A DNA stretch of 59,009 bases from Clostridiales bacterium. Lineage in GTDB: Bacteria; Bacillota; Clostridia; Christensenellales; UBA1242. Below are positions 1-59,009 of this stretch, in pieces. The position numbers and the translations under genes are program-made. Below the pieces are notes generated by a model. The model was given only the letters and a program-made list of their open reading frames with translations, was not told the origin of the DNA and ran no database searches. Position 1 is the stretch's first letter. Every line of letters starts with the position of its first letter. The stretch spans positions 1-59,009 of the forward strand of contig SVIA01000007.1 in assembly GCA_015055535.1 (NCBI GenBank). The letters run 5' to 3'.

Positions 1-57
1 TTCTAAGTTATCATTTAAATTATAATAAAATTCATTATCTAAAACTTCTTTATACAT
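1..57 (-). CDS. Partial CDS, N-terminal end only
   Basis: An open minus-strand frame begins with ATG at 57-55 and runs off the left edge, giving 19 residues starting MYKEVLDNEF. There is no clear Shine-Dalgarno sequence upstream. The product is not recognisable from so little, and the call rests only on an open frame with a start codon. Confidence 0.35.
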   Translation of the reverse strand, partial: MYKEVLDNEFYYNLNDNLE

Positions 58-181
58 ATATTAATAATATATCAAACTTAACTTTTCATGTCAATACTAA
101 AAAAATCTAAAAACTTAATTGGTTTTTATTTTTTTATAAAATACTTGGTCATATTAAAGCAAATCGGCAAAAAATAAAAGA

Positions 182-195
182 GTGCCTTAGGCACA
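182..195 (-). terminator. Hairpin GTGCC-TTA-GGCAC, second terminator after the SSB-like gene
   Basis: A perfect 5-bp GC-rich stem with a 3-base loop is followed on the minus strand by a T-rich run. It lies just beyond another terminator, so the SSB-like gene seems to have two in tandem. The same stem motif recurs near 41094 and 45505. Confidence 0.55.
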
Positions 196-211
196 AAAAT
201 GCCTATAACAC

Positions 212-231
212 AAAAAAGTGGCATAGCCACT
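212..231 (-). terminator. Terminator overlapping the SSB-like stop codon
   Basis: The stem AGTGGC/GCCACT with a 3-base loop is followed on the minus strand by six T. The TAG stop codon at 232-230 overlaps the 5' base of the stem, so the gene ends inside its own terminator. Confidence 0.75.
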
Positions 232-901
232 AATCTGCATTTTGTTTTAAACGCTCTAACTCTACACTAGTTATTATTTCTTCTTTTTCAATAATATCTA
301 TTTTAGAAATACTAATTTCATAAGCTGTTTTATTTACAATTTCATCATCACTAAGTTTTTTTTGATAAATTCTACTTTGAATACGCCCTTCAATATTAAG
401 CTTAGTTCCAACCGGCAAATTTTTTACAAAACGAGCGTTTCTACCCCATGCAATACAAGGTATATAGTCGCTTTTGTTGTAAGCCCTATTAACAGCTAAT
501 AATATATCACAAATTTCACGTTTAAATGGTGTTGTTCTAAAAACTGGTTCTTTACACAAATAACCTTTTAAATTTATAATATTTGGATTTTTGTCAGTAT
601 TTACATCTATAACCTCTCTTACAAAAACTGTAAGCATTAGCTTGCTTTTGTTTTCAACAAGTTTATTATAACTTCTAAACTGCCCATTTAAAGCAAAAAT
701 ACTATCTACTTTTAAATCTTCTTTATTAAACAATTTTTCACTGATAGTAATTGGAATAATATCACTACTATCACTAAGTCTTGGCACTTCTAAATCGAAT
801 TCGTAGAAGTTTTCCCCTATAACAGAATGAGTAAACACGGGTTCAGATTTAACTTTTCCCCAAAGCTCCACACTGTTATTTAATAATAATTCGTAATTCA
901 T
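230..901 (-). CDS. Single-stranded DNA-binding protein with two OB-like halves
   Basis: This 223-residue protein resembles a clostridial SSB-like family with two OB-fold-like halves. The C-terminal half (about residues 108-200) carries the recognisable stretch RTTPFKREICDILLAVNRAY followed by IPCIAWGRNARF, and then a GRIQSR motif, all typical of SSB/PriB-type OB folds. The N-terminal half has a parallel, weaker pattern with PRLSDSSDIIPITIS. The likely role is binding single-stranded DNA in replication or repair. It differs from the classical single-OB SSB in length and lacks the acidic DDxxPF-type tail. The start is supported by TAGGAGG eight bases upstream. A canonical ssb may lie elsewhere. 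Confidence 0.8.
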   Translation of the reverse strand: MNYELLLNNSVELWGKVKSEPVFTHSVIGENFYEFDLEVPRLSDSSDIIPITISEKLFNKEDLKVDSIFALNGQFRSYNKLVENKSKLMLTVFVREVIDVNTDKNPNIINLKGYLCKEPVFRTTPFKREICDILLAVNRAYNKSDYIPCIAWGRNARFVKNLPVGTKLNIEGRIQSRIYQKKLSDDEIVNKTAYEISISKIDIIEKEEIITSVELERLKQNAD

Positions 902-930
902 ATAACCTCCTAATGTTGAAGGGATTTTTG

Positions 931-1698
931 CTAATTGTTTTTTATTTGTGTACCCTCATGATTAATTGTATAGTTATCTTTATAAATTATGTCTCCTATA
1001 CATTTAACTTTATAGCCACGTTTCTGTAATCTGTCTAATATCATTGGTAGAGCCTCTAGTATATGATCTGAATTGTTATGACAAAGAATAATTGAGCCAT
1101 TAAATACCTTATTCAAAATACGCGTTGTAATATCTACAGCAGATATTCCTTTCCAATCTAAACTATCAACATCCCATTGAATTGTTGTTAAACCCAATTC
1201 TTCAGAAGTGTTAATGAGTGTGTCGTTATACGACCCAAATGGAGCTCTAAATAATTCCACCTTAGTATTAGTAGCGTCTTCTATTGTTTTAACACTAGTT
1301 TCTAGCTCTAATTTTATTTGTTCAGCATTTAATTTGGCCATATCTGGATGAGTATTTGAATGTGTTCCAATTTCAAAACCATTTTCAGCAATTTTTTTTG
1401 CAATTTCTGGATAATTTTCTACCCAAAAACCAACTAGAAAAAATGTTGCACCTGCATTATATTCTTTTAAAATTTCCATAATTTTTTCAGTTTTATCTGC
1501 TCCCCAAGCTGCATCAAAGCTAATAGCAACAACCTTTTCATCAGTTTTAACATTATAAATTGGAATTTTCCTTAAGCTATATCCAAAATAAACCGACGCA
1601 GCCGCATTCCCATTTACATTAATAGCAAGAAGACAAATAACAACTAAAATTGCTACCATCGATAATAAAGATTTCATTTTTACAACTATAAAATGCAT
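931..1698 (-). CDS. Polysaccharide deacetylase, PdaB-like
   Basis: This is a secreted or membrane-anchored NodB-fold deacetylase. A hydrophobic N-terminus (about residues 8-30) is followed by the catalytic motifs in order: SFDAAWG (motif 1), HSNTHPDM (zinc-binding histidines), RAPFGSYN (motif 3), DVDSLDW and ILCHNN (motif 5). This spacing fits PdaB, a protein tied to spore cortex peptidoglycan in Bacillus and Clostridia. I place the start at the ATG at 1698, not at a GTG nine bases further out, because AAGGTGGG lies at the right distance before the ATG. It is 29 bases downstream of the SSB-like gene and in the same direction. All catalytic residues appear intact, so activity is likely. Confidence 0.85.
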   Translation of the reverse strand: MHFIVVKMKSLLSMVAILVVICLLAINVNGNAAASVYFGYSLRKIPIYNVKTDEKVVAISFDAAWGADKTEKIMEILKEYNAGATFFLVGFWVENYPEIAKKIAENGFEIGTHSNTHPDMAKLNAEQIKLELETSVKTIEDATNTKVELFRAPFGSYNDTLINTSEELGLTTIQWDVDSLDWKGISAVDITTRILNKVFNGSIILCHNNSDHILEALPMILDRLQKRGYKVKCIGDIIYKDNYTINHEGTQIKNN

Positions 1699-1846
1699 AC
1701 ATCCCACCTTAATTGTATATTAGTATTTAAATTTTATTGAAAAAGAAAAAAAGACTATTTTTTCGTTTTTTGTCTAATAAAACACTTTTTCAATTTTACT
1801 TAAAATATTATATTTTTTATTTTTAATTTTTATAACTTAAAATAAA

Positions 1847-1867
1847 AAAACTGGCACTGCCAGTTTT
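1847..1867 (-). terminator. Terminator after the CYTH gene
   Basis: A perfect 7-bp stem ACTGGCA/TGCCAGT with a single-base centre is followed on the minus strand by seven T. An almost identical stem ends the rmuC gene near 28640. Confidence 0.8.
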
Positions 1868-1878
1868 AAATTTTGTTA

Positions 1879-2628
1879 TTATTTACCTTCATTATCATTG
1901 TTTGTTTCTTCAGTTTTTTCGTCTTCTTCAAATTTTCGTTTTTTATTAAATCTATCATAATTTAAAATTCTTTTTGCACACTCAAATTTGCTTTCATTAT
2001 CATTAATAAAATATACTTTTTCGTTTACATTTTTAATAAATCTATTAAAAACATCTAAATTAACTGTATCTGGATAATTATTTAAAACAAATTTAACAAT
2101 GTTATCTTTATCTTTTGTAAATTTAGCTTTATAATCACATCTGTCAAAATAAACCGAAATTTTTAAATCCATATTATTTTTAAGTTCATAAACTTCTCTA
2201 TTTGTATAAACAGCTAAATATGGTTTTAAATCTCGCATTTTTCTAATTGTATCTATGTCTAATCTTCTAGCATATATATCATTTATTTTATTAGATAAAA
2301 ATAAATGTGCCTCTCTATTAGTAGTAATATCTGCATCAGAAGGTAAATCTAAATAAGCTTCTCTTACCCTCTCTTCCTTTTGGGCATTAGAGCTTAAATA
2401 TTTAATAGATAATACTTTTTTATCGACATAAGTTCTAACTCTAATTGTTGCTCGGTTTTGTTCAAAAAATTTATCTTTAGTATCATAAAATAAATCTTCA
2501 TACAAAATCCTATAACTATCATACAAAATAAAGTTTGGCATTCTTGAAATAATTTCATAAATGCGATGAAACTGATTTTCTTCAGTTAGATAAAATTTTT
2601 CTTCCTCTAAGTTTTGAACGTTTCTCAT
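1879..2628 (-). CDS. CYTH-domain protein (triphosphate tunnel fold)
   Basis: This 249-residue protein has the hallmarks of the CYTH/triphosphate tunnel metalloenzyme superfamily. These are an N-terminal ExEK-like stretch (E8-E9-E10-K11), DLFYDT (residues 45-50), the basic strand RATIRVR (59-65) and LSIKY with K76. Such folds bind triphosphates or polyphosphate. VTC-like members act in polyphosphate metabolism, but the substrate here is unknown. The C-terminus is a charged, Glu/Asn-rich tail of about 30 residues. No Shine-Dalgarno sequence is present; a -10 hexamer sits six bases before the ATG, suggesting a leaderless mRNA. Confidence 0.7.
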   Translation of the reverse strand: MRNVQNLEEEKFYLTEENQFHRIYEIISRMPNFILYDSYRILYEDLFYDTKDKFFEQNRATIRVRTYVDKKVLSIKYLSSNAQKEERVREAYLDLPSDADITTNREAHLFLSNKINDIYARRLDIDTIRKMRDLKPYLAVYTNREVYELKNNMDLKISVYFDRCDYKAKFTKDKDNIVKFVLNNYPDTVNLDVFNRFIKNVNEKVYFINDNESKFECAKRILNYDRFNKKRKFEEDEKTEETNNDNEGK

Positions 2629-2634
2629 ATTTAT

Positions 2635-2663
2635 ATTTTACTTTAAATTTATAATTTTTACAA
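2635..2663 (-). promoter_or_regulatory. Promoter placing +1 on the ATG of the CYTH gene
   Basis: TTGTAA and TAAAAT are separated by 17 bases. The -10 hexamer ends six bases before the ATG, so a normal start site would be the A of the start codon. No ribosome binding site is seen. Confidence 0.65.
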
Positions 2664-2728
2664 ATCTTTTTGTATAAAAAGATAAAATTTGTTAATTATT
2701 TTTTTTAAAACATAAAAAAGGAGATAAA

Positions 2729-3364
2729 ATGAATAATAATTTTGAAAATAGTCAAACGTATAAAAATTTAGCTAGAAGTTTTGCCGGAGAATGTCAAGCA
2801 GGAGCGAGATATCAATTTTTAAGTAAACAATGTTTAAAAGAAGGTTATAATTTTTTGTCTAACACAATTAAAACTCTAGCAAAAAACGAAATGGCTCACG
2901 CTAAAACTTTTTTTGATTTAATTGTAAATAATAGCAATAATTTAGTTAAAAACATTGAAATTAACGCTGGATTCCCATTTAAATACGGAGATTTATGTGA
3001 TCATTTTAAATATACAATGGAAGATGAAAAATATGAAAGTGAAAACATTTATCCCGAATTTTCAAAAATTGCCAAAGAAGAAGGATTTAATGAAGTTGCA
3101 TATACATTTGATCGTGTAGCTAGCGTTGAAAATTGCCATTATATGTTAATTAAACAAATTTATGAAGGATTTGTTAATAAAAACTTATATTCTTCTACAA
3201 CGCCTATTAAGTGGAAATGTTCTAATTGTGGAAACGAACACACTGAGTTTAATGCTTGGGAAATTTGTGATTTATGTGGAATGCAAAAAGGCTATGTTGA
3301 AATTCCATTTGAAACCGGAAAAACTTTAAAAAACTCAAATATATCAGACATTCAAACTTTATAA
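2729..3364 (+). CDS. rbr: Rubrerythrin
   Basis: This 211-residue protein is a ferritin-like diiron domain fused to a C-terminal rubredoxin-like domain. Diiron ligands are visible as E21 (in AGECQAGARY), E54-x-x-H57, an acidic helix near 103-110 and E134-x-x-H137. The rubredoxin-type iron site is C164-x-x-C167 and C180-x-x-C183. Rubrerythrins reduce hydrogen peroxide in the cytosol of anaerobes, taking electrons from rubredoxin or NAD(P)H oxidoreductases. Length is slightly above the usual 190 residues owing to a loose tail. AAGGAG lies just upstream of the ATG. It stands alone, divergent from the CYTH gene. The domain order is the classical one. Confidence 0.93.
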   Translation: MNNNFENSQTYKNLARSFAGECQAGARYQFLSKQCLKEGYNFLSNTIKTLAKNEMAHAKTFFDLIVNNSNNLVKNIEINAGFPFKYGDLCDHFKYTMEDEKYESENIYPEFSKIAKEEGFNEVAYTFDRVASVENCHYMLIKQIYEGFVNKNLYSSTTPIKWKCSNCGNEHTEFNAWEICDLCGMQKGYVEIPFETGKTLKNSNISDIQTL

Positions 3365-3366
3365 AA

Positions 3367-3417
3367 GCAAAAAAACGCATAAAATAAAAGCATCTTTGCT
3401 TAAATTTGCGTTTTTTA
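3367..3417 (+). terminator. Terminator after rubrerythrin
   Basis: The arms AAAAAACGCA and TGCGTTTTTT flank a loop of about 30 bases containing a smaller stem, and a T run follows. Confidence 0.65.
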
Positions 3418-3439
3418 TTTATTATAATCTTAAATTAAG

Positions 3440-3468
3440 TTTTATTTTTTTTTAAAAAGTAATATAAT
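3440..3468 (+). promoter_or_regulatory. Promoter placing +1 on the ATG at 3475
   Basis: A perfect TATAAT at 3463-3468 ends six bases before the start codon. The -35 (TTTTAT) is weak. No Shine-Dalgarno sequence is present, so a leaderless mRNA is predicted. Confidence 0.6.
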
Positions 3469-3474
3469 AAAATT

Positions 3475-4311
3475 ATGACAAAACTAAAAAAATTAATATT
3501 ATCTTTTTTATTAATAATAATTGCTTTAATTTCAACTGGTTGTGCTAGTATTGAATATGAAAGAGTTTTAAATACCGATGGTACTATTGTAGATGCTGTT
3601 TGTGTTAAATTAGATAACAATAAAATAGTTTCTGCTGGTTATAATATAGAAACTGTTACTAAAGATATTAAAAGCAAAATGACTTTATATTTAAATGCCT
3701 TAATTCAATCTTTTTACAAACGTGACGATGGACTACTAGACATTGAAAAAATTAATGTTTATAATAATGTAACAACTACTGTTTCCGAAAACAATGGATA
3801 TATTATTGCAAGCATAAAATTTAGAAATTATAATACGTTTAAATATTTTTATGGTTTACATTTAGTTGAAAATAATGACGATGACTCGGAAAATATTAAA
3901 AATTTTTTATTTGATAAAAATATTTCAACCGGGAAAACAATATTTGCTACACAAGATGCCAAGCTTATAACTAATGAATTTCTTTCTTATTTTAATAATA
4001 ATTATACATTAGAAGATGCGGAATTATCATATTTATTTGGAACTCCTGAAAGTAAACTCCATTCTGATGCAAACTATCAATTTACACAAGATGGAGTAAA
4101 ATATCATCAATGGATTGTAACCGATATAAATCAAGATATTTCAACTTATACTTATCGTTTTAAACCTGTTAATTGGTATATTTCGGCCTTAGTTTTAACT
4201 TTTGTTTTAATTTTAGTATTATTTATTGTTTCTTTATATAAAAAAAATAAAAAAACTAAAATTGAAAGTGAAATCGAAATTAAAACAATAGAAAATAATG
4301 AAAATAGTTAA
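3475..4311 (+). CDS. Lipoprotein with C-terminal membrane segment
   Basis: I do not recognise this 278-residue protein beyond its topology. A lipobox (LISTGC, acylated cysteine C23) follows a hydrophobic signal. An extracellular domain of about 200 residues ends in a transmembrane segment near 233-254 and then a short charged tail (KKNKKTK and Glu-rich). The family is similar in outline to small clostridial membrane-anchored lipoproteins of unknown role. It has no apparent ribosome binding site and its promoter abuts the ATG. It converges on the acyl carrier protein gene, with two terminators between them. Confidence 0.7.
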   Translation: MTKLKKLILSFLLIIIALISTGCASIEYERVLNTDGTIVDAVCVKLDNNKIVSAGYNIETVTKDIKSKMTLYLNALIQSFYKRDDGLLDIEKINVYNNVTTTVSENNGYIIASIKFRNYNTFKYFYGLHLVENNDDDSENIKNFLFDKNISTGKTIFATQDAKLITNEFLSYFNNNYTLEDAELSYLFGTPESKLHSDANYQFTQDGVKYHQWIVTDINQDISTYTYRFKPVNWYISALVLTFVLILVLFIVSLYKKNKKTKIESEIEIKTIENNENS

Positions 4312-4371
4312 TAATAAAAAATTTAAACAATAGTTTTTAGAATTTTAAAATTTGTGATTAAACTAAACTAT

Positions 4372-4408
4372 AAAAAAACACTTTATCAAAACAGATAAAG
4401 TGTTTTTT
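4372..4408 (+). terminator. Bidirectional terminator after the lipoprotein gene
   Basis: A strong stem of about 11 bp (AACACTTTATC with GATAAAGTGTT) is flanked by A and T runs and could serve both strands. Confidence 0.85.
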
Positions 4409-4453
4409 AGTAATCTTCTCTCTTCCATATGTTTTTAACACATAGTTAACAAT

Positions 4454-4487
4454 AAAAAAGAGTTGGAACATTTTTTCAACTCTTTTA
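4454..4487 (-). terminator. Terminator after acpP
   Basis: AAAAGAGTTG pairs with CAACTCTTTT and is followed on the minus strand by A/T-rich sequence. It is paired back to back with the terminator at 4372-4408 between convergent genes. Confidence 0.75.
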
Positions 4488-4529
4488 TAATACTATTTTA
4501 ATTTTATAGCCATTATCTGGCAGTTTTTA

Positions 4530-4760
4530 TTACTTTTTATGATTATCGATAAAAGTAACAATATCTTTCACGGTTTTTAAATTTGCACAAGCTTCATCTG
4601 GAAGTGTCATGTTAAACTCTTCTTCTAACGCCATTAGCATTTCAACTATATCTAAAGAATCAGCGCCTAAATCTTCTACAACATCAGATTCAAGTGTAAC
4701 TTTATCTTCAGGTTTTCCTAATTGATTGCAAATTACTTCCCTTACTTTTTCAAAAGTCAT
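4530..4760 (-). CDS. acpP: Acyl carrier protein
   Basis: This 76-residue acidic protein is a classical acyl carrier protein. The DSLDIVE motif carries S35, the site for 4'-phosphopantetheine attachment, and the four-helix pattern and length match AcpP. It shuttles acyl chains in fatty acid synthesis in the cytosol. TAGGAGG lies seven bases before the ATG. It stands apart from other fatty acid genes: upstream is a sporulation-like pair and downstream a convergent lipoprotein. It may be cotranscribed with the M23 gene, from which it is about 70 bases away. Confidence 0.95.
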   Translation of the reverse strand: MTFEKVREVICNQLGKPEDKVTLESDVVEDLGADSLDIVEMLMALEEEFNMTLPDEACANLKTVKDIVTFIDNHKK

Positions 4761-4829
4761 AATAACCTCCTAATTAAATACGAGTATATTCTAGCACATA
4801 AAAAATAAAAAGTAAAGCAATTTACACAA

Positions 4830-5405
4830 TTAATCTTTAGAACTAATTTGAATATAATTAGCTGGGTCTACTTTCTCGCCATTTTTTATTAGTTCAAAGT
4901 GTACATGTGATTCTTCTTCGCCTTCTGCCTCTAAAACATTGGCTACTGTACCAATACTTTGTCCAACGTTAACTTCATCATTAACATTTACTAAAGTATT
5001 ACTATTTAAACCTTGATATCTACTTACTAACCCATCTTCATGAGTAATTTCAATTGTTGTACCCTCTAAATAGTTGGTATAAATATTAGTTACTTTTCCA
5101 TTAAAACAAGCAAGAACTTCATCACCAACTGTTGCCAATAAGTCTAATCCCTTGTGAATTTCCCAACAATTTAGTGTGCTATTATATTGTAATTCTTCTG
5201 CATTATAGCCTTTTGTTATAACACAATTACTAATTGGCAACACAAAATTTACCGGAGTTGTGTTAACGTTTTCACTAGGTTCGCTAACGCTACTAGAGCT
5301 AGACAATGCTAAAGCCAAGATGACTGCAAGTACAATAACTGCTGTTAGTGTCATAAGTATATAATTTTTATACTTTTTAATGTTTAATAATAATTTTTCT
5401 TTCAT
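4830..5405 (-). CDS. M23 metallopeptidase, SpoIIQ-like
   Basis: This 191-residue protein has one N-terminal transmembrane helix (about residues 13-35) and an extracellular LytM/M23 domain. The zinc motif is complete: H84-x3-D88 in HKGLD and H167-x-H169 in HVHFE. In Clostridia a membrane-anchored M23 protein of this size is SpoIIQ, which spans the forespore side of the engulfment interface. B. subtilis SpoIIQ has lost part of the zinc site, whereas clostridial versions keep it, as here. The neighbouring YwmB-like gene, 61 bases upstream, supports the sporulation reading. A general cell-wall endopeptidase is the alternative. AGGAGG precedes the ATG. Confidence 0.75.
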   Translation of the reverse strand: MKEKLLLNIKKYKNYILMTLTAVIVLAVILALALSSSSSVSEPSENVNTTPVNFVLPISNCVITKGYNAEELQYNSTLNCWEIHKGLDLLATVGDEVLACFNGKVTNIYTNYLEGTTIEITHEDGLVSRYQGLNSNTLVNVNDEVNVGQSIGTVANVLEAEGEEESHVHFELIKNGEKVDPANYIQISSKD

Positions 5406-5466
5406 AATATCCTCCTACTAGCACAATTGTTGACAATAATATTTTTTTTATTCATTAAATTTAAAA

Positions 5467-5952
5467 TTAGTAATCTCCAAGAATTATTGGGTATCCTAAA
5501 GTAATATAATTATTGCTAAATGCAATCTGCAAATTTATCTTTTCATTATCAATTTTTATATAATTACTTTGGGCTAAAACATTACTAAATCCGTAAGCAC
5601 AAAAAATATTATCAACTTTTTCTTTTTTTATTATATTTAAATTATAATAATTAATAATGTTATTAATCTTATTAATTGTGCTTTTAAATTTAATACTTTC
5701 ACCTAATATATTTGTTACTTTACTTTTTATAACTTTTGCATTATTTAAAGAAGTATTAATAATATAACCATTCCCCAAGTTAATAATCTCGCAATTTTCG
5801 ATATTTTCACATTTATCTAAACAATAAATACTATAAATAATCTCACCATAATTTATATTTTTGAAATTATTAATATCATAAAACACGGGTTTAAAACTAT
5901 ATGTAAGCGTTAATAAAAATAAAAACGAAAATAAAAAAAACATTTTTTTCAT
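5467..5952 (-). CDS. Secreted protein, possibly YwmB-like
   Basis: This 161-residue protein has a hydrophobic signal (residues 4-20) and no lipobox. The C-terminal pattern (INLQIAFSNN then ITLGYPIILGDY) resembles the end of YwmB-type proteins, which in Clostridia lie near spoIID/spoIIQ. The directly adjacent SpoIIQ-like gene supports this, but the match is weak and mostly positional. The gene is extremely A/T-rich and rich in Asn, Ile and Lys. No good Shine-Dalgarno sequence is visible. SpoIID, usually found between the two, is absent here. Confidence 0.45.
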   Translation of the reverse strand: MKKMFFLFSFLFLLTLTYSFKPVFYDINNFKNINYGEIIYSIYCLDKCENIENCEIINLGNGYIINTSLNNAKVIKSKVTNILGESIKFKSTINKINNIINYYNLNIIKKEKVDNIFCAYGFSNVLAQSNYIKIDNEKINLQIAFSNNYITLGYPIILGDY

Positions 5953-6007
5953 GTTTTAATAATTAACACTAAAAAAATGTTTTAAACTTAAAATAAATTT
6001 TTAATTG

Positions 6008-7072
6008 TTAAAAAAAATTAAATAATTCAAAAAACTGCATTTTTTTTAAAAATAACGAACCACTTGCATCACTTGAAAGTTTGTTTAATATTTTTTTAAC
6101 ATTAAAATTTTTTGTTATATTATAATATTTTTCTATTGATAAATTTTTTAATTTATTATAAAAGTTTTCAAATAAAACTTCATAATTTTTTAAAATTTTT
6201 AATATATTTTTTTTCTTAGAAATTAAATAAAATTTATAAAAATTAAAATCAAAATTTTCATAACTATTAATTACACTATTATCTTTTTTATAATAACGAC
6301 TAAAATATAAATTATTTTCATTTAATACTTTAAAAATACATTTATAACTTAATCCTAAAATGTGAGAATTAATAAATTCTGAAAATTCACTACTAAAATT
6401 TTGTTTATTTAAATAAAATTCAATATTGTATTTATTTAAAATTAATCCTAACGCAACAACACTTTTTAAAATATTTTTTTCACTTAATTCATTTAATATT
6501 ATTTTATACTCTTTTAAAAAATTGAATAAATTTTCATTTTCATTTTGCAAATTGTATTCTATTATGATATAAGCAAATTTAAACACATTACAGTATAAAT
6601 CAAATATTTGTTGTTTACATAAAGATATATCTTCTATTAAAACAAAATGCGGTGGATAATAACAATTGATTAAAGAAAAATTTTGATTATATTTGCAAAA
6701 TAACTCACTTTTTAATATGTTTAAATTTACAAACGCATACATAATATTACTTTTTATGGCAAAATACTGAGCAAATTTTAGCGTATAAAATTCCCCAATA
6801 CCAACAACTAAATTATACGTTTCATTAATTTTATTTTCTAGTTTTTCTATAGTTTTTTGTGAAAAATTATATACCACAAAAACTTCAATGTTATTAACAG
6901 AAGATTTTTTTAATTCATCTAGCTTGTTTTTATAATTTTTATATGTTAAAAAATCGACTAAAAATAAAATCGAACAATTTACACAAACTTCTTCAATAAA
7001 CATGTTTAATTTATCTAAACAGTTATTTTCAATTTCAATTTTTTTAATAACTTTATTTAATATTTTTTCCAT
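6008..7072 (-). CDS. Degenerate dehydroquinate-synthase/iron-alcohol-dehydrogenase-fold protein
   Basis: This 354-residue protein has no clear name. Residues 33-105 follow the N-terminal pattern of the iron-containing alcohol dehydrogenase and glycerol-1-phosphate dehydrogenase superfamily: a strand LFLVD, a second strand EVFVVYNF, then NLVVGIGEFYTLKFAQYFA where the family has a VGGGS-x-x-D-x-x-K-type nucleotide loop. The next strand (MYAFVN) and PPHFVLIEDI also fit. The glycine loop has lost its usual residues and I cannot place the metal ligands, so the protein may not be an active dehydrogenase. It is strongly Asn/Ile/Lys/Phe-rich. It is divergent from the degenerate deacetylase at 7192 and ends in a Phe-rich tail. 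Confidence 0.45.
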   Translation of the reverse strand: MEKILNKVIKKIEIENNCLDKLNMFIEEVCVNCSILFLVDFLTYKNYKNKLDELKKSSVNNIEVFVVYNFSQKTIEKLENKINETYNLVVGIGEFYTLKFAQYFAIKSNIMYAFVNLNILKSELFCKYNQNFSLINCYYPPHFVLIEDISLCKQQIFDLYCNVFKFAYIIIEYNLQNENENLFNFLKEYKIILNELSEKNILKSVVALGLILNKYNIEFYLNKQNFSSEFSEFINSHILGLSYKCIFKVLNENNLYFSRYYKKDNSVINSYENFDFNFYKFYLISKKKNILKILKNYEVLFENFYNKLKNLSIEKYYNITKNFNVKKILNKLSSDASGSLFLKKMQFFELFNFF

Positions 7073-7191
7073 TTTATAAATTTAACATTTTTTTAAAATA
7101 AAAATATAAAATAAAAAAGTGAAAAATAAATTTTTTTGTAAAAATAATAATATAATATAATTAATAAATTTTTTTTACAAATACTAGTTTT

Positions 7192-8541
7192 GTGAAAAAA
7201 GTGATTTTTTTATTTTTTGCATTTTTAATAGTTTTTTCTCACGTTAATATAGTAAAATTTAACGCTGTTTTCGCTACACCTGAAAACACATTAAATCAAA
7301 CAGTTTTAGCTGAAAAATTGTTAATAAAACTGCAAAATACAACTAAAGAAAATCCTGAATTAGAAAAGTTATATTTATATTTAGATGTTTTATATCATGA
7401 AAACACTCAATTTTATAGTTATAAAATTGAAGAACTTGAAAATTTAATGGAAAGCTATAGACAAGTTATTATTAATACTGCAAGAGAATATGCAAACAAT
7501 TCAGAATATAAAAACGCGGTAGAATATCTTGAAAATAAAAGTAATTTATTTAAAGATAAAAGCACAATAAATTCATTAATTACTCACTACTCAAAATTTT
7601 TTGTTAAAGACGGTTTGGTTTATTGCGAAATACCACCAAAAATAATTACTTTAAATAAATTAATAGCTTATCCCTTAAATGCTTTCAATGAAAATATAAA
7701 TTCAGAGAATTACGATAAAAATTATATAACAAATAATGAATTTAAAAATTTATTACAAGAACTTTACTTAAATGATTATATGCTAATAAATATTTCTGAT
7801 ATTTATGAATATGAAAATGAAAAAATTATAAAAAAAGATTTATATTTGCCAAGTAACAAAAAACCCTTGATATTACTATTTAATAATATCAATTATTATC
7901 AAGAAGAAAACCCTTTTATAGATAAATTTATAATAGACTCTAAAAACAAAATTGCATGTTTTAACTCTAAACAAACTGAAAAAGAGCAAATTTCTTATAA
8001 CACAGATTTTATTCCAATATTAGAAGAATTTATTTCAAATAATAAAAATTTTTCTTTTAATAATGCAAAAGCATTAATTAGTATTAATAAATCTGGAAAT
8101 GTTTTAGGATATGATATTTCGAAAAACAATCCAAATTACAGTTTAGAAATTCAATCTTTAAAAAAAATAGTATCCCACTTAAAAGAGTTAGGATACCAAT
8201 TTTCTTATGTTAGTTTTATTGATGATTTAAACAATAATGAAGTAATAGAAACTGAATTTTCTTTTATTCAACAAGAATTATTTCCAATATTCTCCAATTT
8301 AAAAATTTTTGTTTCTAATTTTTCAAATAAACTTTGTAATTATTATTATAAACTTAATGAAATCGGTTTTAATATATTTATTGATTTTACTGAAAATAAT
8401 TATTTAATTAAAAACAATATGCTATTTTTATCTTCATTAAAACTAAATGGTGAAATTTTAAGAAATAAAATTAACTTTTTAGATTTAAATAAAGAAAATA
8501 TTTATGATCATAACAATAGAACAAAATTATTTGATGTTTAA
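7192..8541 (+). CDS. Secreted degenerate polysaccharide-deacetylase-like protein
   Basis: A GTG start opens a 449-residue protein with a signal peptide (about residues 1-28, cleavage after AVFA). The middle resembles a long clostridial family of polysaccharide deacetylases: an EFKNLLQELY segment, NDYMLINISDIYEYEN, then LPSNKKPLILLF. The family has FDD at the next position, but here residues 230-232 read FNN. The later helix-strand that should end in the zinc-binding HSxTH motif reads SYVSFIDD (about 338-345). Loss of the catalytic Asp pair and both zinc histidines suggests a non-catalytic, perhaps glycan-binding protein. No ribosome binding site is evident. It overlaps the convergent MarR gene by four bases. 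Confidence 0.6.
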   Translation: MKKVIFLFFAFLIVFSHVNIVKFNAVFATPENTLNQTVLAEKLLIKLQNTTKENPELEKLYLYLDVLYHENTQFYSYKIEELENLMESYRQVIINTAREYANNSEYKNAVEYLENKSNLFKDKSTINSLITHYSKFFVKDGLVYCEIPPKIITLNKLIAYPLNAFNENINSENYDKNYITNNEFKNLLQELYLNDYMLINISDIYEYENEKIIKKDLYLPSNKKPLILLFNNINYYQEENPFIDKFIIDSKNKIACFNSKQTEKEQISYNTDFIPILEEFISNNKNFSFNNAKALISINKSGNVLGYDISKNNPNYSLEIQSLKKIVSHLKELGYQFSYVSFIDDLNNNEVIETEFSFIQQELFPIFSNLKIFVSNFSNKLCNYYYKLNEIGFNIFIDFTENNYLIKNNMLFLSSLKLNGEILRNKINFLDLNKENIYDHNNRTKLFDV

Positions 8542-8951
8542 TCTAAAATATCATTTAAACTTTTTGAAAACTCGTTAATTTTTTGAGCGTTATTATAATA
8601 TTTTAATTGTTTATTTATATTTTCATCTATTTTGTTTAGTATATTTTGAATATATAAATTTCCTTTATCAGTTATGACATATTCAATGTTACGCTTATCA
8701 AATGAAGTTTGCTTTTTTATTATTAATTCTTGCTTAACCAATTCAGCTGTAATTAAAGCTAAATTAGTTTTATTTATTCCTAATTTTTTTATTAATTCAA
8801 ACGGAGTTAAATTTTTTTCTTGCAAAAAAATTAATAATTTATCTTTTATTGTCAAATTATTATTTTTTGTTAAAAAAAATTCATCAAAACCATCTATCAT
8901 ATTATTTAGTTTTGTTAATAAAATTATTAATTCTTTACAATCTATTTTCAT
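8538..8951 (-). CDS. MarR-like winged-helix regulator
   Basis: This 137-residue protein has a winged helix-turn-helix core: LTPFELIKKLGINKTNLALITAELVKQELIIKK is the recognition region, followed by the wing (DKRNIEYVITDKG) and a C-terminal dimerisation helix, which is the MarR layout. Ligand and targets are unknown. Its TAA stop overlaps the stop of the deacetylase-like gene on the other strand. The mRNA is probably leaderless: TATAAT ends six bases before the ATG and no Shine-Dalgarno sequence is present. It has no adjacent codirectional partner, so it may regulate itself or distant genes. Confidence 0.7.
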   Translation of the reverse strand: MKIDCKELIILLTKLNNMIDGFDEFFLTKNNNLTIKDKLLIFLQEKNLTPFELIKKLGINKTNLALITAELVKQELIIKKQTSFDKRNIEYVITDKGNLYIQNILNKIDENINKQLKYYNNAQKINEFSKSLNDILD

Positions 8952-8957
8952 ATTTTT

Positions 8958-8986
8958 ATTATATTATATATTAAAAATTTTAGCAA
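8958..8986 (-). promoter_or_regulatory. Promoter placing +1 on the ATG of the MarR gene
   Basis: TTGCTA, 17 bases, then a perfect TATAAT, then six bases (AAAAAT) and the ATG. This gives a leaderless mRNA if transcription starts at the usual distance. Confidence 0.7.
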
Positions 8987-9043
8987 ATTTAAATTAAACA
9001 TTTTAAATTAATTATTAAAATATTTTTATCTTATATTTAAAAC

Positions 9044-9072
9044 TTGACAATTTAAAATTTATAATTTAATAT
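9044..9072 (+). promoter_or_regulatory. tRNA-Gln promoter
   Basis: TTGACA, 17 bases, TAATAT. The predicted start is about two bases before the mature tRNA 5' end. Confidence 0.75.
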
Positions 9073-9080
9073 TTTAATAT

Positions 9081-9155
9081 TGGAGTGTCGCCAAGCGGTA
9101 AGGCATCGGATTCTGATTCCGACATTCGTGAGTTCAAATCTTACCACTCCAACCA
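9081..9155 (+). tRNA. tRNA-Gln (anticodon CTG)
   Basis: The cloverleaf closes fully: acceptor TGGAGTG/CACTCCA, D-arm with GCCAAGCGGTAAGGC, anticodon stem TCGGA/TCCGA with loop TTCTGAT (anticodon CTG, reading CAG), T-arm GTGAG-TTCAAAT-CTTAC, discriminator A and an encoded CCA at 9153-9155. It has its own promoter and terminator. CTG would be the second Gln isoacceptor beside TTG in an AT-rich genome. Confidence 0.95.
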
Positions 9156-9176
9156 CAGCCGTCAGGCTGTTTTTTA
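9155..9176 (+). terminator. tRNA-Gln terminator
   Basis: The stem ACAGCC/GGCTGT with a 4-base loop is followed by a run of T and starts at the last base of CCA. Confidence 0.85.
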
Positions 9177-9296
9177 TAACATTTTCAATTTTTACTAATA
9201 ATCTTTGTTTTTAATTTGATTAAAATTAGTTAAAATAGTATAAATATTTTTATTTTTATGTTATAATGATTTTTGTATATTATTATAGGAGAAATT

Positions 9297-10388
9297 ATGA
9301 AATTAGGAGTTGTTGGATTACCAAATGTAGGTAAAAGTACTTTGTTTAATGCTATAACTAAAGCTGGGGCTGAATGTGCTAACTACCCTTTTTGTACAAT
9401 AGAACCAAATGTAGGAATGGTTGCCGTTCCTGATTATAGACTTGAACATTTAGCAAAATTATATAATTGTAATAAAATTACACCAGCTGTAATAGAATTT
9501 GTAGATATTGCTGGGCTTGTTAAAGGCGCCAGTAAAGGTGATGGACTTGGAAATAAATTTTTAAGTCATATCAGAGAAGTTGATGCAATATGTCATGTTG
9601 TAAGATGCTTTGATAATTCTAATATTTTGCACGTAGAAAATAGTATTGATCCAAAAAGAGATATTGAAATTATTGAATATGAGCTTATTATGGCAGACCT
9701 TGAAAGCATTGATAAAAAAGTGGAAAAAGCTGAAAAAAATAAAAAGGTTGGCATAAAAGGAGCAGAACTTGAACTTGATGTTTTAAACAGAATCAAAAAT
9801 CAATTAGCAAGTGGAAAACCAATTAGATTATTAACATTTACTGACGAAGAAAATGATATTGTTAAAAATTTATTTTTACTTACAAGCAAACCTGTAATTT
9901 ATGTTGCCAATATTGGGGAAAATGATATTAATAAAAATGAAAATTCATATGTAAAAATTGTTAAAGAAATTGCTAGTAGCCAAAACTCTGAAGTTATTGT
10001 TTTATGTGCTCAAATTGAAGAAGAACTTGCAAGTTTAAGTGATGAAGATAAAGAACTTTTTTCTTCAGAACTTGGAATTACTGAAAGTGGACTTGATAAA
10101 CTTGTTAAAACAAGTTATAACACATTAGGACTTATGAGTTACTTAACTGCAGGTGAAAAAGAAGTTAGAGCTTGGACAATAAAAAAAGGAACAAAAGCAC
10201 CTGGTGCCGCTGGTAAAATTCATACTGATTTTGAAAAAGGTTTTATTAAAGCAGAAATTGTTGATTATCATGATTTGTTAGAAGCAGGTAATTTTACTAA
10301 AGCAAAAGAAAAAGGTAAAGTTAGAATAGAAGGTAAAGAATATATTATAAAAGAAAATGATGTTGTATTATTTAGATTTAACGTATAA
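9297..10388 (+). CDS. ychF: Redox-regulated ribosome-binding ATPase YchF
   Basis: This 363-residue Obg-family protein has the P-loop GLPNVGKST (residues 7-15), switch region with FVDIAGLVKGASKGDGLGNKFL, a coiled-coil insertion and a C-terminal TGS domain. Motif AWTIKKGTKAPGAAGKIHTDFEKGFIKAE is diagnostic of the family. It binds ribosomes and hydrolyses ATP, with links to translation and oxidative stress response. I choose the ATG at 9297, with AGGAG eight bases before it, over a TTG 24 bases upstream. This gives the standard length of 363. Gene is monocistronic with a terminator downstream. Confidence 0.96.
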   Translation: MKLGVVGLPNVGKSTLFNAITKAGAECANYPFCTIEPNVGMVAVPDYRLEHLAKLYNCNKITPAVIEFVDIAGLVKGASKGDGLGNKFLSHIREVDAICHVVRCFDNSNILHVENSIDPKRDIEIIEYELIMADLESIDKKVEKAEKNKKVGIKGAELELDVLNRIKNQLASGKPIRLLTFTDEENDIVKNLFLLTSKPVIYVANIGENDINKNENSYVKIVKEIASSQNSEVIVLCAQIEEELASLSDEDKELFSSELGITESGLDKLVKTSYNTLGLMSYLTAGEKEVRAWTIKKGTKAPGAAGKIHTDFEKGFIKAEIVDYHDLLEAGNFTKAKEKGKVRIEGKEYIIKENDVVLFRFNV

Positions 10389-10435
10389 AATTTAAATTAT
10401 ATAAATCAATGACACATATCATATATTATTTAAAC

Positions 10436-10463
10436 AAAAAACCGTTAATTAAACGGTTTTTTT
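10436..10463 (+). terminator. Terminator after ychF
   Basis: AAAAAACCGTT pairs with AACGGTTTTTT around a short loop. The symmetric A and T runs allow use by the convergent lipoprotein gene too. Confidence 0.85.
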
Positions 10464-10487
10464 ATTTTTATTATAAATTTTTTATTG

Positions 10488-11729
10488 TTAATAAGTTTTC
10501 ACAATAGTAAAATCTAAACTAGCAAAACTGCTTTCCAAATAATATTCTCCAACATTATTAGTTTTTAATTTTATAGTAATATTTTGATCGCTTGTTAAAA
10601 CACTAAATAATTCATTAATGCCTAATAAAATATTATTTGTTGTTACACTATTGTCATAATATATTTTTTCTTCTTGATTATTATAAATTTCTAACGTATA
10701 ACTTTGTGCTAAACTTACACCATCAAATGTAATATTTAAATATTCTCCATTTCTACTTGCACTTAAATTACTAGGGCTTGCAAAATTCGTTGTAAATTTA
10801 TATTCTAAAACTTCACTAATTTCACTTTCTTTATAAGATAATACGTCGCTTTCTATTGCTTGTACTTTAAAGCCATAAAGAGAATATTCTGTTAAGCAAT
10901 TTGTAATTTCTACTTTGTTTTTATCTGTTATTATTGCGTTTTCAAAATTGTTGTTTATAATAACTTTATATTTTGTAGCGTAATTAACTTTATCCCAATT
11001 TAAAAAATATTTATTATCGTTTGTTGTAACAAATAAATTGTTAGGTTTTTCTAATGTTATATTTTTTACATAAGTAATTTCATTACTAAAATCTGAATCC
11101 GCATAACCATCTTCAGCAATTGCTTTTAATTTATAACTAAAAGTATAATAAGGTGCGTTAACATCGGCAAATCTATTTGATATATCTATTTCAAATGTTT
11201 CACTGTTTAATGTTAAAGCTTTTTCGCTAGAAACAACTTCATTATTTGAATTTGTTATTGTTTCGTAAAGTTCATAACTTTGAGCATTCATTATTCTGAA
11301 AAAATACACTTTTTCATCAATAATTTGAATATACGGAGCTTGCACTTTAGATAGTGGTGCAACTTGCGATTTAATTTCAGAATTTAAAGAATCTTTATAG
11401 GTTTTATTATCTCCAACATATTTTACAAAAAAATGATAAGTAACATTTTCGCTGTAATAATTTGTTATATCTACACTATTTTCTTCGCTATATAGCATAA
11501 TATAATTATCTAAATTTTCATAATTTGAGTTATTAGTTAAATAAAATCTATAGCCTGTTGCATAAATATTTTCATCAGTAACTAATAAAACCTGTTCATT
11601 ATTTTTTACCATTCCAACGCTTATTGGTGTGGTTAGAACTTTTAATTTGTTTTTACATCCAAAAAAGATTAGTGGTAAACTAAATACTAATAAAAACATT
11701 ATAAAGCTATTTATAATTTTTTTCTTCAT
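10488..11729 (-). CDS. Repeat-type lipoprotein with Fn3-like segments (locus A)
   Basis: A lipobox IFFGC (C25) follows a signal peptide. The 413-residue protein then carries three or four beta-rich segments with the recurrent pattern of fibronectin-III-like modules: PxxLxV..., W or F core, YxVII..., YSFKVQAI and YKESEIS. One module reads EKPNNLFVTTNDNKYFLNWDKV. The same module style fills the 2202-residue lipoprotein of locus B. It would sit on the outer face of the membrane. The gene begins three bases after the stop of the TasA-like gene at 11733, with the ribosome binding site AAAGGA inside that gene's end, so the two are cotranscribed. Binding partner unknown. Confidence 0.7.
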   Translation of the reverse strand: MKKKIINSFIMFLLVFSLPLIFFGCKNKLKVLTTPISVGMVKNNEQVLLVTDENIYATGYRFYLTNNSNYENLDNYIMLYSEENSVDITNYYSENVTYHFFVKYVGDNKTYKDSLNSEIKSQVAPLSKVQAPYIQIIDEKVYFFRIMNAQSYELYETITNSNNEVVSSEKALTLNSETFEIDISNRFADVNAPYYTFSYKLKAIAEDGYADSDFSNEITYVKNITLEKPNNLFVTTNDNKYFLNWDKVNYATKYKVIINNNFENAIITDKNKVEITNCLTEYSLYGFKVQAIESDVLSYKESEISEVLEYKFTTNFASPSNLSASRNGEYLNITFDGVSLAQSYTLEIYNNQEEKIYYDNSVTTNNILLGINELFSVLTSDQNITIKLKTNNVGEYYLESSFASLDFTIVKTY

Positions 11730-11732
11730 TTA

Positions 11733-12947
11733 CTAAAAATCCTTTATTTTTTCCAAATTTCTCCATACATTAGGGGAAGTATGCCATTCTTGACTTATTG
11801 CCGCATGACTACCCTCTAAAACTTCAGCAGTAAAGACTAATTGTCCAGATTTTCCATTTAAATCATTAGTCGCTTTATCCCCGTCTATAACCAAAGAATT
11901 AAACACTGTTATAGTTTTTGATGAAAACAACTTGCTATTATAATATACATATCCATCATCGCCAACAGTCCAATCAGCATCATTTAAAAATACTGGATTA
12001 AATATTCCACTAAAATAGTTGTTATCTACATAAACTTCCATTTTAACTCTTAAATAAACACTAGCATTTTGATTTAAACCACTTTCATCTATTACCGTTA
12101 CTACCATTTTGGCGTCTATTGTATCACCTGGTAAATATTTGATATGTCCTATTATATTATCATTACTATCGTAAATTTCAGTATGAACTTCTGAATCTAC
12201 CTTAATGTCAAATTTTATTTCTGTTGATGTTAAAGATAAAATTAAATATATGCCTACTCCGATTAAAACTAAAGCAGCAAGTATAATTAAAATAATAATT
12301 ATAATTTTTTTCTTTCTCTTTTTATCTTCTTTTTCTTCAACTAAAATATTTTTTTCTATTGTGTTACTATCAACTTCTTTAACGTTAGGTTTAGATAAAG
12401 AAGATGACCCAATTATAGGTGATTTTTTTATTTGTTGATTTTTATTTGCTACATTTATATTCTTTTTTGATGGATTTATAATTGGTGAAGGTTTATTTTG
12501 ATTAACTCCACTAGGAGTTGTTTTTGTAGGAGATACTTTTAACGGAGTTGGCTCACTACTTGTTGCACTAGTTTTTACATTACTTATAGCAACTGGTTTA
12601 ATGTCTGCTTTTACATCAACTTTACTATCTACACTTTTTGTTTCTGGTTTTTTTTCAGATTTTTTTTCTGCAGTTGGTTTTACTTTTTTAGTTGTTGCAT
12701 CCTTTGCTTTAGAAGGTGAAGAAGTAGCGCTTGTAGCTTTACTAGCACTTGGTTTTTTTGTTTCACCACTAATTAGCTTTGATGGAGCATTTGTTGTTGT
12801 TTTTTTAGTATATGTTGTTGTTTTTTTAGTAATAGTAGTAGTTGTTGTTGGTGTTGCTACGCTCGGAGCATTTACTTTTTTACCCGAAGTATTTTTAGGT
12901 GCAGTAGTTGATTTTGTCGCTTTGGTAGATTTTTTTTCTTCTGCCAT
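11733..12947 (-). CDS. TasA/camelysin-like surface protein with long disordered N-terminus
   Basis: This 404-residue protein has three parts. Residues 1-210 are disordered and rich in Lys, Thr, Ser and Pro, with runs such as KKTTTYTKKTTT. A single transmembrane helix follows (about 214-238). The extracellular domain then shows the shared pattern of the locus: a PGD motif, NDADWTVGDDGYVYYN, and the end EWHTSPNVW. That C-terminal pattern, also in four other proteins here, resembles TasA/CalY-type fibre proteins. The long cytoplasmic-side extension is unusual for that family. It has a good ribosome binding site (GGGGGAG) and is probably in an operon with the lipoprotein at 10488. Confidence 0.6.
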   Translation of the reverse strand: MAEEKKSTKATKSTTAPKNTSGKKVNAPSVATPTTTTTITKKTTTYTKKTTTNAPSKLISGETKKPSASKATSATSSPSKAKDATTKKVKPTAEKKSEKKPETKSVDSKVDVKADIKPVAISNVKTSATSSEPTPLKVSPTKTTPSGVNQNKPSPIINPSKKNINVANKNQQIKKSPIIGSSSLSKPNVKEVDSNTIEKNILVEEKEDKKRKKKIIIIILIILAALVLIGVGIYLILSLTSTEIKFDIKVDSEVHTEIYDSNDNIIGHIKYLPGDTIDAKMVVTVIDESGLNQNASVYLRVKMEVYVDNNYFSGIFNPVFLNDADWTVGDDGYVYYNSKLFSSKTITVFNSLVIDGDKATNDLNGKSGQLVFTAEVLEGSHAAISQEWHTSPNVWRNLEKIKDF

Positions 12948-13023
12948 AATTCAATCTCCCCCTAGTCTTTTGTCAATAATTACAAATATTATATATTAAT
13001 ATGTAATATTTTGTAAAGCGAAT

Positions 13024-13590
13024 TTAATTATTTTCTATAAACTCAATCCACTCGGTTGGGGCATCATAAAAGATTTCTTTATATGCTCCATATTCACTTT
13101 GTACAGCATCAATTATAACCGAAATATCAATTTCTTTTATAGTTTGATCGGTAAAATTTTTATCTATTCTTATTCCGTTTATTAATTTTACTTTGTCGTT
13201 AACATTTACTTTATATTTATAGTAATAATATTCTTTATTATCATAAATAAAATTCTCTTCTAAATTTGCTTTTAAAAAAGTTTTAAGATAATTAAATTCA
13301 TCTATAAAAGAAAATCTAAAATAAAATGGTATTAAAAATTCTTTGTTTTCAACTTTATTTTCTATATTAACATTAATATCAATTTCATCTCCAGGCATGT
13401 AATTTTTATTAGTAAAATTTGTTACATTTATTGTAAAGTCAAGTTCACCAAGTTGCACTTCACCTTTTACGCTACTATTGTTTTTAAAAAAAGTTAAAGT
13501 TGAGGAAACAAAAATAGCAAATACTACGAAAAGTACTAGCAAGCTTAAAATTATAACTAAATCTTTATGCTTTTTTAAAATATTAAACAT
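13024..13590 (-). CDS. TasA/camelysin-like secreted protein
   Basis: This 188-residue protein has a short basic n-region and a hydrophobic helix (about residues 10-32). The mature part begins with VKGEVQLGELDFTINV and has the PGDEIDI motif, the aromatic block KEYYYYKYKV and a C-terminal DAPTEW. The order matches the other TasA-like proteins here. It would be exported and could be cleaved by the SipW-type peptidase encoded at 31176, although the cleavage motif here (TLTFFKNN) is less typical. The ribosome binding site is weak (GGA far upstream). It lies 76 bases before the next gene and divergent from the protein at 13676. Confidence 0.6.
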   Translation of the reverse strand: MFNILKKHKDLVIILSLLVLFVVFAIFVSSTLTFFKNNSSVKGEVQLGELDFTINVTNFTNKNYMPGDEIDINVNIENKVENKEFLIPFYFRFSFIDEFNYLKTFLKANLEENFIYDNKEYYYYKYKVNVNDKVKLINGIRIDKNFTDQTIKEIDISVIIDAVQSEYGAYKEIFYDAPTEWIEFIENN

Positions 13591-13675
13591 ATCTGTAGTT
13601 TATCCTTTTTTTGTAAAAATATTAAATGCATAATTTAAAAAAGAATTGCAAAACTAAAATTATAAAGGAGGGAAA

Positions 13676-14344
13676 ATGGAAACTATTAATAATCAAAACA
13701 ATCAACCAAAAACAACTAACACTAGAAAAAATAGTGAACCTAGAAAAGTTGTCGCTGTGAAAAGCAAAAAAAGAAAAAATGCATCAACTGTTGCAATTAT
13801 TACATTGTCAATATTATTAGGTTTATCTTTACTTCTAGGTTTAACCGCTGCATTTTTTGGCGCTAATCAATCAGCCACAGGAGACATTACTTTAGGTGAC
13901 CCAGTTAACATTAATATTACCCAAGGTGGTACAAATGTTGAAGCTTTTACTTTTGCTGGAACAGCTATGCCTGGAACCACTTATTCTCAACCAATTGGTG
14001 TAAGTATACCAGAAAATTCTAGTGAATGTGTTTTAAGATGTAAACTAACTTTATCAAACACTGGAGAAGCAACAAGTTTTCCTGTAAAAGCAACAACAAG
14101 TGATACTTGGAGTTTAAATGAAGATGACGATTATTACTATTATAATGGAAAAGCTGCTTCTGGTGACAGTATAGATTTTTGTACACAAATTGAAGTTCCA
14201 AAAGAATTAACAAATTTAGATGCAAATAAAATTTATACAATAACTTTCCAAGTAGAAGCCATTCAATATGCAAATGGTGCAGCAAGTGAAGTTTGGACAA
14301 CTGCCCCATCAGATTGGATTGAATCTTACGGAAAAGGTGAATAA
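13676..14344 (+). CDS. TasA/camelysin-like protein with SipW-type signal peptide
   Basis: This 222-residue protein has an unusually long basic n-region (about 37 residues), a hydrophobic core and the motif LTAAFFGA, matching the T-x-A-[YF]-F pattern of SipW-dependent signal peptides. The mature part starts TGDITLGDPVNINIT, as in TasA-like proteins, and contains AMPGTTY, the aromatic block DDDYYYYNGK and the ending VWTTAPSDW. It would be a secreted fibre-type subunit. A strong AAAGGAGGG precedes the ATG. It is divergent from the other two TasA-like genes of locus A, and the nearest candidate peptidase is 17 kb away. Confidence 0.7.
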   Translation: METINNQNNQPKTTNTRKNSEPRKVVAVKSKKRKNASTVAIITLSILLGLSLLLGLTAAFFGANQSATGDITLGDPVNINITQGGTNVEAFTFAGTAMPGTTYSQPIGVSIPENSSECVLRCKLTLSNTGEATSFPVKATTSDTWSLNEDDDYYYYNGKAASGDSIDFCTQIEVPKELTNLDANKIYTITFQVEAIQYANGAASEVWTTAPSDWIESYGKGE

Positions 14345-14370
14345 AAAGAACATTTAAATGTTCTTTTTTT
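14343..14370 (+). terminator. Terminator after the TasA-like gene
   Basis: AAAAAGAACATTT pairs with AAATGTTCTTTTT and is followed by T. The stem starts at the stop codon. Confidence 0.85.
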
Positions 14371-14418
14371 TATATCAAAAAATGTATTTTTTAAATAAAA
14401 AATGCAAAAAATAAATAT

Positions 14419-14967
14419 ATGCAAAAAATCTTTTTATATTTAAGTGCATTTGTTCCACTTTATTGTTTAATTATTGTAAAAATTTTAATTGAAATACTCA
14501 ATAGCAATTTGAGTTTTAATTTTTTGAATACCAGTACATTAATTTTACTTATTTCTTTAATTATTTTAGGAATAAGTGGAATTATTTTAGAAAATAAAAA
14601 TAAAAATTATAAAATAACAAAAATTGAAATTATAAAGAAAAAAAGCATAACCGAACAACATTTTTTAGGCTATTTTTCGCTTTTTGTTTTATTTGCTTTA
14701 ACTTTTGAACTTGAAAGGTATAGCATGTTTATTATTTTTATTTTAATAATAATTTTAATTGGAATTGTTTATATTAAAAATGATTTATTTTATATTAATC
14801 CTTTACTTAATATTTTAGGTTATAATTTTTACGATATAAAATTTAAAGATGAAACAGGAAAAATTAAGTCAGCTAAATTTTTTTATAAAGGTCAACTCTC
14901 TATAAATAATAAAATATTTATAGTTAAAATTGGCGATAAAAATTATAATTATATCTATAAGCAATAA
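14419..14967 (+). CDS. Membrane protein resembling KwaA
   Basis: This 182-residue protein has four predicted transmembrane helices (roughly residues 5-25, 40-57, 80-96, 104-120) and a C-terminal soluble part. The segment after the last helix, IYIKNDLFYINPLLNILGYNFYDI, is very like the equivalent part of KwaA, the membrane subunit of the Kiwa anti-phage system. KwaB, the usual partner, is not adjacent. Standalone KwaA-like proteins are possible, so a defence role is only an inference. No Shine-Dalgarno sequence is seen. Composition is as A/T-rich as its neighbours. It lies between the TasA-like gene and the DUF1540 gene. Confidence 0.5.
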   Translation: MQKIFLYLSAFVPLYCLIIVKILIEILNSNLSFNFLNTSTLILLISLIILGISGIILENKNKNYKITKIEIIKKKSITEQHFLGYFSLFVLFALTFELERYSMFIIFILIIILIGIVYIKNDLFYINPLLNILGYNFYDIKFKDETGKIKSAKFFYKGQLSINNKIFIVKIGDKNYNYIYKQ

Positions 14968-15057
14968 TTTTATAAATTCGTTATTTTTTAATTATTATTT
15001 TATAAATTTTAGTTTTAATTATAAAAAATTTACAAAATATCATTTTATTTATGTAAC

Positions 15058-15079
15058 AAAAAACTGCCAATGGCAGTTA
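15058..15079 (-). terminator. Terminator overlapping the DUF1540 stop codon
   Basis: ACTGCCA/TGGCAGT is a perfect stem, followed on the minus strand by six T. The TAA stop at 15079-15077 overlaps the stem's 5' edge. Confidence 0.8.
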
Positions 15080-15400
15080 TTTGTTTATTTGAGTGACACA
15101 GTTTGGCATATTATCGTAATTGCTTTCTAAAACAGTTATTCCATTTGCATGACAAATACCCTGCTTGTTAAATAAGCATTTTGCATCACAATATATTTTA
15201 ACATCTTTATGCGATATTTGTGGCTCTAACGAAGATATTTCAAACATGTTTTTTGAAGTATATTGTTTAAAATTTTGACTATTATATTCGCTAAATTCAT
15301 AAGTTTCACAATCTATATTTTTGCCAACTTTTATTTTTTCGGCACAACATGTACAACCTTTATTGTGTTTGCAATCACATTTTTTACATTTTATATCCAT
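15077..15400 (-). CDS. Cysteine-rich DUF1540 protein
   Basis: This 107-residue cytosolic protein has a C-terminal DUF1540 unit: CDAKCLFNKQGICHANGITV then a final NC near residue 101. The N-terminal segment CKKCDCKHNKGCTCCAEKI adds a second cysteine cluster. The arrangement suggests metal binding, and related small proteins are frequent in Clostridia, though no function is established. AGGAG precedes the ATG. It is convergent with the KwaA-like gene and divergent from rplI. Having two distinct cysteine clusters in one protein is common in this family. Confidence 0.8.
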   Translation of the reverse strand: MDIKCKKCDCKHNKGCTCCAEKIKVGKNIDCETYEFSEYNSQNFKQYTSKNMFEISSLEPQISHKDVKIYCDAKCLFNKQGICHANGITVLESNYDNMPNCVTQINK

Positions 15401-15492
15401 AACATTCTCCTACTTTATTATTTTATCCAAAATTTTTCAAATTAAACTTTCAATAATTAATGATTTTAATATAAATTTTAAGAAAAATAAAT

Positions 15493-15521
15493 TTGACAAA
15501 ATATATTGATTATATTAAAAT
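15493..15521 (+). promoter_or_regulatory. rplI promoter
   Basis: TTGACA, 17 bases, TAAAAT. The predicted start falls about 12 bases before the ATG, so the leader holds little but the Shine-Dalgarno sequence AAGGAAGG. Confidence 0.75.
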
Positions 15522-15539
15522 AATATAAAGGAAGGTTTT

Positions 15540-15986
15540 ATGAAAGTTATATTTTTAGAAGATGTTAAAGGCACCGCTAAAAAAGGTGAAGTTAAAGAAG
15601 TTAGCGATGGATATGCAAAAAATTTTTTGTTAAAAAATAAAAAAGCTGTTATAGCAGATAGCGTAAACTTAAATGTTAATAATCAACAAAAATCAGCCGA
15701 TGCTTATCATGAACAAGAAAGAATAAAAGCAGCAACTAAACTTGCTGAAGAATTAAAAAACAAAGAATTTATAATTAAAGCAAAAGTTGGTGAAAACGGT
15801 AAACTTTTTGGTGCAATTACAACTAAGGAAATTGCTGAAGTTATAACAAAAAATTTTACTAGCGAAATAGATAAAAGACAAGTTGTACTAAAAGAAAATA
15901 TTAAAACTTTAGGAAATTTTGTTATAGAATTAAAACTTTATAAAAATATTTCTACTAAAATTAATATAATTGTAGAAAAATTGTAA
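15540..15986 (+). CDS. rplI: 50S ribosomal protein L9
   Basis: This 148-residue protein has the L9 N-terminal signature [31 protein letters not shown], a long connecting helix and the C-terminal domain ([14 protein letters not shown]). L9 binds 23S rRNA at the base of the L1 stalk and helps keep reading frame. Length is standard. AAGGAAGG is six bases before the ATG. In many Bacillota rplI is followed by dnaB/dnaC; here a small membrane protein follows instead. Confidence 0.97.
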
Positions 15987-16051
15987 AAAATATTTGATTA
16001 AATTGCATAAATTTGTTAAAATAATAATATAAATTAATAGGAGGAATTTTT

Positions 16052-16279
16052 ATGGCAAAATCATCTAATAAAGACTATTTTGGATTAGGCAGAATTCTTA
16101 GTATTATTCTTGCAATCATTCCTGTAACTTCTTGGCTTTTAGGTGCTATTACAAGATTTAAAGAAGGAAAAATTGTTGCTGGTATAATTAGATTAGTTTT
16201 TGGTTTTACTATTGTTTGGATTATTGACTTAGTTCTAATGATTTTAAACGGAAAAATTATGAGACTTCTTAACATTTAA
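16052..16279 (+). CDS. Small two-helix membrane protein
   Basis: This 75-residue protein has two transmembrane helices (about residues 12-32 and 42-64) joined by a basic loop (RFKEGK) and ends with LNGKIMRLLNI. Similar small proteins occur in AT-rich Bacillota, with the IVWIIDLVLMILNGK pattern, but I know no function. The ribosome binding site (AGGAGG) is excellent. It stands 65 bases after rplI in the same direction and has its own terminator. Confidence 0.7.
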   Translation: MAKSSNKDYFGLGRILSIILAIIPVTSWLLGAITRFKEGKIVAGIIRLVFGFTIVWIIDLVLMILNGKIMRLLNI

Positions 16280-16280
16280 T

Positions 16281-16311
16281 TAAAAAGAAAGCTTTAGTAG
16301 CTTTCTTTTTT
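16281..16311 (+). terminator. Terminator after the small membrane protein gene
   Basis: AAAAAGAAAGCT pairs with AGCTTTCTTTTT around TTAGT, with a T run after it. Confidence 0.85.
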
Positions 16312-16388
16312 ATATTAAAAAAATTACAATTAAACAACAACTAATGATAAATTTTAGTTGTTTTATTTTTGTTAAATTGTTTTAAAAT

Positions 16389-16417
16389 TTGACAAAAGAT
16401 ATCAAAATTAATATAAT
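16389..16417 (+). promoter_or_regulatory. degV promoter
   Basis: Consensus TTGACA, 17 bases, TATAAT, with a leader of about 30 bases and a normal Shine-Dalgarno sequence. Confidence 0.8.
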
Positions 16418-16455
16418 ACCTAATGAATAAATAAAATTTACCTTTGGAGAATAAT

Positions 16456-17322
16456 ATGATTAAAATAATAACAGACGCGACGAACGATTTAAGTGTTGAA
16501 TATTTACAACAAAATAGTATTCATTTGATTCCTATGGATTTAAATATAGATGGACAAATTTTGGTAGATGATAAAACATTAAATTTACATAATTTTTATA
16601 AAAATTTAAGAGATGGCAAACTTCCTACAACTTCAATGATAAATCCTTCAGTTTATGAAGAAATATTTGAAAAATATTTATCACAAGGTTTTGATATATT
16701 ATATATTGGTTTTTCTTCTGGTTTAAGTGGTAGTTTTAATGCTAGTAACATGGCTGCGAAAACTTTAAAAGAAAAATATTCTGGTAAAGTTGTATGCTTT
16801 GATAGTCAAAGTGCCTCTTTAGGTATGGGTATATTGGTTAAAAAAGCCGTTGAAATGAAAAATGATGGAAAAAGTTTAGAAGAAATTATTGAAGTGTTAA
16901 CTAACTTAAAAGATAAAATTACAATTTTTCTTGGAGTAGATAATTTATTTCATTTACAACGTGGTGGAAGAATTAGTAAAGCCGCTGCAATTGTTAGAAC
17001 AGCACTTCAATTAAAACCTATAATTAAAGTTGATGAAAATGGTAAATTAGTATCGTTTAAAAAAGTTATGGGTAGAAAAAAGCTGATACAAACTTTAGTT
17101 GATTATGTTTTAAAATATTTAGACGATAACGAAACATCAAACGTATATGTTCTTCATTCAGACGCAGAAAAAGATGCATTAGAATTAAAAACTAAATTAG
17201 ATTCACTTTTAAATTTAAATGTTGAAGTTGTTGAAATAGGAACAATTATAGGTTCTCACACTGGAGCAGAATCTTTAGCTGTAATTTTTGTATCTAAAGA
17301 AGACAAAAATCAAATTAAATAA
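16456..17322 (+). CDS. DegV-family fatty-acid-binding protein
   Basis: This 288-residue protein is a DegV/FakB-type protein. Motifs: TDATNDLS near the start, TTSMINPSVYEE, and FSSGLSGSFNAS for binding the fatty-acid carboxylate, then DSQSASLGMG and FLGVDNLFHLQRGGRIS. FakB proteins present fatty acids to the FakA kinase for phosphorylation and entry into phospholipids. FakA is not in the window. I use the ATG at 16456 preceded by TTGGAGAA rather than the TTG 12 bases upstream. It is monocistronic with its own promoter and terminator. Confidence 0.93.
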   Translation: MIKIITDATNDLSVEYLQQNSIHLIPMDLNIDGQILVDDKTLNLHNFYKNLRDGKLPTTSMINPSVYEEIFEKYLSQGFDILYIGFSSGLSGSFNASNMAAKTLKEKYSGKVVCFDSQSASLGMGILVKKAVEMKNDGKSLEEIIEVLTNLKDKITIFLGVDNLFHLQRGGRISKAAAIVRTALQLKPIIKVDENGKLVSFKKVMGRKKLIQTLVDYVLKYLDDNETSNVYVLHSDAEKDALELKTKLDSLLNLNVEVVEIGTIIGSHTGAESLAVIFVSKEDKNQIK

Positions 17323-17336
17323 CAAATTTATAAAAT

Positions 17337-17378
17337 AAAAAACCACAATTTGAAATAATTTCATTTTGTGGCTTTTTT
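17337..17378 (+). terminator. Terminator after degV
   Basis: AACCACAA pairs with TTTGTGG around a loop of about 18 bases, with A and T runs at both sides. Confidence 0.75.
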
Positions 17379-17422
17379 AATTTATATAACTATTTTTTTT
17401 ATTCATTTAGTTATAATATTTT

Positions 17423-17812
17423 TTATTTTTCATTTACTGGTAAACTATAAAACTTTAAAACTGCTATTACGTATATAGCTATAAAAATTATGAAAACTAT
17501 AAGTTGTGGTAATAAAACTGCAAGGAATGGAATATTAAAAAACATTAATAAACTACCTAAAATAGCTTCTAATATAAAATAATAAACACTTAATGTTGTT
17601 AAAGGTATACCTACAACATTTTTATTACGACTACTTGCATTTGTAATAACAAAACTAATTAACATTATTATCATAGCTAACATTATAAATGCATAACCCG
17701 CCCAAAAATTTTTGTTTAAATTGTTGTAAAGTGTAAAAATCAAAATATTATATATAGCCATTAGCGCTACAATAAAAATACTTGAAACAACTACTTTTTT
17801 TGCTTTTTCCAT
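17423..17812 (-). CDS. Four-helix membrane protein in the gyrase operon
   Basis: This 129-residue protein has four predicted transmembrane helices (about residues 8-28, 38-57, 68-90, 96-118) with short loops. No motif or family is recognised. It starts 26 bases after gyrA with a good ribosome binding site (AAGGAG) and is probably the last gene of the gyrB-zinc ribbon-gyrA transcript. A role in DNA topology is not implied. It could be a small transporter-like or envelope protein. Confidence 0.6.
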   Translation of the reverse strand: MEKAKKVVVSSIFIVALMAIYNILIFTLYNNLNKNFWAGYAFIMLAMIIMLISFVITNASSRNKNVVGIPLTTLSVYYFILEAILGSLLMFFNIPFLAVLLPQLIVFIIFIAIYVIAVLKFYSLPVNEK

Positions 17813-17838
17813 AAAATTCTTCTCCTTTACTTTAAATA

Positions 17839-20385
17839 TTATTCATTATTATCATCATGTTCATTCACATTTTCGTTTACATTAATTTGGTCTTGCTCGT
17901 TAACATCTTCATTTTCAATGTTATCTTCTTCAAATCTATCTGCAGTAGCTATTGAAACTACGCTTTCGCTTTCAGCCAATCTCATTACTTTTACGCCTTG
18001 AGTTGCTCTGCCAATTTTAGAAATTGTATCTGCATGAGTTCTAATTAATGTTCCGTTATCTGTAACAATAATTACATCTTCGTTTTCTAAAACTTGTTTT
18101 AAGTTAACAAGTCTTCCGGTTTTGTCATTAAATATTCCAGCATATACGCCTTTACCATTTCTTCCTTGTGTTCTATATTCGTTTTGATCACTACGTTTTC
18201 CATAGCCTTTAGATGTAATTGTTAAAATATCATATCCTTCTTTTATAATAATCATATCTACAATATAATCATCATCTTTTAGATTCATACATTTAACACC
18301 TTGGGCTGTTCTTCCCATTTGTCTAACATCTTTTTCATTAAAACGAATACATTTACCTAAACTACTAGCACAAAGAACATCATCTTCACCAGAACTAAAT
18401 TGAACATTTATTAATTCATCGTCATCTACAAGTTTAATAGCAATTTTACCAACTTTTCTAATGCTTTCAAATTCAGCTAAATCTGTCTTTTTAATTAATC
18501 CTTTTTTCGTTGCCATCATTAAGTTTCCTGTTGTTCCATTTGGAATTGGAATCATTGCAGTAACTCTTTCACCAGGAGTTAATTGTAGTAAATTTATAAT
18601 TGCTCTGCCTTTGGCTTGTTTGCTAGCTTCTGGAATTTCATATCCTTTTATTTTATATACTCTACCTAGATTTGTAAAGAACATAATATAATCGTGAGTA
18701 CTTGTAATAAAGATATTTTCTACATAATCTTCTTCTTTTGTTTTATGAGAACTTACTCCCCTTCCGCCACGGTGTTGACTGCGGTATTCATCCACTGGAA
18801 TACGTTTTACGTAACCTTGATGAGTAAGCGAAATAACAACATCTTCTTTTTCGATTAAGTCTTCAATATCTATTCCTGAATAATCTAAAGTAATTTCAGT
18901 TTTTCTTTCTGTTCCAAATTTTTCTCTAATTTCTAAAAGTTCAGTTTTAATTATACTTAAAACTCTGCTTTCATTACTTAAAATATCAATATAATCTGCA
19001 ATCGCTTTTTTAAGAGAATCTAATTCTTCCCTTATTTTTATATCTTCTAGATTTGTTAATCTTTGTAATCTCATATCAAGAATTGCTTGAGATTGAGCCT
19101 CAGTTAAATTAAATTTTTCCATTAATTTTGTATTAGCATCATTTTTGTCTTTACTACCTTTAATTAATGCTATTACTTCGTCAATATTTTTAAGGGCAAT
19201 AACTAATCCTTCTAAAATATGCGCTCTTTCTTCAGCTTTTTTCTTATCAAAAATTGTTCTTCTTTTAACAATTTCTTTTTGATGTTCTAAATAATGATAT
19301 AAAATTTCTTTTAAATTTAAAAGTTTAGGTTGATTATCTACTAGCGCTAATAAAATAATACCATTAGATACTTGAAGTTGAGTGTGTTTAAATAAGAAAT
19401 TTAAAATTACTTGAGGGTTATAATCTTTTTTAATATCAATAACAATTCTTAAACCATCTCTACCACTTTCGTCTTGAATATTAGCAATTCCTTCAATACG
19501 TTTATCTTTAACCATATCAGCAATAGTAACAATTAATCTTGCTTTATTTACTTGATAAGGAAGTTCTGTAACTATTATTCTACTTTTGCCAGTATTTATA
19601 TTTTCTTCAATTTCGGTTCTTGCTCTTAGTATAACGCCCCCACGGCCAGTTTTATAAGCATGTTTAATAGCGCTTCCACCAAGAATTAAGCCTTTTGTAG
19701 GATAATCTGGTGCTGGAATGTATTCCATTAAATCGTCAATAGATATTTCAGGATCATCTATTAACGCAACCACCCCATTAATAACCTCTGTTAAATTATG
19801 TGGTGGAATATAAGTTGCCATACCTACGGCAATACCATCGCTACCATTTACTAAAATATTTGGAAAACGGCTTGGAAGTACTCTTGGTTGCATTTCAGTA
19901 TTATCATAATTTGGGTAAAAATCAACAGTATCTTTATTAATATCTTTAAGCATTTCTCCAGCAATTTTACTTAATCTTGCTTCTGTATAACGTTGTGCTG
20001 CTGCTGGGTCGCCGTCTACTGAACCAAAGTTACCATGGCCATCTACCTGAGGACAATTAATACTAAAATCTTGAGCTAAACGAACTAACGCTTCATAAAT
20101 AGAACTATCACCGTGCGGATGGTATTTACCCATAACTTCACCGACAATTCTTGCACATTTTACATGTTGTCTTTCATGAAAATATCCATTTTCACCCATT
20201 GCATAAATAATTCTTCTTTGAACAGGCTTTAAACCATCTCTAACATCTGGAATAGCACGTGAAACATTAACGGCCATTGCATAACTAATAAATGATTTTT
20301 TTAATTCGCCGTTAATTTCAACTGGAATATATTTTGTATTATCCTCAATTTTTAACAATTCTTCACTATAATCTACTTTTTTCAT
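17839..20385 (-). CDS. gyrA: DNA gyrase subunit A
   Basis: This 848-residue subunit cleaves and rejoins DNA. The active-site tyrosine is Y133 ([10 protein letters not shown]). The quinolone-determining region [12 protein letters not shown] has S94 and E98, the wild-type pattern seen in many Gram-positives. The C-terminal beta-pinwheel has a degenerate GyrA box (QGRNGKG versus QRRGGKG). I use the ATG at 20385 with AAGGAAG upstream, one base after the preceding stop. A longer frame of 21 extra residues has no ribosome binding site. It ends in an acidic Asn/Glu/Asp-rich tail. The operon is gyrB, a zinc-ribbon gene, gyrA. Confidence 0.96.
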
Positions 20386-20386
20386 T

Positions 20387-20671
20387 TTAATCTTCCTTGT
20401 CTTTAATTTCGCCATTATTTTGTTCTGGCACGAAAATTTTATTAACAAAATCTTCTAATTTTTGAGCCGCATTTTTTAAATCTGTTGCAAAACTTTTATT
20501 AACTACTTTATTTTCATTAACACTTCCACAATACTGACATTTAATGTCGTTTGTTAAGGCTGCGCCACAATTTTTACATTTGTTTAAATTATCTTTTACC
20601 TCTGCATTATCTACTTGATTATTGGTTTGAAGTTCTTCAAAAAAATTTTCTATTTTATCAAAAAATTCCAT
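20387..20671 (-). CDS. Zinc-ribbon protein between gyrB and gyrA
   Basis: This 94-residue protein has a central zinc ribbon, C-K-N-C and C-Q-Y-C, flanked by amphipathic helices ([13 protein letters not shown] near the N-terminus; [19 protein letters not shown] near the C-terminus). Its function is unknown. The start is the ATG at 20671 preceded by TAGGAG, rather than a GTG six bases upstream. It is eight bases after gyrB and one base before gyrA, so its expression must track gyrase. This suggests a role near topology or RNA binding, but that is only positional inference. Confidence 0.75.
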
Positions 20672-20679
20672 AAACACTC

Positions 20680-22614
<1,935 letters not shown>

Positions 22615-22810
22615 TTATATACTATATTATATATTATATTATAATAATAGTCAATTAAATAAGCCAAAAAATGCGTCAAATTTAAACGAAAGATATATTA
22701 GATGTATTTATCAAAAAGTATAAAAAATAATAAATAAAAGCAAAAAAATAACATAATACAACTTGATTTTTTTATTATTTTGTGATAATAATAGTTTAGG
22801 AGAGTTTTTT

Positions 22811-23389
22811 ATGTTTAAAAAGAAATGTCAAAGCACTTTTTTATTTATATTATCGTTAGTTTGTTTGCTAACATTAATTATTCCATTTATAGGCGTAGGC
22901 TTTATTGGAAAAACTAGTTTAGCATTACAAATTTTTTACTATATTTTTTTAGTAATTTTTTGTATAAGTTTATTAATTATTATAGGATTAGGAATATATG
23001 GATTATTTGCAAATGATTTTTCATTAATCGCTATACAAGAAATTTGTGCTTATATTGCCTTTGCAATGGTTTTATTAAATTTATTAATTTTTGCTCCTTG
23101 CTTAAATTGCGGATTAAGTATAGGTTATAGCATTTTAGCTTTAGAAGCATTTGTTATGGCTTTTTTAAGCGATATTATTAAATTTATTAAAAAACTTCCT
23201 AAAGTATTTAATAATATAAAAAATCGAATTAGCGAAAAACGAAAACAAAAGCAAGAATTACTACTTTTAGAACATAACACAGAAAAAATTGAAAACAATA
23301 CTGAAGAAAGTGAACAATTAATTTCAAGCGAAACAATCCAAGATGTAAATAATGTTGAAATAATTCCTGCTGATGATGAATTAATTTAA
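22811..23389 (+). CDS. Four-helix membrane protein with charged tail
   Basis: This 192-residue protein has four predicted transmembrane helices (about residues 8-30, 38-62, 75-95, 100-122) and a cytosolic tail rich in Lys and Glu with EKRKQKQELLLLEHN. I do not recognise it. I start at the ATG at 22811 because AGGAG lies at the right spacing; a longer frame of 16 residues has no ribosome binding site. It stands alone between gyrB and the PH-like gene with its own terminator. A cysteine-containing APCLNCGLS loop is the only notable motif. Confidence 0.6.
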   Translation: MFKKKCQSTFLFILSLVCLLTLIIPFIGVGFIGKTSLALQIFYYIFLVIFCISLLIIIGLGIYGLFANDFSLIAIQEICAYIAFAMVLLNLLIFAPCLNCGLSIGYSILALEAFVMAFLSDIIKFIKKLPKVFNNIKNRISEKRKQKQELLLLEHNTEKIENNTEESEQLISSETIQDVNNVEIIPADDELI

Positions 23390-23442
23390 CAACATAAAAA
23401 TTTTATATTTTAAAAACAATTTCACGTTAAAATTTTTATAAT

Positions 23443-23477
23443 AAAAAAGGCTATTCATTAAAACAATAGCCTTTTTT
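23443..23477 (+). terminator. Bidirectional terminator between convergent genes
   Basis: AAAAAAGGCTATT pairs with AATAGCCTTTTTT around a loop of nine bases. It serves both the membrane protein gene and the PH-like gene. Confidence 0.85.
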
Positions 23478-23490
23478 GTATTAAACTTTT

Positions 23491-23883
23491 TTATACAGAA
23501 TCTTGAAATTCGCTCCAACGGAAGTTTCTGTTTTTTCTATCTCTAGCAACAAGATTTGAAAGCATATCATAAACTTGGTAAGGTTTTGCTATTCTTATTA
23601 AATTTAAAGTTGGTGAACTTCTATCATTACTTTTAACTACAATGTTTGCTACACCCCAAAGTTTATTAATTAATGTTTGATGAATAGTAAAATCTTCTAT
23701 CCTATATATTTGAACTTCTTCATAATGATTTGTAAAAAATCCTTTTTCACAGAAAAGCTTTATCCATTGACCTGGTTTTTCAATTATGTAATATCTTGTA
23801 AATGAAAGTGGAAGTCCACACCAACGCTTTCTATCTTTCCAATGTACAATAATATCATCACCAAATTTTTTTGTTAAATTCAT
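23491..23883 (-). CDS. PH-domain-like protein (bPH2 type)
   Basis: This 130-residue protein matches the bacterial PH-like fold (bPH2/DUF304-type). The segment YEEVQIYRIEDFTIHQTLINKLWGVANIVVKSND followed by PTLNLIRIAKPYQVYDMLSNLVARDR has the strand-strand-helix order of that domain. No transmembrane helix is seen, so it is soluble. Such domains sit in stress-response or membrane-associated proteins, but the ligand is unknown. AAGAGGTG precedes the ATG. It is divergent from the WalJ-like gene. Confidence 0.7.
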   Translation of the reverse strand: MNLTKKFGDDIIVHWKDRKRWCGLPLSFTRYYIIEKPGQWIKLFCEKGFFTNHYEEVQIYRIEDFTIHQTLINKLWGVANIVVKSNDRSSPTLNLIRIAKPYQVYDMLSNLVARDRKNRNFRWSEFQDSV

Positions 23884-23954
23884 ATCATCACCTCTTAATA
23901 TTTTTATTATATCATATGCTTTTTATTTTGTAAATATTTTTTTGACATTTCCCT

Positions 23955-23983
23955 TTGCATATTTTTCAATTCTTTGGTATAAT
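23955..23983 (+). promoter_or_regulatory. Promoter close to the walJ-like ATG
   Basis: TTGCAT, 17 bases, TATAAT. The hexamer ends eight bases before the ATG, so the leader would be zero to two bases. No Shine-Dalgarno sequence. A separate TTGACA lies 11 bases further upstream, out of spacing. Confidence 0.55.
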
Positions 23984-23991
23984 TACTGTCT

Positions 23992-24789
23992 ATGAAAGTT
24001 GTAAGCTTAGCAAGTGGTAGCAAAGGTAATAGTTATTTAATTATTACTGATAAAACTAAAATTTTAATAGATGAGGGTCTTAGCGAAAAAGAATTAATTG
24101 CTAAGCTTTCTTTGTTACAAATAAATATAGATGATATTGATGCTATTTTTATAACGCATGAGCATGATGATCATATAAAAGGTCTTGCCACACTTTTAAA
24201 AAAATATAGCCCAAAAGTTTACATACATAACGATAGCGTAGAAGCGGCTAATAAAAAATTAAAAAACAACTTAAGAAATGAAATTGTATTTTATAGCAAT
24301 GATATAATTACTTTTAACGATATTTGTGTTGAAAATTTTACACAAAGTCATGATAGCAAACATTGTTGTGGATTTTCGATTTCCGACAAAGATGCAAAAG
24401 TTTCAATTTCAACAGATTTAGGAACAGTAAATAGAGATATTTTAAATCATTTATATAACAGCAATATAGTTTACTTAGAAGCAAATCACGACGAACATTT
24501 ACTATTAGATAATCCAAACTATCCCGCGTTTTTAAAACAAAGAATTTTAAGTAACAATGGACATTTAAGCAATAAGACAAGCAGTGAAATTATTAAAAAT
24601 TTAAGCATGAATAATGTTAGACAAATAATACTATCACATTTAAGCGAAGAAAATAATTCTCCAAGTCTTGCATACAACTATATAAAAGACAAACTTAAAG
24701 AAAATAATATTTTAGAGGGTAAAGATATTTTTATTGATGTTGCTAGACAAGATAAAATAGGAACTTTATTTAATATTACAAAAAAATAA
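23992..24789 (+). CDS. MBL-fold hydrolase of the WalJ/YycJ/VicX family
   Basis: This 265-residue protein begins MKVVSLASGSKGNSYLI, typical of WalJ/YycJ. The metallo-beta-lactamase motif is intact: H56-x-H58-x-D60-H61 (THEHDDHIKG). Further ligands include H136-like residues in FTQSHDSKH, D in STDLG and EANHDE, plus LSHLSEEN near the C-terminus. WalJ is a predicted 5'-3' exonuclease linked to DNA repair and cell-wall regulation, and is usually encoded beside the WalRK system. No WalRK genes are in the window. The mRNA probably starts at or within two bases of the ATG. Confidence 0.88.
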   Translation: MKVVSLASGSKGNSYLIITDKTKILIDEGLSEKELIAKLSLLQINIDDIDAIFITHEHDDHIKGLATLLKKYSPKVYIHNDSVEAANKKLKNNLRNEIVFYSNDIITFNDICVENFTQSHDSKHCCGFSISDKDAKVSISTDLGTVNRDILNHLYNSNIVYLEANHDEHLLLDNPNYPAFLKQRILSNNGHLSNKTSSEIIKNLSMNNVRQIILSHLSEENNSPSLAYNYIKDKLKENNILEGKDIFIDVARQDKIGTLFNITKK

Positions 24790-24852
24790 AATTTAATAAC
24801 AAATATTTAGTTTTTTGTATAACCTAAATATATAACAAAAAGGAGAAATTTT

Positions 24853-25761
24853 ATGAAAAAAAATTTAATTATAGATACTGATCCTGGTGTAGATGATATT
24901 AGTGCAATTACTATAGCTTTATATAGCAATAAATTTGATATTAAATTAATAACAACAACAGCCGGAAATGTTGGCCTTGATAAAACAACACGCAATATTT
25001 TACATTTTTTAGAAAAATTTGGTTTTAATAATATAATTGTTGCAAAAGGTGCCGATAAGCCACTAGTTAGAGAAATTAAAGATGCTTCCATTGTTCATGG
25101 CGAAGAGGGTCTTGGAAAATATATACCATCAATTCCTAACAAGCAAGCTATTAATGAATTTGCAGTTGATAAAATGTACGAAGTTATAAAAAAAAATAAA
25201 CATAACATAACAATATTAGAGCTAGGCCCTCATACAAATTTAGGCTTATTATTTACAAAATATCCTGAATGTGAAGAATGGATTGATGAAATTATTTTTG
25301 AAGGTGGGTCTCCTTACGGAAAACCAGGTTTAAAGCCCCATATATCTTTTAATATAAGTTTCGATCCAGAAGCTGCAGATATTGTTATGAAAACAAAAAT
25401 CAAAAAAACTATAATTCCATCTGAACTTGGAAGATATACTGCATACTTTACTTATGAAGATATTGAAAAAATTAAAAATACAAACTCAGTTGGAGCCTTT
25501 TTAACAAAAATGTATGAAGGCTATGTTAATAGATATAATTTAGATATTGTTCAAACAAATGATCTTTGTACCACAATATATATGTTATATCCAGAAATTT
25601 TTAAAACTTATAAGTGCAATATAGAAGTAGATACAAATTTAATGCCCGGAAAAACAATTATAACAGAAGATGAAAACGGATTAGTTACTTTTGTAGAGGA
25701 TACAAATAGAGAATTGTTTGTAGAAAAATTTATGCACCACTTGAAAAATATTAACCAATAA
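24853..25761 (+). CDS. Inosine-uridine-preferring nucleoside hydrolase family protein
   Basis: This 302-residue protein has the calcium-binding signature DTDPGVDD (residues 8-15) of nucleoside hydrolases. ELGPHTNLG and FNISFDPEAA supply other active-site residues; the family usually reads FN-x-x-x-DPEAA, so the key Asn and Asp are kept. It splits the N-glycosidic bond of ribonucleosides for salvage in the cytosol. Substrate choice cannot be read. The start is supported by AAGGAG eight bases upstream. It follows the walJ-like gene by 63 bases and may be cotranscribed. Confidence 0.93.
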   Translation: MKKNLIIDTDPGVDDISAITIALYSNKFDIKLITTTAGNVGLDKTTRNILHFLEKFGFNNIIVAKGADKPLVREIKDASIVHGEEGLGKYIPSIPNKQAINEFAVDKMYEVIKKNKHNITILELGPHTNLGLLFTKYPECEEWIDEIIFEGGSPYGKPGLKPHISFNISFDPEAADIVMKTKIKKTIIPSELGRYTAYFTYEDIEKIKNTNSVGAFLTKMYEGYVNRYNLDIVQTNDLCTTIYMLYPEIFKTYKCNIEVDTNLMPGKTIITEDENGLVTFVEDTNRELFVEKFMHHLKNINQ

Positions 25762-25795
25762 AAAACCTTTTAAAATTTAAAAGGTTTTTTTATAT
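25762..25795 (+). terminator. Terminator after the nucleoside hydrolase gene
   Basis: AAAAAACCTTTT pairs with AAAAGGTTTTTT around AAAATTT, with flanking A and T runs. Confidence 0.85.
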
Positions 25796-26112
25796 TTTTT
25801 TAAATTTAAACATAAAAATTAGTTAAAAAATTTATAAAAAATGCTTAAAAAACTTGACAAAAAATAAAACACCATTTTTGCAAAAATATGTCATTTTTTA
25901 AAAAATGCATAAATATTTTTTAACTAAAATTTGTATAAAAAATCACACTTCCCAAAAATAAAGGGGTTTTTAATAACCTGGTATAAGTTATCCACATTTA
26001 CACATTAAATATTTATTAATTTTCATGAATATTTATAAAAAATATGAATTTTTATGAAAAATTATGCAATTTTACAAATTTTTATTCAAAAATTATCCAC
26101 TTATCCACATTT
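25796..26112. other. AT-rich intergenic region with DnaA-box cluster
   Basis: About 320 bases without a gene separate two convergent genes. TTATCCACA (perfect DnaA-box consensus) occurs at 25988-25996 and 26101-26109, and a one-mismatch copy TTATCCACT at 26093-26101 abuts the last one head to tail. All point the same way. The rest is extremely A/T-rich, with repeated short ATGAAT/ATGCAT-like words, and has one GC patch (CCCAAAAATAAAGGGG). It may be an origin-like or DnaA-titrating site. The dominance of minus-strand genes on the right does not fit a standard bidirectional origin at this point. Confidence 0.5.
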
Positions 26113-27090
26113 CTACATTATTAAAATGATAATTATACAATAAATTGCATATAAAGATAACAAAGTTATCCCCTGCCATTTATAAGTTCTCTTGTTAATT
26201 AAAATTGGAAAAGCTAAAACAGACAAACTTAAAGCAAGCATTGGCAAAATTAAAATAATTTCTTTAATATTAAACACTAATCCTTTATTAAAATTCAAGC
26301 AGCAGCTTAACCCTAATAATAAAGATAAATTTACAATATTAGCCCCAATTATAGTTCCAATAGCTAAATTCATTCTTTTCTTTTTTAATGAAATTATACT
26401 TGTTATAAGTTCTGGTAAACTAGTTCCAACAGCAACTACAATCAAACCAATTATAGTAGAATTAACATTAAATAGTTTTGAAAGATTTTCAGTTGAATTT
26501 ATTATTAATTGTGCACCTGCAAAAATTAACAAAACACCTATTATAAATTTTAAAAAATCACTTATTTTATCTTTAGTAGTTAAAACGTTTTTATTTAATA
26601 CATTTTTTCTATTCAATTTATTTTTTAAAATTAAGTCTTTTTTTATATCTAAAAATGTTAATGTAAAATAAATTACAAAAATCATAATCAAAATTATTCC
26701 AATTATAAAATTAAAAACATTAAAAACCCAACAAATAGAAACAGTAAGAACCAAAAAAATTAAAATTGAAATTTTATCTATAGTTTTCCTATTTATTCTT
26801 AAAAGTTTTATTATAGACAAGTTAAAACCTAGTATCAAACAAACATTAACAAGTATTGTTCCAAAAATATTTCCAACTACCAATTTATTTGCTTTTTGAA
26901 ACGAACCAAGTATAGTAATAATTAATTCTGGAGTTGTAGCAGCCAAGGCTAAAACGCTTCCTCCAATTAAAGCCTCGTTTATACCAGTCAAATCACTTAA
27001 TTTCGAACAAAAATTAACAACATAACGCCCACCAAAAACTAACAACCCAATTCCTATAAACAAAATTATAATTAACAACAATTCATTCAT
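26113..27090 (-). CDS. Calcium/sodium antiporter family protein
   Basis: This 325-residue membrane protein has two inverted repeats of the cation/Ca2+ exchanger family. Alpha-1 reads GGSVLALAATTPELIITI followed by GNIFGTILVN, and alpha-2 reads GLIVVAVGTSLPELITSI followed by GANIVN. Conserved Glu (PEL) and Asn residues are present in both. It is expected to exchange Na+ or K+ for Ca2+ or another cation across the membrane. Start is ATG at 27090, two bases after the upstream VanW stop (TAATTATG), so translation is coupled. Stop codon is TAG, adjacent to the DnaA-box region. Confidence 0.92.
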   Translation of the reverse strand: MNELLLIIILFIGIGLLVFGGRYVVNFCSKLSDLTGINEALIGGSVLALAATTPELIITILGSFQKANKLVVGNIFGTILVNVCLILGFNLSIIKLLRINRKTIDKISILIFLVLTVSICWVFNVFNFIIGIILIMIFVIYFTLTFLDIKKDLILKNKLNRKNVLNKNVLTTKDKISDFLKFIIGVLLIFAGAQLIINSTENLSKLFNVNSTIIGLIVVAVGTSLPELITSIISLKKKRMNLAIGTIIGANIVNLSLLLGLSCCLNFNKGLVFNIKEIILILPMLALSLSVLAFPILINKRTYKWQGITLLSLYAIYCIIIILIM

Positions 27091-27092
27091 AA

Positions 27093-28589
27093 TTAAGCAC
27101 TTTGCTCCATTGAATGCATCTTATTACTATCTACGCTTGTTTCAACTTCAATTTGAGGTGGAATTATTTTTATATCATTTTCGACTTCTTCAATTGGAGT
27201 TTCATTTCCTTCTATTAATAATCCCATTTTTGGCTCATATATTTCATGTCTTATTAATTCTTTGCTTATAAGCTCATTATTTTTATATTTTTCTAAGTAA
27301 GCTTTAGCTTCATATCCCTCTTTAGGAAACGAAAGTCTAAAATATTCACCTTTATATGTTACCTTGTCTTTATATTTACCACTTTTATCAACAATAATTT
27401 TATCACCATTATGAGGAATAGTTCTAACAAATTCCACACTTCTATTATAAGTAACATTATCTTCTAAAGGCTTACCATAAATTTTAACATAAGCCCTATC
27501 TCCTTTAACATAAGATTGAATATAAATAGGATAATCGCTTATATTTGTAAATCTTAGATCCGCAGTCCCCTCATTAACCATAGCGTCCAAGCTAAGCTCT
27601 ACATACCCAACGGGTAAAGTGTGTTTATGAACTTCGTCTATTTGTGCGCCACTTAAAAGCAAGGCATTATACAATGTAGTTGAAGCTTGACAAATTCCTC
27701 CGCCAACACCTTCTACAAACTCTCCATTAACAATAATTATAGCAGATTTATAACCAGACTCTTCAGTTTGTGGCCCAGTTATATCATTAAAGCTAACACT
27801 TTCATGAGCACTTAAAATTTTACCATTAAATTTTTCCAAAGCTAAACTAACATTATGCTTTCTTCCACCTTTAGAAGTAGATAAATCAGTTGAAAATTCA
27901 CCCAATAAGCTTAATTTATCATTATAATAATCTTCATTTTTTGAAGGCGCAATTAATAGTGTCGGAATTTCAATCTCTATATTATTAGAGTTCTTAAACT
28001 GCCTTTCTATATCTAAATACAATTTATTTTCATCAATTTTTACTCCGTTTTTACTTTTAGTTATTTTAAAAATTTCTTTTGTATTTGGCAAAAACTCAAC
28101 TTCACTATTTATTTCTTCAAATTCTATCTCTTTTTTTATTTCATTAATTTTATCTTTAAAGGTTGGAAAAACATAATTGAATGCTATATCAAAATTAAAA
28201 CCTTGTCTTGTAATATTTTTTATACTTTCACTTTCACTTTCGTTTAGCTTTGAATATTTAAAAGCGTCATCAATTATAGTGTGAATGTTTGAATTTGCTT
28301 CCAAACTCTTTCCATTATAATTCCACATTTTATCTTTATAATACAATTTTATATTCAAATTTTCAATTTTATCTTTTAAAACTCCACCAATTAAATTTTC
28401 AGCTTCTGTTTTATTTAACCCCTTTACATTTATTCCAGAAATAACAACATTTTCAGTAAATTCGTTTTTCAAACTATAATTTTCAGCAAAAAAATTAATA
28501 GCAAGAAAAATTGTTCCAATAATTAAAATAAAAACAATTGTCACAATTAACACACTTAATCTCTTATTATTTTTACTTTTTGTTTTCAT
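27093..28589 (-). CDS. VanW-family cell-surface protein
   Basis: This 498-residue protein is anchored by one N-terminal transmembrane helix (about residues 11-34). The middle resembles a peptidoglycan-binding domain of the PG_binding_4 type. The VanW domain (about residues 225-350) includes FSTDLSTSKGGRKHN, SVSFNDITGP, GVGGGICQASTTLYNALL and HTLPVGYVE. VanW proteins occur in vancomycin-resistance clusters but are widespread in Clostridia as envelope proteins of unclear function, and no van genes are adjacent. A good ribosome binding site (AGGAGAAGG) precedes the ATG. It is coupled to the cation exchanger downstream. Confidence 0.88.
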   Translation of the reverse strand: MKTKSKNNKRLSVLIVTIVFILIIGTIFLAINFFAENYSLKNEFTENVVISGINVKGLNKTEAENLIGGVLKDKIENLNIKLYYKDKMWNYNGKSLEANSNIHTIIDDAFKYSKLNESESESIKNITRQGFNFDIAFNYVFPTFKDKINEIKKEIEFEEINSEVEFLPNTKEIFKITKSKNGVKIDENKLYLDIERQFKNSNNIEIEIPTLLIAPSKNEDYYNDKLSLLGEFSTDLSTSKGGRKHNVSLALEKFNGKILSAHESVSFNDITGPQTEESGYKSAIIIVNGEFVEGVGGGICQASTTLYNALLLSGAQIDEVHKHTLPVGYVELSLDAMVNEGTADLRFTNISDYPIYIQSYVKGDRAYVKIYGKPLEDNVTYNRSVEFVRTIPHNGDKIIVDKSGKYKDKVTYKGEYFRLSFPKEGYEAKAYLEKYKNNELISKELIRHEIYEPKMGLLIEGNETPIEEVENDIKIIPPQIEVETSVDSNKMHSMEQSA

Positions 28590-28636
28590 ACTAACCTTCT
28601 CCTAAATTTAGTATGATTTATTAAAAAAAAATTATG

Positions 28637-28661
28637 TAAAAAACTGGCAGCGCCAGTTTTA
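28637..28661 (-). terminator. Terminator after rmuC
   Basis: AAACTGGC/GCCAGTTT with a three-base loop, followed on the minus strand by T. The stem sequence is nearly the same as that after the CYTH gene. Confidence 0.75.
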
Positions 28662-28672
28662 AACATAACTTG

Positions 28673-29941
28673 TTATTCATCAGCCTTATCAGTTTCAATA
28701 ATATCTATATTATTATCCAATAAAACAACTTTATCTAATTGTTTTTGAATTTTTTGAGTCTTTTTTGTAGCATCCACAATTGTTCCACTTGCTTTATCTA
28801 TTTCTTTTTGAGTTTTTGTTAATAAATCTACAAAAGTTACAAATTCTTTTTTAAATGTCGATAATAAATTCCAAATTTCACTAGAACGTTTTTCAATTGC
28901 AAGAGTTTGAAATCCCATTTGTAAACTGTTTAATAATGCCGATAATGTCGTTGGTCCACATACTATAATTTTATAATCACGCTGTAACTGTTCTATTAAT
29001 CCCGTCCTTTTAATAGCTTCGCTATAAAGTCCTTCTAGTGGCAAATACATAATTGCAAAATCTGTTGTTTTTGGTACTAAAATATATTTTTCATTTATCT
29101 TTTTTGCTTCTTCTTTAATTCTTCTTTCTAGCGCTTTACTTAATTGAGAAACTTGTTCCAAATTTCCTTCACTTTCAGCATCTAAAATTTTTGTATAATC
29201 TTCAATTGGAAATTTAGCATCTATTGGAAGCATTAAATTTTCATCATCTTTCCCTGGTAAATATATAACAAAATCTACACGTTTATCTTCTTTTATCATA
29301 ACATTTTGAGAAAATTGATTAGGAGCAAGCATTTGTTCTAATAAATTTCCAAGCTGAACCTCTCCGAATGTTCCTCTTGTTTTTACATTTGTTAATACCT
29401 TTTTTAAATCTCCAACGCTTCCTGCCAAACTTCGCATTTCTCCAAGACCTAAACTAACATTTTCTAATCTTTCAGAAATTAAATTAAAACTTTCGTTTAG
29501 TCTTTTTTCTAAACTTTCATTTAACTTTTCATCAACTGTCATACGCATTTGTTCTAATTTTTGCTCGTTATTTTGTCTTAAAGAAGTTAAACTTAATTCT
29601 AAAACATTTGTATTTTTTTCTAATTTATTTTCTAGCGAACTAGTTAAAACTTCTAAACGCTTATTCAAATTTTCCAGCCTTTCAAATTGATTTTTACTAA
29701 TGCTATTCAAATTATTAATTGTAGAGTCATTGTAACTTTTTAAAATTTCTGTTATTGTTGTATTATATATAGCTACAATATTTTGAAGTTTATTTATTTC
29801 AGTTGTAATATTGTTAAGTTCTTTTGAATTATCAAAAGCAAATTTGTTATTTTTATTTTTAATAAACATAATAGTTAGTATTAAAGATATAATAATACTA
29901 ATACAAGATAATATAGTTAATAATATTAATAAAGTTTCCAT
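28673..29941 (-). CDS. rmuC: RmuC-family DNA recombination protein
   Basis: This 422-residue protein has an N-terminal membrane helix (about residues 5-27), a long coiled coil (about 40-165) and an RmuC domain. Its signatures include TRGTFGEVQLGNLLEQML, KRVDFVIYLPGKD, LPIDAKFPIEDY and FAIMYLPLEGLYSEA. RmuC limits inversions at short inverted repeats and has a nuclease-like core. The mRNA looks leaderless: TATAAT ends six bases before the ATG and no Shine-Dalgarno sequence is present. It is monocistronic with its own terminator. Confidence 0.94.
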   Translation of the reverse strand: METLLILLTILSCISIIISLILTIMFIKNKNNKFAFDNSKELNNITTEINKLQNIVAIYNTTITEILKSYNDSTINNLNSISKNQFERLENLNKRLEVLTSSLENKLEKNTNVLELSLTSLRQNNEQKLEQMRMTVDEKLNESLEKRLNESFNLISERLENVSLGLGEMRSLAGSVGDLKKVLTNVKTRGTFGEVQLGNLLEQMLAPNQFSQNVMIKEDKRVDFVIYLPGKDDENLMLPIDAKFPIEDYTKILDAESEGNLEQVSQLSKALERRIKEEAKKINEKYILVPKTTDFAIMYLPLEGLYSEAIKRTGLIEQLQRDYKIIVCGPTTLSALLNSLQMGFQTLAIEKRSSEIWNLLSTFKKEFVTFVDLLTKTQKEIDKASGTIVDATKKTQKIQKQLDKVVLLDNNIDIIETDKADE

Positions 29942-29947
29942 ACTTTA

Positions 29948-29976
29948 ATTATAACATAATTTTATTTTATTGTTTA
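29948..29976 (-). promoter_or_regulatory. Promoter placing +1 on the rmuC ATG
   Basis: TAAACA, 17 bases, TATAAT, then six bases and ATG. The -35 is weak. No ribosome binding site. Confidence 0.6.
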
Positions 29977-29995
29977 TTAAAATTTTGTTTTTATA

Positions 29996-30026
29996 AAAAA
30001 AAGTCTAATTTTAATTAGACTTTTTA
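29996..30026 (-). terminator. Terminator at the end of locus B
   Basis: AAAAAAGTCTAATT pairs with AATTAGACTTTTT around TT. It closes the lipoprotein-sipW-TasA-like operon. Confidence 0.85.
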
Positions 30027-30031
30027 ATTAA

Positions 30032-30610
30032 TTATAAAGTTAAGCTCGAATCTATATCTGTTCTCCAAGTAGTTGGATAATCAGTTGACCATTCGTCTAC
30101 CGCAGCTTTTGTTGATTGAATAGATTCAACAAATAATTTTAAACCATATTTTTTGCCTTGATAACTTGCAGCATCAATATTTGAAACTGAAAAATTTAAA
30201 ACCAAATTTTCTAAAGATTGATTTGAAGCTAAAACATTTTTATAATAATATTTGCCACTATCGCTTACCACAAAATTTTCTTCACCCAAATTAAAACTTA
30301 AATAATTAGTATCTATTTCACCATTAACATAAAATTCTAGCCAAATTCTTAAAACACACGCCATAGAAGTTGCCGGATTTTTAATTGTAATTTTTCTTGT
30401 TGTATTAGAATTTATAGTTAATTCTTCAGGTTGTAAAATAATAGAATCATCATCAATAATAGAAATTTCTAATCTATGTTCTTTAAACTGAACAATTCCT
30501 GTATTAATTTTTCTGTCATTTACCAAAGCTAACGTTATATTTAAACCAATTAAAACTATTGTTAAAACGCTAATAATTATAATCGCAGTTTTATTTAAAA
30601 TTTTACTCAT
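30032..30610 (-). CDS. TasA/camelysin-like secreted protein (locus B, second)
   Basis: This 192-residue protein has a hydrophobic helix (about residues 8-32) and a mature part starting NTGIVQFKEHRLEISI. The shared pattern follows: QPEELTINSNTTRKI, SDSGKYYYKNV and the C-terminal DEWSTDYPTTW. I start at the ATG at 30610 because TAGGAGG precedes it; a longer frame from a TTG would overlap the upstream gene. It is the last gene of the operon after the SipW-type peptidase and the other TasA-like protein. It would be exported as a fibre or surface subunit. Confidence 0.65.
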   Translation of the reverse strand: MSKILNKTAIIIISVLTIVLIGLNITLALVNDRKINTGIVQFKEHRLEISIIDDDSIILQPEELTINSNTTRKITIKNPATSMACVLRIWLEFYVNGEIDTNYLSFNLGEENFVVSDSGKYYYKNVLASNQSLENLVLNFSVSNIDAASYQGKKYGLKLFVESIQSTKAAVDEWSTDYPTTWRTDIDSSLTL

Positions 30611-30618
30611 ATTTCCTC

Positions 30619-31170
30619 CTACCAATTCTCTGGCAAATTGTAGTCTTTTTGATAAATTTCTAAAATCAAGTTAATATCTACACTTTCGCCACGATAATCG
30701 TTCGTTAATAAATCTCCAAACGTAATAGCTGAAAATAATTCTATTTCATTATCTTTTTCTATTACATTTTTTAAATATAAGTAACCATTTTTTTCTTCCC
30801 AAACATTAGTATCATAACTAACACCACATGCTTTAACTATAATATTTTCTTGGTTATAAGGAGTATTATTTAATCCACTTTCCCAAACTGGAAGTACTTT
30901 AACCCTAACTACACCAGCAATATTATTTCCGTTCGTATTAATTTTTACTGAAATATTTTCAGTATTTTGTCCGTTATAAACAATATCTTTTAAACTATTT
31001 GAATTGTTTGTACTAATAGTATAATTAATATTAAGAATAGGTAAATCCCCTTCTCCCTCAAACGTTTTATAATATTTAAAATAAGCTTGCGTAGTAAAAG
31101 TTAGGCAAGATACAATAAATGTTGCCATTAATAAGATTAATAATAAACCTTTAATTTTTACACTTTTCAT
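30619..31170 (-). CDS. TasA/camelysin-like secreted protein with SipW-type signal (locus B, first)
   Basis: This 183-residue protein has a typical hydrophobic signal followed by TTQAYFKYY, which fits the T-x-A-[YF]-F pattern of SipW-dependent precursors. The mature domain has EGEGDLPILNINYTIS, KNGYLYLKNV and ends with NLPENW exactly at the C-terminus. The ribosome binding site AAAGGAA lies inside the end of the sipW-like gene, five bases upstream, so the two are coupled. Direct adjacency to the peptidase makes this the best candidate substrate. Confidence 0.72.
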   Translation of the reverse strand: MKSVKIKGLLLILLMATFIVSCLTFTTQAYFKYYKTFEGEGDLPILNINYTISTNNSNSLKDIVYNGQNTENISVKINTNGNNIAGVVRVKVLPVWESGLNNTPYNQENIIVKACGVSYDTNVWEEKNGYLYLKNVIEKDNEIELFSAITFGDLLTNDYRGESVDINLILEIYQKDYNLPENW

Positions 31171-31175
31171 TTGTT

Positions 31176-31742
31176 TTATTCCTTTATAATATAATATTCT
31201 TTTTTGATAAACGAACCAAATAGTTGAATAGCCGTAATAGTTAACACAATTGTCATAATTCCTAAAATATTAATTGATCGCCCAGTCAAAATTAAATTTT
31301 TTATACCTACAAAAACACTACCAAGTTTTGGAATTGTAAAAATTACTTTACCATAAACATTTTCGTATTTAATTGGAGTATCAGGCGAAACAATTCCATC
31401 GTCATCAAAATGATTTGTTTGACTTGTTGTAATTGAATTATTTTCATAATCAATTTCAATAATCACATGTGTTACAAAAGAATTCCCCGTTCTAGACCAA
31501 GTAATATAATCTCCAACTTTAAGTTCTTTAAATGGCACTTTATAATCCACAACAACGCTTCCATAATGAATATCTGGTTCACTACTATATCCCATTACAT
31601 TGTAAATTCTGTAACCAAGAAAATAGCCAACTAAAAGCATTGCAATAAAACCAAAAATTAAACTTTTAATTAATGAAGATATTATTAGTTTTTTCTTGCT
31701 AAATTTTTGATAAACAAGTCCAAAATTATAATTTTTTTCCAT
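31176..31742 (-). CDS. sipW: Signal peptidase I, SipW-like (Ser/His type)
   Basis: This 188-residue protein is flanked by transmembrane helices (about residues 22-44 and 152-175). The catalytic Ser box reads GYSSEPD (S53, usually GxSMEPT), and the general base is His in VTHVIIEI (H92), where bacterial SipS-type enzymes have Lys. A Ser/His dyad is the mark of ER-type/SipW signal peptidases. SipW cleaves TasA and TapA in Bacillus biofilm assembly. Here the two genes downstream encode TasA-like proteins and a large lipoprotein lies upstream, so it most likely matures these. AGGAAG lies before the ATG. Confidence 0.85.
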   Translation of the reverse strand: MEKNYNFGLVYQKFSKKKLIISSLIKSLIFGFIAMLLVGYFLGYRIYNVMGYSSEPDIHYGSVVVDYKVPFKELKVGDYITWSRTGNSFVTHVIIEIDYENNSITTSQTNHFDDDGIVSPDTPIKYENVYGKVIFTIPKLGSVFVGIKNLILTGRSINILGIMTIVLTITAIQLFGSFIKKEYYIIKE

Positions 31743-31763
31743 ACTTCCTCAAAAGTTTTATTA

Positions 31764-31788
31764 CTTAAAGAGGTTAAACCTCTTTAAG
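31764..31788 (-). other. Strong hairpin overlapping the giant lipoprotein stop codon
   Basis: CTTAAAGAGGTT and AACCTCTTTAAG form a 12-bp stem with almost no loop. The TAA stop lies inside it. The downstream sequence on the minus strand (GTAATAAAACTTTT) is only moderately T-rich, so it may be a weak terminator or an RNA processing or stability element between the lipoprotein and sipW. Confidence 0.6.
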
Positions 31789-34700
31789 CAACAAACATAA
31801 TATTATTATCCGCAATTTTCCAAGTAATATCAACAATATTATTATTTAAATTATTATTGTTTAATGCATTTACTATATCGTCTGAAACAAATGTTTCCAC
31901 TTGAGTATTTGTGTTATCTATAGCCACACTACTTTCAATATTATAAACTAAGTTATTAGCAATACCAAGTAAACTTGTTAAAGTATAGTTATATTGTACA
32001 GTATTATTTTCGTTATAACCAAACAATTTTCCAGCATGAACTAAAATATTATCTAAATTTGTCCATATTTTAATTTTTACTAAGTTATTAAAACATTTAC
32101 CCGCATTAATACCTACTAATCCGCCAATATAAACAATTTGATCTTCACCGCCAATGATAATATTTTCAGTTGACGCACAAATTATTCCTGAATTAACAGC
32201 ATTATCAAAATTTTTATTATTTACATAACAGTTGTTAATTAATCCCGTTACTTGATTTTGTCCAGCTATTCCACCTGCTAAGGCTGTTAATGTAGCTCCA
32301 CCTGCATTATAACTACTACAATAAATATCAGAAGTACAAACGCTTGCAGTTATTTCTCCACTGTTAATACTAACAATACCACCAGAAATTGTACCACTAA
32401 CAGTTCCGTTATTTTCAACGTTTTTAATTACACCCATATTTTTAGCAGCAATACCACCAGAATATAATGAAGTTTTAGCAGTTGGCCATACACTTGCATT
32501 ATTAATTACGTTAAGTATTGTACCTTTATTTTCAGCAACAACCGAACCAGAGTTAATGCTATACATTGAAGCTCCAATATCTACCGCAGCTTCTGTATTA
32601 GAATTAACATTACCAGAAATTTCAATATTTTTAATTAAACCATTACTATATCCGGCAATTGTTCCAACGTTTAACCCTTGACTTATGTTTACGCTAACAA
32701 AATTAATATTATTTAATTCACCAACATAAACAATTTCTTTTTTAGTTCTTACATTTTCTTCAAATCCGTTAACATCTGTAGTAATTACTCTATCATCTAA
32801 AACTGTTTTTGTTTCAATATAACCAAGCAATCCAGTATACTGATAAGAAGTGGTAATTGTTAAATTTGAAATTTTATAATTTGCAGTTTCATCTTTATAA
32901 CCTGATAATGTACCTACAAATGGATTTGTCTCATCAAATAAAGGTTTAAAGTTTCCAGATAATACGATATCCGCTTCTAATTTATAAGAAGCCTTATTAT
33001 TATATTTTATTAATTTTAATTCTTCTTCATTTGTTATAATATAAGGATTATCTAATTCACCACTACCTAATGTAAATGAATTAAATATGTAATTTTCTAT
33101 TATTGTTGGTTCAGATGCCATACTTTGAGTACTATCACTTATAACAGCATATGACCTTACACTAATAGTATATTTGTAATTTACATCTGATAAATTATAA
33201 TAATTATCATTTACATAAATTAGTTTATTATAATTATTATATTCTATATCAGAAGCTCCATTTTTATCAACTCTAGATAAAGATATAATATAACCATTGG
33301 CCGATTCTACTTTATCCCAAGTAACTTTACCATGTTCTACTTTTAAATTTTTAACAGATTCAGGCAATTCAATGCTAATTGTATTACTCTTATTTGAGTT
33401 TAAATATTTATCATCACCAAATGCAACTACATTTAAATCGAAAACTCCATCATAAGTAAAATATTTAACTTCATAGCCATTATAATATTTTTTATCATTT
33501 TCAGTAGTTATATTTATATCTGTTTTTAAAATTAAAACATTTTCATCTTGAGCATTTACATAATAAGCAAGACTTTCAAATGCAAAGCTTGAATTGTTAT
33601 CTGCCACAACTCCGCTGTAATATGTTTTAACATTATTAACAATTTTAACCATGTTTAAAACAACTTTGTTTGTATTGTATAACTTATTATGATTTATCCA
33701 AGAAATATTAATACCATCGTTAATATTTAAATTAGTTAAAGCATCCAATTTTTTAACGGTTTTTCCAAATTCAACAATTTTACTATTAACAAAATAGTAA
33801 TCATCAACTAGCCCGCTTTCATTGCCTAAGTTTTGCACGCTAACAGTATAATCACCAGAAGATTCCTTTTCTGCAATAAATTCGTTTGTTAAATCTTCTA
33901 AATAATATTCTGTATTTACTCCACCCTTAGATACTTTAAGCAATAAAGAGTTTGGACTAGATTTAGTATTATTTTTAGTACCATTAACAACTGAAGGACT
34001 TGTCCATACCAATTTACCATTATAAATTCTGAAATCTTTAATATAGTCTAGTTTTACTACGTTTTCTAAAACTTTTGCATTACTTGTTAAATAATTAAAG
34101 CTATCTCCAATAGTTTTAACTTCTATTGTATATAGACCGCTTTCAACTGAGTCGTCTTCACTCATAATGTAACTAACATTTGTTTGATTTTGTTGTTTAA
34201 CAGAATCTCCCATTTTTACATTTAAATTGTAAACTACATCTTCATTATCACTATTTTTATAATTATCAATAATTACTTCATTCCAATAAATCTCACCAGA
34301 AGCTAAATAAATAGAATCGGTAGCATTTAATTTTTCAGCCGTAATTTTATCTGATATATTACTTGTTAAATAATTGTTTTTACCAATAGCTTGATAATAC
34401 AAACTATAGTTACCAGCCTTATATTTTTCTGGAAGCTCATAATTTAATGTATCCGCATTAAATGTTGCTATATTTTCTTCATCACTATTAACATAAAGAA
34501 TATAATTTTTAACACCAACATTATTATTAACTTTAGTAAACACTAAACTTCCATCGCTTAAATATAAAGGTTCTGGTGTTTGAAGTTTTGTAGCATTTAA
34601 TGTTGTTTCGACACTTGAAATAATTGTACTTTCTTCTTTGCCGCCTAATTCACCTAAAGCTTTAATAACAAAAGTATAATTTCCACTTTCAATAATATTT

Positions 34701-37700
34701 CCATTAGCTTTTTTCATGGCGTCGTAACTTAAAATAGTATTATTAAACTCAAAGTTAGTGATTAATTCGTTATTACTATTATAAATATCTAATTTGTAGC
34801 CATTGCTTTTTGGAATGGGTTCCCATCTTAAAATACCATTTTCAACTACTATAGTTGGAGTATTTAATATTGTGAAATCTATTTTATCAGATATACCACT
34901 AGAAAGTTGATAATCTACAGTAGTTTTTGCTTCTACATAAACTTGATAATCGCCAGCTGATTTAGAAAGTAAATTAAATAAATCTACACTTAAACTTTCA
35001 TTTTTATTTACTGTAACTTTTTGTAAAAGTTCTATACCTTCCCCTACTTTATTAACTGTTACCTCATAACTTTCTGCGTTTTCTACACTTGTCCATTGTA
35101 AAATTCCATCTTTTAAAACAATATTTGGTCTACTTAATCTTGTTACAGTTATGCTTTCTGTTAAATTACTTTTTATTTTTGCTGTTTCTAATAGTAAACC
35201 AAATGTTGTTGTAGGAATACTATATTTTCTTACATTTAAATTAAATGTTTTGTTATATTTGCTAGGTAAAACTCTTGTTTTAGATTTAAATTTTTTTACT
35301 AATTCTAACGCTTGAGATTGATTAGTTCCAGCTAAATTTAAAATATAATTTATATCTTGTCCATCTTCTAAAATATCATCAAAAATTTCTTCGCCGTTTA
35401 TAGTTAAAACATAAAGATAATCAGTATCGCTATCATCAATTACAATTTCACCATTTTCACAAGTTAATTTTGAAACTGCATTAAGTTTTTCTATATTATT
35501 TAAAGTAGCAACATCAAAACTATTTATATTGTAAACAACTTCTAAATTAGGGTTTGTATAAGTTCTAGTATTAGATATTGCTTTAATAGATAAATTGTAA
35601 GCACCACCCTCCATAAATGAAGTGTCTATTAAATAAGTATCTTCATCAATTTTAGTTAAATAATTTACAGTTGAAAGAATTCGAGTTTGTTTTTCATTAT
35701 TTTTTTCATAACTAAATTCAAATAATTCTGCATTACTATTTAAATCAAAATATAAATCGTTTGGACGAAGAGAAGTATCAGAAACAATATTTAAAATTTT
35801 AGGAACTCTTAAATTTGTTGGGCTTGGAAGAATTTGAACATTAATTTTATTTGAAATATTTGTTAAATTTTTTCCATAAGTTTGTCTGTTTAATTTTACT
35901 ACAATATTTTCATTTCCAATCGGTTCATATAAAGAATCCCCAATTGAAGCAATATATATTGTTAAATAATTTTTTAAATTATTGTAATGGATTGGATTAG
36001 ATTCTCCACCAAACATGCTTTCACTAGTAATTAATTCTTTTAAAGATATACTAGTATTTATTCCTAAGCTTTTGCTTTTGGTACCAACTTGGCTTTCTTC
36101 GTTATACATTACATACATTTCGTAACTAGCGCCAATATCTTCAAACGATAATGTGTCATCTACCAATTTAAATGTGTTAATACTATCTGTAAGTTTTACA
36201 GTAATGCTATTACTAAAATCACTATTTAAAAATTCAGAACCACCATCATGACACATTTTTATAGTGTAAATATTGTTTTCTTCTAATTCAATTAAATCTA
36301 AACTACTTGCAATATTTAAAGTAATGCCATTATGTATATAAAATTTTGCCCCATAATCTACAATTGTTTGATATTTAATTTCGCCGTCTTCTACATATAG
36401 TTTTATTGGCGCTGCTAATTTTTTTATATCAAAAGAGTCACTAATGTTACTCATAACAATGTTAGCATTTGCTTTTGGAATATATTGAAGTCTTAAGTCA
36501 TAATTTTGATTATCTATAAAATTGTAGTTTAATGGATCAAAATCTTCAACTAAACTTCCATTTATATACACTAAAACAGTTTCCGCACCTTCTATTTTTG
36601 AATATATTAACTCACCGTCTAAAATTTTAGCAGTATTTAAATTGCTTAATTTTGAAAAATTATAAGTTTCACTAGGTTCACTTTTTAAATAACCTTCTCC
36701 ATATGCAACTGCATATGTTTGATATTCTCCTTCATCAAAATTAGATAAAGACATATCAATAGAAAGTGTTTTTGTTTTATCTGTATCATTATATTTTAAA
36801 TCATTTCTACCTTGTTCATAAACTACGGTTGAAGAATTTAATGTTGTATAAATTTTTAAAGTATCAACAAAACTTGTTGCGCTATATTCTACATTTTTAC
36901 AATCAGTATTTAAATAAGCTTTATTTGGTTTTTCTAATTTTGTAGCTTTAAAAATTTCACTTGCTTCACTAGTAATGCTGTTTTCGCCATTACCTTCAGC
37001 TTTAATTACAAAAGAATATTCTTTAGCATTATATTTTTGTCCTAAAATATAATCATTTGTTTGTGAAGAAAGTTCAATAAAGTTTGCTTCATCGATTTTT
37101 AATAAATACCCACCACTATTTTGAACTGAATTCCAATTCAACTTTCCTTCACTAACATAAAAACTTGGTGCTGCCAATTTTTCAATTAATAAATTTTCAC
37201 TTGTGTTAGAATCTAAATATTCTTTATTATTTCCTAAAATCTTTATTGAATAATTATATTTTCCGGCCTTTAATTTATCATTAGCCGTATCAATTACAAA
37301 ATAATTTTCATTACAATCATTAAATATGTATTGAGCATATTCTGCCTGAGTTTCTCCAGTTCTTGTTAAAACATAACCACTTGCATTTGTATTTGCTTTC
37401 CAAGAAAGAGTGTTTGTTGAATATGTGAAAACAAAATCTAATTCGTTTAAAGTAGGAGTGTCAAATTTATTAATAGTTATGCTATTTCTTGTTAAAGATG
37501 GGTATAACACAACATTTTCTATTCCATGATTATTTTTAGGAATAGCTTGCACTTTTATAATATAAGTTTTGCCTGCATTTTCAAGTTCTTTAACTCTAAA
37601 CCCAAGATCTGGATTATATGTAACATCTAAAACAGAGTAAGTATAGTCTGGATTTTCTTTTTCTACTGTATCATAAACAAATATATTATAACTTTCAGCA

Positions 37701-38392
37701 TTTATAACTTTATCAAATTTTACATAATAATTATCATTTGTTAAATTTTTTACTTCATCTGCTTGAATAAATTTAAAAGTACTTTCTGAATATTCGCTAT
37801 CAGAATATACAATATCATCACCCAAACTTTTAACTTTTACAGAAATTATTTTATTGAAAAAATCATTTATTTTATATTGATTTGTACTACATATAATTTC
37901 TTGTTGTTCTTCACCTTCTATATCAACTAACAAACTATATCCACTACTTGCTTCTATTTTATCCCATTTAATCATTTGATTTAAATAGTCGTATTCTAAA
38001 TTTTGAGGAGTAAATAACTTTGTTCTTTCTGTATAAACTGTAATTTTAATAGATTCGCTATAAACCGAATTATCTTCAGTTACAACTTGAAGGTAAGACG
38101 ATATAGGGCCTAAAACGTCTTTTGCTGTAACAGTTGCTTTGTATGGATCAGTATCGCTAATAGTTAATTCAACAGCATTATCATCACTTAAAATGTAGCG
38201 AATATTTTTATTTACCGCTTTATCTGGTGAAATAGTAACTATAATATCCTTACTTTCAAATGGTCTTAAAATAATATTTTCTTCACTAAGCGTTATTGTT
38301 TCTACTTTTATTGGCTTTTTATTACATGCAAAAAGTATAATACTACTACACATACAAATTATTAATGCAAACAAAGTTTTTAATTTTCTCAT
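31784..38392 (-). CDS. Giant surface lipoprotein with Fn3-like repeats and GLUG-like C-terminus
   Basis: A lipobox LFAC (C23) anchors this 2202-residue protein to the outer membrane face. Residues about 28-125 look like an Ig-like BIG2 domain. Then some 15 or more repeats of about 90-100 residues follow, each with the pattern L-x-W-x-x-V-x-x-A-x-x-Y, a central Y-x-L, then Y-x-x-x-V-x-A-x-G-x-x-Y-L-x-S and a linker KL. This fits fibronectin-III-like modules. From about residue 1770 the protein changes to a GLUG/beta-helix-like region (GELDNPYIITNEEELKLI; GSVVAENKGTI-type turns). It leads the locus B operon, with a ribosome binding site TAGGAG, and would project far from the cell. Confidence 0.8.
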   Translation of the reverse strand: MRKLKTLFALIICMCSSIILFACNKKPIKVETITLSEENIILRPFESKDIIVTISPDKAVNKNIRYILSDDNAVELTISDTDPYKATVTAKDVLGPISSYLQVVTEDNSVYSESIKITVYTERTKLFTPQNLEYDYLNQMIKWDKIEASSGYSLLVDIEGEEQQEIICSTNQYKINDFFNKIISVKVKSLGDDIVYSDSEYSESTFKFIQADEVKNLTNDNYYVKFDKVINAESYNIFVYDTVEKENPDYTYSVLDVTYNPDLGFRVKELENAGKTYIIKVQAIPKNNHGIENVVLYPSLTRNSITINKFDTPTLNELDFVFTYSTNTLSWKANTNASGYVLTRTGETQAEYAQYIFNDCNENYFVIDTANDKLKAGKYNYSIKILGNNKEYLDSNTSENLLIEKLAAPSFYVSEGKLNWNSVQNSGGYLLKIDEANFIELSSQTNDYILGQKYNAKEYSFVIKAEGNGENSITSEASEIFKATKLEKPNKAYLNTDCKNVEYSATSFVDTLKIYTTLNSSTVVYEQGRNDLKYNDTDKTKTLSIDMSLSNFDEGEYQTYAVAYGEGYLKSEPSETYNFSKLSNLNTAKILDGELIYSKIEGAETVLVYINGSLVEDFDPLNYNFIDNQNYDLRLQYIPKANANIVMSNISDSFDIKKLAAPIKLYVEDGEIKYQTIVDYGAKFYIHNGITLNIASSLDLIELEENNIYTIKMCHDGGSEFLNSDFSNSITVKLTDSINTFKLVDDTLSFEDIGASYEMYVMYNEESQVGTKSKSLGINTSISLKELITSESMFGGESNPIHYNNLKNYLTIYIASIGDSLYEPIGNENIVVKLNRQTYGKNLTNISNKINVQILPSPTNLRVPKILNIVSDTSLRPNDLYFDLNSNAELFEFSYEKNNEKQTRILSTVNYLTKIDEDTYLIDTSFMEGGAYNLSIKAISNTRTYTNPNLEVVYNINSFDVATLNNIEKLNAVSKLTCENGEIVIDDSDTDYLYVLTINGEEIFDDILEDGQDINYILNLAGTNQSQALELVKKFKSKTRVLPSKYNKTFNLNVRKYSIPTTTFGLLLETAKIKSNLTESITVTRLSRPNIVLKDGILQWTSVENAESYEVTVNKVGEGIELLQKVTVNKNESLSVDLFNLLSKSAGDYQVYVEAKTTVDYQLSSGISDKIDFTILNTPTIVVENGILRWEPIPKSNGYKLDIYNSNNELITNFEFNNTILSYDAMKKANGNIIESGNYTFVIKALGELGGKEESTIISSVETTLNATKLQTPEPLYLSDGSLVFTKVNNNVGVKNYILYVNSDEENIATFNADTLNYELPEKYKAGNYSLYYQAIGKNNYLTSNISDKITAEKLNATDSIYLASGEIYWNEVIIDNYKNSDNEDVVYNLNVKMGDSVKQQNQTNVSYIMSEDDSVESGLYTIEVKTIGDSFNYLTSNAKVLENVVKLDYIKDFRIYNGKLVWTSPSVVNGTKNNTKSSPNSLLLKVSKGGVNTEYYLEDLTNEFIAEKESSGDYTVSVQNLGNESGLVDDYYFVNSKIVEFGKTVKKLDALTNLNINDGINISWINHNKLYNTNKVVLNMVKIVNNVKTYYSGVVADNNSSFAFESLAYYVNAQDENVLILKTDINITTENDKKYYNGYEVKYFTYDGVFDLNVVAFGDDKYLNSNKSNTISIELPESVKNLKVEHGKVTWDKVESANGYIISLSRVDKNGASDIEYNNYNKLIYVNDNYYNLSDVNYKYTISVRSYAVISDSTQSMASEPTIIENYIFNSFTLGSGELDNPYIITNEEELKLIKYNNKASYKLEADIVLSGNFKPLFDETNPFVGTLSGYKDETANYKISNLTITTSYQYTGLLGYIETKTVLDDRVITTDVNGFEENVRTKKEIVYVGELNNINFVSVNISQGLNVGTIAGYSNGLIKNIEISGNVNSNTEAAVDIGASMYSINSGSVVAENKGTILNVINNASVWPTAKTSLYSGGIAAKNMGVIKNVENNGTVSGTISGGIVSINSGEITASVCTSDIYCSSYNAGGATLTALAGGIAGQNQVTGLINNCYVNNKNFDNAVNSGIICASTENIIIGGEDQIVYIGGLVGINAGKCFNNLVKIKIWTNLDNILVHAGKLFGYNENNTVQYNYTLTSLLGIANNLVYNIESSVAIDNTNTQVETFVSDDIVNALNNNNLNNNIVDITWKIADNNIMFVA

Positions 38393-38572
38393 ACAAAAAA
38401 CTCCTACTATTAGGTTTACAATAATTTTAACAAAAAATACAATTTAATACAAATAAATATAATAAATTTAAAAAAATATTATTTTAATAATATTTATATA
38501 TTATTTTAATAATCAATTTTTAATTTTAATAAAACTTAAAAAGCATATAAAATAAAAATAAATTAAATATAC

Positions 38573-38601
38573 TTGACAAAGAAAAATAAACATATTAAAA
38601 T
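38573..38601 (+). promoter_or_regulatory. Promoter placing +1 on the mscL ATG
   Basis: Consensus TTGACA, 17 bases, TAAAAT, six bases, ATG. No Shine-Dalgarno sequence. The spacing makes the A of the ATG the predicted first transcribed base. Confidence 0.75.
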
Positions 38602-38607
38602 AAAAAT

Positions 38608-39216
38608 ATGAAAAGAATTAAAACATTTTTTGATGAGTTTAAAAAATTTATCGCACGTGGAAATATTATAGATTTATCAGTCGGCGTTATTATTGGTAGC
38701 GCTTTTTCGGCAATTGTAACGGCTCTTACAAATAAAATTATAATGCCATTTATTAACTGGTTACTATCGCTTGGTGGAGAAAATGGTTTAGAATCGGCTT
38801 ATACTTTTTTAAAAAAGGTTTATATAGACGGTACTACAGAAGTAGATTTAACTAAAAGTATATTTATAGATTGGGGTGCATTTTTAACTGCTATTTTAAA
38901 CTTTATTATAATTGCTTTTGTTTTATTTATGATTGTTAGAACAATAATGAAAGCTAAAGGTTTTATTAATAAAACAGTTAAAGATAATCCAACTAAAGCT
39001 GAAAGAAAACAATTAAAAGCAATGGGCATTAATATGAAAGATTATTCTGAAATTATTAAAGCCACAAAAGAATTAAGAGAAAAAAATAAACCAGCTCCAG
39101 TTCCACCAAAACCAACAACAGAACAATTACTTACTGAAATTTTAGAAGAATTAAAAAAATCTAACACTGAAAATCAAGAAGTTAAAGAAAAAATAGAAGA
39201 AATTACAAATAAGTAA
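38608..39216 (+). CDS. mscL: Large-conductance mechanosensitive channel
   Basis: This 202-residue protein has the MscL N-terminus FKKFIARGNIIDLSVGVIIGSAF (TM1 with the gate), an extracellular loop longer than usual (about residues 55-90), TM2 (FLTAILNFIIIAFVLFMIV) and a cytoplasmic tail with KPAPVPPKPTTEQLLTEILEELK. The C-terminal TEIL-x-E-I helix is family-typical. The tail and loop make it longer than the roughly 140-residue norm. It opens under membrane tension to release solutes. Its mRNA is probably leaderless. It is monocistronic. Confidence 0.94.
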   Translation: MKRIKTFFDEFKKFIARGNIIDLSVGVIIGSAFSAIVTALTNKIIMPFINWLLSLGGENGLESAYTFLKKVYIDGTTEVDLTKSIFIDWGAFLTAILNFIIIAFVLFMIVRTIMKAKGFINKTVKDNPTKAERKQLKAMGINMKDYSEIIKATKELREKNKPAPVPPKPTTEQLLTEILEELKKSNTENQEVKEKIEEITNK

Positions 39217-39229
39217 TTATAAAAGAATA

Positions 39230-39270
39230 AAAAAAAAGAGTATAAATTTAGTTATACTCTTTTATTTTTT
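39230..39270 (+). terminator. Bidirectional terminator between mscL and the ABC gene
   Basis: AAAAGAGTATAA pairs with TTATACTCTTTT, with long A and T runs on both sides. Confidence 0.85.
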
Positions 39271-41048
39271 TAAATTGTTTCAATTGTAAACATGTTTTGA
39301 AATTCTTGATTTGTATTAAATAGTGTGTCAAAATTACCTTCACCGTTAATTTGACCATTTTTTAAGAAATATAATTTATCGACATTTTTGATAGTCGAAA
39401 GTCTATGGGCAATAATTATAACAGTATGCTGTCCTTTTAAATTTTCTATACTTTGTTGAATATGTTTTTGTGCAAAGTTATCTAAATTACTAGTACTTTC
39501 ATCAAAAATAATTATTCTTGAGTCTTTAAGTAATGCTCTAGCAATAGCAAGTCTTTGCCTTTGTCCTCCACTCAGTTTAATTCCAGTTTCGCCCACATTT
39601 GTATCAATACTATTTGGCATATTTTTTACATCTTCATCAAAACATGCTTGTTTTAAAACTCTCCAAAGTTCTTCATCTGTTGCATCTTTTTTTGCAAGCA
39701 ATAAATTTTCTTTTATAGACATATCAAAAATATATGGGAACTGATTAATCATAGAAATATTATTTCTAATTGTTTGTTTAGATAAATCTTTAATATCATT
39801 TCCATCAATTAAAATTTGTCCATTATCTGCATCTATTAATTTTGCAATAAGCGATGCTATTGTACTTTTTCCGCTACCGCTTCTACCAACAAAAGCAACT
39901 GTTGTGTTTGGTTCTATACTAAATGACAAATCTTTAAAAATTGGTTCATTTTTAGTTTGTACCAATTTAATTTTTTCTTTAACCTTTTTGCCTTTCACTT
40001 TTTGCTCTTCAACCCTAGAGTAAGCAAATTCAACATTTTTAAATTCAATTTTGCCTTCTATATAATCTAAATTTTTATTGCCAAATTTTTCTGTTTCATA
40101 ATATTCTTCGTTATACAAGCTAAACATACGCATTTCAGCAACAGAAATATCAGTAATACTGCCATAAATTTTGCCATAACTCCACACAAACGATTCTACT
40201 TGACTTTTATATGTAAAAACAATTAAAAACAATGATATTGTAAATAAATCTTTTTGCATAAGCACAACACCAAGTATTAATATTAGCATTGAAAATATTG
40301 CTAATACTATACTTCTAAAACTCCAAAAATGGCATTCCGTTGAATTTGTTTTTATATGTGCTTTTTCGTTAATTCGCAAATTTTTAGAAGCTGTATCATA
40401 TAATTCTTTTTCTAAATTTAAAGATCTAATATCTTTTTCACTTTTAATAATCTCATTAATTAGCGATTGTGAATTATCAGTAGCTTTTTTCATTTCTGTC
40501 AAATTTTTCTTTTTAACTTTTTGTCGCTTATTTTCAATAAAATATAAAAATGTTAAAATTACAACATAACATAATCCGATTATCCAGTTTAATACTAATA
40601 TATAAATAATGACAATTGCTCCTGTAAGTAACGTTGTCATATTTTCAACAATATCAGCTAGTTTATCAATAATATCTTCCGGATCATCTAGAATTCTTTG
40701 CGTAAACGATCCTGTCTTATTTTCACCAAAAACTGAAGATGATAACTCAAAACTTCTTTTAGTTAAATCTACAGAAATTTCACGCCAAATAATGTTTGAG
40801 TATTTAAAATATAAAATATTTGCTATCCAGTATCCACCTTCTTTTAATATTTCTACAATTAATGCTACTACCAATAAGTTTAGACCATTTGAAAATTCAC
40901 CACTACTTATTGCCGTAATACAATTTGCCATTATAACGGTAAAAATTCCGGCGCAAATTGCTCCAATTAAAAGAAAAAGTATATAAAAAGTTATAGCAAC
41001 TTTATGTCTTTTTAAGTATATTTTTAATCCGTATTTTTCTTTTTTCAT
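39270..41048 (-). CDS. ABC exporter, fused membrane and ATPase domains
   Basis: This 592-residue half-transporter has a six-helix membrane domain (about residues 15-310) and an ATPase domain with Walker A GRSGSGKST (about 385-393), Q-loop, signature LSGGQRQRLAIARALL, Walker B RIIIFDES and the H-switch IIIAHRLS. It should work as a homodimer or with a partner not seen here. An inserted charged stretch (VEEQKVKGKKVKEKIK) before the Walker A is unusual. The substrate is unknown; lipids, peptides or drugs are common. AAGGAG precedes the ATG. It lies upstream of no obvious substrate gene. Confidence 0.93.
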   Translation of the reverse strand: MKKEKYGLKIYLKRHKVAITFYILFLLIGAICAGIFTVIMANCITAISSGEFSNGLNLLVVALIVEILKEGGYWIANILYFKYSNIIWREISVDLTKRSFELSSSVFGENKTGSFTQRILDDPEDIIDKLADIVENMTTLLTGAIVIIYILVLNWIIGLCYVVILTFLYFIENKRQKVKKKNLTEMKKATDNSQSLINEIIKSEKDIRSLNLEKELYDTASKNLRINEKAHIKTNSTECHFWSFRSIVLAIFSMLILILGVVLMQKDLFTISLFLIVFTYKSQVESFVWSYGKIYGSITDISVAEMRMFSLYNEEYYETEKFGNKNLDYIEGKIEFKNVEFAYSRVEEQKVKGKKVKEKIKLVQTKNEPIFKDLSFSIEPNTTVAFVGRSGSGKSTIASLIAKLIDADNGQILIDGNDIKDLSKQTIRNNISMINQFPYIFDMSIKENLLLAKKDATDEELWRVLKQACFDEDVKNMPNSIDTNVGETGIKLSGGQRQRLAIARALLKDSRIIIFDESTSNLDNFAQKHIQQSIENLKGQHTVIIIAHRLSTIKNVDKLYFLKNGQINGEGNFDTLFNTNQEFQNMFTIETI

Positions 41049-41089
41049 TTTTTCTCCTTTTTCAAATTATTTTTTAATATTATTTATAA

Positions 41090-41108
41090 AAAAAGTGCCT
41101 AAGGCACT
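41090..41108 (-). terminator. Terminator overlapping the stop of the 156-residue gene
   Basis: AGTGCC/GGCACT with a two- to three-base loop, then seven T on the minus strand. The TAG stop lies at the 5' edge of the stem. The same motif follows the genes at 230 and 44293. Confidence 0.8.
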
Positions 41109-41577
41109 AAAATTCTTGGGGTTGAAAACTATCAATTTTGTTATTAAATTTAACATCTAATAATATGATATTTCTTAAATTACTAGCATAATAATCAAGC
41201 ATTACTTCACATTTAAATAATGTACTTGCATTCATTTCATTGCTTTTAGATGTATTTAAAATATCAAAATATCCATCTTCAACTTTTGCATAATAATTAA
41301 CTAAATCTTTTAAAAATTTTTGAATTTCATCTTCTTTTAAATTTTCACAAGTAAAAATTAATTTTTTATTTAATGCCTCAGATTTTTTTTCAAATTCATT
41401 TTTAAATCCTTGAGCTTTTTCGTTATCGTTTAAATTATAATATTTATTTATTTCTTTTTCGCCCATATTAAAAGAAGTTTTGCTAGAATTAAAATATTCT
41501 TTCAATTCTATTACTTTTTGTAACAATAACGAATTTGCTTTTTGTATATTTGTAAACATTTCTCTGTAATTTTTCAT
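41107..41577 (-). CDS. Unknown helical protein
   Basis: This 156-residue protein is almost all charged helix (Lys, Glu, Asn), with no signal peptide, no transmembrane segment and no recognised motif. Stretches such as NKYYNLNDNEKAQGFKNEFEKKSEALNKK favour coiled coil. It follows the similarly acidic 139-residue gene by 73 bases and may share its transcript, although that gene has no terminator in between that I can see. The ribosome binding site AAAGAGG is adequate. The TAG stop overlaps its terminator. Confidence 0.6.
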   Translation of the reverse strand: MKNYREMFTNIQKANSLLLQKVIELKEYFNSSKTSFNMGEKEINKYYNLNDNEKAQGFKNEFEKKSEALNKKLIFTCENLKEDEIQKFLKDLVNYYAKVEDGYFDILNTSKSNEMNASTLFKCEVMLDYYASNLRNIILLDVKFNNKIDSFQPQEF

Positions 41578-41650
41578 AAGTACCTCTTTTTAAAAACAAT
41601 CTTATTATAACAAATAAAAAAAATGTTGTAAATCATATTTTACAACAAAT

Positions 41651-42070
41651 TTATTTTAATTTAGACAAAAATATTTTTACTTTTTCAATATTTTCTAAAA
41701 TTAGATCAATTTCTCTTATACAAAAATCAAGTTTTATATAATTATATTTAAATAATTTTTCATCAATATTCTCTCCGCTCAACGCTTCCGCCATGGAAAC
41801 ATCACCAACTAAAAACTCATATTTGTCACAAAAGTTTTGATATAATAAAATCAAACTTTGTTTGTTTAAATTTGTAATTAAATTTTCGCAATTTTCTTTA
41901 AATTCAATAAAATCATTATTTAATAATTTATATAACTCATCTTCTTCTATTTTTTCTATTTTTTCTTCATCTGCAAGCACCAATTCACTTGCTATTAAAT
42001 TAACCTTATCTAAAAGTTCATCAAATTTTTCTTCTAATTTATCAAATTCTATTTTCACTTCTTTTTCCAT
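41651..42070 (-). CDS. Unknown acidic helical protein
   Basis: This 139-residue protein is highly acidic and helical: KLEEKFDELLDKVNL, EEKIEKIEEDELYKLL and LILENIEKVKIFLSKLK. No signal peptide, membrane helix or known motif is seen. Its mRNA should begin at the ATG: TTGACT-17-TATTAT ends six bases before it and no Shine-Dalgarno sequence is present. It probably heads an operon with the 156-residue gene. Both may be paralogues, with similar helix lengths and a central Tyr-rich helix, but I cannot align them with confidence. Confidence 0.55.
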   Translation of the reverse strand: MEKEVKIEFDKLEEKFDELLDKVNLIASELVLADEEKIEKIEEDELYKLLNNDFIEFKENCENLITNLNKQSLILLYQNFCDKYEFLVGDVSMAEALSGENIDEKLFKYNYIKLDFCIREIDLILENIEKVKIFLSKLK

Positions 42071-42076
42071 AATTAA

Positions 42077-42105
42077 ATAATAGCATTTTTATTTAAAAAA
42101 GTCAA
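42077..42105 (-). promoter_or_regulatory. Promoter placing +1 on the ATG at 42070
   Basis: TTGACT, 17 bases, TATTAT, six bases, ATG. No ribosome binding site. Confidence 0.7.
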
Positions 42106-42345
42106 AAAAGATATTATAAAATAATGCAAAGTTTTATAAATTTTGCATAATATGTTTTTTTTATATTTTAGAATTATTATAATAAATTTAAATTAGTCCA
42201 AATACCTATTACTTAAAAATTTATATTCAATAAAAAAACCTACCTACCCAATAAGGTATATATAATACAAAGTTCCAAAGCACAAACATTTAAAATATAG
42301 TTTCCAAAAATAAAATGATATTAACATACTATAATTTCTGTGACA
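42106..42345. other. Intergenic stretch without a recognised gene
   Basis: About 240 bases of very A/T-rich DNA lie between the unknown acidic gene and the 16S rRNA terminator. I see no convincing open frame, tRNA or structured RNA. A short C-rich patch (CCTACCTACCC near 42240) is the only composition break. Confidence 0.5.
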
Positions 42346-42378
42346 CAAAAAAAGCCATAGATCTCTCTATGGCTTTTA
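42346..42378 (-). terminator. 16S rRNA terminator
   Basis: AAAAGCCATAG pairs with CTATGGCTTTT around a six-base loop and is followed on the minus strand by seven T. It lies about 100 bases after the 16S 3' end, before any 23S sequence. Confidence 0.88.
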
Positions 42379-42403
42379 AAATGTATAACTAATAGGAATT
42401 CGT

Positions 42404-42420
42404 ACTTTCTTGTTCAATTC
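42404..42420 (-). other. 3' arm of the 16S processing stem
   Basis: On the transcript this arm (GAATTGAACAAGAAAGT) is complementary to the leader arm at 44103-44116, with one bulge. Together they enclose the whole 16S gene, as RNase III processing stems do. Confidence 0.6.
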
Positions 42421-42475
42421 CACCTTCTCAAGTATTTCTACTTGATATCGACTTTAGGTATGTTTCATCTCTTTA

Positions 42476-44007
<1,532 letters not shown>

Positions 44008-44017
44008 TTTATTTAAC

Positions 44018-44085
44018 ACTATCTCTAGTGTTTGTGATTGTTTAATCAAGTCTCAAAATACTGACTTAAATTACTTGTAGTATTT
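44018..44085 (-). other. 16S leader hairpins
   Basis: Two stems occur in the leader between promoter and gene: AACACTAGAGATAGTGTT (44018-44035) and an AAATAC/GTATTT pair near 44057-44085. No canonical boxA antitermination sequence was recognised. Confidence 0.4.
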
Positions 44086-44102
44086 TGTTTCTCTTTATTT
44101 TT

Positions 44103-44116
44103 GAATTGACAAGAAA
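44103..44116 (-). other. 5' arm of the 16S processing stem
   Basis: The leader arm TTTCTTGTCAATTC is complementary to the trailer arm at 42404-42420 with one bulged base. This predicts a long-range duplex enclosing 16S. Confidence 0.6.
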
Positions 44117-44180
44117 CTTTTTGTACTTACCTATTTAGTTTCATTTGTTCTCGCGCCTCTTTTTTTCGTGACGCTCTTTT

Positions 44181-44209
44181 ATATTATCACATTAAAAAAT
44201 CATTGTCAA
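44181..44209 (-). promoter_or_regulatory. 16S rRNA promoter
   Basis: Perfect TTGACA, 17 bases, TAATAT on the minus strand, about 170 bases before the mature 16S. A single clear promoter was seen. Confidence 0.8.
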
Positions 44210-44257
44210 CGGTTTTTTCAAAATTTTTTAAAATTTTTAAATTTATTTTTTAAGGTA

Positions 44258-44286
44258 TTGACTAATGGCCAAAAGTGCAATATAAT
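44258..44286 (+). promoter_or_regulatory. Promoter placing +1 on the ATG at 44293
   Basis: TTGACT, 17 bases, TATAAT, six bases, ATG. It is back to back with the 16S promoter. No Shine-Dalgarno sequence. Confidence 0.75.
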
Positions 44287-44292
44287 TAGGGT

Positions 44293-45507
44293 ATGATAAA
44301 TAATGATAATTTACAAAAAACTGAATATGTTGGCAAAATTATACCAGAAAATACAAAAAATTCTGTGATAAAAAGCATTCAACAATACCTAAATATAAAT
44401 ACCGAAAAATTTGATAGGACAAAATTTATATCTGAGTATTATGGCTTTCTTTTAAAAAAATTTAAACTTCCTTTTATTAAATTATATTTTGAAGAATTAA
44501 AAAATAGAGATAACAAAACTATTGCCTTAGCTCATGCAGCATCTGGAAATAAAATATATCTAAACCAAGAAATTTTAACTAAAGAAAATAGATTTTTTTA
44601 CGATTTATTTATTATGACCCACGAATTTTGTCACTTATTAGTTGATAAAAAAAATAATGAAATTGTAAGAAAAGTTGGCAAAAATTCACACGAATATATG
44701 TTTGGCTTTTATAAAGAAAATATACAAAATTTAAATATAGATGATACAGCTGTAGACTATTTTATTTATTTTGCAAATATAACAGAAACTACTTGTGATA
44801 ATTTTGGTTATGAATTTGTAATTGATTTAATGGAAGAAGCTCTTTCTAAATTTAAAGAACAAAGTGTAGATTTGTTTCTATTTAATGAAAATTTAAAAAA
44901 GATGAAAGAACTATATAAAACAAGACAAGAAACCTTATTACAAATTAATAATACCCTTATGCCTACAGTTACATTAGACACTGCAATTATGCAAGAAAAA
45001 GCATTATATGAATTTAAAAGTTATGTAAACTTTATTATAAAACATAAAGTAAAAGTGGAATTAGCACATTTGGAAAAACTAACCGATTTGCAAACTAAAA
45101 TATTTATTAGTTTTTCAATTAATAAAAATTTCGAAGTTTTAAATGAACTTAAAGATTTTTGTTATTTAAATTCTGGTAAAATGCAAAGCTTGTTTTATTT
45201 TTATACCAATTGCTTAAATCACCCTGGTTACACAGTAACTAAACAAGATATAGAAAAAATGCTTACAATTGTAGATATTCGCAACGAAAGACTAATGTTT
45301 TCTGACTTAAAATTAGATGAAGAAAGTTTAAAGAAAACAATAATTGAAATAAAGTTTAAAAAATTTGATAAAAACTTTGAAAAATCTTACTTTAACACCT
45401 TTTTAGTGACAAAAGATAGTCATTCACTATGTGAAGTTTATAAAGCATATTTGTTATCTAAAGAAAAAGAAAACGAAAAAAACAAAAATGATGAAAAAAC
45501 AAAATAG
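44293..45507 (+). CDS. Predicted gluzincin-type zinc metallopeptidase, unknown family
   Basis: This 404-residue cytosolic protein has a zinc motif H110-E111-x-x-H114 in MTHEFCHLLVD. A second Glu in ITETTCDNFG (E165, with D169 four residues on) fits the third zinc ligand of gluzincins, which follows HExxH by about 50 residues. The rest (about 200-404) is helical and not recognised. No signal peptide is seen, so it works inside the cell. Substrate unknown. The mRNA is predicted leaderless. The TAG stop is embedded in its terminator. IrrE-like and toxin-antitoxin peptidases are alternatives, but they are smaller. Confidence 0.6.
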   Translation: MINNDNLQKTEYVGKIIPENTKNSVIKSIQQYLNINTEKFDRTKFISEYYGFLLKKFKLPFIKLYFEELKNRDNKTIALAHAASGNKIYLNQEILTKENRFFYDLFIMTHEFCHLLVDKKNNEIVRKVGKNSHEYMFGFYKENIQNLNIDDTAVDYFIYFANITETTCDNFGYEFVIDLMEEALSKFKEQSVDLFLFNENLKKMKELYKTRQETLLQINNTLMPTVTLDTAIMQEKALYEFKSYVNFIIKHKVKVELAHLEKLTDLQTKIFISFSINKNFEVLNELKDFCYLNSGKMQSLFYFYTNCLNHPGYTVTKQDIEKMLTIVDIRNERLMFSDLKLDEESLKKTIIEIKFKKFDKNFEKSYFNTFLVTKDSHSLCEVYKAYLLSKEKENEKNKNDEKTK

Positions 45508-45536
45508 TGCCTTAGAAGTGACTTAGGCACTTTTTT
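45504..45536 (+). terminator. Terminator overlapping the metallopeptidase stop
   Basis: TAGTGCC...GGCACT stem (one mismatch) with a loop of about 12 bases, then six T. The stop TAG forms the start of the stem. Confidence 0.8.
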
Positions 45537-45645
45537 ATAAGTTAATAATTACAGAAAAATTAAAAATGTTTTTGTTGTAATTTTATTAAAAACTTTTAAA
45601 TAATAAATTAAAAATTTAAAAAGTTATAAAAAACCTCATATAATG

Positions 45646-45672
45646 AACAAAGGTGTCTATGACACCTTTGTT
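45646..45672 (-). other. Hairpin at the tilS stop codon
   Basis: AACAAAGGTGTC and GACACCTTTGTT form a 12-bp stem with a three-base loop. The tilS TAG stop lies at its centre. No T-run follows on the minus strand, so it may be a stability element or weak terminator. Confidence 0.5.
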
Positions 45673-46988
45673 GTTAATATATAAGCTGATTTTGTATTTT
45701 CGTCTACTTTAACTTTATCACTAATTTCAACCCCTAATATACAATAAACTTCATTATCTTTACAAATTAACGGAATTTCACTACGTAATCTTTGTGGAAT
45801 TTTTTTATCTATAAAGTAATCTTTAAGTTTTTTTGTACCACCACCAAATTTAGTAAACATGTCACCTTCTTCTCTAGTTCTAATAACACAGCCTTTTGGC
45901 AATTTTTCACTATCCAGCAAATGACTATTATTTATAATATCAAATTTTGTAGTTTTTCTAACTGTTAATTCTCCAAAGTTTACAAGTTTAAATGTACCAA
46001 GTCTAAAATCTATTGTTTCTAGTTTAGGTTTTGGCAATTTTACACTTATTGCTATAAAATCATACTCTTTATGTATAGTAATTTGATTTGGTAAGCTAAT
46101 TTTAGTACCATTTTTCGCTTCAAGAGCCATCTCTTCTATAATGTTAAGATGTTTCTTCTCAATATCTTTATTGACTTTTAAATATTCTAATTCTTTTAAA
46201 AGCATTCTGTTTACAATAGGAGCAGAATAAATAAAATAACTTAATGGAATTCTAACTAAATTTTGATCTCTAATAATTCCGTCGAAAAACATTTGTGATT
46301 TAATATAATTATCGTCTTCTTTGCAAATTTTTCCAAAATCAACAATGTTTTTATCTAAATTATACCATCTTAATCTTAATTTTGGCATTATTATATGTCT
46401 TAAATAATTTCTTGAATAACTTTCGTCAAAATTACTATCATCTTCAACAAAAGGAACTTCATTATTTGAAGCATATTGTGTTATTTCAAGTTTTTGAGTG
46501 TTAAGCATAGGTCTTAAATAACCATCTCTAACCACTTCCATTCCACTAGCGCCGTTTAATCCACTACCTCTAAAAATATTTAAAAGTATTGTTTCTGCTT
46601 GGTCTTGCATATGATGTCCCAAACAAATTTTATCAACAATTTCTTTTTGCATTAAACTATCAAAAACACCATAACGACCAATTCTAGCTGCTTCTTCTAA
46701 ACAAATTTTCTTTTCTTTTGAAATTTTAATGCTATCTATTTTAAATTTATAACATCTAATACGATTTTCTCTACAATAAGTTTGAACAAAAGCACTATCT
46801 TCTGCGCTGTTATCTCTTATAGAATGGTCAACATTAATAGCAACTACTTCAATATCAAATTCATCTTTAACTGAATTTAAATAATGAAGTAAACTCATAC
46901 TATCTACCCCACCACTACAAGCAACGCCAACAACATCGCCCGCTTTAAACATTTTGCTACTTGTTATTAATTTGTGTACACTTTGCAT
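45657..46988 (-). CDS. tilS: tRNA(Ile)-lysidine synthase
   Basis: This 443-residue protein has the PP-loop motif SGGVDS (residues 25-30), the N-terminal ATP pyrophosphatase domain (AINVDHSIRDNSAEDS; CLGHHMQDQAETILLNIFRGSGLNG) and the C-terminal TilS domain with KLKDYFIDKKIPQRLRSEIPLI. It changes the wobble C of tRNA-Ile(CAU) to lysidine so that AUA is read as Ile, which matters in this AT-rich genome. AAGGAAG precedes the ATG. Downstream of spoIIE in the same direction, as in many Bacillota, though hpt and ftsH do not follow here. Confidence 0.95.
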   Translation of the reverse strand: MQSVHKLITSSKMFKAGDVVGVACSGGVDSMSLLHYLNSVKDEFDIEVVAINVDHSIRDNSAEDSAFVQTYCRENRIRCYKFKIDSIKISKEKKICLEEAARIGRYGVFDSLMQKEIVDKICLGHHMQDQAETILLNIFRGSGLNGASGMEVVRDGYLRPMLNTQKLEITQYASNNEVPFVEDDSNFDESYSRNYLRHIIMPKLRLRWYNLDKNIVDFGKICKEDDNYIKSQMFFDGIIRDQNLVRIPLSYFIYSAPIVNRMLLKELEYLKVNKDIEKKHLNIIEEMALEAKNGTKISLPNQITIHKEYDFIAISVKLPKPKLETIDFRLGTFKLVNFGELTVRKTTKFDIINNSHLLDSEKLPKGCVIRTREEGDMFTKFGGGTKKLKDYFIDKKIPQRLRSEIPLICKDNEVYCILGVEISDKVKVDENTKSAYILTTKVS

Positions 46989-47112
46989 AATTTTCTTCCT
47001 TAAATTTAAATTTCAACTATATTATAATACATATTTTAAAATTTTTCAAGGGGTGATTAAAGTTTTTTTATTATATATTAAAATTTACATAAAATAAAAT
47101 TTTAATTAAAAA

Positions 47113-49401
47113 TTACTCAATTACATTAAAAATTCGTAAAGCTAACACTGTACAATCATCTTCAATTTCAAATTTTTTACATTCTTCAATTATTTTATCA
47201 CAAATAATTTGTGGATTAACTGAGTTTATAGAACTTATAAACATTTTTAAATTTTCACTTGTTTTAAAATTTTCTAAAACCCCATCACTAATTAAAATTA
47301 TAATTTCGTTACCACTAATTGTTTTTTTAGTTATTACGGGCGAAATTTCTTCTAAAATTCCAATTGGAAGACTTCCGCTTTCAATTTCTTCAATATTATT
47401 TTCATTTTTTAAAAAACCAATTGGAGCTCCTAGTTTTATAAAATCAATAATCGCTTTATTAAAATCTAAAACACAAATATCTAAAGCACTAAAAGTTTCT
47501 TCACTGTTAATGGTTAATAGTTTATTTACACTGTTTAAAATTATATCATTTTCAAATCCTGCTCGGTAAAAATTTTCAATTAAATTTAAACTAAGCTCAC
47601 TAGTTTTTTGTGCATTTTCACCACTTCCCATTCCATCATTTAATGCCATTAAAACTTTATTTTCGTCTATTTTTATAAACGAATATGTATCACCACTAAT
47701 TTCACTATTTTCTTTAGTTATCGCACTCATTCCAAAAATACAGTCGTAAATTGGAGCATTTTTTATTGTTATTATATTAAAATTATTATTTAATTCTTCC
47801 TGGTTAGTTATTTTCATTTTAATCTTTAAAATTTTAGAAACAAGATTTTCAATATCTGAATAGTTATATTCGTCTTTTTTTATAATTAAATTTACAATAT
47901 AATAACCATCTTTAACATAAGTAATAACATCGCTACAATACAAATGCAAAAATTTTAATTCTTCTTTAATTTCTGTTTCTTTCGAAAAATCAAAATTAAA
48001 ATTATTAGTAGTATCTTCAATTAAATTTTTTAAAAGTCTACTAACCCCACCCATTTGCTCACCTATTAAAATTTTAGATGTATCTTGACTATTTATCATA
48101 AAAGAATATTGTTTATAGCTATTTAAAAGTCCATTCATGGAACTTATAATATTTGCCGACCTATTACACCTTGTTGATAAATTTGATGGAATATCTAAAA
48201 GTGTAACTTTACCTCTTTCAAAACCCTTTTCAAACATATCATCAAAAGATTTAATAGTTTCTTCTCCCAAATTTCTTAAACATCTTGTATGTTCTTTACA
48301 ATCACTACATACTTTTGTACACATTTCATTGATTAGCATTTGCTTTGCTTCATTTTTAGGCAAATTCCCCTTAATCATATTTTTAAAGTTAATTTCCATA
48401 TCTAAAAAAACTTCGCTAATTTCGTTAAGCCTTTTTATTATACTATCTTTTGTACTATTTATTAAATTTCGATAAAGTAATGTAGTATTAAATCCACCAA
48501 ACAAATTTTTAAAAGTATTTAATATTTTATTTGGAATAGCTAAAAACAAAATACAACCAAGTACAATACTAAGCATTGAATAAATTGAAAAGTTCGAATA
48601 TACTTTTAAATAAAGTCCCAAAAAAATATCAATTAAACAAATTGCTAAACAAGAAAAATATTTGTTATTAGTTTTAAAACAAATACTAATTAAGGAAAAA
48701 ATACTAAATACCGAAACCAAAGTTAAATTATAACTAGATAGCGCCTCGCCAAGTCCTACAACCACAGCAATAGTAAAAGTTGATTTACTAGACAATGTAA
48801 AAGTAGAAAACAAAATTAAAAATACAGCGAAAACTTTTATAAATTCTACATTAAGAATATTAATATTACTAATTCCGACACTTAAACTAAGTAAAAAAAC
48901 ACTTCCGGAAATAAGTTCATTTATAGTAAAAACTGACGAAAATCCTTTTATAAAAACACTACTAAAAAATGTGTTATAACATATTATTAAAATTAAACCT
49001 ATTAAAACACTTATAATACTATTAATTAAATTTTCAGGTGTTGTAAATGAATAAAATAAAAAAGCAAACTGACTTAAAAATGCATAAACTAAAAATAAAT
49101 ATCTATTTATTTTTTTATTTAGTTTTTTATGTAAAAAATATACTCCATTTAAAAACAAACAAGTAAAAACTAAGGGAATTATTAAGTTTATACTAAATGG
49201 CATAAAAATTAAATTGGCTATTATATAAAAAACACTACATATTATAGGATTTTGATTACACCACACTAAACTAAATAAAAATGCAAATAAAAAAGGACGA
49301 ATACTAAAATTTATTTCTCCTAAACTTAAAATTAAAAATAATATGAAAAATATTACATATTTAATAACTATTTTATAATTTTCTTTTTTTGTATTTTCCA
49401 T
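47113..49401 (-). CDS. spoIIE: Stage II sporulation protein E
   Basis: This 762-residue protein begins with about ten transmembrane helices (residues 15-300), has a cytosolic linker with a Cys cluster (C-x3-C-x2-C-x5-C near residue 360) and ends in a PP2C phosphatase domain: SGDTYSF, NDGMGSGENAQKTSE, LGAPIGFLK, SLPIGILEE and ISDGVLENF. The metal-binding aspartates are all present. SpoIIE dephosphorylates SpoIIAA to activate sigma-F in the forespore. Its presence with SpoIIQ-like and PdaB-like genes suggests a spore former or a recent descendant. It sits just upstream of tilS with a GAGG ribosome binding site. Confidence 0.93.
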   Translation of the reverse strand: MENTKKENYKIVIKYVIFFILFLILSLGEINFSIRPFLFAFLFSLVWCNQNPIICSVFYIIANLIFMPFSINLIIPLVFTCLFLNGVYFLHKKLNKKINRYLFLVYAFLSQFAFLFYSFTTPENLINSIISVLIGLILIICYNTFFSSVFIKGFSSVFTINELISGSVFLLSLSVGISNINILNVEFIKVFAVFLILFSTFTLSSKSTFTIAVVVGLGEALSSYNLTLVSVFSIFSLISICFKTNNKYFSCLAICLIDIFLGLYLKVYSNFSIYSMLSIVLGCILFLAIPNKILNTFKNLFGGFNTTLLYRNLINSTKDSIIKRLNEISEVFLDMEINFKNMIKGNLPKNEAKQMLINEMCTKVCSDCKEHTRCLRNLGEETIKSFDDMFEKGFERGKVTLLDIPSNLSTRCNRSANIISSMNGLLNSYKQYSFMINSQDTSKILIGEQMGGVSRLLKNLIEDTTNNFNFDFSKETEIKEELKFLHLYCSDVITYVKDGYYIVNLIIKKDEYNYSDIENLVSKILKIKMKITNQEELNNNFNIITIKNAPIYDCIFGMSAITKENSEISGDTYSFIKIDENKVLMALNDGMGSGENAQKTSELSLNLIENFYRAGFENDIILNSVNKLLTINSEETFSALDICVLDFNKAIIDFIKLGAPIGFLKNENNIEEIESGSLPIGILEEISPVITKKTISGNEIIILISDGVLENFKTSENLKMFISSINSVNPQIICDKIIEECKKFEIEDDCTVLALRIFNVIE

Positions 49402-49547
49402 AAAAACCTCAATTTAATTATAACTAAAATTAAACTTTGCGTTTTTAAAGAATTTTATCTTGTTTTGTCTATTTTTGACTTTTTTATTATAAAGTTAAAT
49501 ATAAATTTAAATTAATTAATTTTATATTAAAAATACCTAAGGCATAA

Positions 49548-49590
49548 AAAAACCTATAAATGATAAATTATCAAATATAGGTTGTTTTTT
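49548..49590 (-). terminator. Terminator after the coiled-coil membrane protein gene
   Basis: AAAAAACCTATA pairs with TATAGGTTGTTTTTT around a loop with a small inner stem (GATAAATTATC). The symmetric A/T runs suit either strand. Confidence 0.75.
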
Positions 49591-49592
49591 AA

Positions 49593-50291
49593 TTAATAAG
49601 TATATAAATCTTCTTCATCATGATAAATACTGCTACCTTGAACATTATAAGTAGTTGTAAAAGGCTCTGCTTTATGAGTAACTACTTTTCCTTTTGCTGG
49701 TTTTACTTCTTCCACTACTGGCTTAACTTCTTCTACCACCGGTTTAACTTCTTCGTCAGTATTAGATAAAGATAACACTTCTTCAGGAGTAAATCCTCTT
49801 GCTTGAATATTAGCTTTAGAACTAGAAATTTTCTTAGCTTTTTTAGGATTATTTATTGTTTTGTGTCTTTTATGTTTTTTGTTAAACTCTGATATAAGTT
49901 CATCTAACTTAGAGTTAAATGTGAATGGTTTTTGTCCATTTAAAGCTAAATTGTCATCACTTAAAAGTGTTTTGTTGCTTATAATTATATTTTTGTTAAA
50001 AAACATAACTCTTTTAATTCTTCTTTCTAATTTTTTTACTGCTCTTTTGTGTTTTTTTGCTAATTTTTCTTGTTTTTGTGGATCTTTTTCTTGATTGTAT
50101 TCAAATTGTTTTTGTTTAATTTCGTTAACTTTTTTTGCTAACGATCTTTGATATACTGATTGCATACGATTCACTGCAATAAAAATAGTTGTTCCAATAG
50201 CAATTGCAACAGGGAAAATAATATATGGACGCGTAATAAATATTAATATTTGCATAATATTTATTTGAACCGCAAGATATAAATTAATCAT
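49593..50291 (-). CDS. Membrane-anchored coiled-coil protein with EEVKP repeats
   Basis: This 232-residue protein has one N-terminal transmembrane helix (about residues 18-40), a highly charged coiled coil (about 45-100), and a Lys/Ser-rich linker. Near residues 178-200 the block EEVKPVV is repeated about three times. It ends with Tyr-rich YHDEEDLYTY. I do not recognise a family. The ribosome binding site GTGGAGGAAG is strong and the transcript has a leader of about 118 bases with hairpins. A scaffold or envelope role is conceivable but unsupported. Confidence 0.6.
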   Translation of the reverse strand: MINLYLAVQINIMQILIFITRPYIIFPVAIAIGTTIFIAVNRMQSVYQRSLAKKVNEIKQKQFEYNQEKDPQKQEKLAKKHKRAVKKLERRIKRVMFFNKNIIISNKTLLSDDNLALNGQKPFTFNSKLDELISEFNKKHKRHKTINNPKKAKKISSSKANIQARGFTPEEVLSLSNTDEEVKPVVEEVKPVVEEVKPAKGKVVTHKAEPFTTTYNVQGSSIYHDEEDLYTY

Positions 50292-50409
50292 ACTTCCTCC
50301 ACAAATTCCATAATTTTATATATAAAAACAACTAAAGTTGTAATTTTAAATTTTCATGCTGATTGCTCAGCATCTTTTATATAGTAACAAAATGGTAAAA
50401 TCTTACTAC
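50292..50409 (-). other. Structured 5' leader of the coiled-coil membrane protein gene
   Basis: The predicted leader (start about 50409 to the ATG) contains two hairpins: ATGCTGA/TCAGCAT with a four-base loop (50357-50374) and ACAACTTTAGTTGT (50328-50341). No riboswitch class was recognised. Such long leaders are rare in this window. Confidence 0.45.
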
Positions 50410-50415
50410 ACATAT

Positions 50416-50444
50416 ATAATAATGTAGAATTTATCTTTTGTCAA
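50416..50444 (-). promoter_or_regulatory. Promoter of the coiled-coil membrane protein gene
   Basis: TTGACA, 17 bases, TATTAT on the minus strand. Confidence 0.7.
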
Positions 50445-50479
50445 TACCCAATTTTTATTTTTTTAGCAAAAATTGATTT

Positions 50480-50668
50480 TTATTTTATTAATTCTTCTTC
50501 TGTTTTCTTTTTTAATTCTTCTTCTTTTAAATATTCTAAAATAGCTCTTACTGTTGGATCATCTTCACTGCCACCTTCGTAATGAGGACCAGAACTTGTT
50601 TTAACGCCCCCTTTATATCCGATATTATTTTCACTTCTCCAACCATCTAAAAAATCTTTATTTTCCAT
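50480..50668 (-). CDS. Small acidic protein of unknown function
   Basis: This 62-residue protein starts MENKDFLDGWRSENN at the ATG at 50668, preceded by AAGGAG. A longer frame running into queH has no ribosome binding site. It contains a Gly-rich centre (GYKGGVKTSSGPHYEGGSEDD) and a C-terminal Glu/Lys helix. It has no known motif. It lies 46 bases after queH on the same strand and may be cotranscribed. Confidence 0.6.
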   Translation of the reverse strand: MENKDFLDGWRSENNIGYKGGVKTSSGPHYEGGSEDDPTVRAILEYLKEEELKKKTEEELIK

Positions 50669-50714
50669 AAAATTAATCTCCTTAAGTAATATTACATTTA
50701 AAATAACATATTTT

Positions 50715-51335
50715 TTATTTTTTGTCAAGGCCCATTTTACTAAAAATACAGCCACAATAATTTTGCCTATATAAGTTATATATCTTACTTAATTCTATAC
50801 TTTTTTTGTATCCATCTTTCTTTTTAAAATCTGAATATAAATATTTAATTTTGTGTTTTTCTTCAAGATTTTTTCCAATTTCATTTAAAACTTCACTATT
50901 TTTATAAGGACTTACCGATAAAGTTGTTGTAAAATAATCGTAATTATTTTCTTTTGCATATAAACAAGTGTTTTCTAACCTTAATTCAAAACATTTTTTA
51001 CAACGTTCTCCACCTTCTAAACAATTTTCAAATCCTTTAATAGTTTTATAAAATAACTTGCTATTATAATCACAACATACTATATTAATTTTATCTGTTA
51101 AATTTTTATTAAGAGTGTTAATTAAATTAATTTCTTCTTTCATTCTTTTTTCGTATTCAGTTAACGTATCCATGTTTGGATTAAAAAAATATACAGTTAT
51201 ATTAAAATAATTTACTAATCTATTTAAAACACTGCTACTACAAGGAGCACAGCACACATGTAGTAAAAGTTTAGGTTTATTTGTTAAATTGCTTATTATT
51301 TCTTCCATTAATTTATTATAATCTATTTTATTCAT
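50715..51335 (-). CDS. queH: Epoxyqueuosine reductase QueH
   Basis: This 206-residue protein has the four-cysteine pattern of QueH: HVCCAPCSS (C28, C29, C32 from the chosen start) and ERCKKCFELRL, plus YRQNYCGCIFS near the C-terminus. QueH reduces epoxyqueuosine to queuosine in tRNA and binds an iron-sulfur cluster. I use the ATG at 51335 because TATAAT ends exactly six bases before it, implying a leaderless mRNA; a TTG 15 bases upstream would lie within the promoter. It is divergent from the lipid kinase gene. Confidence 0.9.
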   Translation of the reverse strand: MNKIDYNKLMEEIISNLTNKPKLLLHVCCAPCSSSVLNRLVNYFNITVYFFNPNMDTLTEYEKRMKEEINLINTLNKNLTDKINIVCCDYNSKLFYKTIKGFENCLEGGERCKKCFELRLENTCLYAKENNYDYFTTTLSVSPYKNSEVLNEIGKNLEEKHKIKYLYSDFKKKDGYKKSIELSKIYNLYRQNYCGCIFSKMGLDKK

Positions 51336-51341
51336 ATTTTT

Positions 51342-51370
51342 ATTATACAACTTTTTTACTAAAAAATAAA
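51342..51370 (-). promoter_or_regulatory. Promoter placing +1 on the queH ATG
   Basis: TTTATT, 17 bases, TATAAT, then AAAAAT and ATG. The -35 is weak. No ribosome binding site. Confidence 0.65.
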
Positions 51371-51384
51371 GAATAAATTATAAA

Positions 51385-51413
51385 TTGACAAAAAGTTAAA
51401 TAATTGTTAAAAT
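51385..51413 (+). promoter_or_regulatory. Promoter placing +1 on the lipid kinase ATG
   Basis: Perfect TTGACA, 17 bases, TAAAAT, six bases, ATG. It is back to back with the queH promoter. Confidence 0.75.
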
Positions 51414-51419
51414 TGTATC

Positions 51420-52313
51420 ATGAAGTGCTTATTTATATATAATCCAAATAGCGGACGGGGAAAAATAAAGAAAAAAGAAAGCTATATTGTTGATAAATTA
51501 AAAACTAAATATACCGTAGTTGATGTTGTTCAAACAAAATATCAAGGTCATGCCTATAACTACGTTAGTAAAGAATATGGTTTATATGATACTGTAGTTA
51601 TTGCTGGAGGAGATGGCACTTTAAATGAAATTATTAACGCTATAGCTGAAAAACCAAATGCACCAACAATTGGATATATTCCAACAGGTACAGTAAATGA
51701 TTTAGCACATTCATTAAAAATACCAAAAAATATAAAAAAAGCTGTGCAAATAATATTAAATGGTAAATTATTTAACCATGATATATTCAAATGTAATAAT
51801 AAATACGGAATTTATGTTTGTACAACCGGACTTTTTACTGATACAAGCTATTCAACAAAACAAACAGATAAAAACAAACTTGGAAAATTAGCCTATTATT
51901 TATATGGTGCTAAAAAAATATTTAAAACTGATCCTATAAACGTTAAAATAACTTATGATGATAAATTAATTGAAAAAAACTGTGCTCTACTATTAATTTT
52001 AAATTCAAAACAAGTTTCAGGATTTAAAATTAATAAAAATGCAATTTTAGACGATGGTTACGTAGACGTTGTTATGATAGATGCACCTAAAAAGAAAGGT
52101 TTTAGTCTGTTTAGTTTAATTAGAGTTTTTAAACTATTTTTATTTGGTTTAAACTATTGTAAAAACAAGAAAAATATTACATATTTAAAACTTAAAGATT
52201 TTAAAGTTCAATTGAAAAGTAAAGCAAAAATTAATTTAGACGGCGAACAAGGCTTTAAAGGAACTTTTGATTTTAAATCTATAAAAAAAGGAGTCTCAAT
52301 TTTTATAAAATAA
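51420..52313 (+). CDS. Diacylglycerol-kinase-family lipid kinase
   Basis: This 297-residue protein has the DAGK catalytic signature: YNPNSGRGKI at the N-terminus, GGDGTLNEIINAI (residues 63-75) and GTVNDLAHSL. DagK/YegS-type enzymes phosphorylate diacylglycerol or related lipids. The downstream LtaS-like synthase releases diacylglycerol when making glycerophosphate polymer, so recycling of that product is a sensible role. The genes overlap by one base (TAATG), which implies coupled translation. The mRNA is probably leaderless. Confidence 0.92.
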   Translation: MKCLFIYNPNSGRGKIKKKESYIVDKLKTKYTVVDVVQTKYQGHAYNYVSKEYGLYDTVVIAGGDGTLNEIINAIAEKPNAPTIGYIPTGTVNDLAHSLKIPKNIKKAVQIILNGKLFNHDIFKCNNKYGIYVCTTGLFTDTSYSTKQTDKNKLGKLAYYLYGAKKIFKTDPINVKITYDDKLIEKNCALLLILNSKQVSGFKINKNAILDDGYVDVVMIDAPKKKGFSLFSLIRVFKLFLFGLNYCKNKKNITYLKLKDFKVQLKSKAKINLDGEQGFKGTFDFKSIKKGVSIFIK

Positions 52314-54244
52314 TGGAAACAAAAGATATTTTAAACAGATTAATATATATTTTAATCTTTGCTATAACAACAATTATTTTAGAAATAGTTACATTTTATT
52401 TTTTAGGTTTTGGAATATTACCTAATTACTTTTTATTTAATGTAGCATTTATTTTTATAATGTCTGGAGTTATATTTTTAATAAATGGCCATAAAACAAA
52501 AATGGCAGTGATAATTACAACACTAGTATTGCAAGTTATTTTAAATTGTGTCAATATTTGTTATTATGATGTTTTGGGTGATATTTTTAGTTTTGAACTT
52601 TTAAAATTGGGAACAGAAACTGTTAGAGCATTTAGTTTTAATTTTATTAATTGGTATGGCGTTTTATCTAATATTTTTGTTTTAATTTTATCAATTTTTT
52701 GTTTAAAAACATTTACTAAAAAACAAATAAAAAGCAAAATTAAACCTCATAGAAAATTATATAGTTTTGCACTATTTTTGTGTACCTTTATTGTATTTTC
52801 TTGTACAGGTTTAACAACTCAATTAATAACACAAAATAATTTAGCTACTTGTAGTACTGAAGATGCCTTTTATATTGCTAAAAGTGATGAATATTTGTAT
52901 AACAATTTTCAATTTAAACAAGAAGCTTTTAAAAAATTTGGAACTTGGGGATTTTATTTAAAAAGTCTTTCTAACCTAATAATTAAAGATAATGATTTAA
53001 CAGCTGAAGAAAAACAAGCATTAATAAATGAATTAAACGAAAATGTTGTAGAATCAAATAATAACGCTGTTTCAAAAGATAATAATTTAATTATAATTAT
53101 GTTAGAAAGTTTTGATAAATTTGCAATTGATCCAATCTGTACACCTACTTTATATAATTTACAAGAAAATACTTCTCAAAACTTTACTAATTATTATGCT
53201 AGAAATAAAACAAACGTTAGTGAAAATATATCATTACTTGGAAACACTCCAAAAGATATTGATTTACAAACTCTTAGTAAAAATAAAAACTTTAAACCAA
53301 CTAATTCTTTAGCACATAAATTTACAGAATTAGGTTATACAGTCAACTATTTCCATTCTTATGACAGAACTTTTTATGATAGACATGTTGTAAATAATCG
53401 TCTTGGTTTTGAAAATGTTTACGGTTTACAAAATTCAGGGCTAGGTAGTAACAGTACTTTTGGTAATGCTTATTTAGAAGAAGATTATTTAAAAACCTGT
53501 ATTACAGAACTTGCCCCAACAGATAAAAAATTCTTTAGTTTTTATACTACTTTTGGAACTCATGGACCATACGATATATATAATAAAAGATACGCAGAAT
53601 TCTACGATTTTTATGAGGAAAATTTAACCCAAATTAAATATTATTTTGAAAATGAACTTGGATATACAATTCCAAGTAATAAAGTTAATTATAACAAATT
53701 AAAATATTATAAATGTTCAGCTATGGATACTGATAGAATGGTTAAATATTTACTAGAATATTTAGATGATAATAATATATTAGATAATACAACAATTGTT
53801 TTTTACGCTGATCATAATTGTTATTACGATGATATAAATTTGATAACTAGATATAACACATTAGAAGTTGATCCTAATAACAGTGATATTTATAATATAC
53901 CATTTATGATTTACGATTCAAAACTTGGTGCTAAACAAAATGAAATGTTTTGTTCTACATTTGATATCTATCCTACTATTTGCGAATTATTTGGTCTTAG
54001 TTATAATAAACTTGTAACTCAAGGTTATAATGTTTATTCTGATGAAATTACAAACTCAATATTTGTTTCAAACTTAACAGGAATTTTTACAAACAAACTT
54101 TATTCTTATAATATTAATGATGTAATTGATTTTAGTGGAGAAAATTTAAGTGATGAAGAAATTTACAAATTTCAATTAAACGCTATTAAATATTTCGAAA
54201 AACAAGAAAAAATAGATATTATTTATGCAAATAATTTAATATAA
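52313..54244 (+). CDS. LtaS-like lipoteichoic-acid synthase/sulfatase-family protein
   Basis: This 643-residue protein has five N-terminal transmembrane helices (about residues 10-170) and an extracellular sulfatase-type domain. Matching motifs: LIIIMLESFDKFAIDP, TPTLYNL, NKTNVSENISLLG (with the candidate catalytic Thr), FFSFYTTFGTHGPY and YADHNC. LtaS-type enzymes transfer glycerophosphate from phosphatidylglycerol to build lipoteichoic acid on the outer membrane face. It overlaps the lipid kinase gene by one base. A phosphoglycerol transferase on another glycan is the alternative. Confidence 0.87.
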   Translation: METKDILNRLIYILIFAITTIILEIVTFYFLGFGILPNYFLFNVAFIFIMSGVIFLINGHKTKMAVIITTLVLQVILNCVNICYYDVLGDIFSFELLKLGTETVRAFSFNFINWYGVLSNIFVLILSIFCLKTFTKKQIKSKIKPHRKLYSFALFLCTFIVFSCTGLTTQLITQNNLATCSTEDAFYIAKSDEYLYNNFQFKQEAFKKFGTWGFYLKSLSNLIIKDNDLTAEEKQALINELNENVVESNNNAVSKDNNLIIIMLESFDKFAIDPICTPTLYNLQENTSQNFTNYYARNKTNVSENISLLGNTPKDIDLQTLSKNKNFKPTNSLAHKFTELGYTVNYFHSYDRTFYDRHVVNNRLGFENVYGLQNSGLGSNSTFGNAYLEEDYLKTCITELAPTDKKFFSFYTTFGTHGPYDIYNKRYAEFYDFYEENLTQIKYYFENELGYTIPSNKVNYNKLKYYKCSAMDTDRMVKYLLEYLDDNNILDNTTIVFYADHNCYYDDINLITRYNTLEVDPNNSDIYNIPFMIYDSKLGAKQNEMFCSTFDIYPTICELFGLSYNKLVTQGYNVYSDEITNSIFVSNLTGIFTNKLYSYNINDVIDFSGENLSDEEIYKFQLNAIKYFEKQEKIDIIYANNLI

Positions 54245-54255
54245 ATTACATAAAC

Positions 54256-54287
54256 AAAAAACGAGAATTAATTGTCTCGTTTTTTTA
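54256..54287 (+). terminator. Terminator after the LtaS-like gene
   Basis: AAAAAACGAGA pairs with TCTCGTTTTTT around ATTAATTG. Confidence 0.88.
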
Positions 54288-54399
54288 TAGAATAAAAACA
54301 TTAATCACACCAATTTTATTTATTTATAAATTGAAATTATTTTTCATTTAGTTTAAATTATGGTAGAATAAAAATAATATTATATGAATGAGGGCTTTA

Positions 54400-54957
54400 A
54401 TGAAACAAGTATCAGAACAATACAATTTAATGAAAAATGAAAAATCATATCATTTCGACGATTTTCTTTATGAAAAACAAAAAAAATGTGCAAAAATGAT
54501 TAAAAAATTAAATAATTTATCTTTTGATAGTTTAAGGCATAAAAAAATACTAACAAAACTATTTGCCAGTATTGGAGAAAAAAACATTATTAAGTCAGGA
54601 TTCGTTTGTAATTTTGGGTTCAATATAACTATAGGTAACAATTGTTATTTTAATTATGGTGTGAAAATTTTAGATAGCTTTGAAGTTGTTATAGGCGATA
54701 ATGTTTTTATAGCACCAAATGTAGTTATATCTCCAGTTACTCATCCCATAGAAGCAAAAAACAGGAGAAATTTAATTGGAAAAAAAATAATTATTGAAAA
54801 CAATGTTTGGATAGGTGCTAGTGCTATTATTTTACCGGGAGTTAAAATTGGACAAGGTGCCGTAATTGCAGCAGGTTCTGTTGTTAAAAATGATGTTAAA
54901 CCTAACACTGTTGTAGGTGGTATTCCTGCAAAGTTTATTAAAACTATAAATCAATAA
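54400..54957 (+). CDS. Hexapeptide-repeat O-acetyltransferase (Maa/NodL type)
   Basis: This 185-residue protein has an N-terminal helical region and a left-handed beta-helix of hexapeptide repeats. Typical turns are [40 protein letters not shown] (acceptor loop), [17 protein letters not shown], and [17 protein letters not shown] ending in GGIPAKFIK. It transfers an acetyl group from acetyl-CoA to a sugar hydroxyl. Sugar unknown. I use the ATG at 54400 with GAGGG at proper spacing; a start 12 bases upstream has no ribosome binding site. It follows the LtaS-like gene after a terminator. Confidence 0.9.
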
Positions 54958-55260
54958 TTAAAATATTTTTAATTTGATATACTATAAAAATATTTAATAT
55001 AATCTTATAAAATTAGATTATTTTAAATTTAAGCAATTATAAATTAAATTAATAATATAATGTTATCTTTAAAAAGAGTGAATGGTTATTTATTTTGAAA
55101 TTAATTTTATTTTTAAGAATATTTAACAGTAGCATCTAGTGCAAAAATAGTCATATATCTATTAAAAAGTGTCCCTCAATTTTATTTTTGGTGGACATTT
55201 TTTGTACATGTAGGTATTTTTATTTTTTTTATAAAAATTTGGGGTGTTAAATAGTATTAA
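54958..55260. other. Intergenic stretch with one hairpin, no gene seen
   Basis: About 300 bases between two genes on opposite strands. It is A/T-rich, without a convincing open frame. The only structure is the stem at 55164-55200. The sequence AACAGTAGCATCTAGTGC near 55128 differs slightly in composition, but I can attach no function to it. Confidence 0.5.
55164..55200 (+). terminator. Probable terminator, imperfect stem
   Basis: AAAAAGTGTCC pairs with GGACATTTTTT (one G-T pair) around a loop of about 18 bases, with a T run. It lies 200 bases after the acetyltransferase gene. Confidence 0.6.
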
Positions 55261-55287
55261 AAAAATGCCGCAATATGCGGCATTTTT
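55261..55287 (-). terminator. secA terminator
   Basis: AAAAATGCCGC pairs with GCGGCATTTTT around AATAT. It is symmetric and can serve both strands. Confidence 0.9.
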
Positions 55288-55301
55288 AAGCTTTTTCATA
55301 T

Positions 55302-58001
55302 TTATTTACCACAGCATTGTTTGTATTTTTTACCTGACCCGCAAGGGCAAGGATCATTTCTACCAACATCTTCTTTTTTATGAGTAATTACTGCCTTTTT
55401 AGCTTTATTGCTTTGTTCAACTGCAATTTGAAGTTTTGCTAAAATTCTTTTAGCTTCTTCAGGAGAAAGTATAATTTGCATTTCTCTTTTTAATAAATAT
55501 TTAGCAGTATTTGTTCTAATGTTTGAAATCATATTTTCAAACATATCGTAACCCTCATTTTTATAAGCAAGTAATGGATCTTGACGTGTTGAAATATCTC
55601 TTCTAAGTGCGCTCATATTATCTATATGTTCAACCCAAGCTTTATCTACATAACGAAGAAGTGTATTTCTTTCAATATTTCCAAAATCTATACCTATTTG
55701 TTCTTTGTTTGCTCTAATTTTTGTATCATACATTTTATGAACTTCATTTAAAACTTTTTGAACAATTTCATTTACTTCTAATTCATCACACATTTCTTGA
55801 GTAACAAAATTTTGCCCATCATTAAATATTTCTTCTTGTTCTAATATTTTATTAAGTTTTTCAATATCCCATTTTTCTGAAGGAATATCATCATTAATTA
55901 CTTCTTCTATTAAATTTGTTACATATTCATCAATCATTGAAACAACTTCATCATGAACACTTTCACCATTAATAACTTTATTTCTTTCGTTATATATAAT
56001 TTTTCTTTGAGCATTTAAAACATCATCAAAACTTATAACATTTCTTCTTGCTGCAAAGTTTGCTGCTTCAACTCTTTTTTGTGCCATTTCTATTTGCTTA
56101 GAAATTAATTTCATATTAAATATAGGTTCATTTTCATCTAGTTTAAAAAAGTTTACAACACTTTTCAATCTATCTCCACCAAATATTCGAACCAAATCAT
56201 CTTCTAAGCTTATAAAGAATGTACTTTCACCTTTATCACCTTGACGGCCAGCTCTTCCTCTAAGCTGATTGTCTATTCTTCTACTTTCATGTCTTTCAGT
56301 TCCTAAAACAAATAAACCACCAGCTTCTATAACTTTTTCTTTTTCTTTATCTGTTTCTATTTTAAATTCATTATAATATTTTTGATATTTTTCTTTTGCT
56401 TTTAGAATTTCTTCATCATTAGTATCGGCAAAAGATGTACTTAAATTAATTAATTCTTCACTAAAGCCTTCATTTCTCATTTTTTGCTTTGCTAAAAACT
56501 CGGCATTTCCACCAAGTAAAATATCCGTTCCACGACCAGCCATGTTGGTAGAAATTGTAACTGCCCCAAGTTTACCAGCTTGAGCTATAATTTCACTTTC
56601 TTTCATGTGATTTTTAGCATTTAAACAATTATGTTTAATACCATGTTTTACTAAAAGTTTACTTAGTAATTCACTTTTTTCAACTGTTGTTGTACCAACT
56701 AGAATTGGTTGTCCTTTTTCGTGTCTAGCTTTAATTTCTTTAACAATTGCATTAAATTTAGCTTCAACATTTGCAAAAACAATATCGTTATTATCTTTTC
56801 TTTGAATAGGATTATTTGTTGGAATTGTAACAACGTCTAGGTCATAAATTTTATTAAATTCTGTTTCTTCAGTTTTAGCAGTACCAGTCATACCGCTAAG
56901 TTTTTTATATAATCTAAAATAATTTTGATAAGTAATAGTAGCAACAGTTAAATTGTCTTCATTAATCTCTACGCCTTCTTTTGCTTCAATTGCTTGATGA
57001 AGTCCGTCAGAATATCTTCTACCTTTTAAAATACGACCTGTAAATTCATCAACAATTAAAATTTGACCATCTTCAACAATATAATGACTATTTAATTCAA
57101 ATAAGAAATTTGCTTTTAAAGCATTTAAAATATAGTGGTTTAATTCCATATTTTCAGCGCTTGATAAATTTTCTACTTTAAAATATTTTTCAGCTTTTTC
57201 TATACCATCTTCAGTTAATCTTGTAATTTTCTTTTCTTCATCAAGTTCAAAATCTTTTTCTTTAACTAATGTTCTTACAAATTTTTGACAAGTATAATAA
57301 ACATCTCCAGCTTTCATTCCTTGTCCACCAGAAATAATTAACGGAGTTCTTGCTTCATCAATTAAAATACTATCTACCTCATCGATAATTGCAAAATTTA
57401 AACCTCTTTGACAAAAATCTTCTTTTCTTTGAAGCATGTTATCTCTTAAATAATCAAACCCCATTTCACTATTTGTACCATAAGTTATATCAGCAGCATA
57501 AGCTTTACGTTTTTCATCTTGATTCATTCCTGATAGTGTTATACCAACAGTTAACCCTAAAAAGTTAAAAATTTTACCCATCCATTCACTATCACGACTT
57601 GCTAAATATTCATTAACTGTAATAATATGAACACCATTACCACTTAAAGCATTTAAATAAGCTGGAAGAGTTTCTACTAGCGTTTTACCTTCTCCAGTTT
57701 TCATTTCTGCAATTCTTCCTTGATGTAAACATATACCACCAATTATTTGAACATAAAAGTGTTTCATTTTTAATACTCTATAGCTTGCCTCTCTAACTGT
57801 TGCAAAAGCTTCAGGTAAAATACCATTTAAAGTTTCGCCATTATTTAATCTTTCTTTAAAAATGTTTGTTTTATTTTTTAATTCTTCATCAGAAAGTTTT
57901 GAATATTCTTCTTCTAAAGCAACTACTTTATCTGCAATTACTTTTAATTTTTTAATATTTCTAGCATTATCACTAGCAAAAATATACGAAAAAAGTCCCA
58001 T
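55302..58001 (-). CDS. secA: Preprotein translocase ATPase SecA
   Basis: This 899-residue motor has Walker A in MKTGEGKTLVE, the DEVD-type box (AIIDEVDSILIDEARTPL), ISGGQGMKAGDVYY, EFTGRILKGRRYSDG, NMAGRGTDILLGG and QLRGRAGRQGD. It ends in a SEC-C zinc motif: DPCPCGSGKKYKQCCGK. SecA drives secretion through SecYEG, and would export the lipoproteins and the TasA-like proteins of this window. AGGAG precedes the ATG. It is monocistronic. Confidence 0.98.
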   Translation of the reverse strand: MGLFSYIFASDNARNIKKLKVIADKVVALEEEYSKLSDEELKNKTNIFKERLNNGETLNGILPEAFATVREASYRVLKMKHFYVQIIGGICLHQGRIAEMKTGEGKTLVETLPAYLNALSGNGVHIITVNEYLASRDSEWMGKIFNFLGLTVGITLSGMNQDEKRKAYAADITYGTNSEMGFDYLRDNMLQRKEDFCQRGLNFAIIDEVDSILIDEARTPLIISGGQGMKAGDVYYTCQKFVRTLVKEKDFELDEEKKITRLTEDGIEKAEKYFKVENLSSAENMELNHYILNALKANFLFELNSHYIVEDGQILIVDEFTGRILKGRRYSDGLHQAIEAKEGVEINEDNLTVATITYQNYFRLYKKLSGMTGTAKTEETEFNKIYDLDVVTIPTNNPIQRKDNNDIVFANVEAKFNAIVKEIKARHEKGQPILVGTTTVEKSELLSKLLVKHGIKHNCLNAKNHMKESEIIAQAGKLGAVTISTNMAGRGTDILLGGNAEFLAKQKMRNEGFSEELINLSTSFADTNDEEILKAKEKYQKYYNEFKIETDKEKEKVIEAGGLFVLGTERHESRRIDNQLRGRAGRQGDKGESTFFISLEDDLVRIFGGDRLKSVVNFFKLDENEPIFNMKLISKQIEMAQKRVEAANFAARRNVISFDDVLNAQRKIIYNERNKVINGESVHDEVVSMIDEYVTNLIEEVINDDIPSEKWDIEKLNKILEQEEIFNDGQNFVTQEMCDELEVNEIVQKVLNEVHKMYDTKIRANKEQIGIDFGNIERNTLLRYVDKAWVEHIDNMSALRRDISTRQDPLLAYKNEGYDMFENMISNIRTNTAKYLLKREMQIILSPEEAKRILAKLQIAVEQSNKAKKAVITHKKEDVGRNDPCPCGSGKKYKQCCGK

Positions 58002-58212
58002 TTATAAAATCTCCTAGTTTAAATATACACAAACAACAATAAAAAGTAAAGTAAATTAAAAAAAAAGATAAAATGCATCTATACTAATATTACAAATAAA
58101 TATAAAATAATAAATAAATTAAGTAATGTAAAATTAAAAATTAAAAAAATTACAAAATTAGACAAATAAAACAATAATTCAAATAAAAGTAAAAAATAAA
58201 ATAAAAAAATGT
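58002..58212. other. Intergenic A-rich stretch, no gene seen
   Basis: About 210 bases, nearly all A and T with long A tracts on the plus strand, separate secA from the tRNA-Ser promoter. I see no open frame or stable hairpin. It probably carries the secA promoter. Confidence 0.5.
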
Positions 58213-58241
58213 TTGACAAAGCAAATAAAATTTGATATATT
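58213..58241 (+). promoter_or_regulatory. tRNA-Ser promoter
   Basis: TTGACA, 17 bases, TATATT, about 38 bases before the tRNA. Confidence 0.7.
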
Positions 58242-58279
58242 AAATATCGTTAACAATTAAATAATCAATAAGCAATCAC

Positions 58280-58369
58280 GGAGAAGTACCCAAGTGGTTA
58301 AGGGGACCCCCTGCTAAGGGGTTAGGTCTGTAACAGGGCGCATGGGTTCGAATCCCATCTTCTCCGCCA
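58280..58369 (+). tRNA. tRNA-Ser (anticodon GCT)
   Basis: A class II tRNA: acceptor GGAGAAG/CTTCTCC, D-arm, anticodon loop CTGCTAA with anticodon GCT (reading AGC/AGT), a long variable arm (GGTCTGTAACAGGGCGC region), T-arm ATGGG-TTCGAAT-CCCAT, discriminator G and encoded CCA. The length of 90 bases suits serine. Confidence 0.95.
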
Positions 58370-58375
58370 CAATAC

Positions 58376-58440
58376 GTCGCGTTTGAACACTGAAGGAATT
58401 TATATCTTTACCAACGGTGTTGCAGGCGCGATTTTTGTTA
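58376..58440 (+). terminator. Long hairpin downstream of tRNA-Ser
   Basis: The arms TCGCG...CGCGA and AACACTG...CGGTGTT form a two-part stem with an internal bulge and a loop of about 21 bases, followed by five T. It is GC-rich relative to its surroundings. It may be the tRNA terminator or a small RNA. Confidence 0.55.
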
Positions 58441-58468
58441 AATAATACATTCAAAATAAAGGAACAAA

Positions 58469-58819
58469 ATGCTGACAATACATGGTATTATGAAAGATAT
58501 TTATGAACAACCAGAAGAATGCAGGTTGAATTTTGCATTAAACAAATATCTAAAATTTTTCAATGAAGATGTAATAAAATATTTTTTAAAAGCACACTGC
58601 TCTCAATATCATTTATTTGATGAGTTTGATAATATAAATATAGAAAAAACATTAATAAAATTAATTACCGTTTCTAGCGATGATATTTTCAATAAAATTG
58701 ATTATGCTAATTTTTGTTCTTTTAGAAATGAAACAGAAAAAGCTTTTGACCTTTTAAATTCAACAGGTTATAATTATTGGCCTTTTTGCGTTTTCCTAAT
58801 TTTAATACAAAAGGATTAG
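58469..58819 (+). CDS. Unknown small protein after tRNA-Ser
   Basis: This 116-residue product is not recognised. It is soluble-looking, rich in Phe, Asn, Asp and Ile, with several Cys. The ribosome binding site is AAAGGAAC, a moderate match. It begins about 100 bases after a tRNA gene, a common integration point, but no integrase or attachment repeat was found. The last 30 residues (from about NSTGYN) overlap a minus-strand coding-like frame, so the true 3' end is uncertain. Confidence 0.45.
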   Translation: MLTIHGIMKDIYEQPEECRLNFALNKYLKFFNEDVIKYFLKAHCSQYHLFDEFDNINIEKTLIKLITVSSDDIFNKIDYANFCSFRNETEKAFDLLNSTGYNYWPFCVFLILIQKD

Positions 58820-58880
58820 TTTGTTTTCTTTCTTCTACAAATCCTGCACCTCTACCGAACACCTTAAGTTTTATACTATC
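58722..58880 (-). other. Coding-like fragment, no start codon
   Basis: A 52-codon open minus-strand frame reads like protein (KVFGRGAGFVEERKQTNPF and KLGKRKK are the clearest parts) between stops at 58883-58881 and 58724-58722. No ATG and no ribosome binding site are present. It overlaps the end of the plus-strand gene. It could be a decayed gene piece, or chance. Confidence 0.25.
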
Positions 58881-58886
58881 TTAAAC

Positions 58887-58900
58887 ACTCGAATTCGAGT
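58887..58900. repeat. Perfect 14-base palindrome
   Basis: ACTCGAATTCGAGT is its own reverse complement. It stands in an A/T-rich gap before a partial gene. It might be an operator or recombination site, but nothing further supports this. Confidence 0.4.
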
Positions 58901-58934
58901 ACTTTAAAAACAAATCTGAAAAATATACTTTACA

Positions 58935-59009
58935 TTACTCCACCATATTTGGATTAAAAATCATTGGGGCGTAATTTGGATTATTTTCAATATTGTGTAA
59001 AATTACTAA
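58935..59009 (-). CDS. Partial CDS, C-terminal end only
   Basis: A minus-strand frame open from the right edge gives 24 residues ending NPNYAPMIFNPNMVE and a TAA stop at 58937-58935. It is too short to identify. Confidence 0.4.
   Translation of the reverse strand, partial: LVILHNIENNPNYAPMIFNPNMVE

Follow-up and report, generated by a model that had tools for sequence, protein, structure and literature searches.

A conserved, phase-locked DnaA-box element of small-genome Clostridia as a candidate datA-like control site

A cluster of DnaA boxes in a 59,009-nucleotide stretch of DNA from a Clostridiales bacterium (the window, meaning the whole stretch that was analysed) is one copy of an element of ~126 bp found among its relatives, a family of small-genome Clostridia (~1 Mb), in which two tandem DnaA-box modules face one way around an AT-rich spacer. 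The reading that we favour, with moderate confidence and on the basis of sequence comparison, is that of a conserved non-origin DnaA-binding control element, datA-like, which would lower the supply of initiation-competent DnaA. Among the three possibilities raised in the preliminary description, the datA-like or titration site is the best supported, whereas a displaced origin and a relic are not supported. Copies were compared using R1, a sequence-only model built from an alignment (A1) of 15 elements from 14 genomes, the window copy included. The features of the window site and its surroundings are as follows.

24853-25761, plus strand: left neighbour, inosine-uridine nucleoside hydrolase (PF01156)
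25760-25790, plus strand: perfect 15-bp inverted repeat with a T-rich run after it, where the nucleoside hydrolase gene ends
25985-26110, plus strand: whole element, corresponding to R1 positions 1-127 of 128
25988-25996, plus strand: module 1 strong DnaA box, TTATCCACA
25996-26004, plus strand: module 1 second, weaker tandem box, ATTTACACA
26005-26089, no strand: AT-rich spacer, containing TATTTATTAA (26010-26019) and ATGAATATTTATAAA (26025-26039)
26093-26101, plus strand: module 2 DnaA box, TTATCCACT, 105 bp from box 1
26101-26109, plus strand: module 2 DnaA box, TTATCCACA
26113-27090, minus strand: right neighbour, sodium/calcium exchanger (PF01699), reading towards the element
27093-28589, minus strand: VanW-domain gene (PF04294), a common marker of the element among relatives

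The boxes are present as originally reported, two TTATCCACA (25988-25996 and 26101-26109) and one TTATCCACT (26093-26101), all on the plus strand. Two of them had been described as directly abutting; they are indeed adjacent but not exactly abutting, since TTATCCACT and the second TTATCCACA overlap by one base (26101). The gap in which they lie (25762-26112, 351 bp) is A/T-rich, with 16% G+C compared to 25.3% for the window, and its flanks converge, the nucleoside hydrolase (+) and the Na/Ca exchanger (-) both facing it. gyrA, gyrB, rplI and 16S were all found in the window, while the gene earlier called walJ encodes a metallo-beta-lactamase-fold protein. Single boxes occur at the chance rate in the window, with 22 matches at up to one mismatch against 19 expected, and the 942-kb, 28-contig assembly contains 10 perfect boxes against 14 for the backwards-read pattern. 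This site is the only one at which any of the 10 perfect boxes form a close pair. Dinucleotide shuffling, carried out 400 times for the window and 5000 times for the gap, never produced a cluster, taken as two perfect boxes or three TTATCCAC in a span of 122 bp. R1 scores the window element, itself one row of the alignment behind the model, at 57.5 bits (E=1.3e-15 for the genome), and this is the only match in the assembly at E<=0.01.

The inverted repeat at 25760-25790 is probably a terminator; a terminator scan requiring three G-C pairs listed none at this position. At Rfam gathering scores, the window yields 16S and two tRNAs only, with no known RNA at the element. The 16S rRNA gene is located at 42476-44007 and no 23S or 5S match reaches the gathering score in the 59-kb window; rRNA genes appear to be unlinked here. 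The window also contains a 2202-aa open reading frame (31784-38392) with no Pfam match at E<=0.001.

Conservation of the boxes in sister genomes, proposed as a check in the preliminary description, was observed. Of 59 family genomes, 34 contain the pattern TTATCCACN{0,25}TTATCCAC and one contains the backwards-read pattern; some of the 30 pattern loci returned adjoin relatives of the VanW-domain or exchanger gene of the window. In constructing A1, six rows of a noisy first alignment (L059, L039, L042, L110, L114 and L121) were omitted and the end of L109 was lengthened by 13 bases before alignment. At E<=0.01, R1 matches 107 of 147 family genomes in 33 of 42 genera, leaving 40 genomes without a match. 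Many of these matches are partial, and 107 is an upper bound because some weak matches sit at presumed origins: between dnaN and dnaA in three genomes of genus g11 (G138, G107 and G125), after dnaA in three others (G157, G050 and G075), and weakly at several dnaA-dnaN gaps. The safe set, restricted to matches at E<=2.3e-11, comprises 43 of the 147 genomes and represents 17 genera; 14 of these genomes supplied rows to R1 and 29 did not, with seven genera represented only among the 29. The strong matches in 17 genera and the retained spacing described below argue against a relic, even though the window copy has lost part of its spacer motifs.

Strong matches usually occur once per genome. Two are found in G048 (L069 and L109), each beside its own VanW-family gene, possibly a duplication of the whole unit. 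A contig bearing the title 'uncultured Clostridia bacterium' also has the element. Of 200 genomes sampled across the order, 15 match at E<=1e-4, of which 12 belong to the same family; the remaining three are from other families and match weakly (1.5e-5 to 7.9e-5), and a spread of the element across the order is thus not supported. Separately, other genera have DnaA-box clusters of a second type, in which boxes are inverted (L040, L041, L052, L053 and L056); a relative of recF is present in L053 and one of parB in L056.

Each end of the element is a tandem pair, consisting of TTATCCACA followed by TTNCACA, or of TTATCCACTTATCCACA. In module 1, the first eight bases of the strong box are invariant in all 15 rows of A1, as is the terminal CACA of the second box. 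Start-to-start spacing of the modules, measured at 32 of 39 loci, is 95 (13 loci), 96 (5), 105 (2), 106 (10) or 107 bp (2), and a wider set of 29 loci, which includes weak matches and two repeats (L102 and L114, counted once), adds ten values at 93 (2), 95 (1), 96 (2), 104 (2), 105 (2) and 106 bp (1). With L168, spaced at 104 bp, all 43 measurable loci fall at 93-96 or 104-107 bp and none at 97-103 bp, 16 loci having no measurable module pair (L042, L110, L117, L120, L121, L123, L128, L182, L186, L204, L205, L206, L230, L231, L232 and L237). The two spacing classes are therefore one helical turn apart. Six genera among the first 32 spacings are at 95-96 bp and eight at 105-107 bp, sister species within these counts not being independent. 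At L089, a lone box also precedes the first module by 101 bp.

The spacer is 85% A+T, with several invariant columns and one G kept in 14 of 15 rows. The 15 spacers contain 40 TGNATA, where shuffles give 5.2, and most of these motifs are near columns 42, 60 and 80. Its reverse complement, TATNCA, is the DnaA-box core, so that TGNATA represents an opposite-facing core, and full TTATACACA boxes are found among the copies in L075 and L085. Same-facing TATNCA cores also exceed chance (13 against 3.8). The window copy retains only the first TGNATA motif.

Spacing in whole helical turns together with a conserved spacer points to a defined DnaA complex, as titration needs boxes but not phase. Plain titration, in which the cluster merely soaks up DnaA without any such complex, is nevertheless the main rival, although we consider it rather unlikely. 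In its favour, non-oriC clusters are known in Bacillota; such a role has been proposed for the six non-origin clusters of B. subtilis, and deletion of all six is described as causing early initiation (PMC5295017; PMC13220808). The element also has strong boxes and, where it shares a contig with dnaA (12 of the 43 strong-match genomes, dnaA having been found in 40 of them), lies 10-171 kb from that gene, any longer distance being hidden by the ends of contigs. Titration alone requires neither helical-turn spacing nor invariant spacer bases, however, and one cluster with few strong boxes would presumably hold few DnaA molecules.

The genes beside the element vary. VanW and exchanger genes are its neighbours in many genera. 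In g10 and g52, one side is occupied by an RNase III-domain/SpoU gene pair and the other by mnmG-rsmG (g10) or tilS (g52); in g50, the flanking genes are hisS and one for a UvrD-like helicase, and elsewhere one neighbour is a DUF3592 gene. The element could instead act in cis on, or at the 3' end of, the VanW/exchanger operon or the left neighbour. At 36 loci, the gene on the module 2 side reads towards the element at 32, away at two and is missing at two, hence towards it at 32 of the 34 loci where this gene is present, and the gene on the other side reads away at 23, towards at 12 and is missing at one. A VanW match is present in 91 of 98 family genomes. Of 60 VanW loci analysed, 22 have two or more TTATCCAC boxes in the 1.5 kb beyond the 3' end of VanW, and at 21 of these 22 most boxes face against VanW. 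Retention of the sequence beside unrelated genes (rsmG, tilS, helicase, DUF3592) makes such a role highly improbable, and a gene-linked regulatory element was rejected as neighbours change between genera.

A displaced origin was the other possibility raised earlier. Skew in the window is negative on either side of the element (-0.085 left, -0.188 right) and hence does not switch, and dnaA (PF08299) is located on contig C19, adjoining genes read by eye from their translations as recF, rsmG, parA and parB. Three parS-like sites, called with the parS consensus, are situated at C19:84.0-86.1 kb; none was found in the window at up to two mismatches. Skew on C19 changes from mostly negative (to ~88 kb) to mostly positive (from 96 kb), which indicates, rather than proves, that the origin of this genome is on C19, because the right arm is only ~13-20 kb long. 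No dnaN match was obtained in the assembly and no strong boxes lie beside its dnaA; a SPFH/zinc-ribbon gene follows dnaA in place of dnaN (C19, L016:8554-11116). Neither the search for a dnaN match nor a scan with R2, a model of oriC modules, located the oriC of this genome. Comparison of element and oriC thus rests on relatives, and the position of the element outside oriC on skew and relatives.

In relatives, oriC is usually found just before dnaN, and the element coexists with a separate dnaA-dnaN oriC. The skew minimum lies away from the element in the three relatives considered, and at dnaA in two of them (G023 and G049). The preliminary description had named both a minimum elsewhere and unconserved boxes among its refuting conditions; the first was observed, while the boxes are conserved in sister genomes. 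In G023, the minimum is at ~265 kb, dnaA at 268.9-270.3 kb and the element at 112 kb, 72 kb of the contig being N; in G049, the minimum at ~250 kb coincides with dnaA and the element is at 193 kb; and in G051, the three are near 84-88 kb (minimum), at 59 kb (dnaA) and at 16 kb (element). A -/+ skew switch is absent from 13 of 14 element stretches (up to 20 kb per side), the window included, the exception being G050, in which a weak switch (-0.044/+0.016) is observed and dnaA is ~16 kb away.

Bacillota origins are described as combining tandem boxes with DnaA-trios (PMC8287927; PMC7561715). In this family, oriC before dnaN consists of a tandem box like those of the element modules, followed by TAATAATA-type repeats. 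Runs of at least three TAN occur in 10 of 12 oriC modules (A2), chosen by eye from 28 dnaA loci, compared to two of 15 elements. The window modules have runs of 2 and 2; among 2000 random AT-rich sequences, 756 have runs at least as long. For the oriC of G049, which was outside the model, the R2 score is 40.3 bits, compared to 17.6 and 18.7 bits for the window modules and up to 26.4 bits for other elements. The TAN runs and R2 scores suggest that what the element has in common with oriC is the DnaA-binding part, and that it mostly lacks the unwinding part.

An origin at the window was thus rejected, given its skew, the position of dnaA and the parS-like sites elsewhere and its lack of trio-like runs. 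The broader proposal, that the site is either the replication origin of this genome or the detached half of an ancestral bipartite origin, is improbable but draws on several observations: dnaN is unmatched in the assembly, dnaA lacks adjoining strong boxes, the window site is the best match of R2 in the whole genome, albeit a weak one (17.6 bits, E=0.003), and R1 weakly matches presumed origins, in the three g11 dnaN-dnaA gaps and several dnaA-dnaN gaps, indicating that element and origin share sequence. Against it stand the absence of a -/+ skew switch in the window, the presence of dnaA, recF and three parS-like sites on C19 with skew turning near 88-96 kb, the separate oriC of relatives, and TAN runs common in random AT-rich sequence. 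The g11 matches were tried as support for a detached upstream origin half and rejected as they lie between divergent dnaN and dnaA; they are probably within the origin and show only that R1 weakly cross-matches origins. At four g11 loci (L165, L227, L228 and L229), a box cluster lies between divergent dnaN and dnaA, with recF downstream and facing dnaA, and this rearranged region is a probable origin.

Returning to the datA-like reading, E. coli datA, a site of DnaA-ATP hydrolysis, is the closest known site in layout, described as a non-coding locus with same-direction strong boxes around a bend at tuned intervals, in an intergenic position downstream of an operon (PMC5742627). The element similarly has strong boxes facing one way around a spacer, three of three on the plus strand in the window. 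It differs from datA in having tandem box pairs at each end and DnaA-like motifs, mostly opposite-facing, between the modules, and in belonging to a Clostridia family. The IHF consensus, as given in PMC4585315, occurs in one of 15 elements; the bending site of datA is thus missing and the element was not filed as a datA member. Within Bacillota, the closest sites are the non-origin clusters of B. subtilis, a species which a review says lacks datA and DARS loci (PMC13220808). Those clusters are likewise DnaA-box clusters outside oriC (PMC5295017; PMC13220808); the element usually has one strong match per genome and a fixed, alignable architecture.

Two further systems share parts of this layout. 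E. coli DARS1 and DARS2 are, like the element, short intergenic DnaA-box assemblies with fixed spacing outside oriC (PMC5742627), and opposite-facing weak motifs occur in relatives, both of which are compatible with reactivation of DnaA through promotion of ADP release. In the DARS core, however, box I opposes boxes II and III, as described in the same source, whereas the three strong boxes of the window face one way, and a DARS-type function is accordingly improbable, on a par with the origin proposal. The oriC2 or basal unwinding system of C. difficile and B. subtilis has a tandem TTATCCACA-TTTSCACA much as in the element modules; the element mostly lacks a TAN (DnaA-trio-like) run, is not situated between dnaA and dnaN, and is without a skew switch in 13 of 14 stretches.

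In the proposed mechanism, DnaA would bind both modules on the same helix face, as suggested by the box sequences, and the spacer, bent by HU or by DnaA at the weak sites, would join the modules. As at E. coli datA, the resulting complex would leave less initiation-competent DnaA available, through ATP hydrolysis, sequestration or both, and replication would thereby be kept from starting too early. A further and more tentative possibility is that near-minimal (~1 Mb) Clostridia possess in this element a Bacillota equivalent of datA, which would inactivate DnaA stereospecifically with HU or DnaA taking over from IHF. Such a locus may derive from an origin DnaA-binding module that lost its unwinding repeats.

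Non-origin DnaA-box clusters as such are already known in B. subtilis (PMC5295017; PMC13220808), and we found no report in the open-licence literature of a single, alignable, phase-locked, family-wide element. Origin finders that weigh DnaA boxes could select the element by mistake. According to a 2026 review, it is unknown if B. subtilis has regulators which balance DnaA-ADP and DnaA-ATP (PMC13220808). A conserved, phase-locked element in genomes of ~1 Mb provides a small, directly testable case for DnaA state switching in Bacillota.
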